A DNA stretch of 64,000 nt from an uncultured Allomuricauda sp. (GTDB lineage Bacteria; Bacteroidota; Bacteroidia; Flavobacteriales; Flavobacteriaceae), in contig NZ_CANLYK010000006.1 in the NCBI RefSeq assembly GCF_947495325.1, positions 1-64,000 of the forward strand, in the 5' to 3' direction. The position numbers and the translations under genes were made by a program. Of the stretch, positions 1 through 64,000 are shown piece after piece; position 1 is the first letter of the stretch, and each line of letters opens with the position of its first letter. Below the pieces are notes generated by a model. The model saw only the letters and a list, made by a program, of their open reading frames with translations. It was not told the DNA's origin and ran no database searches.

Positions 1-87
1 GCCTCATCGTCATCGTTCGGAGCAACATAGCCATTGGTCGGCTGGGCCTCAACATTGTCGGGGATACCGTCGTCGTCGCTATCTATG
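1..87. repeat. Copy 2 of a 693-bp in-frame direct repeat (edge)
   Basis: Bases 1-87 match 694-780 with two mismatches seen (g76/a769 and g83/a776). The spacing of 693 bp is 231 codons, so the reading frame is kept. Only the first 87 bases of the pair can be compared because the repeat runs along the window edge. Confidence 0.85.
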
Positions 88-1448
88 TCCAAATGGTCCG
101 GGCGGCCATCGCCGTCACTGTCCAATGGATCCGTGAGCGGATCGTTGTCACCATCTATATTGTGGTCCTCGGTGGTATCCAGGATACCGTCATTGTCATC
201 ATCAAGGTCAACACTGTCAGGTACACCATCATCGTCCGTGTCCTCACCGGGGCCGTCAGGGTCCAGGTAGTCCGGGGTCCCGTCATCGTCCGTATCGTCA
301 TTGGTGGGGTCACCGTCTTCATCAACATCCTCGTCAGGGGTGTCGATGCCATCGCCGTCATCGTCAAAGTCACGGTAGTTCACATCCTCGGTGCCATCGG
401 TGTCCGGTAGGTCGTTGGCAGGATCGTCTATCTCATCGTTAACGTCATAGCCATCGTTGACATCACTGCCCTCGTAGCCATCGTCAAGTCCGTCATTGTC
501 CGTATCAACCCCAGTGTACGTCTGATCGGGGATACCGTCAAAGTTGAAGTCGTTCCCCTCGTTGTTGTCCAGAACTAGGTCGTTGTCGCTGTCATCGTCC
601 AAATAATCCGGAAGCTCATCTGCATCATCAGTATTCTCCGGGGTCAACCCGCCAAGGTAGGCCGAGTTCACCCCATCATTGGCAGCATAGGTAGCCTCAT
701 CGTCATCGTTCGGAGCAACATAGCCATTGGTCGGCTGGGCCTCAACATTGTCGGGGATACCGTCGTCGTCACTATCTATATCCCTAAAGTTCGGTTGATT
801 GTCCGTATCACTATTAATCGGAATCAATCCTCCGCAGCTTCCTGGGGTTTCTTCATATGCATCATCTAGTCCATTACCATCTTTATCCTTGCCAGATAGC
901 GGAATATAACCCTGGATGCTTTGTGCTTCGATATTGTCAAGAATTCCATCATTATCAGAATCTATATCCAAATAATCTGGAATGGAGTCACCATCTGTAT
1001 CAATTGGTATCAGTCCTCCACAACTTCCGGGAGTTTCCTCATAGGCGTCATCAAGTCCATTACGATCTTTATCCTTGCCAGATGGCGGTATATATCCATA
1101 GCTAGTTTGCCCCTCAACATTGTCGATAATTCCATCATCATCGGAGTCTACATCTAAATAATCAGGAATCGTGTCTCCATCAGTATCCGTTGGATTGGTC
1201 CAATAGCAGTCATCCCCATCCAAATTCTGGTCCTCAACTGTGTTGATTATTCCATCTCCGTCAATGTCAATGTCTTTTTTATCTGAAACACCATCTCCAT
1301 CTGTATCCGTATAAACAGCTTCTGCCACATTTAGCTCCCTTGGAGCCATTGCAGATGAAATAATGGTTAAATAAACTGCGAATCCTACTAATAAAAAAAG
1401 ACTGTATGAAACCTTTTTCTTAAAATTTAAGAAAGTATTTTTTTCCAT
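1..1448 (-). CDS. Secreted thrombospondin type-3 repeat protein (3' end outside window)
   Basis: The minus frame from an ATG at 1448 is open to the window edge (about 482 codons seen). The ORF track misses it, presumably because no stop lies inside the window, and lists only its shadows. Residues 1-35 form a signal peptide (basic KKK, hydrophobic [15 protein letters not shown], then SAMA). From about residue 46 the chain is built of Asp-rich DxDxDG units such as DTDGDGVSD and [10 protein letters not shown], the calcium-binding pattern of thrombospondin type-3 repeats. Two 62-residue repeats lie near the N-terminus and a 231-residue repeat begins further on. Inference: a long extracellular or surface protein, possibly an adhesin; a type IX sorting domain would be expected at the unseen C-terminus. 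Codons in 1-780 are clearly GC-richer than in 781-1448. Function beyond the fold is unknown. Confidence 0.85.
694..780. repeat. Copy 1 of the 693-bp direct repeat in the TSP3 gene
   Basis: Partner of bases 1-87. Similarity stops abruptly near 781, where the sequence also turns from GC-rich to AT-rich. This suggests that 781 is a boundary of the duplicated module. Confidence 0.85.
818..1196. repeat. Two AT-rich 186-bp tandem repeats encoding 62 residues each
   Basis: The stretch beginning tcctcc at 828 repeats at 1014, an offset of 186 bp. Both copies encode the pattern [19 protein letters not shown] followed by DxDGDxIPDYLD. The copies have drifted at silent sites, so this duplication is older than the near-identical 693-bp one. 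Confidence 0.75.
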
Positions 1449-1805
1449 AAATGATAGTTTTGGTCAACTAATCACCATGGCATGCGGTTTCCGTAAGTGT
1501 AAGAAAATGGGGCTTTTCTTATTTAATAAAAGTGGTTATTTGTGTTCTCTATGCTCCAAATAATCTCAAGCGCATAATTAATGTATTTAAAACTCCTCAC
1601 CTATTTTAATCGATAAAAAGCGTATTCTTCATTATAATTTACCACCTATAATAATACGTTAGAGTTTGAAAAAAAGATTACCGTATGGTAAAAAAACAAA
1701 ATCTAAAGCAGGGGAAAATTACTGTACTTTTTTATTTTTTAGGGTGATTATCCTACTTTTTTTCCACTAATTCTATCAACAATTACTTGTGATGTTATAA
1801 ATCAA
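1449..1805. other. AT-rich intergenic region between divergent TSP3 gene and prfC
   Basis: This gap of about 360 bp has no credible ORF. It is AT-rich with poly-A and poly-T tracts and must hold the promoter of the TSP3 gene, but I find no convincing TAnnTTTG element on the minus strand. Nothing else is recognisable. Confidence 0.4.
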
Positions 1806-1834
1806 TTGGAAAAGAGATAATTACCCTATTTTTG
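1806..1834 (+). promoter_or_regulatory. prfC promoter, Bacteroidota type
   Basis: TTG at 1806-1808, an 18-nt spacer, then TATTTTTG at 1827-1834 fits the TTG/TAnnTTTG consensus. The expected transcription start is near 1840, about 10 nt before the ATG at 1850. This rules out the TTG start at 1832 used in the ORF track, which lies inside the -7 element. Confidence 0.65.
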
Positions 1835-1849
1835 CCCAAATTTTTGCAG

Positions 1850-3439
1850 ATGGATTTTGAAAATGAGATAGCAAGACGTAGGACTTTTGGGATTATTTCC
1901 CACCCTGATGCGGGAAAAACCACTTTAACGGAAAAACTGTTGCTTTTCGGCGGTGCAATACAAGAAGCTGGAGCCGTAAAGAACAATAAAATCAAAAAAA
2001 CCGCTACCAGTGATTTTATGGAGATTGAACGCCAAAGGGGGATTTCGGTGGCTACATCCGTGTTGGCATTTATTTATAATGATAAGAAAATAAATATTCT
2101 AGACACTCCAGGACACAAGGATTTTGCCGAAGATACATTTAGAACCTTAACAGCAGTTGACAGCGTTATTGTGGTCATTGATGTTGCCAAGGGCGTGGAA
2201 GAGCAGACAGAAAAGTTAGTGGAAGTCTGTAGAATGCGAAATATTCCCATGATTGTCTTTATAAACAAGCTGGACCGGGAAGGTAAAGATGCCTTTGATC
2301 TTCTAGATGAAGTTGAGCAAAAACTTGGTCTGTCCGTGACTCCACTCAGTTTTCCCATTGGGATGGGCTATGACTTTAAAGGAATCTATAATATCTACGA
2401 AAAAAACATCAATCTCTTTAGCGGTAATAGCAAGCAAAATATTGAAGAAACCATAGCATTTACAGATATTGAAAATCCTGAACTTGACAACATAATTGGA
2501 AAATCTGCCGCCCAAGAACTTAGGGATAATTTGGAATTGGTACACGGAGTTTATCCTGAGTTTGACAAAGATTCTTACTTAAAAGGAGAACAACAACCTG
2601 TTTTTTTTGGCTCTGCTTTGAATAATTTTGGTGTTCGGGAACTGTTGGATTGTTTTGTTGATATTGCACCAACTCCAAGACCCAAAATGGCGGAGGAAAG
2701 ATTGGTAGATGCCACTGAACTGGATTTTTCCGGTTTTGTATTTAAAATTCATGCCAATATGGACCCAAAGCATCGAGATCGATTGGCCTTTATAAAAATT
2801 GTTTCTGGCACTTTTGAAAGAAACAAACCTTATTTGCATGTAAGGCATGATAAAAAACTGAAATTTTCAAGTCCCAATGCTTTTTTTGCAGAAAAGAAAG
2901 AAATTGTGGATATCTCATACCCAGGTGATATTGTTGGTTTGCATGATACTGGCAATTTTAAAATTGGTGACACTTTAACAAGTGGTGAAAAGCTAAACTA
3001 TAAAGGTATTCCTAGTTTTTCTCCAGAACACTTTAGGTACATCAACAATGCTGATCCAATGAAAGCCAAACAACTCTTTAAGGGAATTGACCAATTGATG
3101 GATGAAGGTGTTGCCCAACTATTTACACTGGAACTGAACGGCCGTAAAGTAATTGGTACCGTTGGGGCGCTGCAATATGAAGTTATTCAGTACCGATTGG
3201 AACATGAATATGGGGCCAAGTGTACGTATGAAAATTTTCCAGTACATAAGGCTTGTTGGGTTGAAGCAGAGGATTCTTCCAATGATGAATTCAAAGAATT
3301 CAAGCGGGTGAAACAAAAGTTTTTAGCAACTGATAAGCAAGGGCAACTTGTCTTCTTGGCAGACTCCCAATTTTCGTTGCAGATGACGCAACAAAAGTAT
3401 CCTACAGTGAAGCTGCATTTTACTTCAGAATTTGACTAG
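1850..3439 (+). CDS. prfC: Peptide chain release factor 3 (RF3)
   Basis: GTPase that recycles RF1/RF2 from the ribosome after peptide release. From the ATG at 1850 the product has 529 residues, the usual length of the family. The N-terminus RRRTFGIISHPDAGKTT holds the P-loop; DTPGHKDF (G3) and NKLD (G4) follow, then the RF3-type domains II and III. The track start (TTG 1832, six residues longer) overlaps the promoter and is rejected. It stands alone, divergent from the TSP3 gene. Identification is firm. Confidence 0.95.
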   Translation: MDFENEIARRRTFGIISHPDAGKTTLTEKLLLFGGAIQEAGAVKNNKIKKTATSDFMEIERQRGISVATSVLAFIYNDKKINILDTPGHKDFAEDTFRTLTAVDSVIVVIDVAKGVEEQTEKLVEVCRMRNIPMIVFINKLDREGKDAFDLLDEVEQKLGLSVTPLSFPIGMGYDFKGIYNIYEKNINLFSGNSKQNIEETIAFTDIENPELDNIIGKSAAQELRDNLELVHGVYPEFDKDSYLKGEQQPVFFGSALNNFGVRELLDCFVDIAPTPRPKMAEERLVDATELDFSGFVFKIHANMDPKHRDRLAFIKIVSGTFERNKPYLHVRHDKKLKFSSPNAFFAEKKEIVDISYPGDIVGLHDTGNFKIGDTLTSGEKLNYKGIPSFSPEHFRYINNADPMKAKQLFKGIDQLMDEGVAQLFTLELNGRKVIGTVGALQYEVIQYRLEHEYGAKCTYENFPVHKACWVEAEDSSNDEFKEFKRVKQKFLATDKQGQLVFLADSQFSLQMTQQKYPTVKLHFTSEFD

Positions 3440-3470
3440 TCACCTAACAATTAAAAGGTTATGGGCTTGC

Positions 3471-3507
3471 ATCCAAGCTTATACGCTTGGATATTCTTAC
3501 TTTTTTT
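3471..3507 (+). terminator. Possible terminator downstream of prfC
   Basis: An 8-bp perfect stem, ATCCAAGC/GCTTGGAT (3471-3478 and 3485-3492) with a 6-nt loop, is followed by a T tract at 3501-3507. The T tract starts 8 nt after the stem, so termination may be weak. Confidence 0.4.
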
Positions 3508-3544
3508 GTATTTTATTCCCGTATAACCAATAAATACTTTTTTT

Positions 3545-3982
3545 ATGACAACCGATTCTTTAAACAAACCACCAGTTTGGTTCTGGGTGGTAAGTGTTAT
3601 TGCTTTACTATGGAACCTTATGGGAGTAAGCGCGTATTTGGCGGATGCCTTCACCAGTATAGAGCAATTAGAACAAATGAGCCAAGAAATGAGAGAACTT
3701 TATGAAGGCAGACCAGCTTGGGCAACCGCAGCATTTGCAATAGCGGTTTTTACGGGCACCATTGGATCAATTGCGCTGTTACTTCGTAAGAAATGGGCCA
3801 GACCCTTATTGCTTGTGTCTGTTTTGGGTGCTATTCTCATAAATATTCATACCATTTTTTTGAGCAATGCCTTGGAAGTCATGGGCACTAATTCTGTGAT
3901 TATGCCCACTATAGTTATTATTTTTGGCATCTATCTCGTTTTCTTTGCCAAAATAGGTGTTCAAAAAGGGTGGCTAAGCTAA
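3545..3982 (+). CDS. Conserved small membrane protein with four TM segments
   Basis: The 145-residue product has four hydrophobic segments: WFWVVSVIALLWNLMGVSAYL (about 12-32), AAFAIAVFTGTIGSIALLL (about 61-79), PLLLVSVLGAILINIHTIF (about 86-104) and VIMPTIVIIFGIYLVFFA (about 117-134). A charged, Glu-rich loop follows the first segment. Proteins of this shape in Bacteroidota are often labelled sugar transporter, but no transport motif is visible and I do not support that name. It lies alone between prfC and a convergent group of small genes. Function unknown. Confidence 0.7.
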   Translation: MTTDSLNKPPVWFWVVSVIALLWNLMGVSAYLADAFTSIEQLEQMSQEMRELYEGRPAWATAAFAIAVFTGTIGSIALLLRKKWARPLLLVSVLGAILINIHTIFLSNALEVMGTNSVIMPTIVIIFGIYLVFFAKIGVQKGWLS

Positions 3983-4002
3983 ATAATTACAGTTTTTTGA
4001 AT

Positions 4003-4026
4003 CTGAGTGTATTATACTCAGGTTTT
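4003..4026. terminator. Weak hairpin between convergent genes
   Basis: CTGAGT at 4003-4008 pairs with ACTCAG at 4016-4021 and is followed by GTTTTACTT. It sits between the convergent ends at 3982 and 4046, where a terminator is expected. The stem is only 6 bp. Confidence 0.3.
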
Positions 4027-4045
4027 ACTTGGTATCTAACCAAAA

Positions 4046-4435
4046 TTAAAATCTGTCTGAATCTGGCCAATATTGACCTTCAGACTTAATTTCATGTTTC
4101 TTTAAAAAAGAGCGAATATCTTTATCAGGGTCCGTATCACCATAAGAAAACTTTTCGGCCAAAAGTTTTATGATTTTTCCTTTTCGCTCTTTTTCAGGTA
4201 TATTGTTTTGATACTTCTTAAGGAATATTCTCTTTAGAAAATTCTTAGGTTCCAGTATCGTTAGCAAACTGTCTTCGCTACTGACCGAGATATATAACAA
4301 ATGTTCACCACCAGAGCTATTATTTCTGATACACACCTTACCATTATAAATAAATACTTCCGTGCTTTGTGTTAATCCTTTCTGATATAAAACATAATGA
4401 TTTTCCATTTTTAGTATTCTTTTACTGATTACCAT
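4046..4435 (-). CDS. Hypothetical protein, last gene of a three-gene unit
   Basis: A 129-residue soluble protein with no signal peptide or TM segment. The N-terminal half reads as beta strands (NHYVLYQKG, TEVFIYNGKVCIRN) and the C-terminal half is basic and helical (FLKRIFLKKYQNN, FLKKHEIKSEG). I do not recognise a family. It follows the preceding small gene by 11 bp on the same strand, so the three are probably co-transcribed. An ATG lies at 4435; a second, MENHYV, is ten codons further in. Confidence 0.5.
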   Translation of the reverse strand: MVISKRILKMENHYVLYQKGLTQSTEVFIYNGKVCIRNNSSGGEHLLYISVSSEDSLLTILEPKNFLKRIFLKKYQNNIPEKERKGKIIKLLAEKFSYGDTDPDKDIRSFLKKHEIKSEGQYWPDSDRF

Positions 4436-4446
4436 TTTGAACTTTG

Positions 4447-4731
4447 TCAGTTCAATAACAACAAAGTTCCAACTAGTATGATAATTCCAAAAATGAAGAA
4501 TATCACGTAAAGTGTCAATTCTTTTTTTTGGTCTGATTTTGCTCTTTCATGAATCCGTTGTTTTAATTCTTTCAGATCTTTTTCAGAAACGTTTATGAAA
4601 TTTAGTTTATTTGCTTTCTGTTCGGTTGAATAAATTCCATCACGATTGTTTTCTTTGAATTTGGCTCGTTTTGAAGGACGTTGTTCAAGGTTCTGTTTAA
4701 TCCGATTGTTCATGTCCTGAATATTGCTCAT
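4447..4731 (-). CDS. Hypothetical C-terminally anchored small protein
   Basis: The track begins at a TTG (4767) that overlaps the upstream gene; the ATG at 4731 (MSNIQDMNNRIKQNL) gives 94 residues, leaves a 13-nt gap to the upstream stop and has AAAGGA just before it. The first 70 residues are charged and probably helical (LKELKQRIHERAK). The last 20, LYVIFFIFGIIILVGTLLLL, form one TM segment, so a tail-anchored topology is likely. Family unknown. It lies between the lipoyl-like gene and the 129-residue hypothetical gene. Confidence 0.5.
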   Translation of the reverse strand: MSNIQDMNNRIKQNLEQRPSKRAKFKENNRDGIYSTEQKANKLNFINVSEKDLKELKQRIHERAKSDQKKELTLYVIFFIFGIIILVGTLLLLN

Positions 4732-4744
4732 TCCTTTTTGAACT

Positions 4745-5092
4745 TTAATTATTGATTCTTGTGCCAAATATTTCTGCTAAAACAGTACCGCCAACGACTT
4801 TTTGCCCTGTTTGTTTAAAATAATTCAGTTCACCACCAACAAAGGTTTCAAATTCAAACCTTCGCTTTTTATTTTCCACTGCACCTATGACATCACCTGG
4901 ATTGACAATTTGCCCTTTATCGAAAAACCATTCTTTAATAAGCCACTCACCATCTTCAGCTAATTCATTTGGGAAAATTATTTTCTGAGATTGGCCATAT
5001 TCAAGAAAACCTCCTTCCAACTCTACCTTAGTTTTCAAATTAGAACCATCAATTCCCAATTTTTCAATCTGTTTAATTAGCCATCTCCTCAT
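4745..5092 (-). CDS. Small protein with a biotinyl/lipoyl-like domain
   Basis: The 115-residue product carries, from about residue 48 to 108, the pattern of a biotinyl/lipoyl hammerhead: GEWLIKEWFFDKGQIVNPGDVIGAVENKK, then FEFETFVGGEL and GQKVVGGTVLAEI. ENKKRRFEFE lines up with the ETDKA turn of lipoyl domains, so Lys75 or Lys76 could be the modified or formerly modified residue. No dehydrogenase or carboxylase gene is nearby, and the N-terminal 45 residues are unfamiliar. It is the first gene of the three-gene unit. Function unknown; domain call moderately sure. Confidence 0.6.
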   Translation of the reverse strand: MRRWLIKQIEKLGIDGSNLKTKVELEGGFLEYGQSQKIIFPNELAEDGEWLIKEWFFDKGQIVNPGDVIGAVENKKRRFEFETFVGGELNYFKQTGQKVVGGTVLAEIFGTRINN

Positions 5093-5202
5093 TCTTAATT
5101 AAAACTTTGTTTTATATCAATCATCTGTTAACCGCTTTATTTGTATTGTTTCAATCACTACTTGTGAAGTTTAGTATTAATCAGATACAACTTATAAAGA
5201 AA

Positions 5203-5973
5203 CTACATATTATAGACTCCCCCATTTATATCAAGCGTAGCACCAGTGATGAACCCATCGTATTCAGAGGCCAGATATAAAACCGCTCGTGCTACGTCAT
5301 CTGCATTACCTGCTCTTTGGATTGGAATACCAGCTGTTGTTGTAGCAGCTGATTCCTTTGTTGTATGTGTATTGTGAAACGAAGTTCCAAGAATAAGACC
5401 TGGAGCAACGGCGTTGACTCGTATCCCTTGAGGTCCCAATTCAGCGGAGAGTGCCCTAGTTAAAGTTAGTATAGCTCCTTTGCTGGTAGAATACGCAAGA
5501 GAACCCGGGTGACCTCCTTTACGCCCGGCAAGTGATGCCAAATTAACAATACTGCTGTTGTCATTTTTTGCTAGATAAGGAGATGCTGCCCTAGTCACAA
5601 ACATCATTGATGTAAGGTTAATATCCATTACCTTTTGCCAGAACTCTGCCTCCATTTCGCTCAGCAACTTACGTGCAACAAGAGAACCTGCGTTGTTGAT
5701 CAGTATATCCAAACCACCAAGCGCTTCCACCGTTTTTTCGACCATCGCTTGGGCATCGGCTTCTTTTGTCAAGTCACCACTTACAGCAATTGCTTTTTGT
5801 CCTTTGCCAATTGCATATTCCGTCAACTGATTGGCAGTATCGGCACTAGAAAAATAGTGAATGGCCACATGAGCTCCGCTATCAATAAAATGTCTGGTGA
5901 TTGATTCGCCTATTCCTTGGGCACCCGCTGTGATGAGAATTTTTTTCCCTTTTAGTTTGTTATTGTCATTCAT
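5203..5973 (-). CDS. Short-chain dehydrogenase/reductase (SDR), FabG-like
   Basis: NAD(P)-dependent oxidoreductase of 256 residues. The cofactor-binding loop TAGAQGIG lies at about 15-22, NNAG near 93, the catalytic Ser in NLASLAG and the YxxxK pair in YSTSK, then the PG motif (NAVAPG) and the C-terminal GGVYNM. These are classical-SDR features, close to 3-oxoacyl-ACP reductases, but the substrate cannot be read from sequence. It stands alone, with 110 bp to the small-gene unit, so it is unlikely to be the fatty-acid-cycle FabG. Confidence 0.85.
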   Translation of the reverse strand: MNDNNKLKGKKILITAGAQGIGESITRHFIDSGAHVAIHYFSSADTANQLTEYAIGKGQKAIAVSGDLTKEADAQAMVEKTVEALGGLDILINNAGSLVARKLLSEMEAEFWQKVMDINLTSMMFVTRAASPYLAKNDNSSIVNLASLAGRKGGHPGSLAYSTSKGAILTLTRALSAELGPQGIRVNAVAPGLILGTSFHNTHTTKESAATTTAGIPIQRAGNADDVARAVLYLASEYDGFITGATLDINGGVYNM

Positions 5974-6146
5974 GTAAATCCTATTTCAAAAAGGTTGATA
6001 ATCGTAGTGAAATTACTAGTCATAATTTTAGACGATATCCTTTTCATTTATCAAATATAATAAGGTAAAATGGGCATTTTCAAATCTCCCTCCTGAAATC
6101 TGCATTTGGGATTATATTCCAATTGGTTCACAAATGGAGACGAAAT

Positions 6147-6177
6147 AAAAAAACCGACAATGATTGTCGGTTTTTTT
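6147..6177. terminator. Bidirectional rho-independent terminator
   Basis: CCGACAA/TTGTCGG (6154-6160 and 6164-6170), with a 3-nt loop, is flanked by seven A and seven T. It works on either strand and ends the rpoBC-DUF3467 transcript 6 bp after the DUF3467 stop. Confidence 0.9.
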
Positions 6178-6182
6178 ATTTG

Positions 6183-6494
6183 TTATGCTTCTCCTGTAGG
6201 CCCAAAATTTAAAGGGATTGGAGGTTGCTCATAATCCTTAATGGTACCATGGGCTTTCTCAAATCGTGTAACATTATCATTTAATGCCTTTAAAAATTTC
6301 TTGGCATGCTGAGGTGTTAGGACTATCCTACTCTTCACTTTTGCTTTAGGAGCTCCGGGCATCATGCTTATAAAATCAACCACAAATTCTGATACCGAAT
6401 GATTGATAATTGCTAAGTTCGAATAAATTCCCTCAGCGGTTTTTTCATCCAATTCTATATTGATCTGTTTTTGGTTCTTATCTTTTTCAGCCAT
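6183..6494 (-). CDS. DUF3467 family protein
   Basis: A 103-residue protein with the DUF3467 pattern: INIELDEKTAEGIYSNLAIINHSVSEFVVDF near the N-terminus, then SRIVLTPQHAKKFLKALNDN. The biochemical role is not established. In Bacteroidota this gene commonly follows rpoC, as here (52 bp gap). A hairpin in the gap may reduce its expression relative to rpoC, and a strong terminator follows it. Confidence 0.9.
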   Translation of the reverse strand: MAEKDKNQKQINIELDEKTAEGIYSNLAIINHSVSEFVVDFISMMPGAPKAKVKSRIVLTPQHAKKFLKALNDNVTRFEKAHGTIKDYEQPPIPLNFGPTGEA

Positions 6495-6509
6495 AATCTA
6501 TTTTATTAT

Positions 6510-6540
6510 AAAAAAGAAAACCCTGACTATTGCCAGGGTT
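6510..6540 (-). terminator. rpoC/DUF3467 intergenic hairpin (terminator or attenuator)
   Basis: On the minus strand AACCCTG and CAGGGTT pair around an 8-nt loop, followed by TTTCTTTTT. Because DUF3467 lies directly beyond it without an evident promoter, partial read-through is likely. Confidence 0.7.
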
Positions 6541-6546
6541 TATATA

Positions 6547-9500
6547 TTAGAATTTAAATTCCTCTTTTCGAGCCATAATTTCATCGTACTCTTCTTTTGA
6601 GCCAACAATGATACTATTGTAATCTCTCATACCTGTACCGGCAGGAATCTTATGTCCAACAATAACATTCTCCTTCAATCCTTCCAAGGTATCAATTTTG
6701 CCGCTTACCGCAGCTTCGTTCAATACTTTGGTAGTTTCTTGGAATGATGCTGCAGAGATAAATGATTTGGTCTGCAACGAAGCACGTGTAATACCCTGTA
6801 AAATTGGGGTAGCCGTAGCTGCCACCGCATCTCTTGCTGTCACTAGGGCTTTATCAGCTCTTCGAAGAACAGAGTTTTCATCTCTTAATGCACGGGCAGA
6901 AATAATCTGTCCAGCTTTAAGGTTCTCAGAATCTCCGGCTTCTTCAACAACCTTCTGTCCAAAGATTTCATCATTCTCACGGATAAAGTCGTCTTTGTGT
7001 ACCAATTGATTCTCCAAGAATGTTGTATCCCCTGAATCTTCTATTCGTACTTTACGCATCATCTGTCTTACTACTACCTCAAAGTGCTTGTCATTAATCT
7101 TCACACCTTGTAATCGGTAAACTTCTTGTACTTCGTTCACCAAATACTGTTGTACCGCTGATGGTCCTTTTATTGCCAAAATATCTTCTGGAGTAATAGA
7201 TCCATCGGATAAAGGCATACCTGCACGAACATAATCGTTCTCCTGTACCAAAATTTGGTTTGAAAGTTTTACCAAGTATTTCTTGATTTCTCCCAATTTG
7301 GATTCGATAATAATCTCACGGTTACCACGCTTGATCTTACCAAATGAAACTACACCATCAATCTCGGAAACAACAGCTGGGTTAGATGGGTTACGTGCTT
7401 CGAAAAGCTCAGTAACTCTTGGAAGACCACCTGTAATATCCCCTGCTTTAGCAGATTTACGCGGAATCTTGACCAAAATCTTACCTTCCTTGATTTTATC
7501 ACCGTCATCCACCATAATGTGTGAACCAACTGGCAAGTTGTATGAACGTAAGGTCTCTCCTTTACCATCCTTAATCAAAAGAGTAGGAATCAGTTTCTTA
7601 TTTCTAGATTCAGAAATAACTTTTTCTTGGAAACCTGTCTGCTCATCAATCTCAACCTGATATGTAATTCCTTGCTCAATGTTTTCGTATGCAATCTGCC
7701 CAGGAAATTCAGAAACAATTACTCCATTATAGGGATCCCACTGACAAACAACAGTTCCTTTCTTGATTTTGTCCCCGTTTTTAACGAACAATTGCGAACC
7801 GTAAGGAATATTGTTTGTGCTCAAGGTAATACCTGTGGTAGCATCAACAACCTTGATTTCAGAAGTTCTTGAGATAACAATGTTAGCTTTTTCACCATCA
7901 CTATTTTCTCCAACAACTGTTCTTAGGTCTTCAATTTCTGCAACACCGTCAAACTTAACTTCTAACTTGTTGTCCTCAGAAATGTTTCCTGCAATACCTC
8001 CCACGTGGAATGTACGCAATGTTAACTGTGTACCAGGTTCACCGATAGATTGTGCAGCAACAACACCAACAGCTTCACCTCGTTGTACCATTTTATTGGT
8101 TGCAAGGTTTCTACCGTAACATTTACCACAAATTCCTTTTGGTGCTTCACAGGTCAATGCAGAACGCACTTCAATACTTTCAATTGGAGCTGCTTCAACT
8201 CTTTTTACATCTGCTTCGGCAATTACTTGACCAGCAGCCAATATCAATTCCTCATTCAGCGGATTATATACATCATGCAAGGATACTCTTCCAAGAATAC
8301 GTTCTCCAAGAGTTTCCACTACTTCTTCGTTCTTCTTTAAGGCTTTTACTTCAATTCCTCTTAACGTACCACAATCTTCAATATTGATGATTACATCTTG
8401 AGAAACATCTACCAAACGTCTTGTTAGGTATCCAGCATCCGCTGTTTTCAAGGCAGTATCCGCAAGACCTTTACGTGCACCGTGCGTAGAAATAAAGTAT
8501 TCCAAAATTGATAATCCTTCCTTAAAGTTGGAAAGAATCGGGTTTTCAATAATCTCTCCACCACCTGCTGTTGATTTTTTAGGCTTAGCCATCAAACCAC
8601 GCATACCGGTCAACTGACGAATCTGCTCTTTAGAACCCCTTGCACCAGAATCCAACATCATATACACAGAGTTAAACCCTTGTTGGTCTTCTCGAATTCG
8701 CTTCATTGCCAATTCAGTCAACATGGCATTTGTAGAGGTCCAAACATCAATAACTTGGTTATATCTTTCATTATTGGTGATAAGACCCATGTTATAGTTG
8801 GCCATAATACCATCAACTTGCCCATTGGCTTCGTTGATCATCTCATGCTTCTCTGGTGGAATGATAATATCACCTAAACTGAAGGACAATCCTCCTTTAA
8901 AGGCAAAGTCATACCCCATGGATTTTATCTTATCCAAGAAGGCCGCTGTGGCTGGTACATCTGTAACAGCAAGAATATCTCCAATGATATTTCTTAGCGA
9001 CTTTTTGTTCAATACTTCATTAATGAATCCTGCTTGCTCAGGCACAACGCTGTTAAACAATACACGACCAACTGTTGTGGCAATAATTTGATTAACAAGT
9101 TCTCCTTCTTCATTAAAATCTTTGGCTCTTACCTTGATTCCAGCATTCAAATCAACCTTTCCTTCATTAAAGGCTATTTCCACTTCTTCAGCAGAGTAGA
9201 ATGTCAAGCCTTCACCTTGAATAGGCACTTCCTTGGTCGATTTTCTTTCTTTGGTCATGTAATATAGGCCCAAGACCATATCCTGAGAAGGAACGGTAAT
9301 TGGAGAACCATTTGCAGGATTCAGGATATTTTGGGATGCCAACATTAATAATTGAGCTTCCAAAATAGCCTCTGGACCCAATGGCAAGTGAACTGCCATC
9401 TGGTCACCATCAAAATCCGCATTAAATGCCGTACATGCCAATGGATGCAAACGAATCGCCTTACCTTCAATAAGTTTTGGCTGGAACGCTTGTATACCCA

Positions 9501-10845
9501 ATCTGTGCAATGTAGGGGCACGGTTCAGTAATACCGGATGTCCTTTAAGGACATTTTCAAGGATATCCCAAACTACGGGTTCCTTTTTATCTATAATTTT
9601 CTTAGCTGACTTTACAGTTTTTACAATACCTCTTTCTATCAATTTTCTGATAACAAAAGGTTTGTACAATTCTGCTGCCATATCTTTTGGAAGACCGCAT
9701 TCGTAAAGGTTCATCTCTGGACCAACGACGATTACCGAACGAGCTGAATAATCAACACGTTTACCCAAAAGGTTTTGACGGAAACGACCTTGCTTACCTT
9801 TCAATGAATCTGAAAGGGATTTCAATGGTCTATTTGATTCTGTTTTTACTGCTGAAGCTTTTCTTGTATTATCGAAAAGAGAATCTACCGCTTCTTGAAG
9901 CATACGTTTCTCATTTCTCAAGATTACTTCAGGAGCTTTTATTTCCATCAATCGCTTTAAACGATTGTTACGGATAATAACTCTTCGGTATAAATCATTT
10001 AAATCTGAAGTGGCAAAACGACCACCATCCAATGGAACCAACGGACGTAATTCTGGCGGAATAACAGGCACCACCTTCATAATCATCCACTCAGGTCTGT
10101 TTTCCCTATTTTCTTGAGATTCACGTAAAGCTTCAACAACTTGAAGTCTTTTTAAGGCCTCTGTCTTACGCTGTTTTGAAGTTTCCGTATTGGCTTTGTG
10201 CCTTAATTGATAGGAAAGTTCTTCCAAATCAATTCTCGACAATAAATCAATTAAACATTCGGCACCCATCTTAGCTACAAACTTATTAGGGTCTGTATCT
10301 TCCAAATATTGGTTTTCTGCTGGAATGGATTCCAAAATGTTCAAATACTCTTCCTCGGTCAAGAAATCCATTTTATTGATTTCCTCACCTTCTGGACCTT
10401 TTGCAATACCTGGTTGAATTACAACATATCTTTCGTAATAGATAATCATATCCAACTTCTTGGAAGGTAATCCCAACAAGTATCCTATTTTGTTTGGAAG
10501 TGAACGGAAATACCAGATATGTGCTACTGGAACCACCAAATTGATGTGCCCAACACGGTCTCTACGTACCTTTTTCTCCGTTACTTCAACACCACAACGG
10601 TCACAAACAATACCTCGGTAACGGATACGCTTGTACTTTCCACAGGCACATTCATAATCCTTTACAGGACCAAAAATACGCTCACAGAACAATCCATCAC
10701 GCTCAGGTTTGTGCGTTCTATAGTTAATAGTTTCAGGTTTTAAAACCTCTCCACGGGATTCACCCAAGATAGACTCCGGTGAAGCCAATCCTATGGAAAT
10801 TTTGTCAAACCTTTTTGGTGCGTTATTATCTTTTATTCTAGCCAT
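6547..10845 (-). CDS. rpoC: DNA-directed RNA polymerase subunit beta'
   Basis: Largest core RNA polymerase subunit, 1432 residues, a length usual for Flavobacteriia. The N-terminal zinc site is visible ([20 protein letters not shown]), as are the catalytic NADFDGDQ that holds the Mg2+ ions, the second zinc cluster ([16 protein letters not shown]) and the trigger-loop region ([10 protein letters not shown]). It lies 57 bp downstream of rpoB in the same operon. No inactivating change is apparent; identification is certain. Confidence 0.99.
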
Positions 10846-10902
10846 AATACTATGGAGATGATATAATTAAAAAAACTTTTTTTCAATAGTGTTAACTATG
10901 TA

Positions 10903-13900
10903 CTACTCTTCCAATCTAATATCCAAACCTAATCCCTTAAGTTCGTGCATCAATACATTGAAAGATTCTGGTAATCCAGGTTCTGGCATGGTTTCGCCTT
11001 TTACTATGGATTCATAGGTCTTGGCCCTTCCGATAACATCATCCGACTTAACGGTCAATATTTCCCGAAGTGTAGCTGAAGCTCCATAAGCCTCGAGTGC
11101 CCAAACCTCCATTTCACCAAAACGCTGACCACCAAACTGGGCTTTACCACCCAATGGTTGTTGTGTGATCAATGAGTATGGCCCAATAGATCTAGCGTGC
11201 ATTTTATCGTCTACCATGTGTCCTAATTTCAACATGTAGATAACACCAACGGTTGCTGCTTGATCAAAGCGTTTTCCTGTTCCTCCATCATATAGATACG
11301 TGTGTCCAAATCTTGGTACTCCAGCTTCATCTGTAAGTGCATTGATTTGATCAAGAGTAGCTCCATCAAAAATTGGGGTTCCGTATTTTCTGCCCAATTT
11401 AAGACCAGCCCAACCAAGAACAGTTTCATAAATTTGACCAATATTCATACGTGATGGTACCCCTAATGGATTCAATACGATATCCACTGGTGTTCCATCT
11501 TCCAAGAATGGCATATCTTCTTGACGAACGATACGGGCAACGATACCTTTGTTACCGTGACGTCCTGCCATTTTGTCTCCAACTTTAAGCTTACGCTTTT
11601 TGGCAATATAAACTTTAGCCAACTTCATGATACCTGCAGGTAACTCGTCACCAACAGAGATAGTAAATTTGTCCCTTCTAAGATTTCCTTGAATGTCATT
11701 CAATTTAATCTTGTAATTGTGCAACAAATCAGCTACATGTCCATTGGTTGCATTATCCGTAGTCCAACTTCCGCCTACCAAGTGAGCAAAATCATCAACG
11801 GAATTCAACATTTTAATGGTGTATTTCTTTCCTTTTGGAAGTACTTCTTCACCTAAATCGTTGATAACACCCTGCGAAGTTTTGCCATTGATCAGTCCAA
11901 AGAGTTTTTCAATAAGAACATCTTTCAATTGTTCAAACTTCACTTCATAATCCATCTCTAATCTAGTGATGGCCTCTTTATCTTCAGAACGTTTTCTTTT
12001 ATCCTTTATGGAACGAGAGAACAACTTCTTATCAATAACAACACCTCTTAATGATGGTGATGCTTTAAGCGACGCATCTTTTACGTCTCCGGCTTTATCA
12101 CCAAAAATAGCACGCAACAGTTTTTCTTCCGGTGTTGGGTCAGATTCACCTTTTGGTGTGATTTTACCAATTAGGATGTCACCAGGTTTTACTTCGGCAC
12201 CAATTCTTATCATACCATGTTCATCCAAATCTTTGGTAGCTTCTTCTGAAACGTTAGGGATGTCATTGGTCAATTCTTCTGCACCTAATTTGGTATCTCT
12301 AACTTCTAAAGAATACTCATCAATATGGATGGAAGTAAAGATATCTTCACGAACCACTTTTTCTGAGATTACAATTGCATCCTCAAAGTTGTATCCTTTC
12401 CATGGCATAAATGCCACTTTTAAGTTTCTACCAAGTGCTAATTCACCTTTTTCGGTGGCATACCCTTCACAAAGTACTTCTCCCCTTTTTACCTTATCGC
12501 CTTTTTTTACGATTGGTTTTAGGTTAATGCTTGTACCTTGGTTTGTCTTTCTAAACTTCACCAAGTTATACGTCTTGGAATCTTCTTCGAAGCTTACTAA
12601 TCGCTCCTCTTCAGTTCTTGTATACTTAATGGTTATTTTCTGGGCATCAACATATTCAACAACTCCATCTCCTTCTGCATTGATTAATACTCTGGAATCT
12701 TTGGCTACTTGTCTTTCCAAACCTGTTCCCACAATTGGAGATTGTGGTTTTAACAATGGGACGGCCTGTCGCATCATGTTTGACCCCATCAAAGCCCTGT
12801 TTGCATCATCATGTTCCAAGAAAGGAATCAAAGATGCCGAAATTGAAGCAATTTGATTGGGAGCAACATCCGTATAGTTTACCTCAGATGGGTCTACTAC
12901 TGGGAAATCACCTTCTTCCCTTGCAATTACTTTATCATCCTGAATTTTCCCTTTGTCATCCATTGGGATGTTTGCCTGGGAAATTTTCATTCCTTCTTCT
13001 TCCTCTGCACTCAAGTATCTAAACTCCTTGGTATCCACAACACCATTTTCAACCTTTCGGTAAGGCGTTTCCAAGAAGCCCATTGGGTTCACTTTTGCAA
13101 ATACTGAAAGTGAAGATATCAAACCAATATTTGGTCCTTCGGGAGTTTCTATAGGACATAATCTTCCGTAGTGCGTATAATGAACGTCACGTACCTCAAA
13201 TCCTGCTCTTTCCCTTGAAAGACCTCCAGGTCCTAAAGCTGATAGTCTCCTTTTGTGTGTAATCTCTGCCAATGGATTGGTTTGATCCATAAACTGAGAC
13301 AGCTGGTTTGTTCCAAAGAACGAGTTGATAACGGAAGACAATGTCTTGGCATTAATCAAATCGATTGGTGTAAACACCTCATTATCCCGAACGTTCATAC
13401 GTTCACGAATGGTACGTGCCATACGTGCTAAACCGACACCAAACTGAGATGATAACTGCTCACCTACAGTTCTTACACGACGATTGGATAAGTGATCAAT
13501 ATCATCAATCTCCGCTTTTGAGTTAATCAACTCAATCAAATATTTGATAATAGTGATGATATCTTCCTTGGTCAGGACTTGCTTGTCCATTCCAATATCC
13601 AACTGTAATTTTTTGTTCATTCTGTAACGACCAACTTCACCTAAGTTGTAACGTTGATCCGAAAAGAACAATTTATCTATAATACCACGAGCTGTCTCTT
13701 CATCTGGCGGCTCGGCATTACGTAATTGTCTATAGATATGTTCTACCGCTTCTTTTTCTGAGTTGGTAGGATCCTTTTGCAATGTATTGTGGATTATAGC
13801 ATAATCCGATTGCGCGTTATTTTCTTTGTGAAGCAAAATGGTCTTCACATCGGCATCAATAATTTCGTCAATATGCTCTTTTTCAAGAACCGTATCACGA

Positions 13901-14712
13901 TCCAATATGATTTCATTTCGCTCAATGGAAACTACCTCTCCGGTATCTTCATCAACAAAATCTTCATGCCAAGTGTTCAACACCCTTGCAGCCAATTTTC
14001 GACCCAATACTTTTTTAAGTCCGGCTTTGGATACTTTCACTTCCTCTGAAAGATCAAAGATTTCCAATATATCCTTATCTCTTTCAAAACCGATTGCACG
14101 GAAAAGCGTGGTAACCGGTAATTTTTTCTTTCTATCAATATATGCGTACATAACGCCATTGATATCTGTGGCGAATTCAATCCAAGAACCTTTAAAAGGT
14201 ATTACTCTTGCTGAATACAGTTTTGTTCCGTTTGCATGGAAAGATTGTCCAAAGAAAACCCCTGGAGATCTGTGCAACTGGGAAACCACAACTCTTTCGG
14301 CACCATTTATAACAAAGGTCCCGCTAGGAGTCATATAAGGAATGGTACCTAAGTATACATCTTGCACTATGGTCTCAAAGTCTTCATGCTCTGGATCTGT
14401 ACAAAATAATTTCAATCTAGCCTTTAAAGGTACACTATAGGTAAGCCCCCGTTCTATACATTCTTGTATGGAATAGCGCGGTGGATCTATAAAGTAATCC
14501 AAAAACTCAAGTACAAACTGGTTTCTGGTGTCTGTAATTGGAAAATTTTCCATGAAGGTATTGTAGAGACCTTCATTTCCTCTTTCATCAGATTTCGTTT
14601 CAAGTTGAAAAAAGTCTTGAAAAGATTTAATCTGAATGTCCAAGAAATCCGGGTATTCCGGTATGTTCTTAGCGGATGCAAAATTTACTCTTTCAGTATT
14701 GTTTGTGAACAT
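10903..14712 (-). CDS. rpoB: DNA-directed RNA polymerase subunit beta
   Basis: Second core RNA polymerase subunit, 1269 residues. Recognisable parts are the rifampicin-binding region ([27 protein letters not shown]), the motif [16 protein letters not shown], the flap, and the C-terminal HKGNKG-like region, here [14 protein letters not shown]. The rifampicin region reads as wild type ([18 protein letters not shown]). It follows rplL by 127 bp, a gap that holds an attenuator-like hairpin. Confidence 0.99.
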
Positions 14713-14751
14713 CTATGGACAAATTTTGATAGTGAATTCTCAAATGGGTAA

Positions 14752-14767
14752 CGTGTGCCATCACACG
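14752..14767 (-). other. Small hairpin in the rplL-rpoB gap
   Basis: CGTGTG at 14752-14757 pairs with CACACG at 14762-14767 around a 4-nt loop. It lies after the U tract of the larger hairpin, 40 bp before the rpoB ATG. It could be an mRNA processing or stability element; the role is not shown by sequence. Confidence 0.4.
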
Positions 14768-14769
14768 CT

Positions 14770-14814
14770 GCTATAAAAACAGGCTAAGGTCTAACCGTTT
14801 TACGGAAAGACCTT
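14770..14814 (-). terminator. rplL-rpoB attenuator-like hairpin
   Basis: On the minus strand AAGGTCT-TT-CCG, a TAAAA loop and CGG-TT-AGACCTT form a symmetrical stem with one TT/TT internal loop, followed by AGCCTGTTTTTAT. Partial termination between rplL and rpoB is known in other bacteria and sets the ribosomal protein to polymerase ratio; position and form here fit such a role. Confidence 0.7.
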
Positions 14815-14839
14815 AACCAAATTTGTATGGTAAAAGCTA

Positions 14840-15220
14840 CTATTTAAGCTCAACTTCAGCTCCTGCTTCTTCCAATGATTTCTTGATACCTTCTGCCTCA
14901 TCCTTGGCAACACCTTCCTTAACAGCTTTTGGTGCGCTGTCAACGATGTCTTTAGCATCTTTTAATCCAAGACCAGTTAATTCCTTAACTAGTTTTACTA
15001 CTGCCAATTTAGAACCACCGGCAGCTGTAAGGATTACATCAAATTCTGATTTTTCCTCAGCAGCCTCAGCTTCACCACCACCAGCACCGCCAGCAGCAAC
15101 AGCTACTGCAGCAGCAGCAGGCTCAATTCCGTATTCTTCTTTTAATATGTCGGCCAACTCATTTACCTCTTTTACTGTAAGGTTTACCAACTGTTCTGCA
15201 AAATCTTTTAAATCTGCCAT
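14840..15220 (-). CDS. rplL: 50S ribosomal protein L7/L12
   Basis: Stalk protein of 126 residues that recruits translational GTPases. It has the N-terminal dimerisation helices ([21 protein letters not shown]), an Ala/Gly-rich flexible hinge at about 36-55 ([20 protein letters not shown]), and the C-terminal GTPase-binding domain with [21 protein letters not shown]. It is the last gene of rplKAJL, 53 bp after rplJ, and lies before the attenuator-like hairpin. Confidence 0.98.
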
Positions 15221-15273
15221 TTTTCTATCGTTTAATCAAATTTTTAAAATATACTTAGTTTATTGTGCGCGAA

Positions 15274-15789
15274 TTATTTTTCAGATAATGTTTTAAGGAT
15301 ACCGGCCAATTTACCGCCACCAGATTTAAGTCCAGAAATAACATTCTTGGCTGGTGATTGTAACAATCCGATAATATCCCCAATAACCTCTTCTTTGGAC
15401 TTGATGTTAACAAGTGAGTCAAGGTTTTCATCACCTACATAGATAGCTTCTGCTATAAAAGCTCCTTTAAGTAATGGTTTATCTGATTTTTTTCTAAAAT
15501 TTTTGATAAGTTTTGCCGGAGCATTCCCTGTTTCGGACAACATCAAAGATGTATTCCCCTTTAAAACATCAGGAAGTTCCCCGAACTCCTTATCTGAAGC
15601 TTCCATTGCCTTTGCAAGCAATGTGTTCTTCACAACTGCAAGTTTAATATTAGCCTTAAAACATGCCCTTCTTAAATTTGAAGTGGCAACGGCGTCCAAT
15701 CCTGAAATATCCGCTAAATAAATATTAGCGCTATCAGCCAACTGTGCAGTCAAATCTTCTATTACTGTTGCTTTTTCTTCTCTTGTCAT
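15274..15789 (-). CDS. rplJ: 50S ribosomal protein L10
   Basis: Base of the L7/L12 stalk, 171 residues. The N-terminal rRNA-binding domain is seen in LRRACFKANIKLAVVKNTLLAKA and the C-terminal helix that carries L7/L12 dimers in the last 30 residues. Only 22 bp separate it from rplA, so any autoregulatory L10 leader would have to overlap the rplA 3' end. I could not make one out. Confidence 0.98.
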   Translation of the reverse strand: MTREEKATVIEDLTAQLADSANIYLADISGLDAVATSNLRRACFKANIKLAVVKNTLLAKAMEASDKEFGELPDVLKGNTSLMLSETGNAPAKLIKNFRKKSDKPLLKGAFIAEAIYVGDENLDSLVNIKSKEEVIGDIIGLLQSPAKNVISGLKSGGGKLAGILKTLSEK

Positions 15790-15811
15790 AGTTAAAATAT
15801 TGAACTACCAG

Positions 15812-16504
15812 TTACGAAACTGCTTTTGGATCTAATTGAACACTAGGACTCATTGTACTTGACAAATAGATACTCTTCATATAAATACCCTTTGCAGCTG
15901 CAGGCTTAAGCTTTACCAAAGTATCTAAAAGTTCTTTGGCATTTTCAGCAATTTTATCTGCCGAAAAAGATGTTTTAGCTACCGCAGCATGTACAATTCC
16001 AGTCTTATCAACTTTAAAATCAATTTTACCGGCCTTAACTTCGGAAACTGCTTTTGCAACATCCATTGTTACTGTACCGGTTTTTGGATTGGGCATTAAA
16101 CCTCTAGGTCCTAAAACTCTACCTAACGGTCCTAATTTCCCCATAACGCTTGGCATGGTAATGATAACATCAACATCTGTCCAACCGCCTTTTATTTTAT
16201 CCAAATATTCATCTAACCCTACAAAATCAGCACCAGCTTCTTTAGCTTCTGCTTCTTTATCAGGTGTCACCAATGCTAAAACCTTAACGTCTTTTCCCGT
16301 ACCATGAGGCAGGGTAACAACGCCACGAACCATTTGATTTGCTTTTCGTGGGTCTACACCCAAACGAACCGCTAAATCAATGGAAGCGTCAAACTTTACA
16401 TTGGTTATTTCTTTTACTAGAACTGATGCTTCATCCAAAGAGTATAGTTTGTTCCTATCTATTTTGGAATTGGCTTCTTTTTGCTTTTTAGTCAATCTTG
16501 CCAT
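15812..16504 (-). CDS. rplA: 50S ribosomal protein L1
   Basis: L1-stalk protein. The true start is the ATG at 16504 ([14 protein letters not shown]), giving 230 residues; the track's 25-residue extension overlaps rplK. Typical sequence includes [20 protein letters not shown] and [20 protein letters not shown]. It follows rplK by 19 bp. Confidence 0.97.
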
Positions 16505-16523
16505 TATAAATTGCTTTAAGATT

Positions 16524-16961
16524 TTAAAAAGGTCTTTTTCCAGATACTTTGAGTCCCATGGATCTTGCCGTACCTGCAACCATACTCATTGCAGATTCTA
16601 CAGTAAAAGCATTCAAATCGACCATTTTATCTTCAGCGATTTGCTTTACTTGATCCCAGGAAACATTACCTGATTTAACCCTGTTAGGTTCGCCAGATCC
16701 TTTTTTAATCTTTGCTGCTTCCAACAATTGAACTGCCGCCGGTGGTGTCTTTACAACAAACTCGAAAGATTTGTCTTTGTAAACGGTGATAACAACAGGT
16801 AATACTTTACCTGGTTTGTCCTGTGTACGCGCATTAAACTGCTTACAGAACTCCATAATGTTAACACCAGCAGCACCTAAGGCGGGTCCAACCGGTGGCG
16901 ACGGATTCGCAGCACCTCCCCTGACTTGTAATTTAACTACCTTATCTAATTCTTTTGCCAT
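16524..16961 (-). CDS. rplK: 50S ribosomal protein L11
   Basis: Component of the GTPase-associated centre, 145 residues. The thiostrepton-loop region [20 protein letters not shown] and the C-terminal rRNA-binding domain ending [12 protein letters not shown] are intact. It is first of the four ribosomal protein genes, 66 bp after nusG. Confidence 0.98.
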
Positions 16962-17027
16962 TGATTTTAATTAAAATGAAAGTGTGTTAATTGGAAGCAA
17001 CACAACTTTATATATGTAACAGCTCTA

Positions 17028-17579
17028 TTATACTTTTTCTACTTGCATATAGCTTAGTTCCAATGGTGTTTTCCTTCCGAAAATTTTCACCATGACCTCA
17101 AGCTTACGCTTTTCTTCATTGATTTTTTCAACAGTTCCATTGAAACCATTAAATGGTCCATCAATAACCTTAATTGTTTCGCCAAGCACAAAAGGAATTG
17201 CAATATTGTCTGTGTTAACAGCAAGCTCATCCACTTTACCTAGCATACGGTTGACTTCTGATTTCCTTAAAGGAACTGGGTCACCGCCCTTGGTTTCACC
17301 CAAGAAGCCAATTACATTTGTTATGGAGCGTATGATATGTATCATTTCTCCTCCCAAATTGGCCTTTATCATTATATATCCTGGAAAGTAAACCTTTTCT
17401 TTATTGATTTTCTTTCCGTTTCGTATTTGCACAACTTTTTCTGTTGGAACAAGCACATCTTCCAGGTAATCTGCAAAACCGTTACGTTCAACTTCGCTTT
17501 CAATGTACCCTTTGATTTTATTCTCTTGGCCACTGACCGCTCTTACCACATACCATTTTTTCTCCAGAACCTCAGACAT
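17028..17579 (-). CDS. nusG: Transcription termination/antitermination protein NusG
   Basis: Elongation factor that binds RNA polymerase and links it to Rho or the ribosome. The start is set at the ATG at 17579 (MSEVLEKKWYVVRA), giving 183 residues; the track's start is a TTG two codons earlier. The NGN domain (KKWYVVRAVSGQENKIKGYIE) and the C-terminal KOW motif (GETIKVIDGPFNGFNGTVEKI) are both present. Order secE-nusG-rplKAJL is the standard one. Confidence 0.97.
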   Translation of the reverse strand: MSEVLEKKWYVVRAVSGQENKIKGYIESEVERNGFADYLEDVLVPTEKVVQIRNGKKINKEKVYFPGYIMIKANLGGEMIHIIRSITNVIGFLGETKGGDPVPLRKSEVNRMLGKVDELAVNTDNIAIPFVLGETIKVIDGPFNGFNGTVEKINEEKRKLEVMVKIFGRKTPLELSYMQVEKV

Positions 17580-17585
17580 ACCCAA

Positions 17586-17774
17586 CTATCCTATTACGTT
17601 ATCAAAATACAATCGAATCAACTTACTGAAAAGTGAATCCACTCCCCATGTAGCCAATGCAAACAAAATTGAAAAAACTGCTACTACCACCATTAGATTG
17701 GAAGCTTTCTCCCTATCTAACCAAGTAACATTGTTCTTTAACTCCTCGAATGATTCCTTTATGTAAGTGAACAT
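17586..17774 (-). CDS. secE: Preprotein translocase subunit SecE
   Basis: A 62-residue single-TM SecE. The amphipathic SYKELKNNVTW-type helix is present as SFEELKNNVTWLDREKA, followed by the TM segment LMVVVAVFSILFALATWGVDSL. It lies 6 bp before nusG and just downstream of tRNA-Trp. Confidence 0.95.
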   Translation of the reverse strand: MFTYIKESFEELKNNVTWLDREKASNLMVVVAVFSILFALATWGVDSLFSKLIRLYFDNVIG

Positions 17775-17795
17775 ATTCTATTTTGTATTTTCCTG

Positions 17796-17868
17796 CACGG
17801 GCGGAGAGGCTCGAACTCCCGACACCTGGTTTTGGAGACCAGTGCTCTACCAACTGAGCTACGCCCGT
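17796..17868 (-). tRNA. tRNA-Trp (CCA)
   Basis: A 73-nt cloverleaf. Acceptor ACGGGCG pairs with CGCCCGT, and the anticodon stem CTGGT/ACCAG encloses CTCCAAA, anticodon CCA. The T-loop GTTCGAG is present. The 3' CCA is not encoded. It sits between tuf and secE. Confidence 0.97.
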
Positions 17869-17935
17869 AAATTATGGCGTCTTACTATCTCAACTTTCAG
17901 AGATGAACTACACCCGCTTCTATTTACGTCGAAAG

Positions 17936-17957
17936 GTATCCGTCATCTGACGGACAC
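17936..17957 (-). terminator. Hairpin between tuf and tRNA-Trp
   Basis: GTGTCCGTCA and TGACGGATAC pair over 10 bp, extended by GG/CC and AAA/TTT beyond a small bulge. Only CTTTCG follows, with no clear U tract. It may be a weak terminator or a processing site ahead of tRNA-Trp and secE. Confidence 0.4.
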
Positions 17958-17990
17958 CCCTTTAACGTAAACTATGATTATATAATAATT

Positions 17991-19178
17991 TTAATCTAAA
18001 ATCTTAGTAACCTGACCAGCACCTACTGTTCTACCACCTTCACGGATAGCGAAACGTAGACCTACACTTAGTGCAATTGGCTGAATCAACTCTACAGTAA
18101 TAGTTAAGTTATCTCCAGGCATAACCATTTCAACTCCACTTGGAAGAGCAATGTTACCTGTTACATCTGTGGTTCTAACATAGAACTGTGGACGGTAGTT
18201 ATTATGGAAAGGAGTGTGACGACCACCTTCTTCTTTCTTAAGGATATAAACCTCAGCTTCAAACTTAGCATGTGGCTTAACAGAACCTGGCTTACAGATT
18301 ACCATTCCACGGCTAATTTGAGATTTCTCAATACCTCTTAACAAGATACCTACGTTATCTCCAGCTTCACCTCTATCCAATATTTTACGGAACATCTCTA
18401 CACCAGTAATTGTAGAAGCCAATTTCTCAGCCCCCATACCAATGATATCAACAGCATCCCCTGTGTTTGCAATACCAGTTTCGATACGTCCTGTAGCAAC
18501 AGTACCACGACCAGTAATCGTGAATACATCTTCAACAGGCATCAAGAAATCTTTTTCAACATCTCTTTTTGGCAATTCGATCCACTCATCCACAGCAGCC
18601 ATCAACTCCATTACAGTGTCAACCCATTTTTGCTCACCGTTAAGTGCTCCAAGGGCAGAACCAGAGATTACAGGTCCATTGTCTCCATCGTACTCATAGA
18701 AAGAAAGCAATTCTCTTACTTCCATTTCAACAAGCTCTAAAAGCTCCTCATCATCAACCATGTCAACTTTGTTCAAGAAAACAACGATTCTTGGAATACC
18801 TACCTGACGTCCAAGAAGGATGTGCTCACGAGTTTGTGGCATTGGTCCATCAGTTGCAGCAACAACCAATATTGCGCCATCCATTTGAGCAGCACCAGTA
18901 ACCATGTTCTTTACGTAATCCGCGTGACCTGGACAGTCAACGTGCGCATAGTGACGGTTTTCAGTTTGGTACTCCACGTGAGAAGTGTTGATGGTAATAC
19001 CCCTTTCTTTTTCTTCGGGAGCATTATCAATTGAATCAAAGCTTCTAAGCTCTGACAAGCCCGCATTTGCCAATACAGTAGTAATAGCAGCGGTCAACGT
19101 TGTTTTACCGTGATCCACGTGTCCAATAGTACCAATATTTAAGTGCGGTTTGGAACGATCAAAAGTTTCCTTTGCCAT
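17991..19178 (-). CDS. tuf: Elongation factor Tu
   Basis: GTPase that delivers aminoacyl-tRNA to the ribosome, 395 residues. G1 GHVDHGKT, G3 DCPGHADY and G4 NKVD are present, and the chain ends in [15 protein letters not shown]. It follows four tRNA genes and precedes tRNA-Trp and secE. No second tuf copy lies in this window. Confidence 0.99.
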
Positions 19179-19225
19179 TTTAAATAATTTTAATCTTAGT
19201 TTATATTAGTGTACAAATCGTTTTG

Positions 19226-19297
19226 AGCCAATGACGAGATTTGAACTCGTGACCTCTTCCTTACCAAGGAAACGCTCTACCCCTGAGCTACACCGGC
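19226..19297 (-). tRNA. tRNA-Thr (GGT)
   Basis: A 72-nt cloverleaf with acceptor GCCGGTG/CATTGGC, including two G-T pairs. The anticodon loop TTGGTAA gives GGT. It is the tRNA nearest tuf. Confidence 0.96.
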
Positions 19298-19376
19298 GTA
19301 AAGTGTTGAATCAACTACTTTAAAATAGTTCTCCCATAATTGGAAGAGATTCTTGCTTTCGCAAGGATGACTTTTG

Positions 19377-19449
19377 AGCGGGAGACCGGGTTCGAACCGG
19401 CGACATTCAGCTTGGAAGGCTGACGCTCTACCAACTGAGCTACTCCCGC
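19377..19449 (-). tRNA. tRNA-Gly (TCC)
   Basis: A 73-nt cloverleaf with acceptor GCGGGAG/CTCCCGC. The anticodon stem TCAGC/GCTGA encloses CTTCCAA, anticodon TCC. The T-loop GTTCGAA is present. Confidence 0.97.
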
Positions 19450-19530
19450 ATTTTTTTGGGTCTTACCCCAAATACTTTCAACATTTCAAAAAAACCAAAT
19501 CCTCCAGCTACTATTTAAAGTAACTTTAGT

Positions 19531-19612
<82 letters not shown>

Positions 19613-19633
19613 CCTTATTTTCAGTAACTTACG

Positions 19634-19707
19634 AGCCGATGGAGGGACTCGAACCCACGACCTGCTGATTACAAATCAGCTGCTCTAGCCAGCTGAGCTA
19701 CATCGGC
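19634..19707 (-). tRNA. tRNA-Thr (TGT)
   Basis: A 74-nt cloverleaf with acceptor GCCGATG/CATCGGC. The anticodon stem GCTGA/TCAGC encloses TTTGTAA, anticodon TGT. It is the first gene of the tRNA-tuf transcript. Confidence 0.97.
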
Positions 19708-19728
19708 ATTTTACTGCCTTTTCAACAT

Positions 19729-19756
19729 AAAAAAAGCCCGCTATTTCTAACGGACT
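19729..19756 (-). terminator. hpf terminator
   Basis: On the minus strand AGTCCGTTA, a GAAA loop and TAGCGGGCT form a 9-bp stem that uses two G-U pairs, followed by TTTTTTTATG. It ends transcription about 50 bp after the hpf stop and just before tRNA-Thr. Confidence 0.85.
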
Positions 19757-19757
19757 G

Positions 19758-19787
19758 CAAATGTATATATTTATTTATTTAATCAAA
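19758..19787 (-). promoter_or_regulatory. Promoter of the tRNA-tuf operon
   Basis: On the minus strand TTTG (19784-19787), 18 nt, then TACATTTG (19758-19765) matches the Bacteroidota consensus. The predicted start near 19751 lies inside the 5' arm of the hpf terminator, so transcripts made here lack part of that arm and should not form the hairpin. Confidence 0.75.
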
Positions 19788-19808
19788 ATAATTTTGCAAA
19801 AATTTTAA

Positions 19809-20111
19809 TTAAGCTTTTGCCCTTAATTTTTCTTTCTTTTTTACTAATTTTCTTTCTAAGGAACTACATGCAGAATCAACTGCTTCTTCAAAAGATTTAC
19901 ATTGTTTTTTTACAATGAGCTGATCTCTGGGAACCAATAATTTAATTTCAACTATCTTATTTTCTTTCGCACTGGTATTTTCAACTTTTAAATAGACATC
20001 TGAACTTATCACCTTATCATAGAACAATTCCAATTTATCCATTCGTTTTTGGATAAACTCCATGAGTTTTCCATCAGCTACAAAATTTACCGACTGCGCA
20101 TTTACTTTCAT
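19809..20111 (-). CDS. hpf: Ribosome hibernation-promoting factor, HPF/RaiA family (short form)
   Basis: A 100-residue protein that binds the decoding region of idle ribosomes. It shows the fold signature of alternating strands and helices: MKVNAQSVNFVADGKLMEFIQKRMDKLELFYD, then VYLKVENTS and SFEEAVDSACSSLERKLVKKKEK with its basic C-terminus. It lacks the C-terminal dimerisation domain of long HPF. It follows xerC by 58 bp and has its own terminator. Confidence 0.9.
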   Translation of the reverse strand: MKVNAQSVNFVADGKLMEFIQKRMDKLELFYDKVISSDVYLKVENTSAKENKIVEIKLLVPRDQLIVKKQCKSFEEAVDSACSSLERKLVKKKEKLRAKA

Positions 20112-20169
20112 AAGATTTAGTTTTTAATGCTACCCGTTGGCAGCTAGGTTAAACAATACAAGAAATTTG

Positions 20170-21060
20170 TTATTCCTTGTTCCTGGGGTGGGCCTTTTGA
20201 TGTACTTTCTTAAGCTCGGCTATACTATTGTGCGTATACACTTGAGTGGATGCCAAACTTGAATGACCCAATAATTCCTTAACGGAATTTAAATCCGCCC
20301 CCCTATTGAGCAGATGTGTTGCAAAGGTATGCCGCAATATATGTGGACTCTTTTTTACCTTGGGGGACACCAAACTAAAGTACTTATTTATGGTGCGATA
20401 TACAAGCGTTTCATAAACTTTAAGACCTCCCATGGTCAAAAATAGGTGTGTGGAATCTATGATTTTTTCCTGTCTGGACCGAAGCTTCAGATATTCTTGA
20501 AGTAGCAAGACGGTTGAGGGAATGAGCGGAAGAATCCGTTCCTTATTTCTTTTTCCCAATACTTTAAGTGTACTTCTTCCACTATCAAAATCATTTAATT
20601 TTAAATTGACCAATTCAGCTCTTCGCATCCCTGTAGTATACAGCAATTCTATAATGAGCCTATCTCTTACTCCTTCAAAATCATCATTAAATGGAATTTC
20701 TGATATAATTTTCTGCATTTCCATTTCCGAAAATGGCACCTCTATTTTCTTATTGGTCTTTAGGGCTTTATGTTTGGACAATGGCGAAGCATTGATTTGA
20801 CCTATTTTCTGCAAAAATTTATAGTAGGCCCTTAATGAAGATATTTTCCTGTTGATTGTCCTGTTTGAGACTTTTTTATTGACCAAACAAACTATCCAAC
20901 TTCGGACCAGCGTATACTCAACCTGATCAATAGATGGCTCACTATAATCCTTAAGACAAAAATTGGAAAACTCAATAATATCCTTTTCATACGCATTTAT
21001 TGTATGCTGCGAATAGTTTTTCTCCAACCTTAAATAGGAAATGAAAGCAGTTACGGACAT
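20170..21060 (-). CDS. xerC: Tyrosine recombinase XerC/XerD family
   Basis: Site-specific recombinase of 296 residues, the usual size for chromosome-dimer resolution enzymes. The SAM-like core-binding domain (about 1-85) is followed by the catalytic domain. Visible catalytic residues are Arg in TTGMRRAELVNL, the HILRHTFATHLL box (H-x-x-R), LGHSSLASTQVYTH with the final His, and the nucleophile Tyr in QVYTH. It lies between rpsU and hpf, not next to an integration scar, so a housekeeping role is likelier than a mobile one. Confidence 0.88.
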   Translation of the reverse strand: MSVTAFISYLRLEKNYSQHTINAYEKDIIEFSNFCLKDYSEPSIDQVEYTLVRSWIVCLVNKKVSNRTINRKISSLRAYYKFLQKIGQINASPLSKHKALKTNKKIEVPFSEMEMQKIISEIPFNDDFEGVRDRLIIELLYTTGMRRAELVNLKLNDFDSGRSTLKVLGKRNKERILPLIPSTVLLLQEYLKLRSRQEKIIDSTHLFLTMGGLKVYETLVYRTINKYFSLVSPKVKKSPHILRHTFATHLLNRGADLNSVKELLGHSSLASTQVYTHNSIAELKKVHQKAHPRNKE

Positions 21061-21100
21061 TATTCAAAGTTACCGAAATCTACAATACGGAATCATAAAC

Positions 21101-21139
21101 AAAAAAATCCCGTTCCAAATAAATTTGAAACGGGATTTT
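21101..21139 (-). terminator. rpsU terminator
   Basis: On the minus strand AAAATCCCGTTTCAAAT pairs with ATTTGGAACGGGATTTT, with one wobble pair, and runs into TTTTTTTG. It separates rpsU from xerC. Confidence 0.9.
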
Positions 21140-21157
21140 ACTATTTTGGCAAGAACC

Positions 21158-21352
21158 TTAAATTTCTTCTTGGTCTCTTAGTCCTTGTATATATTCAGCT
21201 TTTTGAATTTCAGCTCTTCGTTTTACGGAAGGTTTGGTAAACTGCTGTCTTTTTCTTAACTGACGCATAGTGCCTGTCTTATCAAACTTACGCTTAAAAC
21301 GCTTTAAAGCTCTATCGATGTTTTCTCCTTCTTTTACTGGTATTATTAACAT
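21158..21352 (-). CDS. rpsU: 30S ribosomal protein bS21
   Basis: A basic 64-residue protein with the family signature MLIIPVKEGENIDRALKRFKRKFDKTG and the Arg-rich tail. In Bacteroidota, bS21 together with bS18 and bS6 covers the 16S rRNA 3' end and hides the anti-SD. It is the only gene in this window with a full SD sequence in front of it, which fits feedback control by its own product. It has its own promoter region and terminator. Confidence 0.97.
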   Translation of the reverse strand: MLIIPVKEGENIDRALKRFKRKFDKTGTMRQLRKRQQFTKPSVKRRAEIQKAEYIQGLRDQEEI

Positions 21353-21360
21353 TGGCTACA

Positions 21361-21418
21361 ACCTCCTTTCTTTAAAATGATACCCCGTATTGAACGGGGC
21401 TGCAAATATACAAATGTA
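21361..21418 (-). promoter_or_regulatory. rpsU leader: promoters, hairpin and strong Shine-Dalgarno
   Basis: On the minus strand two TAnnTTTG elements follow one another, TACATTTG (21411-21418) and TATATTTG (21403-21410). A CCCCGT/ACGGGG hairpin lies at 21383-21399. GAAAGGAGGT at 21361-21370 leaves 8 nt to the ATG. The GGAGGT is a perfect match to the anti-SD core. I see no clear -33 TTG. Confidence 0.8.
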
Positions 21419-21468
21419 TTCTTTTTAGAAAAGATTTATTTTAAAAATTTTCTACACATTTTAATTCC

Positions 21469-22638
21469 CTACTTACTAGGGGGTCTGTAATCTTTTTTAT
21501 CAATTACTATTTTGGCTATGATTTCCTTTAAGATTTCAGAAGTTCCGCCTCCAATTGGACCTAACCTACTATCCCGAAACATGCGGGCCATTGGGTAATC
21601 TTCCATATAGCCATAACCACCTAAAAATTGAAGACAGTTGTAAATTACTTCATCGGCCATCTTGGTCGACTTCAGTTTTGAAATAGTAGCTTCTCGAACC
21701 ACATACTCTCCCCTTTCCATTTTAGATACTACCCCATAGTTATATTGTTTGCAAAGGTCCATATCGGCATGCAAGTCTACAAAACGATGGCGTAAGGCTT
21801 GATATTGATCTATGGACTTGCCAAAAGCCGTTCTCTCCGACATATATTGAATTGCATAATCCAAAGCCCATTCTGCCCTTGCATGAGCATTGACACCCAT
21901 AACCAAACGTTCCAATGCAAATGCCTCCATAATAAAGGTGAACCCTTTTCCTTCTTCACCCATTAAATTAGCCACGGGAACCTCTACATTGTCAAACGCC
22001 AATTCTGCCGTATCTGAAGCCCTCCAACCTAATTTATTTAATTTATTAGCAGAAACACCAGGACTTTTTAAATCTACAATGAATAGACTTATACCCTTGT
22101 TTCCAACAGTTGGGTCAGTTTTGGCAGCTAAAATGATATAGTCTCCATAGACTCCATTTGTTATGAAGGTTTTTGATCCATTTACTATGTACGAATCGCC
22201 TTTTCGAGTTGCCGTGGTTCGCATACCTGCAACATCACTTCCGCCAAAAGGTTCCGTGACCCCTAAACACCCTATTTTATCACCAAGTACGCTGGGGATT
22301 AAATATGCCTTCTTTTGGGTCTCATTACCATTTTTATTTAAATGGGTCATTGCCAAATACACATGTGCCCAAATAGCGGCAGCAAAACCTCCTGAATTTA
22401 TCTTTTGTAATTCTTCAAGTAAAATTACCGTATAAAAAAGATCAAGTCCCAAGCCTTCCTCTGTTTCTGGCGTTGCCAGTCCAAAGTAGCCCATGTCTCC
22501 AAATTTTTTCCAAATAAATCGATCTATGGTACCGGTTTCTTCCCATTTTTCTATGTGTGGGACCACCTCTTTTTGTAAAAATTCTTTTAGGCTATGCCTA
22601 AAAAGTTGATGTTCTTCAGTGAAGTACATACTGTTCAT
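21469..22638 (-). CDS. Acyl-CoA dehydrogenase
   Basis: FAD enzyme that introduces the alpha-beta double bond into acyl-CoA during beta-oxidation or amino-acid breakdown; 389 residues. Signatures are GCLGVTEPFGGSDVAGMRTTA, the FAD-contact ITNG, and the C-terminal QFLGGYGYMEDYPMARMFRDSR with GGGTSEILKEIIAK. Chain-length preference is not readable. The track's MNSMYF start could be three residues too long (MYFTEEHQ). It is 10 bp after the helix-hairpin-helix gene in the same direction, with no clear functional link. Confidence 0.92.
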   Translation of the reverse strand: MNSMYFTEEHQLFRHSLKEFLQKEVVPHIEKWEETGTIDRFIWKKFGDMGYFGLATPETEEGLGLDLFYTVILLEELQKINSGGFAAAIWAHVYLAMTHLNKNGNETQKKAYLIPSVLGDKIGCLGVTEPFGGSDVAGMRTTATRKGDSYIVNGSKTFITNGVYGDYIILAAKTDPTVGNKGISLFIVDLKSPGVSANKLNKLGWRASDTAELAFDNVEVPVANLMGEEGKGFTFIMEAFALERLVMGVNAHARAEWALDYAIQYMSERTAFGKSIDQYQALRHRFVDLHADMDLCKQYNYGVVSKMERGEYVVREATISKLKSTKMADEVIYNCLQFLGGYGYMEDYPMARMFRDSRLGPIGGGTSEILKEIIAKIVIDKKDYRPPSK

Positions 22639-22648
22639 GGCTATTTTT

Positions 22649-23524
22649 TTAAAGTGACAAATATAGGACTATTCTATCTAGTTTATTAGACGGGAAACCC
22701 TCGATAGAAGTCAACTCATCAAAGGAATTAATTCTTCCATTTAACTCCCTATATTCTAATATTTTGATAGCGACCGAATACGAAATATAAACTAGTTTTG
22801 ATATCTCAGAAGCTGTTGACGTATTTATGTTAATCTTTTTGATTTTTGGCACATTGACTACATTGAACTTTTTTAACGTTCTATCAACCACTTCGGAATC
22901 CAATTCATAGACATCGTACAACTGTTCGCTAACTATAAACCCTCCCAATCTATCCCTAAACTTTACGATGCGGACGGAAAGTTTATCACCTATCCCGTTT
23001 ATAGTCTTCAACTCGTCTGCTGTAGCTAGATTTAAATCCCTGATTTCTTTTACCTTTTTTTCTTCTGATTCATTATTCGAAGTACTCTTGGTAAATTTCG
23101 TTTTCTTCTTTTGAGTCCATTCTGGAAATTTAAAATAGGGAGAAATAATATTTAAAAGTGAATCTGAAACTTTGGTCACATCTTGAAATTGTTCTGCTGA
23201 ATTGACGAACTTTTCCTGTTTTCTGAAGGCAAACAACCGCTCCAATTCTATTGGAGACATTCCCAAAGTATAACCTTTGTAATCTGATATAAAGTTTGGG
23301 TTAAAGGGATATATTTTTATGAAATCTTTCTGGAGGATATTATTTTTAAGACTATCTACCTTAGTCTGTTCCTCCGCATTGACACTTAACCTGGCATAGC
23401 CATCATACGGTTGCGACCTGATTAGAAAATACACACCTTGTAAGATAACTATCAGAAGTAATAAAAAGAAAATCCCATTTCGTTCTTGTTTATTGAACTT
23501 GAAATGGGATTTGAATCTATTCAA
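22649..23524 (-). CDS. Helix-hairpin-helix DNA-binding protein, membrane anchored, TTG start
   Basis: The 291-residue product has a basic N-terminus, one TM segment (GIFFLLLLIVILQGVYFL, about 18-35) and at least two ComEA-like helix-hairpin-helix motifs: LNLATADELKTINGIGDKLSVRIVKFRD (about 167-195) and ININTSTASEISKLVYISYSVAIKILEYR (about 231-260). It presumably binds DNA outside the inner membrane; a role in DNA uptake is an analogy with ComEA, not proven. TTG at 23524 is forced: the codon before it is TAA and the next Met is far inside. It starts 9 bp after the symporter stop. Confidence 0.8.
   Translation of the reverse strand: MNRFKSHFKFNKQERNGIFFLLLLIVILQGVYFLIRSQPYDGYARLSVNAEEQTKVDSLKNNILQKDFIKIYPFNPNFISDYKGYTLGMSPIELERLFAFRKQEKFVNSAEQFQDVTKVSDSLLNIISPYFKFPEWTQKKKTKFTKSTSNNESEEKKVKEIRDLNLATADELKTINGIGDKLSVRIVKFRDRLGGFIVSEQLYDVYELDSEVVDRTLKKFNVVNVPKIKKININTSTASEISKLVYISYSVAIKILEYRELNGRINSFDELTSIEGFPSNKLDRIVLYLSL
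23462..23512 (-). terminator. Terminator-like hairpin inside the start of the HHH gene
   Basis: GAAATGGGATTT (23501-23512) and AAATCCCATTTC (23470-23481) are perfect 12-bp arms around a 19-nt loop. On the minus strand the second arm is followed by TCTTTTTAT. The structure lies 21 bp past the symporter stop but inside codons 5-18 of the next gene. Confidence 0.6.
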
Positions 23525-23532
23525 TTAATTTA

Positions 23533-25149
23533 TTATTTGCTTTTAACAAAATTCTTTATATCCGTAAGATACTTGTCCATTTCCTCTCGCACCTTTGGAA
23601 ACAAAAATAGAAGTCCAATCATATTTGGGAACACCAAGGCTAAAATCATTGCATCAGAGAATTTAATGACGGCATCAAGTGTCGCAGCTGCTCCAATTAC
23701 AACAAATAATAGGAACAACACTTTATAAACAATATCCGCTGTTCTACCTCTTCCAAAAAGATACTTCCAGGATTGCAGCCCATAATATGACCAGGATATC
23801 ATCGTTGAAAATGCAAAAAGAATGATTGCAATTGTCAAAACATATCTAAACCCTGGTATTACGGAATCATAGGCCATTGATGTTAGATCAACACCACCAA
23901 CATAAGTTCCCGACTCATTTAACAAAACTGTACTTCCCACTGCATTTCCATAATCAAAAGCTCCAACATCCATGTTAAAAAAGATGATAACCAAGGCGGT
24001 CATGGTATATATAACTACAGTATCAATAAATGGTTCCAATAGAGCAACGACTCCTTCACTAGCTGGATATTTTGTCTTTACTGCTGAATGAGCAATTGCA
24101 GCTGAACCCGCACCGGCCTCATTGGAAAATGCGGCTCTCTGAAATCCAACAATTATAACACCTACAATACCTCCCAAACCGGCTTCAGGCGTGAAAGCTC
24201 CCGCAAAAATCATCCCAAATGCATCTCCTATAAACTTGATATTAGCGAAAATAATCACCAATGAAGCGAGCACATAAACTCCTGCCATAAATGGAACTAT
24301 TTTTTCCGTAACACTGGCTATCTTCTTAATACCACCAATTATAACGATACCAACAAGCACGGCCAGAATAATACCTATGATAACTCCTACTGCCCCTCCT
24401 TCAAGATTAAGCATGGTAGTTAGCTGAACGGCAGCTTGATTTGACTGAAATGCATTTCCGCCACCAAAGGAAGCTCCAACACAAAGAATAGCAAAAATTA
24501 CAGCTAGTACTTTTCCCAATCCTTTAAAACCTCTCTCTTTAAGTCCTTTTGACAAATAATACATTGGTCCTCCGTATACAGTCCCATCCGGTCCTACATC
24601 CCTATATTTTACTCCCAGGGTACATTCCACAAATTTTGTCGACATACCTATTAGACCACAGACAATCATCCAAAATGTGGCTCCAGGTCCACCAAGAGCA
24701 ATTGCAACAGCTACTCCAGCAATATTTCCCAAACCTACTGTACCTGAAACTGCAGTAGCCAAGGCTTGAAAGTGACTTACTTCTCCTTCTTTGCTTTCAT
24801 CTTTAATGGTACCTGGAATATCTCCATCAACAACATTTATTTCGGTTTTTTCAACACTATGGTGATCTAATTCATCGTACTTACCCCTTACTGTGTTGAT
24901 CGCAAGTGAAAATTTTGTGATATTGGGAAACTTAAATGCTATTGTAAAGAACGTAGCTCCCAGAATTAATAGGATAAGTACTACGGGCATATTATATTCA
25001 CCTATAGGTATTGTTGTTAAAACAAAGCCCTCCCACCAGGTTGCAAAAGGCATAAAGGCATCGTTTACTTTTTCATCCAAACCTTTTTCTTGGGCGTTAC
25101 TTAAAAATGGAAATAAAAGTGAAATAATCGCAAGAAGTCTATACTTCAT
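23533..25149 (-). CDS. Sodium:alanine symporter, AGCS family
   Basis: Membrane transporter of 538 residues that imports alanine or glycine with Na+. Family marks are HFQALATAVSGTVGLGNIAGVA, GGPGATFWM and FQRAAFSNEAGAGSAAIAHSA. About eleven hydrophobic segments are visible. The N-terminus MKYRLLAIISLLFPFLSNAQ looks like a cleavable signal peptide ahead of the first TM, and a hydrophilic stretch of about 45 residues (HHSVEKTEINVVDGDIPG region) follows TM1. These extras are longer than in classic AGCS proteins. Confidence 0.92.
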   Translation of the reverse strand: MKYRLLAIISLLFPFLSNAQEKGLDEKVNDAFMPFATWWEGFVLTTIPIGEYNMPVVLILLILGATFFTIAFKFPNITKFSLAINTVRGKYDELDHHSVEKTEINVVDGDIPGTIKDESKEGEVSHFQALATAVSGTVGLGNIAGVAVAIALGGPGATFWMIVCGLIGMSTKFVECTLGVKYRDVGPDGTVYGGPMYYLSKGLKERGFKGLGKVLAVIFAILCVGASFGGGNAFQSNQAAVQLTTMLNLEGGAVGVIIGIILAVLVGIVIIGGIKKIASVTEKIVPFMAGVYVLASLVIIFANIKFIGDAFGMIFAGAFTPEAGLGGIVGVIIVGFQRAAFSNEAGAGSAAIAHSAVKTKYPASEGVVALLEPFIDTVVIYTMTALVIIFFNMDVGAFDYGNAVGSTVLLNESGTYVGGVDLTSMAYDSVIPGFRYVLTIAIILFAFSTMISWSYYGLQSWKYLFGRGRTADIVYKVLFLLFVVIGAAATLDAVIKFSDAMILALVFPNMIGLLFLFPKVREEMDKYLTDIKNFVKSK

Positions 25150-25235
25150 AATATGTTATTTGGTTGTTTTAATTTGATGTATAGCGGACAATATCCTAAA
25201 AAAATTCAACGCAATCAAATTTAAAAGTTATAAAT

Positions 25236-26243
25236 CTAACCTATCTGAAACATTTGGTTGAGTTTTTTAATCTGTTCGGGTCTGCCCAAAACAATTACTT
25301 TCCCCTTGGGTTCCAATACTAAATCTGCTTCCGGATTAATTATATAGTTTCCATCAGGTTCTATATAACCTATTATGGTACAACCTGTTTTCTGTCGTAA
25401 GTCCAAATCCCTTAATGAATTGCAATCCATTTGATCCGTAAAATCCTCTATCTCCACTTCCTCCAAATTGGTGGTATTTTCACCTTCCACAGATAACTTA
25501 TTAATGAAGGTTACCAAATCTGGCATTACCACCAAAGAAGCCATATAGTCCCCACCTATTTTATCGGGCATGATTACTTTGTTTGCACCTGCAAATTCAA
25601 GTTTTTTCTGACTGGTTATTTGAGACGCCCGGCTAATTATAAAAAGTTTGCTATTTAATTGCCTGGCAGAAAGGACTATAAATAGATTTACGGCATCATC
25701 TGGGACGGCAGCTATTAAATATTGTGCTTTTTCAACCCCAGCCTCAATAAGAACTTCATCTTCATTAACATCGCCTTCAACAAAAAGCACCTCATCTTCA
25801 TACCGTTCAATCACTTCTTTGCTCTTTTCAATCACCACAAACGATTTGTTGTAAGCTTTCAGTTTTTCGGCAGCTTGTTGTCCATTTCTTCCATATCCGC
25901 AGACCACTACGTGATTTGTTAAGCTTTTGATCTTATTTTTCACTCTTTTCTTTTTTAAAATTTGAAGTGAATTCCTTCCTAATAAATATTCCGTTATTAC
26001 CGATAGGGCGAAACCAAAAATAAAAACACTGGTAACGATTAAAAATACGGTAAAAATTTTAGCGCTTGGGTCCAAGGGTCTTACTTCGGAAAACCCAACT
26101 GTTGTTACTGTAATAATGGTCATGTAAATGGCCTCGACCCATGTAAAGCCAGAAATCAATTTATATCCTATTACACCAAATGAGAGTACCAACAACATTA
26201 AACTTATTGCCCATACTATTTTTGATCGTAAAAGTCTTATCAT
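25236..26243 (-). CDS. Two-TM potassium channel with TrkA-N (RCK) domain
   Basis: A 335-residue ion channel. TM1 (about 10-31) and TM2 (about 63-85) flank a pore loop with the filter TVTTVGFSEV, a TVGF variant of TVGYGD. The cytosolic part has an RCK Rossmann fold (VVCGYGRNGQQAAEKL, then EGDVNEDEVL) and a TrkA-C-like domain near the end. The closest type is the MthK/GsuK class of ligand-gated K+ channels. It is 2 bp downstream of the PspC gene. Confidence 0.9.
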   Translation of the reverse strand: MIRLLRSKIVWAISLMLLVLSFGVIGYKLISGFTWVEAIYMTIITVTTVGFSEVRPLDPSAKIFTVFLIVTSVFIFGFALSVITEYLLGRNSLQILKKKRVKNKIKSLTNHVVVCGYGRNGQQAAEKLKAYNKSFVVIEKSKEVIERYEDEVLFVEGDVNEDEVLIEAGVEKAQYLIAAVPDDAVNLFIVLSARQLNSKLFIISRASQITSQKKLEFAGANKVIMPDKIGGDYMASLVVMPDLVTFINKLSVEGENTTNLEEVEIEDFTDQMDCNSLRDLDLRQKTGCTIIGYIEPDGNYIINPEADLVLEPKGKVIVLGRPEQIKKLNQMFQIG

Positions 26244-26245
26244 AA

Positions 26246-26473
26246 TTAAAGGTCAAATACTGAAGTTCTTTTAGTGTAGATCAAATCTTTGATCTTTAAC
26301 CAAAATGCAATAAAAAGATAGAGGGCAAAACCAAAGCCCAAGGTTGCAAAAGTTAAATATATAAAGGTTGTTCGTACAACTCTAGCACGTATTCCCAACC
26401 GCTCGGCAATGCGCCCACAGACCTCGAATCCCCTTTTTTGAAAATAATAGAGTGTATTGTAGAACAAACTCAT
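26246..26473 (-). CDS. PspC domain protein
   Basis: A 75-residue protein with one PspC-type unit: FEVCGRIAERLGIRARVVRTTFIYLTFATLGFGFALYLFIAFWL. The helical cytosolic start is followed by one long hydrophobic stretch. Family members take part in envelope stress sensing, but no psp genes are nearby. It lies 8 bp after DUF2851 and 2 bp before the channel gene, so the three probably share a transcript. Confidence 0.75.
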   Translation of the reverse strand: MSLFYNTLYYFQKRGFEVCGRIAERLGIRARVVRTTFIYLTFATLGFGFALYLFIAFWLKIKDLIYTKRTSVFDL

Positions 26474-26481
26474 ATTTAAAA

Positions 26482-27762
26482 TTATGTATTTCTATTCAAT
26501 AAATGCGTACCCAAAGCACATTGAAGACATTTATTTTTTGCACAATAATTCGTATACAACTGTATTTTGGCTTGGCTATCCATAGCATTTTTAGTTTTGG
26601 ACCCAAGTCTTTCAAAACCATTGACAATAGAATTCGCCTCTTTCTTTATCTGTGCTATCATCAAAGTTATATCATCGTTCCAATCTTGCCCAAGATGTTT
26701 GGCATAGCAAAACTTGATGGGAACAACGGTATTGATAATCAATAAATCCATAAAGGCTCTGGACATCTTCTTTTTACTTTTTTTGGAAATCTTTCCAAAG
26801 GTAAAATGATCATCCCAATATGAACTAGTCATCGTTTCAAAAATTGTATAAATGTCTTCAAGCTCAGTCATACCCATTAAACTAGTAAAGAGATTCTGCT
26901 CTTTTGCATATAAATTGGCCAACTGTGATATTCGAATAGTTGGGAAATTAGTAGGCCGCAGACCAAAAAACTCAGGTTTGTTTCTGGGGGATTCCAATTC
27001 AAACTTTTTACTTAGATAACCATATTCTTTTCTAAGTTGAAGGTAGTATTGATCTTTACATTCTTCGTTTTGCAGTAATCCAAAATGCCCAAATAATAAA
27101 CTCTCCAATTGAGTTAAGTCGGAAGCAGTTTTACGGATTATTGAAAAATCCAACTTTAAGGCTTTATCTAAAAAGAACGCTCCATTTACTTTTGAACCAA
27201 AATTCTTTGTCAACATGGTAAAAAGAACACCTTCCCAATCATTGTTTGATTTTTCCAACAATTCAAAGATAAGACCAGACTTCTGTTCCAACCTTTCAAT
27301 ATATAATCTAAGTAGCCAATTTTCAACCAAAAAAGAATCAATGGATTTAAAATCCTTCTCACAATTAATAAAACTTGACCTAGCGTGGTTAAATAAGCTA
27401 CCATACTTATTTAAAAGCTCTGGAGAAACATAATCTTTTAGCTGAAGTGTTGGAATTATGGTGTTATCTTTTCTAAATACCTCTATATCATCTTCCCAGA
27501 CTACATGCAATATTACGTTAGTATAGTTGTCATCTGTTTCGTGATGATGTACATACCAATCTGAAGATTTAAGGTGCATTTCCACATTGCCCGCCCAAAG
27601 CTGACCCTCAACCTCAACCAAAGCATTAAAAAAATCTGGCCCCGATTTACGATTTAGCGTACCTGGACTTTTAATTACTATGTTTTGGGAGGTTGTTGTG
27701 TTGAGTGGTTTTCCTTGAAGCTTGCCGCACCTCCAAATAAAATGGAGTAGGTCTTCCCTCAT
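26482..27762 (-). CDS. DUF2851 family protein
   Basis: A 426-residue soluble protein with the N-terminal DUF2851 pattern: EDLLHFIWRCGKLQGKPL, SGPDFFNALVEVEGQLWAGNVEMHLKSSDWYVHHH and NVILHVVWEDD. Four Cys close to the C-terminus (CAKNKCLQCALG) could bind a metal. The function of this Bacteroidota family is not known. It overlaps no neighbour and leads the DUF2851-PspC-channel group. Confidence 0.85.
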   Translation of the reverse strand: MREDLLHFIWRCGKLQGKPLNTTTSQNIVIKSPGTLNRKSGPDFFNALVEVEGQLWAGNVEMHLKSSDWYVHHHETDDNYTNVILHVVWEDDIEVFRKDNTIIPTLQLKDYVSPELLNKYGSLFNHARSSFINCEKDFKSIDSFLVENWLLRLYIERLEQKSGLIFELLEKSNNDWEGVLFTMLTKNFGSKVNGAFFLDKALKLDFSIIRKTASDLTQLESLLFGHFGLLQNEECKDQYYLQLRKEYGYLSKKFELESPRNKPEFFGLRPTNFPTIRISQLANLYAKEQNLFTSLMGMTELEDIYTIFETMTSSYWDDHFTFGKISKKSKKKMSRAFMDLLIINTVVPIKFCYAKHLGQDWNDDITLMIAQIKKEANSIVNGFERLGSKTKNAMDSQAKIQLYTNYCAKNKCLQCALGTHLLNRNT

Positions 27763-27783
27763 GGTGCTAAAATAGGAAAATGA

Positions 27784-28293
27784 TCACCATTTTCCGGCAT
27801 AGGTTAGACCATCACCGGAATTATGTTTTAAATAGCTGTGCTTTATAGTATTTATTTGTCGAATGTGGTGATAATCATGGGCTAGCCAATTGGTCAGAAA
27901 TGAAAGTGCTGAAATCTTTCCCAGCTCGGGATGGTCTATTGCACTATCCCAGAAAGGATTAACCAATTTTATCAGCCATAGAATAGAATCATTTCTTTCT
28001 CTTGTAAATTGTTTAAGTACAGCTTCAAAGTCCTGTTCCAAATAACCCCTTTCCGCAGGCCAGTTCTGTGGGTGAATCGGTATCAACGGTTTGGTTGGGG
28101 TCTCAAGACTATGTTTTACCCTTGCCCTAAAATCTTCCTTTTCCTCATCAACTAAATGACAAACAATTTCAAGAATGCACCAATCCGTTGGTTTTGATTT
28201 CCAGGTAATCAAATCTGAAGGTAAATTCCCCAACATTTCATTGAAAACCTTTGGATTCCGGCTTAATTCATTGATGATTTCTTCTACAACCAT
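27784..28293 (-). CDS. DinB family protein
   Basis: A 169-residue four-helix-bundle protein of the DinB/YfiT type. The three metal-binding His are suggested by CHLVDEE (about 46), and WLAHDYHHIRQI (about 138-141). Members include thiol-dependent transferases, but the substrate here is unknown. It lies 5 bp downstream of the rhodanese gene. Confidence 0.82.
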   Translation of the reverse strand: MVVEEIINELSRNPKVFNEMLGNLPSDLITWKSKPTDWCILEIVCHLVDEEKEDFRARVKHSLETPTKPLIPIHPQNWPAERGYLEQDFEAVLKQFTRERNDSILWLIKLVNPFWDSAIDHPELGKISALSFLTNWLAHDYHHIRQINTIKHSYLKHNSGDGLTYAGKW

Positions 28294-28298
28294 AAAAT

Positions 28299-28610
28299 TT
28301 ATTCGGCCACTTCGCCTTCCCAGTTCATAAAGCCGCCTTCAAGATTGTACGCATTTTCAATACCCACGCTGTTCATAATGGCGCAGGCCTGCCCGCTTCT
28401 ATTCCCTGATCTGCAGTATACGTAGTAATTCTTGGACTTGTCCAACTTTTCAATTTCATTAAGAAACTCTTGACCCAAGTAAATATCAATATTGGTAGCT
28501 CCTGGAATATATCCTTCTTCTACTTCCTCTGGAGTACGAACATCCAAAATAAAAGCGTTGGCGTCACCTTCCAGCTGACTTTCCCATTCTTCTTGTGATA
28601 AATCTGACAT
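28299..28610 (-). CDS. Single-domain rhodanese
   Basis: Sulfur-carrier or sulfurtransferase domain of 103 residues. The active-site loop CRSGNRSG (Cys near 69) and the CDC25-like HPEEV region, here RTPEEVEEGYIPGATNI, are present. The ATG at 28610 (MSDLSQEEW) is chosen over the track start at 28652, which lies in the terminator hairpin of the upstream gene. Confidence 0.88.
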   Translation of the reverse strand: MSDLSQEEWESQLEGDANAFILDVRTPEEVEEGYIPGATNIDIYLGQEFLNEIEKLDKSKNYYVYCRSGNRSGQACAIMNSVGIENAYNLEGGFMNWEGEVAE

Positions 28611-28637
28611 TTTTAAAAGTTTAAGTTCTGCAAAAAT

Positions 28638-28666
28638 AAAAATCCGGAGCATTACCCCGGATTTTT
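28638..28666 (-). terminator. Terminator after the redoxin gene
   Basis: On the minus strand AAAAATCCGG pairs with CCGGATTTTT around a 9-nt loop and runs into ATTTTTG. It separates the thioredoxin-fold pair from the rhodanese-DinB pair. Confidence 0.88.
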
Positions 28667-28685
28667 ATTGAATTATTCTTTCTAT

Positions 28686-29303
28686 TTAGACCTTTATCGT
28701 GCAACCTATTGCCTTGGTAGTTGCTACTTTGATTTCTTTTCCAGCAAGCATTGCATCCACAGCATTTTCAACAAATTTTTCTTCAACTTTAGATGCGTCC
28801 TGATAGTTATCATCAATTGCTCCTATGTATTTTACAACATTCCCTGATGCGGTCTTTTCCAATAAATAAATATGGGGAGTTCGGGTAGCACCGTACTGCG
28901 GATAAACCTTCTGTCCCTCATCCAATAAATAGGGAAAGGTGAATCCCTTTTCAGATGCCCTTTTCTTCATGGCCTCAAAACTGTCTCCAGGTTTTGCGGA
29001 TGGATTGTTAGGATTGATTGCAATTACAGGAACTCCTTGCTTCTTATATTTTTCATCAAGACCAATAATCCTATCCTCATAAGCAACTGCATACGGACAT
29101 GTATTGCAGGTGAAAATGACCAAAAAACCTTTAGCATCCTTATAATCTGAAAGCGAAACCATGGAACCATCAATATTTTTCAAAGAGAAATCAGTAGCGA
29201 TGTCTCCAATGCCGTATCCGGCATCCTCAACGACCGTTTTTTCTGAAAAAGCGCCCATTGAGAGCACCAATACAAGCAAACCAATAATTTTAAGTGTTTT
29301 CAT
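28686..29303 (-). CDS. Exported thioredoxin-fold protein (AhpC/TSA-like redoxin)
   Basis: The 205-residue product has a signal peptide (MKTLKIIGLLVLVLSMGAFS) and a redoxin fold: ATDFSLKNIDGSMVSLSDYK and LVIFTCNTCPYAVAYEDR. The pair CNTC near residue 66-69 is the redox site; a peroxiredoxin would have one conserved Cys in a different setting, so a thioredoxin-like reductase or peroxidase role stays open. It follows the TlpA-like gene by 5 bp. Confidence 0.85.
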   Translation of the reverse strand: MKTLKIIGLLVLVLSMGAFSEKTVVEDAGYGIGDIATDFSLKNIDGSMVSLSDYKDAKGFLVIFTCNTCPYAVAYEDRIIGLDEKYKKQGVPVIAINPNNPSAKPGDSFEAMKKRASEKGFTFPYLLDEGQKVYPQYGATRTPHIYLLEKTASGNVVKYIGAIDDNYQDASKVEEKFVENAVDAMLAGKEIKVATTKAIGCTIKV

Positions 29304-29308
29304 CTTGT

Positions 29309-29860
29309 TTATTTTAAAAATTTATTCAATTCTGTATTTAATTCTTCGTAAGTAAATCCTTGTTCGTAAAAGCCTCGGGAATCTTTATTATAAATTAAGG
29401 TTGCTGGAATGCCACCACCCCATTCTTCCGCAACTTTCGGAATCCAATCGTTCTGCTTAGGGTCATCAAGAATCACCACCTTAGATTTTAGGCCTTTCTT
29501 CTCAACAAAAGGTTCCAATCTTGATTTCCACATGGATGGCATGTCCAAACTCACCAGAATAACCTCAACATTATTGTCTTTTTGTTCTGCGCCCACTTGT
29601 TCAAAATAAGGAAGTTCCTCTATGCACGGCTTGCACCAGGTTGCCCAAAAATTAACAATATAGGTTTTGTCATCATCCTTGTGAAGCAAGGGTTCAAAAC
29701 CTTCAAAATTGTATACTGGAAAACTTACTTCGGGGTTTTCAGAACTGGTAGCGGCTTCTGCTAATACCGCCGTATTTTCTTCTACGGTTTTCTTTTCTTT
29801 TGAACCACAACCCACCATTAAAAAAACTGATAATGAAACAATTAGAATAAAACGCGGCAT
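29309..29860 (-). CDS. TlpA-like thiol:disulfide lipoprotein
   Basis: The 183-residue product is a lipoprotein by its N-terminus (MPRFILIVSLSVFLMVGC, lipobox VGC at 16-18). The thioredoxin fold has the active site FWATWCKPCIEELPYF (WCKPC) and the cis-Pro in GGGIPATLIY. It likely reduces disulfides in the cell envelope, for example in cytochrome maturation. It precedes the redoxin gene by 5 bp and probably shares its transcript. Confidence 0.88.
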   Translation of the reverse strand: MPRFILIVSLSVFLMVGCGSKEKKTVEENTAVLAEAATSSENPEVSFPVYNFEGFEPLLHKDDDKTYIVNFWATWCKPCIEELPYFEQVGAEQKDNNVEVILVSLDMPSMWKSRLEPFVEKKGLKSKVVILDDPKQNDWIPKVAEEWGGGIPATLIYNKDSRGFYEQGFTYEELNTELNKFLK

Positions 29861-29953
29861 GGTATATATTTTAAGTATTAAAAATAATCAATGTGTAAAC
29901 ACTCATTTTCGTTTTTAACAAAAATTTATTGCTCTTTACTATGGATTATTTTT

Positions 29954-31144
29954 TCATACTAAATCCAAGGGTTCAAAATTGCCAGAGATGATAGCTTCGG
30001 TATCTGTATGCAACCATTTTTTTAATAGCGAAGTATAAATTTGTCTGAAATCAATTTCATATTTAATATCTCCGTTACTATCCAAATCCAAAAGTGAAGA
30101 GGGTTTATTGAACATCCCTGGATTTTTAAGGTTTTCTCCCATTAAGAATACTGCATTTGCAGCACCATGATCTGTGCCATTGGCAGCATTCTGTTTTACG
30201 CGCCTTCCAAATTCTGAGAACGTAAGGATAATAGTATCCTTGAAGGTGCCTGCATTTTTCAAATCGTTTACAAATGCAGCTATTGCATCGGAATAGGTAC
30301 CCAACAATTTCTTTTGCGAATTTACTTGATTTGCATGCGTATCAAATCCACCAAGAGATGTGTAATAAATCTGTGTTTTGAGACCAGAATTTATAAACTC
30401 AGAAACCGTTTTTAACTGCTTTCCAAAAGAATTTTTGGGGTACTCCCATGAACTTTTATAAACTTTGGTCTTTTCGAAAATATAGCCTGCTGAAGACTTG
30501 GCATCTATGGCAGTTTTATAGAGATATCCAAGATTGTGTTCGCTCAAATGCTTGTCCTTGGAGTTTTCGAGAACCTTTGCAAAGTAGGGTTCTTTGGTAG
30601 TATTGTATAGCAATCTTGCATTTTTTGTGGCTATCCCGTTTATTTTTTCGCCTTTCATTAGGGTCGAAAGCATATCGTCCACTTCTATTGCCCCAACCGG
30701 GTCTTTTGCAACACCATCAAGGTACCGCCCAACCCATCCTGTCTTTAGAATTTCGTTTGAAGCGGATGCGGTCTGCCAGATATCTGTAGATCTAAAGTGT
30801 GATCTTACTGGATTGGGATATCCCACATTGTTCATAATGGTAACATATCCATCATCAAAAAGATTTTTAAAGTTGGACAATGCTGAATGAAATCCCACTT
30901 CACCATCTACCAGAAGTAAGTCCTGTTTTTTCTGGGCAATTGAGACTCTATTTTTATAATATACATCATTGGTGTAGGGTACAATGGTGTTTAAACCATC
31001 GTTACCCCCAGACAATTGAATAATAACCAGTTTCTTGTTACCAAGAGTAACGGGCCATAGTTCGTTATGGGCCTTCAAAAAGTTTGGAACAAAGAGCACA
31101 CTGCTCGCCAAACCACTTCTTTTTATAAATGTTCTTCTCTTCAT
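29954..31144 (-). CDS. DUF1501 family protein with Tat-type signal
   Basis: A 396-residue exported protein of the sulfatase-like DUF1501 family. The N-terminus MKRRTFIKRSGLASSVLFVP has the twin-arginine pattern RRTFIK. Family marks are IIQLSGGNDGLNTIVPYTND and the C-terminal TFSEFGRRVKQN with TDHGAANAVF. The role is not established. It is always found beside DUF1800 genes in Bacteroidota and Planctomycetes, as here (10 bp gap). Confidence 0.9.
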   Translation of the reverse strand: MKRRTFIKRSGLASSVLFVPNFLKAHNELWPVTLGNKKLVIIQLSGGNDGLNTIVPYTNDVYYKNRVSIAQKKQDLLLVDGEVGFHSALSNFKNLFDDGYVTIMNNVGYPNPVRSHFRSTDIWQTASASNEILKTGWVGRYLDGVAKDPVGAIEVDDMLSTLMKGEKINGIATKNARLLYNTTKEPYFAKVLENSKDKHLSEHNLGYLYKTAIDAKSSAGYIFEKTKVYKSSWEYPKNSFGKQLKTVSEFINSGLKTQIYYTSLGGFDTHANQVNSQKKLLGTYSDAIAAFVNDLKNAGTFKDTIILTFSEFGRRVKQNAANGTDHGAANAVFLMGENLKNPGMFNKPSSLLDLDSNGDIKYEIDFRQIYTSLLKKWLHTDTEAIISGNFEPLDLV

Positions 31145-31154
31145 GTTGTGTAAT

Positions 31155-32531
31155 TTAACACAGTTGAAATTCTGGTATTGACATTAGCTGTATACAATAT
31201 TCCGCTTTGCTCTCTTTTTCAAGGCTATCCATAAAAGACTTGGCTTCTTCCTGTAAATTAGCTCCTAGAACAACGGATGCCAGTTCTGCATGGGATGATT
31301 TTTTATACTCATTTTCAAAAAAGTTCCAATCGCTTTCCACATCCAGTCTCCTACCTACATTTTTCTTTTTATTGAATTCTGTTAGACTATCCTCAAATTC
31401 TCCTTTTACATCAAAAGAAATAATACCATCACTCAACAAAACGGACGGTAACTTAAGACGAACCATCATTGTATTGGAATCTATCCATTTTTTACCTCCT
31501 GACCACCCAGCTACATTAGGTGGGTTCAATAGCTCTTGTCCCAAAAGCTTTTGCACATAGACCAGTTCCTTGGTTTTTTTGAATTTATACGGAACAATTC
31601 GCATCATTCCCACCAATACATCAGTAGGTGATTTTATTTTGGTACCCATTATGCTTTTATCATAAAACCACTTGGACATAAAGACGTGGCGCATTACTTC
31701 AGAAATGTCATAGTTCACTCGGAAGATGTCCGCCATTTCTTCAATATGGTCTTCATTCGCTTCATGACTCACGAAATAGTTGTATATCTTTTTTGAAATA
31801 AAATAGGCGCATTGGGGCTGTTCCAAAATAATATCTACGATATCTTCTCCATCAAAATTCCCAGTTTTGCCCATAAAGGCTTTGCTTTCAAAGTCATGAA
31901 TCTTTTCCCTAAATGCAAAGTCACCTTTAAAATTATGTCTCCACCCTGTAAAAGCCCTTGCGGCTTCCTTTATATCTTTTTCAGAATACTGACCCTCACC
32001 CAATGTAAAAAGTTCCATGAGCTCACGGGCAAAATTCTCATTGGGTTTCTTTTTTCGATTTTGTTGGTTGTTAAGGTAATTGAGCATAGAAGCCTCTTTG
32101 GCAACGGCCACCACAAAATCCCTAAAATTCCCCAAAGCATGTTTACGGAGTGTGTTATTAAAGGATTGCAGATAAACAATATTGCGACCACGAACAACAA
32201 AATGGTTCGCCCAGAATAGAGTCATCCGCTCCCGAAGCTGCTCATTGGTATCCGCCATTCGGTATATCCATTCTCTGTTAAAATCAAGTAGCTTCTGTCG
32301 ACTCAGTTTGCGTATTTCATCTCGGGTTTCCTTGGAAATTTTACCGGAGCTCATCTTTACGAGGTCTTTAATTTCATCTACCGGCACTTCTAATTGAGTA
32401 GCTTTCTTTGAAGATTGAAACAAATCCTCTATTATATCTTCCCTCTTTTTGGATAACTTTTCTTTGGCCTTTTTCAATGAGATTCCAAATCCTGCCCTCT
32501 TATATAAATGAAATAATTCTTGTAACTCCAT
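31155..32531 (-). CDS. DUF1800 family protein
   Basis: A protein of about 458 residues from the ATG at 32531 (MELQELFHLYKRAGFG); the track's 16-residue longer form begins at an upstream ATG. Family pattern: LFHLYKRAGFG at the N-terminus, ERMTLFWANHFV near 100, NENFARELMELFTLGEGQYSEKDI and the C-terminal PPNVAGWSGG. Biochemical function unknown. It is the first gene of the DUF1800-DUF1501 pair and diverges from the MarR unit. Confidence 0.88.
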   Translation of the reverse strand: MELQELFHLYKRAGFGISLKKAKEKLSKKREDIIEDLFQSSKKATQLEVPVDEIKDLVKMSSGKISKETRDEIRKLSRQKLLDFNREWIYRMADTNEQLRERMTLFWANHFVVRGRNIVYLQSFNNTLRKHALGNFRDFVVAVAKEASMLNYLNNQQNRKKKPNENFARELMELFTLGEGQYSEKDIKEAARAFTGWRHNFKGDFAFREKIHDFESKAFMGKTGNFDGEDIVDIILEQPQCAYFISKKIYNYFVSHEANEDHIEEMADIFRVNYDISEVMRHVFMSKWFYDKSIMGTKIKSPTDVLVGMMRIVPYKFKKTKELVYVQKLLGQELLNPPNVAGWSGGKKWIDSNTMMVRLKLPSVLLSDGIISFDVKGEFEDSLTEFNKKKNVGRRLDVESDWNFFENEYKKSSHAELASVVLGANLQEEAKSFMDSLEKESKAEYCIQLMSIPEFQLC

Positions 32532-32672
32532 TTTTTCATTATTGTGTGTACCTGTAAACATTTGATACTTAATATACAATAAGGTTTAACCAAGACCTAT
32601 AAAAAATAATCCCAAAACCCTTTTTAACAAAATTTTATCTGTTAAATGAAAAAATTAGAAGATTATATATCA

Positions 32673-32691
32673 TACATTTGTATATACAAAT
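32673..32691 (+). promoter_or_regulatory. MarR promoter with overlapping 16-bp palindromic operator
   Basis: TACATTTG (32673-32680) is a -7 element. The perfect palindrome ATTTGTATATACAAAT (32676-32691) overlaps it and covers the expected transcription start. The size and symmetry fit a dimeric MarR-type regulator. Confidence 0.7.
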
Positions 32692-32702
32692 ATTGTTTAG
32701 AC

Positions 32703-33149
32703 ATGAATGTCGAAGAGGTAATTAAGAGGGCAAAAAAATTAAGCTTGGAAACAAAGACCATTATTCATATTGAATTGGTCAGCAATAAAATTAAGGAAGT
32801 TATAGCCTCTGCCTTAAAACCTCATGAAGTTTCTCTTCCGCAGTTTAACGTGCTTAGAATTTTGAGGGGCCAAAAAGGTAAACCTGCCAATCTCTCCACA
32901 TTAAATGAGCGTATGGTAACGAAAATGAGCAATACGACAAGATTGGTAGATAAATTATTGAACAAAGGTTATGTAAGTAGATGTGTATGCGAATCCAATA
33001 GAAGAAAAGTAGAAATCTTTATTACCGAAAACGGAATGGAAGCGTTACTTGAAATGGACAAAGCAGTATATGAAGCAGAACAAAAAGTTGTAAAAAACCT
33101 TTCTGAAAGCGAATTGGATAAATTAAATGAATTATTAGATAAATTTTAA
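32703..33149 (+). CDS. MarR family transcriptional regulator
   Basis: A 148-residue winged-helix repressor. The start is set at the ATG at 32703 (MNVEEVIKRAKKL), because the track's extra 19 residues span its promoter and operator. The winged helix reads LPQFNVLRILRG, LSTLNERMVTKMSNTTRLVDKLLNKGYVSR, then the wing CESNRRKVEIFITENG. It is followed after 1 bp by a nitroreductase, with YceI next. This arrangement suggests control of a redox or electrophile response by self-binding at the palindrome. Confidence 0.88.
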   Translation: MNVEEVIKRAKKLSLETKTIIHIELVSNKIKEVIASALKPHEVSLPQFNVLRILRGQKGKPANLSTLNERMVTKMSNTTRLVDKLLNKGYVSRCVCESNRRKVEIFITENGMEALLEMDKAVYEAEQKVVKNLSESELDKLNELLDKF

Positions 33150-33150
33150 A

Positions 33151-33786
33151 ATGAACAACATCATAGAAAATAGAACTTGGCGATACGCCACAAAGAAATT
33201 CGACAACACCAAAAAAGTATCTGAGGAAAATTTGGAATTGTTGTTAGAGGCAACTCGTTTAAGTGCATCATCGTATGGACTACAGCCCTATCATATATTT
33301 GTGATTTCCGACCAGGAAACAAAAGAAAAGTTGAAGCCAGTTTCATGGGGGCAATCCCAACTTACAGATGCTTCACATGTGATAGTATTTGCAAATACAA
33401 CCGATTTTGGCGAAGAATTGGTGGATGAATATCTACAAAATGTAAGTACTTCCAGAAATATTCCAGCAGAAGGTTTAAAAGCTTATGGGGATTTTATGAA
33501 ATCCAAATTATTGGAACTTTCACCTGAGACCAAATCTGTATGGACGGCGAGACAAGCATATATTGCTTTGGGTAATGTGATGCAGGCAGCTGCGGAATTA
33601 AAAATCGATACATGTCCCATGGAGGGAATTGAAAACGAAGCGTACAACGAGATTCTTGGGCTTACGGAAAAAAAACTGAATACAGCAGTTGTATTGACAA
33701 TTGGTTATCGTTCTGATGAGGATGCAACCCAGAATTATGCAAAAGTCAGAAAATCTAAAGAAGAATTATTTACACTTATACAATAA
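33151..33786 (+). CDS. NAD(P)H-dependent nitroreductase family oxidoreductase
   Basis: FMN enzyme of 211 residues in the NfsB/NfnB class. FMN-contact sequence near the N-terminus (WRYATKKFD, then LSASSYGLQPYHIFVIS) and the GQSQLTDASHVIVFA and PMEGIENEAYNEILGL motifs are present. It probably reduces nitro or quinone compounds. It is separated from marR by 1 bp, so the two are co-expressed. Confidence 0.88.
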   Translation: MNNIIENRTWRYATKKFDNTKKVSEENLELLLEATRLSASSYGLQPYHIFVISDQETKEKLKPVSWGQSQLTDASHVIVFANTTDFGEELVDEYLQNVSTSRNIPAEGLKAYGDFMKSKLLELSPETKSVWTARQAYIALGNVMQAAAELKIDTCPMEGIENEAYNEILGLTEKKLNTAVVLTIGYRSDEDATQNYAKVRKSKEELFTLIQ

Positions 33787-33819
33787 CAATTAATTAAAAA
33801 CAGAAATTTAAACACAATC

Positions 33820-34392
33820 ATGAAAAAGACAATTTTAAGTTTAGCGTTGACAGCAGTTTTTGGACTAACTGCTACTGCCAATCCAATTGATGGCGAAAAA
33901 AAAGAAGTAAAAACTGATGAAAGCACCGTAACATGGAAAGCCTACAAGGTAGGAGGTTCACACACCGGTACCATTGCCTTGAAATCAGGTAGTTTGGAAT
34001 TTGATGGAGACGAACTTACAGGAGGTGAGTTTGTGGTGGACATGACCACAATCAACACAACTGATTTAGAGGGAGAATACAAGCAAAAACTGGACGGCCA
34101 TTTAAATTCCGATGACTTTTTTGCCACGGCATCCAACCCCAATGCGAGTTTATCCTTTACAAAAGTTAGAGCTGGCGAGGACAACACTTATGAGGTAACG
34201 GGGAACCTTACCATAAAGGGAATTACAAAACCAATAACTTTTGATGTTTCCATTGATGGTAGCAAAGCAACCGCAACATTAAAAGTTGATCGCACGAAAT
34301 ATGATGTAACCTATAAGTCGGGTATTATAGGAACCGCAAAGGACAAGTTAATCTATGACGAATTTGATTTGGTAGTTGATTTACAGCTATAA
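33820..34392 (+). CDS. YceI family periplasmic protein
   Basis: A 190-residue lipocalin-like barrel protein with a signal peptide (MKKTILSLALTAVFGLTATA). YceI marks are VTWKAYKVGGSHTGTIALKSGSLEFDG, the DLEGEYKQKLDGHLNSDDFF region, and NLTIKGITKPITFDV. The family binds isoprenoid-type molecules. It lies 33 bp after the nitroreductase as the third gene of the marR unit. Confidence 0.9.
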   Translation: MKKTILSLALTAVFGLTATANPIDGEKKEVKTDESTVTWKAYKVGGSHTGTIALKSGSLEFDGDELTGGEFVVDMTTINTTDLEGEYKQKLDGHLNSDDFFATASNPNASLSFTKVRAGEDNTYEVTGNLTIKGITKPITFDVSIDGSKATATLKVDRTKYDVTYKSGIIGTAKDKLIYDEFDLVVDLQL

Positions 34393-34415
34393 TCAAACCT
34401 AGGTTAGTGTTTAGG

Positions 34416-34450
34416 AATCCCGTTCAAGTTTTTTGAACGGGATTTTTAAT
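34416..34450 (+). terminator. Terminator after yceI
   Basis: AATCCCGTTCAA pairs with TTGAACGGGATT over 12 bp with a 5-nt loop, followed by TTTAATTTT. It separates the marR unit from the trp operon. Confidence 0.92.
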
Positions 34451-34464
34451 TTTACAAATCAAAG

Positions 34465-34495
34465 TTTGTTTGTTACAATTTCCTTTTTATCTTTG
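34465..34495 (+). promoter_or_regulatory. trp operon promoter
   Basis: TTTG (34465-34468), 19 nt, TATCTTTG (34488-34495) is a textbook Bacteroidota promoter. The predicted start, 6-7 nt after the -7 element, falls on or next to the ATG of the leader peptide at 34501. Confidence 0.85.
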
Positions 34496-34500
34496 AAGCA

Positions 34501-34557
34501 ATGAATTTAGGAACAGTTAATACTTGGTGGTGGAATAATTTACGTCGAACGTCGTGA
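34501..34557 (+). CDS. trpL: trp operon leader peptide (18 aa)
   Basis: ATG to TGA encodes MNLGTVNTWWWNNLRRTS. Three Trp codons in a row (34525-34533) in an 18-residue peptide, directly after a strong promoter and before a terminator and trpE, are the hallmark of ribosome-mediated attenuation. The ORF track omits it because it is too short. Ribosome stalling at the Trp codons when Trp-tRNA is scarce would let the downstream genes be transcribed. The mRNA is probably leaderless or almost so. Confidence 0.9.
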   Translation: MNLGTVNTWWWNNLRRTS

Positions 34558-34583
34558 ACTAGTCCCCCATTGTAATCATATAG

Positions 34584-34611
34584 AGGCTTGTCATCACGAC
34601 AAGCCTTTTTT
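34584..34611 (+). terminator. trp attenuator terminator
   Basis: AGGCTTGTC (34584-34592), loop ATCAC, GACAAGCCT (34598-34606), then TTTTTT. It is 26 nt after the leader stop codon and 20 nt before trpE. The sequence TCACGAC (34594-34600), which covers part of the loop and 3' arm, can pair with GTCGTGA at 34551-34557, overlapping the leader stop. Confidence 0.9.
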
Positions 34612-34630
34612 AATTTATCACTATTTTGAA

Positions 34631-36028
34631 ATGACTTATAAACTAGACACACACTACAAGAAAATCCTGGCCGATACCATTACCCCAGTCAGTGTTTATC
34701 TTAAGATACGGGATAAGTTTCCCAACAGTATCCTATTGGAAAGTAGTGACTACCATGCCAACGACAATAGTTTCTCCTATATCTGTTGCAACCCCATTGC
34801 TTCCATAAAGGTGCAAAATGAAGTTATTACCCAAACCTATCCAGATGGTTCAACGGAGGAATTTTCAATTTCATCCACAACAGATGTAACCGAGGTCATC
34901 CATGATTTTAGTAAGAAGTTTTCGGTCTCCAGCAATGGTTTTAAATTTATAAACAATGGTCTTTTTGGATACATGTCTTATGATGCCGTCCGCTATTTTG
35001 AAGATGTAGAAATTTCATCCAAAGAAAACTCCATTCAAATACCAGATATCTATTATGCGGTATATCAGAACATCATCGCCATAAACCATTTTAAAAATGA
35101 GGCATACCTTTTTGCCCATTGTTTTGAAAGCGAAAGTAATGTTGATGAAATAGCACAATTGTTCAATGTAAGAAATTTTGCATCCTATAATTTTTCAAAA
35201 GAAGGGGAACCAAAATCCAATCTTGAAGATGAAGAATACAAAATGCATGTGGAATTGGCGAAAAAACACTGTCAGCGTGGAGATGTGTTCCAATTGGTTC
35301 TATCCCGAAGGTTCTCACAAGCCTTTAAAGGTGATGAGTTTAATGTATACCGGGCACTGCGCTCCATAAATCCATCACCATATCTATTCTATTTTGACTA
35401 TGGGGATTTTAAGATTTTTGGAAGCTCACCAGAAGCACAGCTCATTGTAAAAGAGGGAAAAGCAGAAATCCATCCCATTGCCGGTACATACAAAAGAACA
35501 GGGAATGATGAACAAGATGCAGAACTGGCAAAAAAATTGGCCCAGGATGATAAAGAAAACAGCGAACATGTAATGCTGGTTGATCTGGCCCGAAACGACC
35601 TCAGCAGAAATGGAAATACCGTAAATGTTGAAACTTATAGAGAGGTACAATACTTTTCCCATGTAATTCACTTGGTATCCAAGGTAACCGGGCAAAAAAT
35701 GAAGGATATTTCCACTATGAAAGTTGTTGCAGATACCTTCCCGGCCGGCACCTTGAGTGGTGCACCCAAACATATGGCCATGCAACTCATTGAAAAGTAT
35801 GAAAAGACGAGTCGTGCTTATTATGGCGGAGCCATTGGATTTATGGATTTCCACGGCAATTTCAACCATGCCATTATGATACGGACGTTTTTGAGCAAAA
35901 ACCATGAATTGCATTATCAGGCAGGAGCAGGTCTTGTTGCTGCATCTGACCCCGAAATGGAATTACAAGAAACCTATAACAAACTAGGTGCTTTGACCAA
36001 AGCATTGGAAATAGCGGAAACAATCTAA
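34631..36028 (+). CDS. trpE: Anthranilate synthase component I
   Basis: Forms anthranilate from chorismate with ammonia from TrpG; 465 residues. The Trp feedback site is suggested by ILLESSD near residue 36. The C-terminal chorismate-binding domain has FQLVLSRRFSQ, GSSPEAQL, HPIAGTYKRTGN and the end motif QAGAGLVAASDPEMELQET. It is the first structural gene after the attenuator; trpG follows after 2 bp. Confidence 0.97.
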   Translation: MTYKLDTHYKKILADTITPVSVYLKIRDKFPNSILLESSDYHANDNSFSYICCNPIASIKVQNEVITQTYPDGSTEEFSISSTTDVTEVIHDFSKKFSVSSNGFKFINNGLFGYMSYDAVRYFEDVEISSKENSIQIPDIYYAVYQNIIAINHFKNEAYLFAHCFESESNVDEIAQLFNVRNFASYNFSKEGEPKSNLEDEEYKMHVELAKKHCQRGDVFQLVLSRRFSQAFKGDEFNVYRALRSINPSPYLFYFDYGDFKIFGSSPEAQLIVKEGKAEIHPIAGTYKRTGNDEQDAELAKKLAQDDKENSEHVMLVDLARNDLSRNGNTVNVETYREVQYFSHVIHLVSKVTGQKMKDISTMKVVADTFPAGTLSGAPKHMAMQLIEKYEKTSRAYYGGAIGFMDFHGNFNHAIMIRTFLSKNHELHYQAGAGLVAASDPEMELQETYNKLGALTKALEIAETI

Positions 36029-36030
36029 GC

Positions 36031-36612
36031 ATGGGAAGAAAGATTTTAATGATTGACAATTACGATAGTTTCACTTATAATTTAGTGCACTATCTGGAGG
36101 ATTTAGATTGCGATGTTACAGTAAAGCGTAATGACCAATTGACTTTGGAGGAGGTTGAAGCTTTTGACGAAATTGTCCTGTCTCCCGGTCCTGGAATTCC
36201 AGATGAAGCGGGATTACTGAAAGAAATTATCAAAACCTATGCGCCCACAAAACGGATTCTTGGGGTCTGTTTGGGTCAACAAGCCATTGGGGAGGTTTTT
36301 GGTGGACAACTGGTAAACCTTGATCAGGTGTATCACGGAATTGCAACAACGATTACAATCACCAAAAAAGACTCCATATTTGAAGGTATGCCAGATAATA
36401 TCCAGGTAGGAAGGTACCATTCTTGGGTTGTCCATCCGGATTTACCGGAAAGCTTAGAAGCAACCTCAGTAGATGAGAACGGACAAATAATGTCCCTGAA
36501 ACACAAAACGTATGATGTTACGGCGGTTCAGTTTCATCCAGAATCCGTTTTGACACCAGAAGGAAAAAAAATGCTAAAAAATTGGTTAGAATATGAAAGA
36601 GACTCTCAATAG
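36031..36612 (+). CDS. trpG: Anthranilate synthase component II (glutamine amidotransferase)
   Basis: A 193-residue class I amidotransferase. The nucleophile Cys is in GVCLGQQAIGE (about 79), with His-Glu in VQFHPESVLTP near the C-terminus. LSPGPGIPDEAG is the oxyanion strand. It overlaps trpD by 20 bp, indicating coupled translation. PabA-type dual use is possible, as no separate pabA is seen in this window. Confidence 0.96.
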   Translation: MGRKILMIDNYDSFTYNLVHYLEDLDCDVTVKRNDQLTLEEVEAFDEIVLSPGPGIPDEAGLLKEIIKTYAPTKRILGVCLGQQAIGEVFGGQLVNLDQVYHGIATTITITKKDSIFEGMPDNIQVGRYHSWVVHPDLPESLEATSVDENGQIMSLKHKTYDVTAVQFHPESVLTPEGKKMLKNWLEYERDSQ

Positions 36613-37585
36613 ACTCATCAATCACGAAATCCTATCAAAAGGCGATGCCAAGCAAATCTTGGTCAACATTGCCAAAGGGGATTACAATACATCTCAGATT
36701 GCCGCCTTTCTGACTGTGTATATGATGCGTAGCATCACCATTGAAGAACTGGAAGGTTTTAGAGATGCGCTTTTAGAACTTTGTTTGGCCGTAGATTTAT
36801 CTGAATACAACCCAATTGATTTGTGTGGTACCGGAGGTGATGGTAAGGATACCTTCAATATATCCACATTAGCATCTTTTGTTACCGCTGGAGCCGGGAT
36901 AAAAGTGACCAAACATGGAAATTACGGTGTTTCTTCTAAATGCGGCAGCAGCAATGTCATGGAGTTTTTGGGCATCAAATTCAGCAATGAAGCTGATTTT
37001 CTTAAGAAATCCATTGATGAAGCAGGAATATGTGTTTTGCATGCTCCCCTATTCCACCCAGCCATGAAAAATGTGGCACCAATCCGAAGGGAACTAGCTG
37101 TGAAAACTTTTTTCAACATGTTGGGACCAATGGTGAATCCGGCATTTCCAAAAAATCAAATGGTAGGCGTGTTCAATTTGGAGTTGGCCAGGATGTATGG
37201 ATATCTCTATCAAAACACGGATAAAAATTTCACCGTGCTTCATGCTTTGGATGGCTATGACGAAATCTCCTTGACGGGAGCTACAAAAACCATCTCAAAA
37301 GATTCCGAAGGCATGTTGACTCCGGCAGATTTTGGAGTAGAAAGCATTTTGCAAGAAGAGATTGTTGGAGGAGAAGATGTAGCGCAATCCGCCCAAATAT
37401 TTCTGGATATTTTAAATGGTAAGGGTACAGAAGCACAAAACAATGTGGTCTGTGCTAACGCCGGAATTGCCATTGCAACCGTTGAAGGCATAACACCAAA
37501 ACAAGGTTTTGAAAAAGCAAAAGAAGCGCTCCTAAGCAAAAAAGGACTGGGGGCTTTAAAAAAATTACAAGAGATAAGTGCATAA
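36593..37585 (+). CDS. trpD: Anthranilate phosphoribosyltransferase
   Basis: Transfers phosphoribosyl from PRPP to anthranilate; 330 residues. The PRPP-binding GTGGDGKDTFNIST, the KHGNYGVSSKCGSSNVMEFLG motif and the DGYDEISLT motif are present. It overlaps the end of trpG and abuts trpC (stop TAA and ATG share a base). Confidence 0.97.
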   Translation: MKETLNRLINHEILSKGDAKQILVNIAKGDYNTSQIAAFLTVYMMRSITIEELEGFRDALLELCLAVDLSEYNPIDLCGTGGDGKDTFNISTLASFVTAGAGIKVTKHGNYGVSSKCGSSNVMEFLGIKFSNEADFLKKSIDEAGICVLHAPLFHPAMKNVAPIRRELAVKTFFNMLGPMVNPAFPKNQMVGVFNLELARMYGYLYQNTDKNFTVLHALDGYDEISLTGATKTISKDSEGMLTPADFGVESILQEEIVGGEDVAQSAQIFLDILNGKGTEAQNNVVCANAGIAIATVEGITPKQGFEKAKEALLSKKGLGALKKLQEISA

Positions 37586-38370
37586 TGAACATCCTTGATA
37601 AAATAGTAGCCGATAAACGCAAAGAGGTCGATATAAAAAAGGCATTGATTCCAGTTTCGCAATTGGAACAAGCTGTTCTTTATAATCGAGACACGGTTTC
37701 TTTAGCTACTTCATTAAGAAATAGCAATTCGGGAATTATTGCGGAGCATAAGCGGCGTTCCCCCTCCAAATCAGTCATCAATCAAAGTTTGAATGTTCAA
37801 GATGTTGCCAAGGGATATGAGGAAGCTGGGGTTTGTGGTATGTCCGTTTTAACCGATGGTAAATATTTTGGCGGATCTTTGGATGATTTGTTGCTGGCTA
37901 GAGCATCCGTAAAAATGCCACTGTTGCGAAAAGAGTTTATCATTGACGAGTACCAAATTGTGGAAGCCAGAGCTCATGGCGCTGATGTAATTCTTCTGAT
38001 AGCTGCCATTTTGAACAAGGATGAAATCAAAAATCTATCAGAAACAGCTAAAGGTTTGGGATTGGATGTGCTTTTGGAAGTTCACAACGAAGAGGAATTG
38101 CATAAATCCATCATGCCAAGTTTGGATATGTTGGGTGTAAACAACAGGAACCTAAAAACTTTTGAGGTGAGTTTGGAAACCAGTAAAAGTCTATCAGCAT
38201 TGATTCCGGATGAATTTGTAAAAATTTCGGAAAGTGGTATAAGCTCCATTGAAGCGATTAAAGATTTAAAACAATATGGCTACCAAGGTTTTCTTATTGG
38301 GGAGAATTTCATGAAAACGGAGAACCCCGGAAAACACGCCACTGAATTTATAAATGAATTAAAACAATGA
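37585..38370 (+). CDS. trpC: Indole-3-glycerol phosphate synthase
   Basis: TIM-barrel enzyme of 261 residues that closes the indole ring. IIAEHKRRSPSKSVI near 49-63 holds the catalytic Lys and Ser, LLRKEFIIDEYQI and LLEVHNEEEL follow, GVNNRNLKTFEV is the Asn motif, and SESGI near the end binds phosphate. It is a monofunctional TrpC: trpF is a separate gene. The palindromic repeat element begins directly after its stop codon. Confidence 0.97.
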   Translation: MNILDKIVADKRKEVDIKKALIPVSQLEQAVLYNRDTVSLATSLRNSNSGIIAEHKRRSPSKSVINQSLNVQDVAKGYEEAGVCGMSVLTDGKYFGGSLDDLLLARASVKMPLLRKEFIIDEYQIVEARAHGADVILLIAAILNKDEIKNLSETAKGLGLDVLLEVHNEEELHKSIMPSLDMLGVNNRNLKTFEVSLETSKSLSALIPDEFVKISESGISSIEAIKDLKQYGYQGFLIGENFMKTENPGKHATEFINELKQ

Positions 38371-38450
38371 TGTCATTTCGAACTGTCAGACTGAGCGCAG
38401 TCGAAGTCAAAGTGAGAAATCTAGATTTCTCCCATTCGGTCGAAATGACA
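38371..38450. repeat. 80-bp palindromic repeat element between trpC and trpF
   Basis: Perfect 11-bp terminal inverted repeats TGTCATTTCGA and TCGAAATGACA bound the element. Inside are a GACTG/CAGTC hairpin with GCGCAGTCGA and the 18-bp palindrome GAGAAATCTAGATTTCTC (38414-38431). It starts right after the trpC TGA. It has no coding content. It shares its ends and its GCAGTCGA core with the element inside trpF. Confidence 0.85.
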
Positions 38451-38461
38451 AAACAAACGCT

Positions 38462-39178
38462 ATGAAACTAAAAGTCTGTGGAATGAAACATAATCCCATT
38501 GAGGTTGCCCAACTGCAACCAGACTACTTGGGCTTTATTTTTTGGGAACCTTCCACACGCTATTTTGATGGTGATATGCCGGATTTACCAAAATCCATAA
38601 AGAAAATAGGTGTCTTTGTAGATGCTACAATTGAAGATGTCCTCCAAAAAGTTGAAAAATATAATCTTGATGGGGTGCAGTTGCATGGAAAGGAAAGTCC
38701 TGAATTTTGTCGCGACTTAAAAGAAAACTTTCTGTCATTTCGAGCACAGTCGAGAAAAAGGAAAGTTGATGATTCAATTGAGGTCTCGACTGCGCTCGAC
38801 CTGACAGGATTGGAAGTCATCAAAGTATTTTCCATTAAAGATGAATTTGATTTTTCGGTCCTTAAGCTCTACGAAGCATCTTGCGATTATTTTCTATTCG
38901 ATACCAAAGGGAAGCTTCCTGGTGGCAATGGATATACTTTTGATTGGTCTGTGTTGAATAACTACCCGTCAACAAAACCATTTTTCCTGAGTGGTGGAAT
39001 CGGATTGGAAACGGCTTCCGAACTTCAAGCATTTTTGAAAAGTCCAGCATCAAAAAAATGCCATGCCATAGATGTGAATAGTCGATTTGAAATACAACCT
39101 GGGTTAAAAAACAGTGAAGAGTTAAAAGAATTTAAGAGGTTGCTCACCAGCAACTTTGAACCAAATACTGACAACTAA
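38462..39178 (+). CDS. trpF: Phosphoribosylanthranilate isomerase with an in-frame repeat insertion
   Basis: TIM-barrel isomerase of the Trp pathway. The product is 238 residues; TrpF proteins usually have about 200-215. The catalytic Cys (LKVCGM, residue 5) and Asp (YFLFDTKG) are present, and the phosphate loop SGGIG is intact. Residues about 91-115 ([12 protein letters not shown] then [10 protein letters not shown]) are unlike any TrpF and are encoded by a palindromic element. They fall in a linker between [17 protein letters not shown] and LEVIKVFS, where a surface loop is expected, so activity is probably kept. It overlaps trpB by 1 bp. Confidence 0.95.
38732..38807. repeat. 76-bp palindromic element inside the trpF reading frame
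   Basis: Left arm CTGTCATTTCGAGCACAGTCGAGA (24 nt) and right arm TCTCGACTGCGCTCGACCTGACAG are inverted repeats with three mismatches around a 28-nt centre. It starts on a codon boundary (38732 is 270 nt after the ATG) and keeps the frame. It shares TGTCATTTCGA and the GCAGTCGA core with the element at 38371. Confidence 0.88.
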
Positions 39179-40359
39179 TGAGTTATCACGTTAATGAAAA
39201 AGGATATTACGGAGAATTTGGAGGGGCTTTCATTCCAGAAATGCTTTATCCAAATACGGAAGAGCTCCGTCAAAATTACATCCGCATAATGGAAGAACCT
39301 TCATTTAAAGAAGAGTTCGATCAATTACTTAAGGATTATGTTGGGCGTCCTACCCCACTCTATTTTGCAGAAAGATTATCGAAACAATATCAAACCAAAA
39401 TCTATCTAAAACGGGAAGATTTATGCCATACTGGTGCCCACAAGGTCAATAATACGATTGGGCAAATCCTTATGGCAAAAAAACTGGGCAAAAACAGAAT
39501 TATTGCAGAAACTGGGGCTGGCCAACACGGGGTTGCAACGGCAACCGTTTGTGCTTTGGCCGGAATTGAATGTGTGGTCTATATGGGTGAAATCGATATT
39601 GCGCGTCAAGCCCCAAATGTTGCCCGAATGAAAATGTTGGGTGCAGAAGTACGCCCGGCATTATCCGGAAGTAGAACCTTAAAAGATGCCACAAATGAGG
39701 CCATCCGTGATTGGATCAACAATCCTGTGGATACGCATTACATTATTGGTTCGGTTGTTGGCCCTCATCCCTATCCGGATATGGTTGCACGGTTCCAATC
39801 CGTAATTTCGGAGGAAATCAAAACGCAATTGTTGGAAAAAGAAGGTGTTGAAAATCCAGATTATGTAGTTGCATGTGTAGGTGGAGGAAGTAACGCTGCC
39901 GGAGCTTTTTATCATTATTTGGATATTCCAGATATTGGAATAATCGCGGTAGAAGCTGCGGGAAAAGGTATCGATACAGGTGAAAGTGCAGCAACCTCAG
40001 CTTTAGGAAAAATAGGGGTTATTCACGGTAGTAAAACGCTGTTAATGCAAACCAATGATGGTCAAATCACAGAACCTTATTCCATTTCGGCAGGATTGGA
40101 TTACCCTGGTGTTGGACCAATGCATGCCCATTTGTTTCAATCCGGTAGGGCAGAATTTATCTCGATTACGGATGATGAAGCCATGATGGCAGGATTGGCA
40201 TTAAGCAAACTGGAAGGTATTATTCCCGCCATAGAATCATCACATGCATTTGCCATTTTAGAACATAAAAAATTCAACCCATCAGATATTGTAGTCATTA
40301 ACCTTTCTGGAAGGGGCGATAAAGATTTACAAAACTATATTGACTATTTCAAGCTATGA
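39178..40359 (+). CDS. trpB: Tryptophan synthase beta chain
   Basis: PLP enzyme that joins indole and serine; 393 residues. The Lys Schiff base is in [15 protein letters not shown], the GVATATVCA loop and GGGSNAAG phosphate cup are present, and the chain ends in [14 protein letters not shown]. It is the common TrpB1 form. Its start overlaps the trpF stop and its stop overlaps the trpA start. Confidence 0.98.
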
Positions 40360-41117
40360 ATAGAATCAACCAAAAACTAAAAGAGGACAAAAAACTCCTC
40401 TCCATTTACTTTACGGCTGGTTATCCCAACTTAAATGATACCGCCGGAATAATTCAAGACCTTGAAAAGCAAGGTGTTGATATGATTGAGATTGGATTGC
40501 CTTTTAGTGATCCCTTGGCAGATGGACCAACTATACAGGAAAGTTCAACAGCTGCTTTAAAAAATGGTATGCATACGGAATTGCTGTTTGAGCAGCTTGG
40601 AGATATTAGAAAAACCGTTTCCATTCCGCTGATCATGATGGGCTATTTTAATCCTGTTTTGCAATATGGGGTGGAAGCCTTTTGTAAGCGATGTCAAGAA
40701 ATTGGCATTGACGGGATTATTTTGCCCGATTTACCCTTGGATGTCTTTCAGAAAGACTACGAGGCTATTTTTAGAAAATATGGCCTCATCAATGTTTTTT
40801 TGATAACACCCCAAACAAGTGAAGCTCGTATTCGTGAAATTGATGCAGCTTCTGACGGTTTCATCTATATGGTAAGTTCTGCCAGTACCACAGGCGCAAA
40901 AGCAGGTTTTGGAGAAGAAACAGAGGCCTATTTTGATAGAATAAAGAGCATGAACCTACAAAACCCTCAAATTGTTGGCTTTGGCATCAGTAATTCTGAT
41001 ACCTTTAAGCAGGCCACCCAGAAAACAAAAGGTGCTATTATTGGCTCCGCTTTTATAAAGCATTTGACTCAAAATGGAGTTGAAAAAATTGAAGGGTTTG
41101 TAAGGGGAATTCGCTAA
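40356..41117 (+). CDS. trpA: Tryptophan synthase alpha chain
   Basis: Cleaves indole-3-glycerol phosphate to indole; 253 residues. The catalytic Glu is in [19 protein letters not shown] and the Asp in [12 protein letters not shown]. The phosphate site is GFGISNSDT. It is the last gene of trpEGDCFBA; the unrelated M20 peptidase follows after 21 bp. Confidence 0.97.
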
Positions 41118-41138
41118 ATTGAACTCAAAATCAATTCA

Positions 41139-42644
41139 ATGTTCACAATCAAAAGACTTGTATTTCTTTTTGCTTTAACCTCCTGTTTTTCAGCTTTTTC
41201 CCAAGATTCAATTGCTCTAAAATCCAAGGTTGTCGATGCGATAAACGAACTGAGAGACTTTGTTTCCATTCCCAATGATGCTTTGAATGCAGATGATATT
41301 GATGATAACATTCTTTGGCTGAAAAAGAAATTTGGAGAGCGAGGGTTTAATACCACGGAATTGGAAACGGAGAACCTGCCGCTCTTTTTTGCTGCACTGC
41401 CCATGGTTGATGATAAACCTACCATGCTCATTTATATGCATTTTGATGGCCAATCCGTAGATCCTTCCAAATGGAATCAACCCAATCCCTACAAAACTGT
41501 TTTAAAAAAACCAGTTGATGATGGCTTTGAAACCATTCCTTTTGATACTTTGGATGTAGAATTAGAGTACAACTACAGATTGTTTGGCCGTTCCACCTCT
41601 GATGACAAGGGTCCAATTGTAATGTTTTTAAACGCAATTGATTTGCTTAAAAAAGATAACCAAGAGATTCCTTTCAACATCAAGGTTATTTTGGATGGAG
41701 AAGAAGAAAAAGGTAGCAAACCGCTTCCACAGGCTGTAAAACAATATCGAGAATTATTGGAAGCTGATTTTTTGGTAATTGCGGATGGCCCAGTACATGC
41801 TTCCGAGAACCCTACGGTTGTTTATGGTTGTCGTGGGATTACTTCCATGACCTTAACGACCTATGGTCCAATTAAACCTCAACATAGCGGGCATTATGGC
41901 AATTATGCTCCAAATCCGGGATTTCAGCTTTCACAATTATTGGCTAGCATGAAAGATTCTGAGGGTCGCGTGGTTATTAAAGGATACTATGATGGTATTT
42001 CTTTGGATGACACGGTGCAAGAAGTTTTAAAAAGTGTGCCAGATGATGATTCTGCTATTGCGGAAAAACTTCAATTCAAATCTCCAGAAAAAGTGGGAGC
42101 GTTTTATCAAGAAGCTTTGCAGTACCCTTCTTTAAATATAAGAGGATTGGGTTCTGGCTGGATTGGCGCCAAAAAAAGAACCATTGTACCCGAAAGCGCA
42201 ACTGCTGAATTAGATTTACGATTAGTACCTGAAACCGATGGCACACGATTGAAAAACCTAGTCAAAACCCATATATCCAAGCAAGGATACCATGTTATTG
42301 ACCATGTACCTTCTAAAGAAGAAAGATTGACCCATGACAAAATTGTTACTGTTATGGAGAGTGGGGTTACCGATGCGTTTAGAACCAATTTAGACAATCC
42401 CTATGGAAAATTTTTGGTTGAGACACTACAAACCGCTTTTGACACGAATGTTGTACAAATCCGAATTATGGGGGGCACAGTTCCCATTGCACCCTTTATC
42501 AATGAATTAAAGGTTCCAGCTTTTATTGTTCCAATGGTAAACCCGGATAACAATCAGCATAGTCCCAATGAAAATCTTAAGATTGGGCAATTGGCGTATG
42601 GAATTAAAACCTTTTACAACTTATTTTCAACTTCATTGGATTAA
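41139..42644 (+). CDS. Exported M20/M25/M40 family metallopeptidase
   Basis: A 501-residue zinc hydrolase with a signal peptide (MFTIKRLVFLFALTSCFSAFS). The metal site is suggested by MHFDGQSVD (His), SDDKGPIV (Asp), DGEEEKGS (Glu) and the C-terminal HSPNENLKIGQ. The dimerisation domain lies between. Substrate unknown (dipeptidase, carboxypeptidase or deacylase). It lies 21 bp after trpA without a terminator, so read-through is possible. Confidence 0.9.
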   Translation: MFTIKRLVFLFALTSCFSAFSQDSIALKSKVVDAINELRDFVSIPNDALNADDIDDNILWLKKKFGERGFNTTELETENLPLFFAALPMVDDKPTMLIYMHFDGQSVDPSKWNQPNPYKTVLKKPVDDGFETIPFDTLDVELEYNYRLFGRSTSDDKGPIVMFLNAIDLLKKDNQEIPFNIKVILDGEEEKGSKPLPQAVKQYRELLEADFLVIADGPVHASENPTVVYGCRGITSMTLTTYGPIKPQHSGHYGNYAPNPGFQLSQLLASMKDSEGRVVIKGYYDGISLDDTVQEVLKSVPDDDSAIAEKLQFKSPEKVGAFYQEALQYPSLNIRGLGSGWIGAKKRTIVPESATAELDLRLVPETDGTRLKNLVKTHISKQGYHVIDHVPSKEERLTHDKIVTVMESGVTDAFRTNLDNPYGKFLVETLQTAFDTNVVQIRIMGGTVPIAPFINELKVPAFIVPMVNPDNNQHSPNENLKIGQLAYGIKTFYNLFSTSLD

Positions 42645-42753
42645 ACTTGTCCATAAAAAGCAATTAACATCGATAAGCAAAATCTTGTTTTTGGGTAAAA
42701 TCAACTAAATCGTAACTTCATCGAAATAAAGCTGCGGTATATCTCTATTTTGG

Positions 42754-42783
42754 TTTGAAAACATGTAGGTAAATATAACTTTG
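42754..42783 (+). promoter_or_regulatory. Response-regulator promoter
   Basis: TTTG (42754-42757), 18 nt, TAACTTTG (42776-42783) fits the consensus. The expected start near 42790 is at the edge of an inverted repeat that surrounds the -7 element. Confidence 0.75.
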
Positions 42784-42802
42784 ATGTAAATATTTAACCT
42801 AC
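42765..42802. repeat. Inverted repeat around the response-regulator -7 element
   Basis: GTAGGTAAATAT (42765-42776) and ATATTTAACCTAC (42790-42802) are complementary over 12 bp with one bulged A. The 13-nt centre holds most of TAACTTTG. It may be an operator. Confidence 0.6.
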
Positions 42803-42807
42803 TTATT

Positions 42808-43233
42808 ATGAGATACAAGACAATTGTAATAGATGATTCTTCCATACAGCGATTGGCAACCTCTACTTTGGTCAAGAACCACCCAAATCTTGAATTAGTT
42901 GGCTCCTACGCAAACCCTTATCAAGCCATAAAGGCAATTTATGATCAAAAAGTTGATGTTGTTTTCCTTGATGTATTAATGGAAGATGTAACTGCATTTG
43001 AGCTATTGGATAGCATAGAAATCAACGCTGCGATTGTATTGAATTCAACCTGGGAAAATTTTGCTGAAAGAGCATTTGATTATGGGATCAATGATTTTTT
43101 GATGAAGCCTATGCCCAAAAAGAGATTTGATATTGCGGTGGGAAAAATAATCCAACAAATTAAACGTAAAGAAGTAAAACAACCCAAAACCTTCACATTT
43201 TCTGAATTGCTTTCCAATTTTAATCTTAATTAG
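42808..43233 (+). CDS. Stand-alone response regulator receiver protein
   Basis: A 141-residue protein with a single REC domain: TIVIDDSSIQRLA at the start, the phosphoacceptor Asp in VVFLDVLMEDV (about 56), and the Lys in DFLMKPMPKKR (about 98). The last 25 residues are basic and not a known output domain. No histidine kinase is adjacent, so the partner is unknown. It ends 4 bp into the convergent UDG-like gene. Confidence 0.85.
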   Translation: MRYKTIVIDDSSIQRLATSTLVKNHPNLELVGSYANPYQAIKAIYDQKVDVVFLDVLMEDVTAFELLDSIEINAAIVLNSTWENFAERAFDYGINDFLMKPMPKKRFDIAVGKIIQQIKRKEVKQPKTFTFSELLSNFNLN

Positions 43234-43895
43234 AAAAACTCACGATACTGTAGTACCCTAAAATCGAAAGTGTTAAATTTAGGGTTCTTGTTTTTAAGGT
43301 CTTTATAGCTTTGTAAGCTGCCAATTGCCCTATTAGCGGCTCCCGAAGGTGCTGTTAAGGAAACTGTTTGCACCGTACGATTATTTATTTGAACCTTGTG
43401 TACTCGTGGTACCTCACCAGAAACCACTTCCAATTGTAATCCATTTTCCTTCAATTGCCTTCTAAAAAAATACTCTGGACCATTTTTACTATTTCCTCCG
43501 GTAAATAGCAATGTGTCCACATTTGGATACTTTTTTAAGTACCCAATTAGATTTCTGAGTTTTGGGTTTTGCATTCCCAAATCAGACGCATCCACTTTTT
43601 GCCGTTCCGCACTAGCTACAATATCACAGATTCCTATTCTTCTTCGAAGCAAAAATTTTTTACGTTGTTCGATTGCTTCAGGTATGGTCTCAAATACAAG
43701 GTCCAAATCAAAAATCCGGTCCAAAATTCGCCATAATTGTCCATCCCTACTCCCATAACAAAAGTTTACATCACCTTCTTTTAAATTGCCTACAGTAAAT
43801 CTAGGTGGAGGTAAGGTTCCCACGATTAATTTTGTTGCCTCAGGAAAAAGGAATGGTGGGTAGGGATGCGTATGAATAAATGGTTTTGAGGCCAA
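43230..43895 (-). CDS. Uracil-DNA glycosylase superfamily protein
   Basis: A 221-residue protein with UDG-fold marks: KLIVGTLPPPRF near the N-terminus (motif I type), the GICDIV strand, LLFTGGNSKNGPEYF, and SLTAPSGAANRAIG as the motif II-like loop. It is nearest to the less studied MUG/UDG-like group often annotated in Bacteroidota. Base preference and activity are not known. It overlaps the 3' end of the response-regulator gene by 4 bp. Confidence 0.72.
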   Translation of the reverse strand: MASKPFIHTHPYPPFLFPEATKLIVGTLPPPRFTVGNLKEGDVNFCYGSRDGQLWRILDRIFDLDLVFETIPEAIEQRKKFLLRRRIGICDIVASAERQKVDASDLGMQNPKLRNLIGYLKKYPNVDTLLFTGGNSKNGPEYFFRRQLKENGLQLEVVSGEVPRVHKVQINNRTVQTVSLTAPSGAANRAIGSLQSYKDLKNKNPKFNTFDFRVLQYREFF

Positions 43896-43942
43896 GATGT
43901 AAAATTGGTGTTAATCAACGTTCAAACTTAAGCCTTAAATTT

Positions 43943-46489
43943 TTAAGCCGAATTTCGACTCGCATTAATATTCCCGTACAATGACCTTGTAACTATCTTT
44001 TCATACAACTCCTTGTATTCCGAGTTTTGCGTGATATGATACAATGCATTTTGCTGAATGACCAATAAGGGCAGAACAATCTTTTCCCTAATCTTTACAG
44101 ATTCTCGAGATACAGCTTCGTCTTCCATTAAAATCTTAAGTCCAGAAATCTGCAAAAGCATTTTTTTGGACAGTTGGTATTCCTCATGAAGTATGTTCCA
44201 AAACTTCCCAAACTCAGGATCATCCTTCATATAGCTGGTCAAATCAAAATTGGTTTTTGCCAAAGACATCATACTATTTAGCATTAAAGCCTTAAAGAAC
44301 GGCACTTCTTTGTATAGTTTTTTAACCTCATTCAACCTACCTTCATCTTTTAGTTTTTGCATGGCAGAACCCATACCAAAATAGCCCGGCACATTCTGTT
44401 TTAACTGGCTCCAAGAACCCACGAAAGAAATAGCACGCAAATCTGAAAGTTCCAATTGTTTTTTGTTTCCACGTTTTCCGGGCCTACTGCCAATATTGGC
44501 CTTTGTATAATATTTTAAAGTACTGCGGTGCTCCAAATAGGGTATGAACTTTTCGTGCTGTTTTAGCGCGTCGTATTTATTAAAGCTTAATTCCGAAAGT
44601 TCTTCTATCAGTTTTCGCTGTCCTGTTGAAATTACATGCTCCTTTCCAAACAGGTTGTTGCTAAGCCCGGCAGTAAGCAACTGTTCAGAATTGTGAATAA
44701 ACTGTTCCTTGGTTCCATAGGTACTGGTAATGGTCTGGCCTTGAATGGTCATCTGAATTTCGTGATTGGCCACATCTTTGGTCTGGGCGGCATAAAAACG
44801 ATGGGTCTTTCCTCCTCCTCTTGCTGGAGGCCCTCCCCTACCATCAAAAAATATAGCTTTGATTCCATTTTTCTTGCACACCTTACTTAAAGTTTCCTTT
44901 GTTTTTAAGATGGACCAATTTGCTTTTAAATAACCACCATCCTTGGTCCCATCTGAAAAGCCAAGCATTATGGTATGAATGTCCTTTCTTCGCTCTAGAT
45001 GCTTACGATATAAAGCGGTATCAAACAAGGTTTGCATAACTTTTTCAGCGGCTTCCATCCCTTTCATGGTCTCGAATAATGGGATAATATCAAAAGTAAT
45101 ATCATCCACATTCCAACCACACCATCTAAACAGCCCAAAAACAAAAAGAACGGAATAGATATCCTCAGAATTACTAATGATATATCTGTTGCAGCCCTCC
45201 TCACCATTCTTGGCCTGAATTTCTTTTAATTGTTGAATATTGGTAATTGTATCTTTTACAATTTCCTCTTCAAAATCAGCTGGATTTAGCTTCAAGTCTT
45301 TATCCAACAACCATTTTTGTAGCTTTTTATCATCCAGTTCATCAATGGTTTCCTTTATTGCCCCCTGCTGTTTTAAAATAGTTTCAACCACCAATTTATG
45401 TTTGCTGTGATCCTGTCTAACATCTAGCGTAGCAAAGTGGGTCTTAAAAATGTGAACTTTATTGATAAAGTGATCCAAATCATCCAAATGCAATCCGTGG
45501 TATTCATTTACTAATATGTTACGAATCTCACTGAGCTTATCAATAATTTCTGGATAGCCCACAATAATCTTTGCATTGAACATTGCTTTGTAGAGTTCTC
45601 CACTCAGCGCGTTCAAGTCACCTTGCAGATTCTTGAATGTTAATTTTTTACGCAATGATTTAAGCTCATTGTAATAACATTTCATAAGGTTGAGACGAAG
45701 TTCATCTGCCACCTGTCCGGTAATTTTGGCTGTAACAAAAGGGTTTCCATCCCGGTCTCCTCCGGGCCAAAAACCCAGCTTTAGAATATTGTAGTTGCAA
45801 AAATCCTCAGCGCTTACATTGCGTTTTACGTACTGAAACAATTCCCCGATTGCATCATAATAAGTATGTCGTAAAATATAAATAATATTCTTTGCCTCAT
45901 CCAAAGGAGTAGGCTTTTTGGCATTTATCAACGATGTCAATCCTAACTGCTGTAGGGTAACATCAATTTTATTGACCTCGTTCTCATCGATCAATGATTG
46001 CATGTTGGAAATAATATCCAATACTGCGGGAGTATAAAATTGTGTAGGGTGTGCCGTAAGCACAATTCTTGCACTAAAAGTTGATAATTGTTTCGCTATT
46101 TTATCCCAATTCTTGTTCTTATCCACAAGCTTGAAATAGTCTTTTATGGAAAGTGAATTGCTGTATTGCTGTAATTTAGAAAAGGCAGAATCCTCAACAC
46201 TATCATACAAAACCACCTGACGTTCAACGTATTGTATTATCTTAAACATGAAATCCAATCGTTCACGTTCATCTTTAATATCTACAAAATTGGAAAAGAA
46301 GGTTTCTAAAATTTCTTGTGGAGTTTTACCTTCTTTTAGTCCTTTCTCGCATTGATCCAATAAAAGCGGTATCAACATTCCAACATTTTCAATGTTCCTA
46401 TACGGGAGGTTCATGAACAAACTGTTATAAATGTTGAATTTATTGGTAACCGATTTTTTAAATTCTTCTAGACGTTTGGATTGCTGCAT
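43943..46489 (-). CDS. ppc: Phosphoenolpyruvate carboxylase
   Basis: Carboxylates PEP to oxaloacetate; 848 residues. The catalytic His is in VLTAHPTQF (about 148), with the GFSDGTKDGGYLKANW motif and the Gly-rich loop FFDGRGGPPARGGGKTHRF. In the well-studied enzymes this loop is FHGRGG, so the His is replaced by Asp here. It is a single-gene unit with a TAAATTTG element 58 bp upstream. Confidence 0.93.
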   Translation of the reverse strand: MQQSKRLEEFKKSVTNKFNIYNSLFMNLPYRNIENVGMLIPLLLDQCEKGLKEGKTPQEILETFFSNFVDIKDERERLDFMFKIIQYVERQVVLYDSVEDSAFSKLQQYSNSLSIKDYFKLVDKNKNWDKIAKQLSTFSARIVLTAHPTQFYTPAVLDIISNMQSLIDENEVNKIDVTLQQLGLTSLINAKKPTPLDEAKNIIYILRHTYYDAIGELFQYVKRNVSAEDFCNYNILKLGFWPGGDRDGNPFVTAKITGQVADELRLNLMKCYYNELKSLRKKLTFKNLQGDLNALSGELYKAMFNAKIIVGYPEIIDKLSEIRNILVNEYHGLHLDDLDHFINKVHIFKTHFATLDVRQDHSKHKLVVETILKQQGAIKETIDELDDKKLQKWLLDKDLKLNPADFEEEIVKDTITNIQQLKEIQAKNGEEGCNRYIISNSEDIYSVLFVFGLFRWCGWNVDDITFDIIPLFETMKGMEAAEKVMQTLFDTALYRKHLERRKDIHTIMLGFSDGTKDGGYLKANWSILKTKETLSKVCKKNGIKAIFFDGRGGPPARGGGKTHRFYAAQTKDVANHEIQMTIQGQTITSTYGTKEQFIHNSEQLLTAGLSNNLFGKEHVISTGQRKLIEELSELSFNKYDALKQHEKFIPYLEHRSTLKYYTKANIGSRPGKRGNKKQLELSDLRAISFVGSWSQLKQNVPGYFGMGSAMQKLKDEGRLNEVKKLYKEVPFFKALMLNSMMSLAKTNFDLTSYMKDDPEFGKFWNILHEEYQLSKKMLLQISGLKILMEDEAVSRESVKIREKIVLPLLVIQQNALYHITQNSEYKELYEKIVTRSLYGNINASRNSA

Positions 46490-46546
46490 GGATAATCGGT
46501 ATTATTTCGTTAGTATTTAAATGGATTCAAAGATCGTGATAAAACC

Positions 46547-46554
46547 CAAATTTA
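46547..46554 (-). promoter_or_regulatory. Possible ppc -7 element
   Basis: TAAATTTG on the minus strand, 58 bp upstream of the ppc ATG. A TTG lies 22 nt further up, which is longer than usual, so the match is moderate. Confidence 0.45.
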
Positions 46555-46656
46555 GAAGGTAAATTTAGCTACATAACAAGTTTGGAAAAAGAAACCCACA
46601 AACTTAACACCTAGTAAGGTCTTTATTTGAGAACACCCTACCATATTGGTGATTGC

Positions 46657-47418
46657 CTAGCGTATAAAAACAGGCTGGTCTTCCCTCAATGTATGTTCCG
46701 CACTGAATACATAGCCATCATAATTGAAACCTTTAATGTCTTCGATGGTTTTTGCATCAGTGTCCAAAATATAACGAACCATTGATCCCCTTGCTTTTTT
46801 TGCAAAAAAGCTGATAACCTTTAGTTTATCATTCTTCCAATCCTTAAAAATTGGAGTTATGGTAGGTACTTTTAATTGTCTCTCATCAATGGCTCCAAAA
46901 TATTCATTGCTAGCCAAATTGATGAATAGTTCACCCTCTTCCAACTCTTCGTTCAAATGAGCGGTCAATTGTTTTTTCCAAAACTCATAAAGATTCTTTT
47001 TACGGGCTACCTTTAATTGGGTTCCCATTTCCAAACGATACGGTTGAATCAAGTCCAATGGTTTCAAAATTCCATAAAGCCCGGATAAGATGCGAAGCGT
47101 ATCTTGGAGTTGATCTAACTTGTTTTCAGGAATCGTGTATGCATCCAAACCTTGGTATACATCCCCATTAAATGAAAACACGGCAGGTCTTGAGTTTTCC
47201 GGAGTAAAAGGTGTTGAAAATTGTTGGTTTCTTTGCCAATTAAGCTCTGCTAAATTATCCGATATGGACATGAGCTTGGACAATACCTTTGGCTTTTTCT
47301 TTACCAGAACACTATTCAGCTTTTCAGATTGCTCCAAAAATTGTGGCTGACTATATCTTGATGTTGGTAATTCCGTTTCAAAATCAAGTGATTTGGCAGG
47401 AGAAATAACAATTTTCAT
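46657..47418 (-). CDS. yaaA: YaaA/DUF328 peroxide stress protein
   Basis: A 253-residue protein that lowers free iron under hydrogen peroxide stress in E. coli. The start is the ATG at 47418 ([14 protein letters not shown]), three codons inside the track start, which is a TTG. Family marks: [41 protein letters not shown] and [10 protein letters not shown]. It is downstream of the RluD gene by 88 bp. Confidence 0.93.
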
Positions 47419-47506
47419 TTTGTTCAATTTTAAGTAAAAATAAAGATGAAAACTGACTTTTGCACATTATTCGTAACGGTGTTTTCAATCTTGAAATTGA
47501 AAAAAA

Positions 47507-48535
47507 CTATTGTTCACTGTGCTTGGCATAGTTTCGCCATTTTTCAATACAGTTTGCCATATCTTCTGGCACTTCGGAATCAAACCGCATAAACTCTCCT
47601 GTTTCCGGATGTTCAAAACCCAAAGTTTTGGCATGTAGTGCCTGTCTAGGTAAGATTTTAAAGGCATTTTCTACAAACTGCTTGTATTTGGTAAAAGTGG
47701 TTCCTTTTAAAATCTTGTCTCCGCCATATCGCTCATCATTGAACAAAGTGTGTCCTATATACTTCATATGCACACGAATTTGATGCGTTCTTCCCGTTTC
47801 CAGCTTACAGGATACCAAAGTGATATAGCCCAATCGTTCAATAACTTTATAGTGTGTAACCGCTTCCTTACCTTGATCTCCTTCAGGAAAAACCACCATT
47901 TGTAATCGATTCTTTGGATTTCGGGCAATATGTCCTTCAACGGTTCCTTCATCCTCCGCCACATTTCCCCAGACCAAGGCCAAATATTCACGTTCACTGC
48001 TCTTGTCAAAAAATTGTTTTGCCAGATGCGTCATTGCTTTTTCCGTCTTTGCAATAACAAGGAGTCCAGATGTATCTTTGTCTATCCTGTGAACCAGTCC
48101 GGGTCGTTCTGAACTATTGTTGGGCAAATTGTCAAAATGGTGTACCAATGCATTGATCAATGTGCCGGAATAATTTCCATGTCCTGGGTGCACTACCATT
48201 CCAGCTGGTTTATTGACCACCAAAAGTGTGTCGTCTTCATAAACAATGTCCAATGGAATATTCTCCGGAGTCAATAAAAACTCATAAGGTGGATGCTCAA
48301 ACATTACTTTGACCTCATCACCAGCCTTTACTTTGTAGTTTTGCTTTACAACAAGCTCGTTAACCCAAATATTTCCCTGTTTGGCAGCTTGTTGAATTTT
48401 ATTTCTGGTCGCATTTTCAATAAAATTCATCAAAAACTTATCAACCCTCAAAGGTTCCTGTCCTTTGGAAGCAATAAATTTATGATGTTCAAAAAGTTCT
48501 TCTTGTGAAAGATCGATGTTCTCGGAAGCATCCAT
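47507..48535 (-). CDS. RluD-type 23S rRNA pseudouridine synthase
   Basis: A 342-residue RluA-family enzyme. The S4 RNA-binding domain (about 28-85, PLRVDKFLMNFIENATRNKIQQAAKQG) precedes the catalytic domain with the Asp motif VHRIDKDTSGLLV and the end motif RTHQIRVHMKYIGH. The most likely product is RluD, which modifies helix 69 of 23S rRNA. It is 2 bp after the PASTA gene. Confidence 0.92.
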   Translation of the reverse strand: MDASENIDLSQEELFEHHKFIASKGQEPLRVDKFLMNFIENATRNKIQQAAKQGNIWVNELVVKQNYKVKAGDEVKVMFEHPPYEFLLTPENIPLDIVYEDDTLLVVNKPAGMVVHPGHGNYSGTLINALVHHFDNLPNNSSERPGLVHRIDKDTSGLLVIAKTEKAMTHLAKQFFDKSSEREYLALVWGNVAEDEGTVEGHIARNPKNRLQMVVFPEGDQGKEAVTHYKVIERLGYITLVSCKLETGRTHQIRVHMKYIGHTLFNDERYGGDKILKGTTFTKYKQFVENAFKILPRQALHAKTLGFEHPETGEFMRFDSEVPEDMANCIEKWRNYAKHSEQ

Positions 48536-48537
48536 AT

Positions 48538-49125
48538 TTAATTGGATTCAGCCTGTATACGTGCACTTCCCGGAATAGTACCATTACCACACACCAATTC
48601 TATTTTTGAAGTTTTGGGTAGTTTATCTCCAGGTTTTAAAAACTTCCCCTTGTATTTCATTCTGTAAACCATATTCTTGCCCAGCTCATCAATATAGGTT
48701 ACACGCTGTACATCCAACCCCACGGCCCGTAACATAGAGGTTGCGTTTCGTTGGGTAACTTGGATAATATTCGGTACCGTCACCTTTTTATAACCGGATG
48801 GGTTAACAGTGAAGTAAATTTTACGATTTGCCTTTACTTTATTTCCCGCCGCCGGATCTTGCTCCAAAATTGAAAAACGCGGGTATTCTGGGTTATAGTT
48901 TGAAGAATCCAACACTTGATAACGCAATCCTACATTTTCAACCGTCTCTCTCATTTCCATCACGGACATCTTTGAAAAATCAGGGACTTCAACAAACTCA
49001 CCATGATTAGTGGTTTTCTTTAACCATTGAAGCGTTAAAAAACACAGCACTACGACTGCCACAAGGGCCAGACCCAATTGAATCAAAAAAACCTTACTTT
49101 TTAGAAAGCTCAAAAAATGTTTCAT
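48538..49125 (-). CDS. PASTA domain membrane protein
   Basis: A 195-residue bitopic protein. One TM segment (about 13-33, VFLIQLGLALVAVVVLCFLTL) is followed by extracytoplasmic PASTA domains: FVEVPDFSKMSVMEMRETVENVGLRYQV and KKVTVPNIIQVTQRNATSMLRAVGLDV. PASTA domains bind peptidoglycan-like ligands. No kinase or PBP domain is attached. It lies opposite to ddl, a D-Ala ligase gene, which fits an envelope role. Confidence 0.85.
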   Translation of the reverse strand: MKHFLSFLKSKVFLIQLGLALVAVVVLCFLTLQWLKKTTNHGEFVEVPDFSKMSVMEMRETVENVGLRYQVLDSSNYNPEYPRFSILEQDPAAGNKVKANRKIYFTVNPSGYKKVTVPNIIQVTQRNATSMLRAVGLDVQRVTYIDELGKNMVYRMKYKGKFLKPGDKLPKTSKIELVCGNGTIPGSARIQAESN

Positions 49126-49204
49126 GTAATACGCCTTATCTGAACAAATATAGGAAAGACAGTCCTTTTTTCTTTACTTTGACAAAGTGATATTCGATGA
49201 CCCG

Positions 49205-50179
49205 ATGAAAAAAAACATCGCCATCATTATGGGTGGCTATTCTAGTGAGCGTGAAATTTCGATAAAAAGCGGTAACGTGGTTTATCAATACTTGGATAAA
49301 ACTAAATATAATTCGTATCGTATCATAATTTCAACCGAGAAATGGATTTACCTTGATGATAACAATGAGGAATTTCCAATTGATAAAGCTGATTTTAGTA
49401 TTGCTTTAGCCGACGGGAAGATTAGTTTTGATTGTGTTTTTAATGCCATTCATGGTACTCCAGGTGAGGATGGGTTGCTTCAGGCCTATTTTGAATTGTT
49501 GAATATACCTCAGACTGCTTGCAACCATTATCAGGCCGCACTTACTTTTAACAAAAGGGATTTGTTGAGTACACTTAAACCTTATGGCGTACAATGTGCA
49601 ACATCGTATCATCTAAATTTAGGTGAAACTATTGATGAAGCTGCCATTCTGGACAAAGTGGGACTCCCTTGTTTTGTAAAAGCCAATAGGGCCGGTAGCA
49701 GTTATGGAATTTCAAAAGTTCACAAAAGAGAGGATTTAAGTGATGCCATAACAAATGCTTTTTCTGAAGATAATGAGGTAATCATAGAGTCATTTTTAGA
49801 CGGAACCGAAGTTTCTGTTGGTGTCATTACTTACAATAATGAAATAACAGTGCTTCCAATTACAGAAATAGTTACAGAAAATGATTTTTTTGATTATGAG
49901 GCAAAATATCTAGGAAAGTCCCAAGAAATAACCCCTGCTAGAATTTCCAAAATCCAGGAAGAGAATGTAACTAAGTGGGCAAAATACATTTATAAAACAC
50001 TTGGTTTAAAGGGGTATACGCGCAGTGAGTTCATTTTTATTGGCAATGACCCATATCTTCTTGAAGTAAATACAACTCCGGGACTTACAGAGGAGAGCAT
50101 CTTACCGCAACAAGCAAATGCAGCTGGAATATCGTTGGAACAACTATTTGGAAGCGCCGTTGAAGAGGCATTGCGATAG
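49205..50179 (+). CDS. ddl: D-alanine--D-alanine ligase
   Basis: ATP-grasp enzyme of 324 residues that makes the D-Ala-D-Ala dipeptide of peptidoglycan. The start is set at ATG 49205 (MKKNIAIIMGGYSSEREIS) rather than the GTG at 49187. Signatures: HGTPGEDGLLQA, the ATP-grasp KANRAGSSYGI, and EVNTTPGLTEESILPQQ. It diverges from the PASTA gene and precedes coaD by 32 bp. Confidence 0.95.
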   Translation: MKKNIAIIMGGYSSEREISIKSGNVVYQYLDKTKYNSYRIIISTEKWIYLDDNNEEFPIDKADFSIALADGKISFDCVFNAIHGTPGEDGLLQAYFELLNIPQTACNHYQAALTFNKRDLLSTLKPYGVQCATSYHLNLGETIDEAAILDKVGLPCFVKANRAGSSYGISKVHKREDLSDAITNAFSEDNEVIIESFLDGTEVSVGVITYNNEITVLPITEIVTENDFFDYEAKYLGKSQEITPARISKIQEENVTKWAKYIYKTLGLKGYTRSEFIFIGNDPYLLEVNTTPGLTEESILPQQANAAGISLEQLFGSAVEEALR

Positions 50180-50211
50180 AAAATCAGTATTTTTAAACAA
50201 ACTTTCCAACC

Positions 50212-50667
50212 ATGAGACGTGCTATTTTTCCAGGTTCATTTGACCCGCTTACCTTAGGCCACTTTGATGTTATCAAAAGAGGAATAAGCCTATTTGATGA
50301 ATTATTTATTGCTATTGGAATAAATGCGGAAAAAAAATACATGTTCTCCTTGGAAGAGCGCACTAAGTTCATTGAAGACGCCTTTGAGGACGAACCCAAA
50401 ATAAAAGTGGTTACCTATGAAGGCATGACTGTGGATTTTTGCAAAAAAATTGATGCCAATTTTATATTGCGAGGTTTAAGAAATCCTGCAGATTTTGAAT
50501 TTGAGAAGGCCATTGCCCACACAAACAGAAAACTTTCCGAAATTGAAACTGTTTTCTTGTTGACCTCTTCCGGAAAATCGTATATCAGCTCTTCCATTGT
50601 TAGGGATGTGATTAGAAACGGTGGAGATTATACTGGTCTTGTTCCCGATACTGTTGTGGTGAAATAG
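50212..50667 (+). CDS. coaD: Phosphopantetheine adenylyltransferase
   Basis: Fourth step of coenzyme A synthesis, 151 residues. FPGSFDPLTLGHFDVIKRG holds the TLGH nucleotide-binding box and LTSSGKSYISSSIVRD the ISSS motif. It is downstream of ddl. Confidence 0.97.
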   Translation: MRRAIFPGSFDPLTLGHFDVIKRGISLFDELFIAIGINAEKKYMFSLEERTKFIEDAFEDEPKIKVVTYEGMTVDFCKKIDANFILRGLRNPADFEFEKAIAHTNRKLSEIETVFLLTSSGKSYISSSIVRDVIRNGGDYTGLVPDTVVVK

Positions 50668-50779
50668 TAGTTTCCATTTATTTTTTAAACTTCAATCTTA
50701 GTCCAAATTTTTCTTCAAAAGGCATTAAATCTTCCCCTATACTCTAACATTTATGGTAGAAACAACAGATTTCGACCCG

Positions 50780-50797
50780 TTCACAACAATTTGTGAA
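50780..50797. repeat. Inverted repeat upstream of the PAS kinase
   Basis: TTCACAA and TTGTGAA form 7-bp arms around CAAT in the 203-bp gap between coaD and the kinase gene. It may be an operator or a chance match in AT-rich DNA; the rest of the gap shows nothing else. Confidence 0.35.
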
Positions 50798-50870
50798 TTT
50801 TAGGGGATAATACTAATATTTTAGTAAGAAAATTCTTATATCTTATTAACCCCCAAATCAAGCTTACACA

Positions 50871-52715
50871 TTGAAATCTATTGAAACTGTTCCCCAGAAC
50901 TATATTCTTAAACAACTTCCAAAGGCAACCGCCTTTGTTGATAAAAACTATTCTATAGTAGATGCTTCAGACTCTTGGCTACACCTTTTTAATTTCAAAT
51001 GGGAAGACTTGTCAGGAAAGAGCATTTTAAATGTTTTTACTGACCACGAACAACTCACCAAAACAAAACTGAAAGAATATTTAGACTCAAATAAGAGGAA
51101 AAAAATTCAACATGTACAGGTCACCAAGGAAGATGAAACATGGTACGAAAGTATTTTAACGCCTTGGTTTGATGAAAAAGAAAACGTAGTAGGTACTATT
51201 TTACAATCGGAGAATATAAGCAAACGAATAGAAAAAGAACTTGAGTTAAAGAGGACGAAAATTCTGCTAAAAGCTAAATCCGAAGTTGCCAAAGTAGGCA
51301 GTTGGGAGTACGACTTAATTTCACAAAAACTCAGTTGGTGCGATCAAACCAAAAAAATACACGAAGTTCCAAAATCTTTTGTGCCAACAGTAAGTCAAGG
51401 TATTGACTTTTACAAACAAGGTTATAGCCGAAATAAAGTTTCGATGCTATTCCATAAAATATTGGAGGATGGCACACCTTATAGTCAACGTTTAATAATA
51501 ATAACAGCAAAAGGTGAAGAAAAATGGGTAGAAGCAGGTGGAAAAGCAATGAAGAAAAATGGTGAAATCGTTAAAATCATAGGAACTTTCCAAGATATCA
51601 ATGATCAGGTCATTGCTGAGAAAAAGACAAAAGAAAGTGAGCAATTACTAAGTACCTTAATCGACAATCTTCCCATAAATGTTTATATCAAAGACAAAGA
51701 ATCTCGGAAACTATTGGTAAACAAAACTGAATGTGAATATATAGGGACAAATGCCAAAAACCTCATAGGAAAATCAGATTTTGATCTTTATGACAAGAAA
51801 ATTGCCCAAATTTCAAGAGATGAAGATCTTGAAGTAATGCGATCTCTTAAACCCATGGTAGGTGTGGAAACCATTAATATTAAAAAAGATGGTAGCTCTA
51901 CCAATTTCTTGACCTCTAAAATACCTCTTATCAATTCCAATGGAGAAGCATATGGCCTTATTGGTATGAGCATGGACATTACCCATATAAAGGAAAAGGA
52001 AGATGAATTGAGAAATCTGATAAATATTACTGCAATTCAAAATAAAAAATTAACAAATTTTGCACATATTGTTTCCCATAATTTAAGATCGCATACTGCC
52101 AACTTTTCCATGCTCCTGGATTTTCTTATCCATGAAAAAGAAGAAAAAGAGAAAGATCGAATCATGACAATGTTGACACATGCTTCAGATAATCTATTGG
52201 ACACTTTAGAAAACTTAAATGACGTTGTGGCCATAAGTACAAATGTCAACATTGATAAAAAACCTTTAAACCTTAAAGAAAGTATTCTTAAGGTACAACA
52301 AAACCTTGCAGCCTTCTTGGAAAAAAATAAAGTTGAGTTTGTAAACCATGTTCCAAATAAACTATCTGTTTTGAGTGTTCCTGCCTATCTGGAAAGTATT
52401 GTGCTTAATTTGGTTACCAATGCTGTAAAATATAGTAATCCAAAACGAAATCCCCTAATTACATTGAGAGCAAAAAAACAGGACAATAGTGTTGTATTAA
52501 GTGTTGAGGATAATGGATTGGGGATAGATTTAAACAAATATGGAGGTAAAATCTTTGGGATGTACAAAACCTTTCATAACAAAAAAGATGCAAGGGGTCT
52601 TGGGCTGTATATTATTAAAAATCAGATAGAGGCCATGGGTGGGAGTATAACTGTTAATAGCGAAGTGGGCAAAGGCACTACGTTTAATGTCTATTTTAAT
52701 GAAGAAGATAAATAG
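50871..52715 (+). CDS. PAS-domain sensor histidine kinase, TTG start
   Basis: A 614-residue soluble kinase. Three PAS-type units lie in about 1-370 (the first starts LPKATAFVDKNYSIVDAS, the third LIDNLPINVYIKDKES), then the dimerisation helix with HIVSHNLRSHTANF and the ATPase with NLVTNAVKYSNP, DNGLGIDL and GLGLYIIKNQIEAMGG. No TM segment is seen, so it senses a cytosolic signal. TTG at 50871 is forced: an in-frame TAA lies at 50847 and the first internal ATG is near residue 187. It overlaps the next gene. Confidence 0.9.
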   Translation: MKSIETVPQNYILKQLPKATAFVDKNYSIVDASDSWLHLFNFKWEDLSGKSILNVFTDHEQLTKTKLKEYLDSNKRKKIQHVQVTKEDETWYESILTPWFDEKENVVGTILQSENISKRIEKELELKRTKILLKAKSEVAKVGSWEYDLISQKLSWCDQTKKIHEVPKSFVPTVSQGIDFYKQGYSRNKVSMLFHKILEDGTPYSQRLIIITAKGEEKWVEAGGKAMKKNGEIVKIIGTFQDINDQVIAEKKTKESEQLLSTLIDNLPINVYIKDKESRKLLVNKTECEYIGTNAKNLIGKSDFDLYDKKIAQISRDEDLEVMRSLKPMVGVETINIKKDGSSTNFLTSKIPLINSNGEAYGLIGMSMDITHIKEKEDELRNLINITAIQNKKLTNFAHIVSHNLRSHTANFSMLLDFLIHEKEEKEKDRIMTMLTHASDNLLDTLENLNDVVAISTNVNIDKKPLNLKESILKVQQNLAAFLEKNKVEFVNHVPNKLSVLSVPAYLESIVLNLVTNAVKYSNPKRNPLITLRAKKQDNSVVLSVEDNGLGIDLNKYGGKIFGMYKTFHNKKDARGLGLYIIKNQIEAMGGSITVNSEVGKGTTFNVYFNEEDK

Positions 52716-53103
52716 TCTATATATCATTGATGATGACCCTATTGCAATCTTTGGTATTAAAAAAATGCTGAAGCTGAAAGTAGAATGCAATGACATCAAA
52801 GCATTTGAAAATGGGAAAATGGCTTTGGATGACCTAAAGGGAAGAATAGAATATGGAGACGGAATACCTGAAGTAATATTTTTAGATATCAATATGCCCA
52901 TTATGGATGGTTGGGAGTTCTTGGAAGAATTGCTAAACCTGAACATTGAGGAGAAGGTTATCATCAATGTAATTACCTCTTCAATTGATCCATCAGATTA
53001 TCAAAAATGGAATCATTTCAGGCTCAACTCCATTCATCATCTAAATTTTAGAAACAAACCTATCTATAAAATTGAGGTAACAGATGTCAGTTTGGCATCA
53101 TAA
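52699..53103 (+). CDS. Response regulator receiver protein, partner of the PAS kinase
   Basis: A REC-only protein of 134 residues from the ATG at 52699 (MKKINSLYIIDDDPIAIFG); the ATG at 52687 is also possible. The phosphoacceptor Asp is in VIFLDINMPIMDGWEF and the Thr and Lys switch region follows (VITSSIDPSD). It overlaps the kinase gene by 17 bp, so the two are translationally coupled. It has no DNA-binding domain, which suggests a protein-protein output. Confidence 0.88.
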   Translation: MKKINSLYIIDDDPIAIFGIKKMLKLKVECNDIKAFENGKMALDDLKGRIEYGDGIPEVIFLDINMPIMDGWEFLEELLNLNIEEKVIINVITSSIDPSDYQKWNHFRLNSIHHLNFRNKPIYKIEVTDVSLAS

Positions 53104-53173
53104 ATACTTAATTCGCTATTTTTGCTGGTAAGAGTTTTCCTTTTAGTGAATTTTCAACTAACATCAAACAACA

Positions 53174-54949
53174 TTGAAGCACTTACTTTTTTTGATATTA
53201 ATGTTGCTTTACCTATCCTGTGAGACTCAAACAGAAGATAAGGCTTCCTCATATCAAACATTTTATGAAACAGCGGATGGCAAAGAGACAGCCACTTACC
53301 AAGAAACCATTGATTTTTACATAAGACTTGCCAAAGATTTTCCGGAAATCAATATCCAGACCATTGGAGAAACAGACAGTGGTTACCCGCTTCACATAGT
53401 GACATTCAATCCAGATGGAGATTTTAATTTTGAACATGTAAGACAAGAAAAAGCAATTGTACTGATCAACAATGGCATTCACCCTGGTGAGAGTGATGGC
53501 ATTGATGCCACAATGCTGCTATACCGGGATTTGGCCACCAAAAAAATACCCCATCCCGAAAATACTATTTTGGCCACCATCCCTATCTATAATATTGGTG
53601 GTGCCCTAAATAGAAACTCAACTACAAGGGCAAATCAAAATGGCCCGTTGGAATACGGTTTTAGGGGAAATGCCCTTAATTATGACCTGAACCGGGATTT
53701 CATAAAAATGGACTCCAAAAATGCAAAAACCTTTACGCAAATCTTTCATTTGATAAAGCCTGATGTTTTTATTGACAACCACGTAAGCAACGGAGCCGAT
53801 TATCAATATACTTTAACCCATTTGTTTACACAGCATAATAAATTAGGTGGAAAACTCGGTAACTATCTTCATAAGGAATTTATGCCCAAAATGGAAAAAT
53901 CATTACTGGACAAGGATTGGGACATTACCCCTTATGTGAATGTTTTTAATAGACCTCCTGAATTGGGTTTTAAACAATTTATGGACCACCCAAGATATTC
54001 GACGGGTTACACAACACTTTGGGGCACATTGGGACTAATGGTTGAAACACATATGCTGAAACCATATAGGAAAAGAGTAAGAGGCACATATGTTCTTATG
54101 GAAAGCATGATTAATATTGTTGAAAAAGAACATTCCAACTTAAAAAAACTACGAAAAGAAACATTAAATCAATATTCAGAATTATCGCAGTATTACTTTA
54201 ATTGGCAGGTGGATACAACCCGAACCTCAAAACTAAATTTCAAGGGGTTTGAAGCAAACCTAATTCCTAGTGAGGTAACTGGGCTTTCCAGATTAAAATA
54301 CGACAGAGAGAAGCCCTTTACAAAAGAAGTTATATACCATAATTATTTTTTTCCTGCAGATACCATTGCGGTCCCGGCCGCATATGTCATAAAGCAAAGC
54401 TGGCAAAATATAATAGATAGGTTAAAAGCAAACCATATTCAATATTTTGAGATAGAAGAGGATACGGTCTTAGCAGTTGCATCATATAAAATATTGGACT
54501 ATAACACCAGAAAAGACCCTTATGAAGGACATTATCCTCATTTCTATACAAGAGTGGAACAGACTGAATTAAAGGTTGCATTTAGGCCAGGTGATGTTGT
54601 GGTGCCAACAAATCAATATGGAATTCGATATATATTGGAAACCCTGGAACCGCAGGCGGAAGATTCTTTCTTCAATTGGAATTTCTTTGATACCGTACTT
54701 CAACAAAAAGAAGGGTTTTCACCTTATGTTTTTGAGGATATTGCATATGATATGCTTAAAAACGATTCTATACTTCGAAATAACTTCATCGCCAAAAAAG
54801 AGTTTGATCCTGATTTTTCAGCAGACTGGTATGCCCAATTGGATTGGATCTATCAACGTTCCAAGCATAGGGAAGAATCCTATCTTAGATATCCTATATA
54901 TAGAATTGAAAAGGGAAGCAAAGCGGAAGCTATTGTTGATCAGAAATAG
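53174..54949 (+). CDS. M14 family carboxypeptidase, lipoprotein, TTG start
   Basis: A 591-residue zinc peptidase. The N-terminus MKHLLFLILMLLYLSC is a lipoprotein signal (lipobox YLSC, Cys16). The zinc site is HPGESDG (about 98) with DNHVSNGADYQY (about 197) supplying the second His. TTG at 53174 is forced, as an in-frame TAA lies 13 bp upstream and the next ATG would remove the signal's start. It presumably degrades peptides at the cell surface. It is separated from the two-component pair by 70 bp. Confidence 0.88.
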   Translation: MKHLLFLILMLLYLSCETQTEDKASSYQTFYETADGKETATYQETIDFYIRLAKDFPEINIQTIGETDSGYPLHIVTFNPDGDFNFEHVRQEKAIVLINNGIHPGESDGIDATMLLYRDLATKKIPHPENTILATIPIYNIGGALNRNSTTRANQNGPLEYGFRGNALNYDLNRDFIKMDSKNAKTFTQIFHLIKPDVFIDNHVSNGADYQYTLTHLFTQHNKLGGKLGNYLHKEFMPKMEKSLLDKDWDITPYVNVFNRPPELGFKQFMDHPRYSTGYTTLWGTLGLMVETHMLKPYRKRVRGTYVLMESMINIVEKEHSNLKKLRKETLNQYSELSQYYFNWQVDTTRTSKLNFKGFEANLIPSEVTGLSRLKYDREKPFTKEVIYHNYFFPADTIAVPAAYVIKQSWQNIIDRLKANHIQYFEIEEDTVLAVASYKILDYNTRKDPYEGHYPHFYTRVEQTELKVAFRPGDVVVPTNQYGIRYILETLEPQAEDSFFNWNFFDTVLQQKEGFSPYVFEDIAYDMLKNDSILRNNFIAKKEFDPDFSADWYAQLDWIYQRSKHREESYLRYPIYRIEKGSKAEAIVDQK

Positions 54950-55538
54950 ATCTATTTTCAAACAAAATTCTAATATTGAAATAGGAGTTTTCCAAAGCCT
55001 TTTTAATTTTTTTGGGTCCCTTCCATTTCACCTTCATAATTCCTTCATCTTTTTGTCCTACAAGCTTTCCAGAATAGGTGGTATACATGGCAAACCAATG
55101 TACTTGTTTTAATCTGTACTCCCCATTCCTTTTAAAAACGTGATAAGTCGTGCGTAGAAACTTTTCAATCTGAAGGTCTCGAACACCTGTTTCTTCCTCA
55201 ACCTCCCTTATCGCTGCTTTCTCAATAGATTCCCCCTTATCTACCTTGCCCTTTGGCAAATCCCATTTATCATTTCTATAAATAAACAAAACCTTGCCTT
55301 TAGGGTTGGTCACAAATCCTCCTCCAGCAACAACAACAGGAATTTTATGCATAAAAACATCCAGCATTTTCTCTTCGTCTGGGTGATAAATGTATGCTTC
55401 AGACAGTCTTCCTTTTGCCAACGAGTCTATAGCCATCAGTATAGAGTCACCATCCAATGAAAAGAGATTACCATTAGTATTGTCTTGGAGCTCATTTGTT
55501 AAAATTAGTAGAGACTCATTAACAAAAACTTTATACAT
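54930..55538 (-). CDS. NUDIX hydrolase
   Basis: A 202-residue protein from the ATG at 55538 (MYKVFVNESLLIL); the track's 11 extra residues would run into pyrE. The Nudix box is GKVDKGESIEKAAIREVEEETG (G-x5-E-x7-REUxEExG), near 107-128. The N-terminal part is longer than in minimal Nudix enzymes. The substrate is unknown. It overlaps the M14 3' end by 20 bp and starts 8 bp from pyrE. Confidence 0.88.
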   Translation of the reverse strand: MYKVFVNESLLILTNELQDNTNGNLFSLDGDSILMAIDSLAKGRLSEAYIYHPDEEKMLDVFMHKIPVVVAGGGFVTNPKGKVLFIYRNDKWDLPKGKVDKGESIEKAAIREVEEETGVRDLQIEKFLRTTYHVFKRNGEYRLKQVHWFAMYTTYSGKLVGQKDEGIMKVKWKGPKKIKKALENSYFNIRILFENRSISDQQ

Positions 55539-55541
55539 TTG
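55534..55541 (+). promoter_or_regulatory. pyrE -7 element overlapping the NUDIX start codon
   Basis: TACATTTG lies 4 bp before the pyrE ATG at 55546. The same bases include CAT, the NUDIX start codon read from the minus strand. There is no clear -33 TTG. The pyrE mRNA would be leaderless or nearly so. Confidence 0.55.
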
Positions 55542-55545
55542 CGCA

Positions 55546-56184
55546 ATGGTTTTAAACAAGGACACTGCCAAAAAAACAGCCGAACTTCTATTACAAATTA
55601 ATGCAATTAAGTTGGAACCCGAAAATCCTTTTACATGGGCTTCTGGCTGGAAATCTCCTATTTATTGTGACAACAGGGTTATGCTTTCTTATCCTGAAAT
55701 ACGAAATTTTGTTCGGGAAGAAATGGCAAAACAAGTAGAGACCCTCTATGGAAAACCCGATGTTATCGCAGGGGTTGCCACAGGCGCCATAGGAATTGGA
55801 ATTTTGGTAGCAGAAGCATTAGGGCTCCCTTTTATTTATGTTAGGCCAGAACCGAAATCCCACGGAAGGCAAAACCAGATTGAAGGATATTTGGAATCAG
55901 GACAAAATGTTGTTGTTATTGAAGATTTAATAAGCACAGGTAAGAGCAGTTTAAATGCGGTTAAGGCCTTAAAGGCCCAACAGGCTAATGTAAAGGGGAT
56001 GATAGCTATTTTCACTTATGGATTTTCAGTTGCATCGGATAATTTCACCAAGGAAAATATAGAGTTACATACGCTGTCTGACTATGACCACCTAATTGAA
56101 CAAGCTTCCGAAACAAACTATATAAAAGAATCACATCTACAAACCCTATTGCAATGGAAGTCAGATCCAAAGCAATGGAAATAA
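55546..56184 (+). CDS. pyrE: Orotate phosphoribosyltransferase
   Basis: Fifth step of pyrimidine synthesis; 212 residues from the ATG at 55546 (MVLNKDTAKKTAELLL). The track's longer form runs through the NUDIX gene and is rejected. FTWASGWKSPIYCDNR and the PRPP loop VVVIEDLISTGKSSLNA are present. Two SRPBCC and biotin-ligase genes follow in other roles. Confidence 0.95.
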   Translation: MVLNKDTAKKTAELLLQINAIKLEPENPFTWASGWKSPIYCDNRVMLSYPEIRNFVREEMAKQVETLYGKPDVIAGVATGAIGIGILVAEALGLPFIYVRPEPKSHGRQNQIEGYLESGQNVVVIEDLISTGKSSLNAVKALKAQQANVKGMIAIFTYGFSVASDNFTKENIELHTLSDYDHLIEQASETNYIKESHLQTLLQWKSDPKQWK

Positions 56185-56193
56185 ATCTATACC

Positions 56194-56589
56194 ATGCATA
56201 TTGAAATCCCAGAAAAGAAAGTTGCCAAAAGTGATAAAGTAGTATTTGATTTCTTGACGGACATCAAAAATTTTAAAATCCTTATGCCGGATAATATAGA
56301 CAAGTTTGAGGTTTTGGATGAAAAAACATTCAGGTTTGCTTTAAAAGGTATGCCAGAACTTGTGCTACGATTAAAGGAGCAGTTTCCGCATGAAAAAGTA
56401 GTTTTAGGTGCCGCAAGCGATAAATTACCCTTCACACTCACCGCAAATATTAGCAATTTGGGAGATGATGAAAGCAGTGTGGTTTTGAGTTTTGAAGGAG
56501 AGTTCAATGCAATGATGGCCATGATGATTAAAACACCGATCACCAACTTCATGGAAACACTTTCCTCAAACATGGATAAAATAAGTTAA
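56194..56589 (+). CDS. SRPBCC (START-like) domain protein
   Basis: A 131-residue small protein of the helix-grip type. HIEIPEKKVAKSDKVVFDFLTDIKNFKILMPDNIDKF matches the N-terminal strand-helix of START-like domains, and the long C-terminal helix MKTPITNFMETLSSNMDKI closes the cavity. It is 9 bp after pyrE and probably in the same transcript; the ligand is unknown. It overlaps convergent birA by 4 bp. Confidence 0.75.
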   Translation: MHIEIPEKKVAKSDKVVFDFLTDIKNFKILMPDNIDKFEVLDEKTFRFALKGMPELVLRLKEQFPHEKVVLGAASDKLPFTLTANISNLGDDESSVVLSFEGEFNAMMAMMIKTPITNFMETLSSNMDKIS

Positions 56590-57329
56590 TAGAGTAAGGA
56601 CACTTCCTTTAATCCATACTCTTTTAAAACTTTATCCTCAAGTTCTAGGATGAGTTTTCCTGAAGGTGACACCCCACGTACAAAGCCCATAAAAACTTGG
56701 TTTTTCCCATCTTTAAAAGTTGAAGGTTTATCTTTTCGGAACAAACGTTCGTGATATTCCGGCAATATTTGGGTCACAGTTTTTGATTCTACACCTACAA
56801 ATCGGGATTTTAACTTTTTCAAAATCTCCTGTAAAAGCTCATCCAAATAAAATTGTTTTCCAGTTAGGGATTTTAACGAAGCTACTTTTTCCAGGTTTTC
56901 AAATGAAATCTGATTCACATTTAACCCAATTCCAATGATTGAATTTTGAATCAATTTACCTTTAAGGGTATTTTCAATTAAAATACCACACACTTTAGAC
57001 GAACCTGACATAATGTCGTTGGGCCATTTCACTCTTAAATCAGGTATGCCCAGCTGCTTTAAAACATCAAAAATAGCCAAGGAAACACAGATGTTCAGGT
57101 TAAATTGATGTGCGACTTGCAAAGACTCAAATTTTTTCAATACACTAAAAGTCAAGTTCTTACCATCATCAGACTGCCATTCGGTGCCCATTTGCCCCCT
57201 ACCCTTACGTTGTTTTTTGGCAACAACCGTGGTATAATCTCCCAAATCTTGTGAAAGTAATAAACCCTTTAAATAAAGGTTTGTTGAGTCCGTGGCATCA
57301 AGTTTGATTATTTGTGTTTGTTCTCCCAA
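56586..57329 (-). CDS. birA: Biotin--[acetyl-CoA-carboxylase] ligase, TTG start
   Basis: Attaches biotin to carboxyl carrier protein; 247 residues. GRGQMGTEW (biotinyl-AMP loop), LRVKWPNDIM and the C-terminal SH3-like domain are seen. No N-terminal DNA-binding domain is present, so it is the monofunctional form. TTG at 57329 is forced: an in-frame TAA lies 21 bp upstream and the first ATG is at residue 47. It is divergent from rsfS. Confidence 0.93.
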   Translation of the reverse strand: MGEQTQIIKLDATDSTNLYLKGLLLSQDLGDYTTVVAKKQRKGRGQMGTEWQSDDGKNLTFSVLKKFESLQVAHQFNLNICVSLAIFDVLKQLGIPDLRVKWPNDIMSGSSKVCGILIENTLKGKLIQNSIIGIGLNVNQISFENLEKVASLKSLTGKQFYLDELLQEILKKLKSRFVGVESKTVTQILPEYHERLFRKDKPSTFKDGKNQVFMGFVRGVSPSGKLILELEDKVLKEYGLKEVSLLY

Positions 57330-57383
57330 AGTGGTGTGTCCAATGTTATGTTAAAAACTAGGGCTAAGAAAACAAAAAAAATA

Positions 57384-57391
57384 TAACTTTG
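57384..57391 (+). promoter_or_regulatory. rsfS-ftsH -7 element
   Basis: TAACTTTG, 19 bp before the rsfS ATG at 57411. I see no clear -33 TTG at the right distance. Confidence 0.55.
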
Positions 57392-57410
57392 TAGAAACTA
57401 AAATATTTGA

Positions 57411-57788
57411 ATGCAGAAAACGAAAGCTAGCGCAGATGAACTGATTGCCTTAATATTACATGGAATTGAAGAAGTTAAGGGAGATGATATAAATCTTCTT
57501 GATCTTAGGGAGATTGAAAATACAGTTTGCGACTACTTTATTATCTGCAATGGTACTTCCAATACACATGTTAACGCAATTGTTTCATCTATTCAGAAAA
57601 CCGTCAGCAAAGCCATACACGACAAGCCTTGGCATGTTGAAGGGTCTGAAAATGCAGAATGGATTTTGATGGACTATGTAAATGTTGTTGTTCATGTATT
57701 TCAAAAACACATTAGGGAATTCTACGACATAGAGGGGCTTTGGGGTGACGCTAAAGTAACAATGGTGGAGAGCAGCTACAATTCTTAA
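57411..57788 (+). CDS. rsfS: Ribosomal silencing factor RsfS
   Basis: Binds L14 and blocks subunit joining under starvation; 125 residues. LIALILHGIEEVKGDDINLLDLR, ENTVCDYFIICNGTSNTHVNAI and the DYVNVVVHVFQKHIREFYDIEGLWGDA motif define the family. It is 6 bp before ftsH. Confidence 0.96.
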   Translation: MQKTKASADELIALILHGIEEVKGDDINLLDLREIENTVCDYFIICNGTSNTHVNAIVSSIQKTVSKAIHDKPWHVEGSENAEWILMDYVNVVVHVFQKHIREFYDIEGLWGDAKVTMVESSYNS

Positions 57789-57794
57789 AAAAAA

Positions 57795-59738
57795 ATGGCA
57801 AAAGACAACAACAATTCTAATACTCCTAAGAAACCTCGTTTTAGTTCTTGGTGGATTTACGGTGTGGTAATCGCATTAATTATCGGTTTTCAATTTTTTG
57901 GAGGGAATAGTTTCTCCAGCACAGAAAAAACCACGACCTCAGAACTACAAGAGTATTTAAGAAATGGAGACATTTCCGAAATCTTGATTATAACAAATGC
58001 AAGACAGGCAAAGGTATTCTTGACTGAAGAAGCACTTCAAAAAGATGTGCACAAAAATGTTTCGGAGAAACCTTTTAATTTTTCTGCAGGAAAAATTCCA
58101 CAGTACATTTTGGACTATGGAGACCTTCAAAATTTTGAGGACGAAATAAAAAGCATCAAAAAAGAAAACAATCTTGATACAATTGTTGATTTTGATACAG
58201 AGTCAAACGTTTTAGGAGAGTTATTGCTCTCACTACTTCCATTTGCATTGATTATAGGTATTTGGATTTACCTGATGCGAAGAATGTCTGGCGGTGCCGG
58301 CGGTGGTGCTGGAGGTCAGATTTTCAATATAGGAAAGTCAAAAGCAAAACTGTTTGATGAAAAAACAGATACCAGAACTTCATTCAAAGATGTTGCAGGA
58401 CTAGAAGGAGCAAAAGAAGAGGTTCAAGAAATTGTAGAATTCCTTAAGCACCCGGATAAATACACTTCTTTAGGAGGAAAAATACCCAAAGGAGCTCTAT
58501 TAGTAGGACCTCCTGGAACCGGTAAAACCCTTTTGGCCAAAGCAGTGGCAGGAGAGGCTAAAGTTCCTTTTTTCTCGCTATCAGGCTCAGACTTTGTGGA
58601 AATGTTTGTTGGTGTAGGTGCTTCAAGGGTTCGTGACCTTTTTAAACAAGCAAAGGATAAATCCCCTGCAATAATCTTTATAGATGAAATCGATGCCATA
58701 GGTCGAGCAAGAGGAAAAAATAATTTCACAGGTTCCAATGATGAACGTGAAAACACGCTGAATCAACTACTGACCGAAATGGACGGTTTTGGCACAAATA
58801 CCAATGTTATTGTACTTGCCGCTACCAACCGCGCAGATGTATTGGATAAGGCATTGATGCGGGCAGGTCGTTTTGACCGTCAAATTTATGTTGACCTTCC
58901 AGACATAAGGGAAAGAAAAGAGATTTTTGAAGTTCACCTACGTCCTATAAAGACTGCAGAAACCCTCGATTTGGATTTTCTTGCCAAACAAACGCCTGGT
59001 TTCTCTGGAGCGGATATTGCAAATGTTTGTAACGAAGCGGCTTTAATTGCAGCCCGTAAGGAAAAGAAAGCGGTAAATAAGCAAGATTTCTTGGATGCTG
59101 TAGATCGAATTGTGGGAGGCCTTGAGAAGAAAAATAAAATAATAACTGTAGAAGAGAAAAAGACCATTGCTTATCATGAAGCTGGTCATGCAACCGTAAG
59201 TTGGATGTTGGAACATGCCGCACCCTTGGTAAAAGTAACCATTGTACCTAGAGGGCAGTCTCTTGGTGCAGCTTGGTATTTACCGGAGGAACGCTTAATT
59301 GTCCGCCCAGAGCAAATGCTGGATGAAATGTGTGCAACTATGGGAGGAAGAGCAGCGGAACGTGTTATTTTCGATAAAATATCTACAGGTGCATTAAGTG
59401 ATTTGGAAAAGGTGACCAAACAAGCGAGGGCCATGGTTACCATTTACGGTCTTAATGAGGAGTTGGGGAATATTACGTATTATGATTCCTCTGGGAACAA
59501 TGAATATGGGTTCACTAAGCCTTACAGTGAGGAAACAGCCCAGAAAATTGACGAGGAAATATCAAAAATGATAGAGGAACAATATCAGCGGGCTATTAAA
59601 CTGTTGGCTGACAATAAGGATAAACTAAAGGAGTTGGCAGATAGACTTTTAGAAAAAGAAGTTATCTTTAAGGATGATTTAGAAAAGATTTTTGGAAAAA
59701 GACCTTTCGAAAAAGAAGAATTGGAGCCAACCGAGTAA
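57795..59738 (+). CDS. ftsH: ATP-dependent zinc metalloprotease FtsH
   Basis: Membrane AAA+ protease of 647 residues. TM1 at about 17-36, a small periplasmic domain, TM2 at about 136-156 and a Gly-rich linker precede the AAA domain with Walker A GPPGTGKT, the Walker [10 protein letters not shown] and SRH. The HEAGH zinc site lies near 457. The coupling to rsfS is tight. Length and motifs are normal. Confidence 0.98.
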
Positions 59739-59789
59739 TCTATTCTTCTAGATTAATGTCAATTTAAATAAATGCCCTTGATACCATAA

Positions 59790-60398
59790 ATGGGAGTTTT
59801 TGATAAGCTTTTTGGAGGTGGTAAAAAGGTTTCCAAGGAAACTGTGGAAACACGTGGGGATTATATGCCCAATTTAAAGATTCCCGTGGATGAAAAATTC
59901 ACAATCTACTTCAAGAAAAATGGAGGCAAGTTCATTTATTGTGAAAATGAACTCGAGGTTTCCGATGCATTACAAAGCATAATTTCTGAAAACGATTGGC
60001 AAAGTCATTTTTTTTATACACTTGACCAACGATTACAAAGTCGGTTTTCTTCTGAAAAAATTCAGTTTACCACAAACCGAAAAGAAAGCGATATTTTCTT
60101 TACTACCTGCGAGCATTTAGTGGCCCATAATGGCTCTATTTTAGTGTGTTCAAACCAAATCAAGGAAAAAAAACTTGATGAACTCCCCTCCAATCTAATT
60201 GTATTTGCCACGACAAGTCAGCTAGTAGATTCAATAAGTGAGGCTTTGAGAATCATTAAAGAAAAATATAAGAAAAATATTCCTAACAATATTACCACGC
60301 TCAAGCACTTTGAACCCACTCCAGAAAACAAAAATGATTTCCTTTCCTACGGAAGTGCTTCAAAAAATGTATATCTTTTACTGCTAGAAGACTACTAA
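59790..60398 (+). CDS. LUD domain (LutC/YkgG-like) protein
   Basis: A 202-residue protein resembling LutC, part of lactate-utilisation complexes. The pattern is EKFTIYFKKNGGKFIYCENELEVSDAL near the N-terminus and TTCEHLVAHNGSILVCSNQIKEKKLDELP in the core. No LutA or LutB gene is next to it, so involvement in lactate use is only an inference. It precedes cdsA by 4 bp and may share a promoter with it. Confidence 0.8.
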   Translation: MGVFDKLFGGGKKVSKETVETRGDYMPNLKIPVDEKFTIYFKKNGGKFIYCENELEVSDALQSIISENDWQSHFFYTLDQRLQSRFSSEKIQFTTNRKESDIFFTTCEHLVAHNGSILVCSNQIKEKKLDELPSNLIVFATTSQLVDSISEALRIIKEKYKKNIPNNITTLKHFEPTPENKNDFLSYGSASKNVYLLLLEDY

Positions 60399-60402
60399 TG
60401 GC

Positions 60403-61206
60403 ATGAAAGAAATTCTAAGGCGCTCTATTACAGGAGTTATCTATGTGGTGCTCCTAATGGGGACCGTTTTTTTAAACTCAGATGCTTTTGATTTTCTTTT
60501 TATGGCATTTGGACTCGCTTGTCTTTATGAATTTAAGAGGATTGTACAGCTAAAGGGGTATTACATCTTTATTGCGTATTTGGCACTTTGGTGGGCATTT
60601 ATCTATTTAATCCATGACACCACCCTAATTACCATTCTAATGTTATTGACCATAACAGTGGATTTGGCATTGCTTGCTTTTTTATTCACCAAAAAAAATG
60701 AAAAACTCACTGATTTTCAGAAATTTATTGTTGCCGTTTTTTATATAGGTGGAGGGTGTATCTTTTTAACCATGATTCCCTATAAACAAAACAATTTTGC
60801 TCAATTTTTAATTATGGGCATATTTATTTTAATCTGGGTAACCGATACTTTTGCCTATCTGGTAGGCAGAACTCTGGGTCGTACAAAACTTTATCCTGCA
60901 GTTTCTCCAAAAAAAACCATTGAAGGTTCTTTAGGAGGTCTTATTTTTGCATGGATAGCTGCATATATTTTATCAAGATATGAGCCTAGTCTAACCTTGA
61001 ACGAATGGTTAGTTCTTGCTACAGTTATTGTTATTGCAGGAGGTTTAGGCGATTTGTTGGAATCTAAATTCAAGCGTGCAGCTGGGGTAAAGGACAGTGG
61101 AGCCATATTACCAGGGCATGGCGGAATTTGGGATCGTTTGGATAGTCTTGTGTTTGCTGCACCATTTGCATATTTGGTTTTAAATATATTTTCCTATGTT
61201 TCATAA
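60403..61206 (+). CDS. cdsA: Phosphatidate cytidylyltransferase
   Basis: Makes CDP-diacylglycerol for phospholipid synthesis; 267 residues with about eight TM segments. The C-terminal signature ESKFKRAAGVKDSGAILPGHGGIWDRLDS is complete. It overlaps psd by 11 bp and follows the LUD gene by 4 bp. Confidence 0.96.
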   Translation: MKEILRRSITGVIYVVLLMGTVFLNSDAFDFLFMAFGLACLYEFKRIVQLKGYYIFIAYLALWWAFIYLIHDTTLITILMLLTITVDLALLAFLFTKKNEKLTDFQKFIVAVFYIGGGCIFLTMIPYKQNNFAQFLIMGIFILIWVTDTFAYLVGRTLGRTKLYPAVSPKKTIEGSLGGLIFAWIAAYILSRYEPSLTLNEWLVLATVIVIAGGLGDLLESKFKRAAGVKDSGAILPGHGGIWDRLDSLVFAAPFAYLVLNIFSYVS

Positions 61207-61861
61207 AGAGGGTCAAAAAATTATAATTGTCACTTTTCTTATTGTGGTTACCATTTTATTTTCCGCTCAACATTTCATCAACATTGAGTGGCTAAAAATA
61301 GCTGTTCAAATTGCGGCCCTGATTTTATTGATTTTGATATTACAATTCTTTAGAAATCCGAAAAGACCCATCACCCCAAATTTCAATGAAATACTTGCTC
61401 CGGTAGATGGTAAAGTTGTTGTTGTTGAAGAGGTGGAAGAACCTGAATATTTCAAGGGCAAACGCCGACAGGTTTCTATATTTATGTCTCCTTTGAATGT
61501 TCATGTTACACGCTATGCGGCCAGCGGTACGGTTACCTACTCAAAATATCATCCAGGAAAATATTTGGTTGCTTGGCACCCCAAATCAAGTACAGAAAAT
61601 GAACGCACTACAGTTGTTCTACACACTCCCAAATTTGGAGAAATTGGATACAGACAAATTGCGGGTGCACTTGCACGCCGCATCGTGAATTATGCGGAGG
61701 AAGGCGAACAAGTAACCCAAGGACAAGACGCTGGATTTATTAAATTTGGTTCTAGAGTGGATTTGTTATTACCATTAGATTGTGATATAGCCGTAAAACT
61801 GGGCCAAAAAGTGGTTGGAGCCAAGACTTGCATTGCAGCTCTTAGAAAAAAGGATGACTAG
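61196..61861 (+). CDS. psd: Phosphatidylserine decarboxylase proenzyme
   Basis: Pyruvoyl enzyme that makes phosphatidylethanolamine; 221 residues, the short form. The N-terminus has two hydrophobic stretches (9-50). VDGKVVVVEEVEEPEYFKGKRRQVSIFMSPLNVHVTR is the family core and the self-cleavage site is FGSR (Gly-Ser) near 183. Overlapping genes cdsA-psd-ACBP suggest a lipid transcript. Confidence 0.95.
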   Translation: MFHKEGQKIIIVTFLIVVTILFSAQHFINIEWLKIAVQIAALILLILILQFFRNPKRPITPNFNEILAPVDGKVVVVEEVEEPEYFKGKRRQVSIFMSPLNVHVTRYAASGTVTYSKYHPGKYLVAWHPKSSTENERTTVVLHTPKFGEIGYRQIAGALARRIVNYAEEGEQVTQGQDAGFIKFGSRVDLLLPLDCDIAVKLGQKVVGAKTCIAALRKKDD

Positions 61862-62117
61862 TAAAGCATTACATAAAAAGTTTGAAGAGGCGGTAGCTTA
61901 TGTAAATAGCTATAAAGAACCTCTTCCAGCTGATCTTTTGCTAAAACTGTACGCCTATTATAAAGTAGCAAACAGAAATTTTGGAAATCCTGGGAGTAAA
62001 ACCCCACTTATAAACGCTTTTAAGGCAAACGCCATGATTCAAGCGCAAAACATCAGCATTAAAGAAGCAATGAAATCTTACGTAGAATTGGTTGAAAAGG
62101 AAATTAAGAAGCCCTAA
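61854..62117 (+). CDS. Acyl-CoA-binding protein (ACBP) family
   Basis: An 87-residue four-helix protein. The start is the ATG at 61854 (MTSKALHKKFEEAVAYVNS), inside the psd 3' end; the track's longer form is in the psd region. The pattern LLKLYAYYKVANRNFGNPGSKTP and the MIQAQNISIKEAMKSYVELVEKEI end fit ACBP. It follows cdsA and psd, and may supply or buffer acyl-CoA for the membrane. Confidence 0.85.
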   Translation: MTSKALHKKFEEAVAYVNSYKEPLPADLLLKLYAYYKVANRNFGNPGSKTPLINAFKANAMIQAQNISIKEAMKSYVELVEKEIKKP

Positions 62118-62181
62118 GAAGCTAATTCTAAGGTCATATCCTCGTTTTCAAAATAGGCGAAATATATTCCCTAGAATTCTA

Positions 62182-64000
62182 TTATTTAGGTTGTTCCATT
62201 TGAACAATAATTGATTTACTAACTGGAGTATTGCTTTTGTCCGCGTACAAACCAATAGGAACCAAAATGTTGGTTTCCGGAAAATAGGCACATAAATTTC
62301 CAGAAGGAATATTGTATGGAATTACCTTAAACTTTTCTGCCCTGCGTTCCTTTCCTTCATAAAAACTGGTCAAATCCACTACTTGTTCGGATTTTAAATG
62401 CATATTTTCCATATCCTTTGGGTTCATAAAAACCACCCTTCGCTCTCCATAAATACCCCGATATCTGTCATTCATTCCATAAATAGTGGTATTGAATTGA
62501 TCGTGACTGCGTACCGTCATTAAAATAAATTCATTGGGTTTTAAATTATGTTCGGGAAGTTTACAGATTGAAAACTGTGCTTTTCCCCCAGGCAATTTTG
62601 AAAAATCCGCTTCCCGAGCATTGTTTGGTAGGTAAAACCCAGAACCTTCAGATTTTTTTGAATAATCCTGATATCCTTGAAATACTTGGGAAATTTTTTC
62701 TCTAACCAAATCATAATTACTTCCTAGGGCTTTCCAATCAATTTTGGAACTATCCTTAAAGTAATAACTTGCAATGCTTGCCACAATCTCAGGTTCGCTC
62801 TTTAAATTTTCACTGGCCGGTTCCATCCTTCCCATACTTTGATGCACCTTACCCATACTATTTTCAACAGTTACAAACTGTTTCTTATCCTTTTCTGTTC
62901 TGCCCAAAGTAGGTAAAATCAAAGCAGTTTTCCCGGCTGTAAGGTGTGTACGATTCAACTTTGTGCTAATCGAAACCGTTAAATCACAGCTTTGAAGTGC
63001 TTTTGAAGTGTATTCAGTATCGGAAGCCGCAGAAACAAAGTTTCCTCCCAAGGCCACAAAAACCTTGGCTTTTCCATCATGCATTGCTTTAATGGCATGT
63101 ACTGTGTCCAAACCTTCCTTCACCGGAGGTCTAAAACCAAATACCTGTTCAATAGATTTGTTTAGCGGTTCTGAAACATGATGCATAATTCCTACGCTCC
63201 TATCTCCCTGTACGTTACTATGTCCACGTACAGGGCAGGTTCCTGCTCCTTTTTTACCAATACTGCCTTTGAGCAATAATAGATTCACACATTCCTTAAT
63301 ATTTTCCACTCCATTTTTGTGCTGTGTGAGTCCCATAGCCCAGCAAATGATAATTTTTGATTTTTTTGCCAATACATCGACCGCACTATCTATCTTGGAA
63401 GAACTTACTCCAGATAATTCAAGTAATTTATTCTCATTCTGATTCTCCAAATCATCCAACAGTTCTTGATATCCATTTGTTTTGGAAGAGATAAATTCAG
63501 TATCAAAAACCTTTTCCCCATCTTTATGCTGTTTTGCCAAACGCTTCATAATCAACTTTAACAAGGGAACATCTTGATTTATTTTCACCTGAAGAAAAAT
63601 ATCGGTAAGGGTTGTTCCAGAGCCCAAAATCCCACTGATTTCCTGCGGATTTTTAAATCTGTTCAATCCACTTTCAGAAAGTGGATTAATGGTAATAATC
63701 TTACCTCCATTTTCTTTGCATTTTTGTAAAGCGGATAACATTCTAGGGTGATTGGTACCTGGGTTTTGGCCAATTACCATTACAACCTCTGCTTCAGGAA
63801 AGTCTTCCAATATAACAGAGCCTTTGCCAATACCCAAGGTTTCTGAAAGCCCCACCCCACTGGATTCATGGCACATATTTGAACAATCCGGCATATTATT
63901 GGTGCCAAAGGCACGTGCAAAAAGGCCATATAGAAAAGCAGCTTCATTGCTAGAACGCCCAGAGGTGTAGAAAATGGCTTCATCAGGAGAATCTAAATTG
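62182..64000 (-). CDS. FdhF/YdeP family molybdopterin oxidoreductase (5' end outside window)
   Basis: The frame is open from the stop at 62182 to the right edge; the track's 570-residue ORF starts only at an internal Met. The seen N-terminal part, IFYTSGRSSNEAAFLYGLF, FGTNNMPDCSNMCHESSG and GQNPGTNHPRMLSAL, is the YdeP pattern, followed by KIITINPL and the C-terminal domain (MTVRSHDQFNTTIYGMNDRYRG). Such proteins bind the bis-MGD cofactor and an Fe-S cluster; the physiological role is poorly defined. Perhaps 150-200 N-terminal residues are missing. Confidence 0.88.
   Translation of the reverse strand, partial: NLDSPDEAIFYTSGRSSNEAAFLYGLFARAFGTNNMPDCSNMCHESSGVGLSETLGIGKGSVILEDFPEAEVVMVIGQNPGTNHPRMLSALQKCKENGGKIITINPLSESGLNRFKNPQEISGILGSGTTLTDIFLQVKINQDVPLLKLIMKRLAKQHKDGEKVFDTEFISSKTNGYQELLDDLENQNENKLLELSGVSSSKIDSAVDVLAKKSKIIICWAMGLTQHKNGVENIKECVNLLLLKGSIGKKGAGTCPVRGHSNVQGDRSVGIMHHVSEPLNKSIEQVFGFRPPVKEGLDTVHAIKAMHDGKAKVFVALGGNFVSAASDTEYTSKALQSCDLTVSISTKLNRTHLTAGKTALILPTLGRTEKDKKQFVTVENSMGKVHQSMGRMEPASENLKSEPEIVASIASYYFKDSSKIDWKALGSNYDLVREKISQVFQGYQDYSKKSEGSGFYLPNNAREADFSKLPGGKAQFSICKLPEHNLKPNEFILMTVRSHDQFNTTIYGMNDRYRGIYGERRVVFMNPKDMENMHLKSEQVVDLTSFYEGKERRAEKFKVIPYNIPSGNLCAYFPETNILVPIGLYADKSNTPVSKSIIVQMEQPK

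Follow-up and report, generated by a model that had tools for sequence, protein, structure and literature searches.

A probable trp attenuator of the Bacteroid-trp family (RF01692) with a predicted near-leaderless start in a Flavobacteriaceae genome

The stretch of DNA analysed here (the window, 64,000 nucleotides) stems from a Flavobacteriaceae genome, and the trpE genes closest to its own among named records are those of Flagellimonas and Allomuricauda. A trp leader region composed of a promoter, a leader ORF and an intrinsic terminator precedes the structural genes trpE, G, D, C, F, B and A (Table 1). When the sequence was re-read, all positions that a first-pass annotation had given for promoter, leader, terminator and trpE were found to be correct. 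The promoter (TTTG-19-TATCTTTG) is of the Bacteroidota sigma-A type, the leader ORF carries three tandem Trp codons, and the terminator reads AGGCTTGTC-ATCAC-GACAAGCCT (34584-34606), followed by a T-tract. A terminator-like inverted repeat 3' of the upstream YceI family gene is predicted to insulate the operon from upstream transcription. Elsewhere in the window, five tRNA genes are clustered on the minus strand (17796-19707).

Table 1. Features of the trp leader region and operon (window positions).
Feature	Position	Strand	Remarks
Terminator-like inverted repeat AATCCCGTTCAA...TTGAACGGGATT with T-run	34416..34444	+	sequence read directly
trp leader region (promoter, leader ORF, intrinsic terminator)	34465-34611	+	sequence read directly
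-33 element TTTG	34465-34468	+	19 nt upstream of -7 box
-7 box TATCTTTG (TAnnTTTG)	34488-34495	+	sequence read directly
Predicted transcription start	34500	+	from TAnnTTTG geometry in F. psychrophilum and F. johnsoniae
Leader peptide ORF MNLGTVNTWWWNNLRRTS	34501..34557	+	18 codons; ATG 34501, stop 34555-34557
1:2 hairpin (anti-antiterminator/pause hairpin)	34521..34574	+	predicted fold, -14.7 kcal/mol
Three tandem Trp codons TGGTGGTGG (control codons)	34525-34533	+	codons 9-11; also in 5' arm of 1:2 hairpin
1:2 inner helix UUUACG:CGUGAA	34539-34544 : 34553-34558	+	predicted fold
Region 2, GTCGTGA	34551-34557	+	partner of region 1 or of terminator loop
Intrinsic terminator	34584..34611	+	stem 34584-34592 : 34598-34606, T-tract to 34611, -13.8 kcal/mol
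Region 3, TCACGAC	34594-34600	+	terminator loop and first three 3' arm bases; antiterminator target
trpE	34631..36028	+	leading gene of trpEGDCFBA
trpEGDCFBA operon	34631 to 41117	+	structural genes trpE, G, D, C, F, B, A

The covariance model of the Rfam family RF01692 (Bacteroid-trp; gathering threshold 49 bits) matched positions 34481-34592 with 58.2 bits over model positions 1-131; together with the trpEGDCFBA genes downstream, this bears out the initial reading of the element as a trp attenuator. Bacteroid-trp was listed in 2010 as a candidate structured RNA (Weinberg et al., PMC2864571), and it was present in 233 of the 301 Flavobacteriaceae genomes. The element shares with the family the full-model match, the phylum, the position before trp genes, the Trp-codon leader and the same 1:2 hairpin, but the model stops at the 5' arm of the terminator and includes neither terminator loop nor antiterminator pairing, nor a statement on promoter or start site. 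About 200 relatives were compared overall. Every trpE locus examined was preceded by a WWW leader, including ten (L034-L038, L053, L054, L059, L095 and L107) that first seemed to lack a leader and carry it ~480 nt further upstream. A small ORF lies between attenuator and trpE in these ten; judged by eye, it resembles the C terminus of a GIY-YIG-type protein, and a repeat like TTTCCGCGAAGGCGGAAAT is found nearby.

The position of the transcription start was predicted from promoter geometry. The TAnnTTTG box occupies positions -12 to -5 in F. psychrophilum (PMC9723704), and 4-5 nt separate it from the start in F. johnsoniae (PMC6847099); this geometry would place +1 at 34500 or 34501, 0-1 nt before the leader ATG. 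The spacing between box and ATG is conserved among relatives and was bimodal in the 175 distinct leaders counted, with 4-8 nt in 94 and 14-24 nt in 64. At a chance rate of ~0.0012 boxes per position, about one leader with 4-8 nt spacing was expected. The spacing was exactly 5 nt in 60 of the 94 short-spaced leaders, and 52 of the 94 had a TTTG upstream of the box at a distance of exactly 19 nt. The clade to which the window belongs (Flagellimonas, Maribacter, Arenibacter, Cellulophaga and Eudoraea) is short-spaced, as are some members of a second family in this order (L240, L242, L244, L245 and others); the longer spacing occurs in other Flavobacteriaceae, one large genus (g129) among them. 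Leaders with 14-24 nt are here called Flavobacterium-type, a provisional label based on the leader sequences. These counts support, as a prediction, the near-leaderless start proposed in the first-pass annotation; the short spacing is a clade trait. In one relative inside the near-leaderless clade (L082), 30 nt separate the -7 box from the leader ATG and the usual place holds no ATG, so the short leader is not indispensable.

In the predicted 1:2 hairpin, the structure modelled in RF01692, the Trp codons pair with 34563-34574, 3' of the stop codon. The same arrangement recurred among relatives: the Trp codons had their partner 3' of the stop codon in 155 of 168 predicted folds, and CGUGA was paired upstream in 147 of 164. 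The inner helix is mostly CUUACG:CGUGAG in relatives, its outermost pair being C-G in 92 sequences and U-A in 54. In an alignment of 168 Flavobacteriaceae leaders this pair (34539:34558) scored highest of 7021 column pairs and was the sole pair near significance, reaching only E=0.27 against a tree-based null. Near-significant pairs are few because the motif is nearly invariant and the inner helices of Flavobacterium-type leaders align poorly. The weak tree-based covariation was therefore replaced by own-versus-cross permutation tests on more distant families, in which the 5' half of each leader was paired with its own 3' half and the result compared with that for the 3' halves of other leaders. 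Mean duplex energies favoured the own partner, with z=-13.3 in the diverse set, -6.7 in the Flavobacteriaceae sample (f1), -6.9 in family f5 and -7.5 in family f2. A 1:2 hairpin that contains the control codons is thus predicted here and family-wide.

The contact between region 2 and region 3 is supported by the same kind of comparison. A Watson-Crick match of 7 bp between the leader tail and the loop plus 3' arm arose in 0.5% of shuffles. GTCGTGA:TCACGAC is the commonest version among relatives, and both species of one genus (L164 and L213) carry the compensated version GTCGCAA:TTGCGAC; their 1:2 inner helix becomes TTGCGA:TCGCAA, so that all three strands change jointly. In the second of these species one of the three Trp codons is gone (...IGWW...), and both RNA pairings are retained. 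Family f5, sampled so that every genome searched came from a different genus, contributed the versions TCGGATGA:TCATCCGA, CCGGGTG:CACCCGG, GTCGAGTA:TACTCGGC and CGAGTGAG:TTCACTCG. Own-versus-cross complementarity of region 2 with the loop and 3' arm gave z=5.9 in f5, 3.5 in f2 and 9.0 in all diverse leaders. Within Flavobacteriaceae both region 2 and the loop hardly vary, and covariation there rests on few changes. The first-pass annotation had proposed GTCGTGA:TCACGAC as the antiterminator and named covariation between 34551-34557 and 34594-34600 as a check; the joint changes in relatives, the compensated versions and the match to the own loop uphold the pairing. In 33 of the 175 loci CGTGA was kept although its TGA does not end the leader ORF; it lies there either 4-5 nt ahead of the stop or 6-14 nt past it. 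Its conservation is therefore not that of a stop codon. Complementarity of region 2 to the classical target, the terminator 5' arm, gave no signal in f5 (z=-0.4); f2 did show some (z=3.0), and part of this family has a 5'-arm antiterminator match (L242, with TCAAAGTC:GACTTTGA, and L252, for example). In the window, no antiterminator match to the 5' arm exceeded 4 bp. The comparisons support GTCGTGA:TCACGAC as a real and unusual RNA-RNA contact.

Pairing of regions 2 and 3 overlaps the loop and three of the nine stem pairs of the terminator, and the two structures are mutually exclusive for the loop and these three apical pairs only; the 6 basal pairs might in principle close into a shortened stem, though only as a pseudoknot. 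With RNA available up to 34600, the antiterminator was the most stable structure (-12.7). Once 34606 had emerged, with region 1 masked, the full terminator (-14.2, ribosome stalled at Trp11) exceeded it. The terminator is thus favoured at equilibrium even with region 1 masked, and antitermination would have to be kinetic.

A design of three parts only, with leader, antiterminator and terminator and with GTCGTGA freed by the ribosome alone, had been put forward in the first-pass annotation, which saw no 1:2 pairing. The 2:3 pairing and the ribosome geometry would work without that hairpin, but a stable one is predicted at this very locus (-14.7 kcal/mol), takes up the Trp codons and CGTGA, and is the structure that RF01692 models; region 1 of the relatives fits its own downstream region far better than those of others (z=-13.3). 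The denial of 1:2 pairing is refuted by these data, and the design without it is not supported and highly improbable. It is similarly hard to credit that the conserved loop TCACGAC serves chiefly another purpose, for instance in a terminated leader acting in trans as an sRNA, with its match to region 2 being secondary. A terminated leader would indeed be a short, conserved RNA, and rnTrpL of Sinorhizobium offers a precedent (PMC7298713), but the own-versus-cross complementarity of region 2 and loop (z=9.0) and the joint changes in L164 and family f5 call for pairing in cis, to which a second function could be added.

It is somewhat less improbable, yet still unlikely, that in vivo a different start further upstream gives the transcript a normal 5' UTR, in which case it would not be leaderless and the TATCTTTG box would be minor. 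In flavobacteria a minority of mRNAs is leaderless (5.5%; PMC9723704), F. johnsoniae leaders are mostly longer than 10 nt (PMC6847099), and the ATG stands 14-24 nt from the box in Flavobacterium-type relatives and 30 nt from it in L082. Against this stand the constant spacing of about 5 nt that much of the clade shares (94 leaders with 4-8 nt), the TTTG that precedes the box by 19 nt in 52 of these leaders, and the repeat at 34416-34444, which would cut off transcription from the preceding gene. Near-leaderless transcription from 34500 is the preferred prediction.

Taken together, the element is very probably a ribosome-mediated attenuator of the trp operon, a member of RF01692 with a predicted start at 34500 that switches between 1:2, 2:3 and 3:4 pairings. 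Like trpL of E. coli it combines tandem Trp codons, alternative 1:2, 2:3 and 3:4 structures and an intrinsic terminator before trpE. In E. coli, trpL has a 5' leader that carries a Shine-Dalgarno site, and the terminator 5' arm is what the antiterminator pairs with; the present element is predicted to lack a 5' leader, and its antiterminator targets the loop and apical 3' arm. An 18-codon ORF with WWW, an intrinsic terminator, a 1:2 hairpin and an antiterminator exclusive of the terminator for the loop and three apical pairs only were all found, and sequestration of the 5' arm is a variable detail that is not required for the mechanism class. The element is accordingly placed in RF01692 and taken to operate in the manner of an E. 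coli-type attenuator without being a copy of one.

The predicted start has its closest counterparts in other phyla. The ilvBNC attenuator of Corynebacterium glutamicum is leaderless, with the start one nucleotide before the leader ATG (PMC11857589), and the trpL transcript of Sinorhizobium meliloti is leaderless as well (PMC7298713); in both, as predicted here, transcription begins at or one nucleotide before the start codon of the leader peptide. These cases use other promoters, and the near-leaderless attenuator of Flavobacteriales appears to be convergent with them. A literature search for leaderless attenuators found no description from Bacteroidota. The catalogued RNA family, the clade-specific spacing and the leaderless attenuators of other phyla are points that the first-pass annotation did not contain.

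Start site, stalling and read-through are deduced from the anatomy of the locus and from the known E. coli mechanism, and the following course of events may be envisaged. Transcription would start at 34500, and the ribosome would begin the leader peptide at the extreme 5' end of the RNA. In untranslated RNA the 1:2 hairpin (34521-34574) would sequester CGUGA, the terminator (34584-34606) would form and transcription would halt. When charged tRNA-Trp is scarce, the ribosome would stall on the UGG run and cover region 1, including UUUACG (34539-34544); by ribosome footprint lengths as generally known, a stall with Trp codon 10 or 11 in the A site would cover the RNA to ~34541-34544 and leave 34551-34557 free. 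The freed region 2 (GUCGUGA) could then pair with UCACGAC as this stretch, made up of the terminator loop and the start of the 3' arm, emerges. The target starts in the loop, so that region 2 would meet bases leaving RNA polymerase before the 3' arm, and such early capture of the loop would prevent the apical GUC:GAC pairs from closing. Loss of the loop and three apical base pairs would block the terminator, and trpE would be transcribed. With ample Trp, translation would proceed to the stop codon, where the ribosome would cover region 2 and let the terminator form.

The RF01692 kind of element and leaderless attenuation as a phenomenon are already known, and the locus taken alone is an ordinary, recognisable trp attenuator. 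What is added lies at the level of the family, as judged from sequence comparison: a putative antiterminator that is missing from the Rfam model, its predicted target in the loop and 3' arm, and a predicted, clade-specific near-leaderless start. A broader proposal, for which we see even chances, is that Bacteroid-trp forms a distinct attenuator subtype: its antiterminator would capture the terminator loop and apical 3' arm before the hairpin nucleates, rather than the 5' arm, and in much of Flavobacteriales leaderless initiation at a near-leaderless start would gate trp transcription. If this is true, such gating would operate in a phylum largely without Shine-Dalgarno sites, which Bacteroidota mRNAs lack (PMC6847099). 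A little-explained motif becomes a testable three-state switch with named base pairs, and the trp leader can serve as a small natural reporter of leaderless initiation and of how transcription and translation are coupled in Bacteroidota. Since close relatives divide naturally into those with near-leaderless spacing and those with 14-24 nt, what the absence of a leader contributes can be tested directly.

Similar arrangements were sought elsewhere. The pattern TATATTTG-N4-7-ATG gave 23 matches across the whole genome against 9 in the reversed control, with no further clear attenuator among them, and a search of 60 relatives for near-leaderless His leaders (TATATTTG plus CAYCAYCAY) gave three matches, of which one was convincing. 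This leader (L263, ~1501-1700), from another family of the same order, stands before hisG; it encodes MNICAHQHHHHIHRESDRKC (HQHHHHIH), begins 6 nt after a TAnnTTTG box and is followed by a strong terminator. The window's own genome also contains a His attenuator-like leader before hisG (L289; contig C1, ~1178-1250), which encodes MRNKNTHHHHFYTCTQAR with HHHH, starts 8 nt after the TAnnTTTG-type box TACTTTTG and is likewise followed by a terminator. Both resemble the trp leader in having an ORF rich in one amino acid near a TAnnTTTG box and then a terminator. The hisG leader of the window's own genome differs from the trp leader in its His codons and in its likely antiterminator CTCAGGCG, which, judged by eye, pairs in the classical manner with the terminator 5' arm CGTTTGAG.
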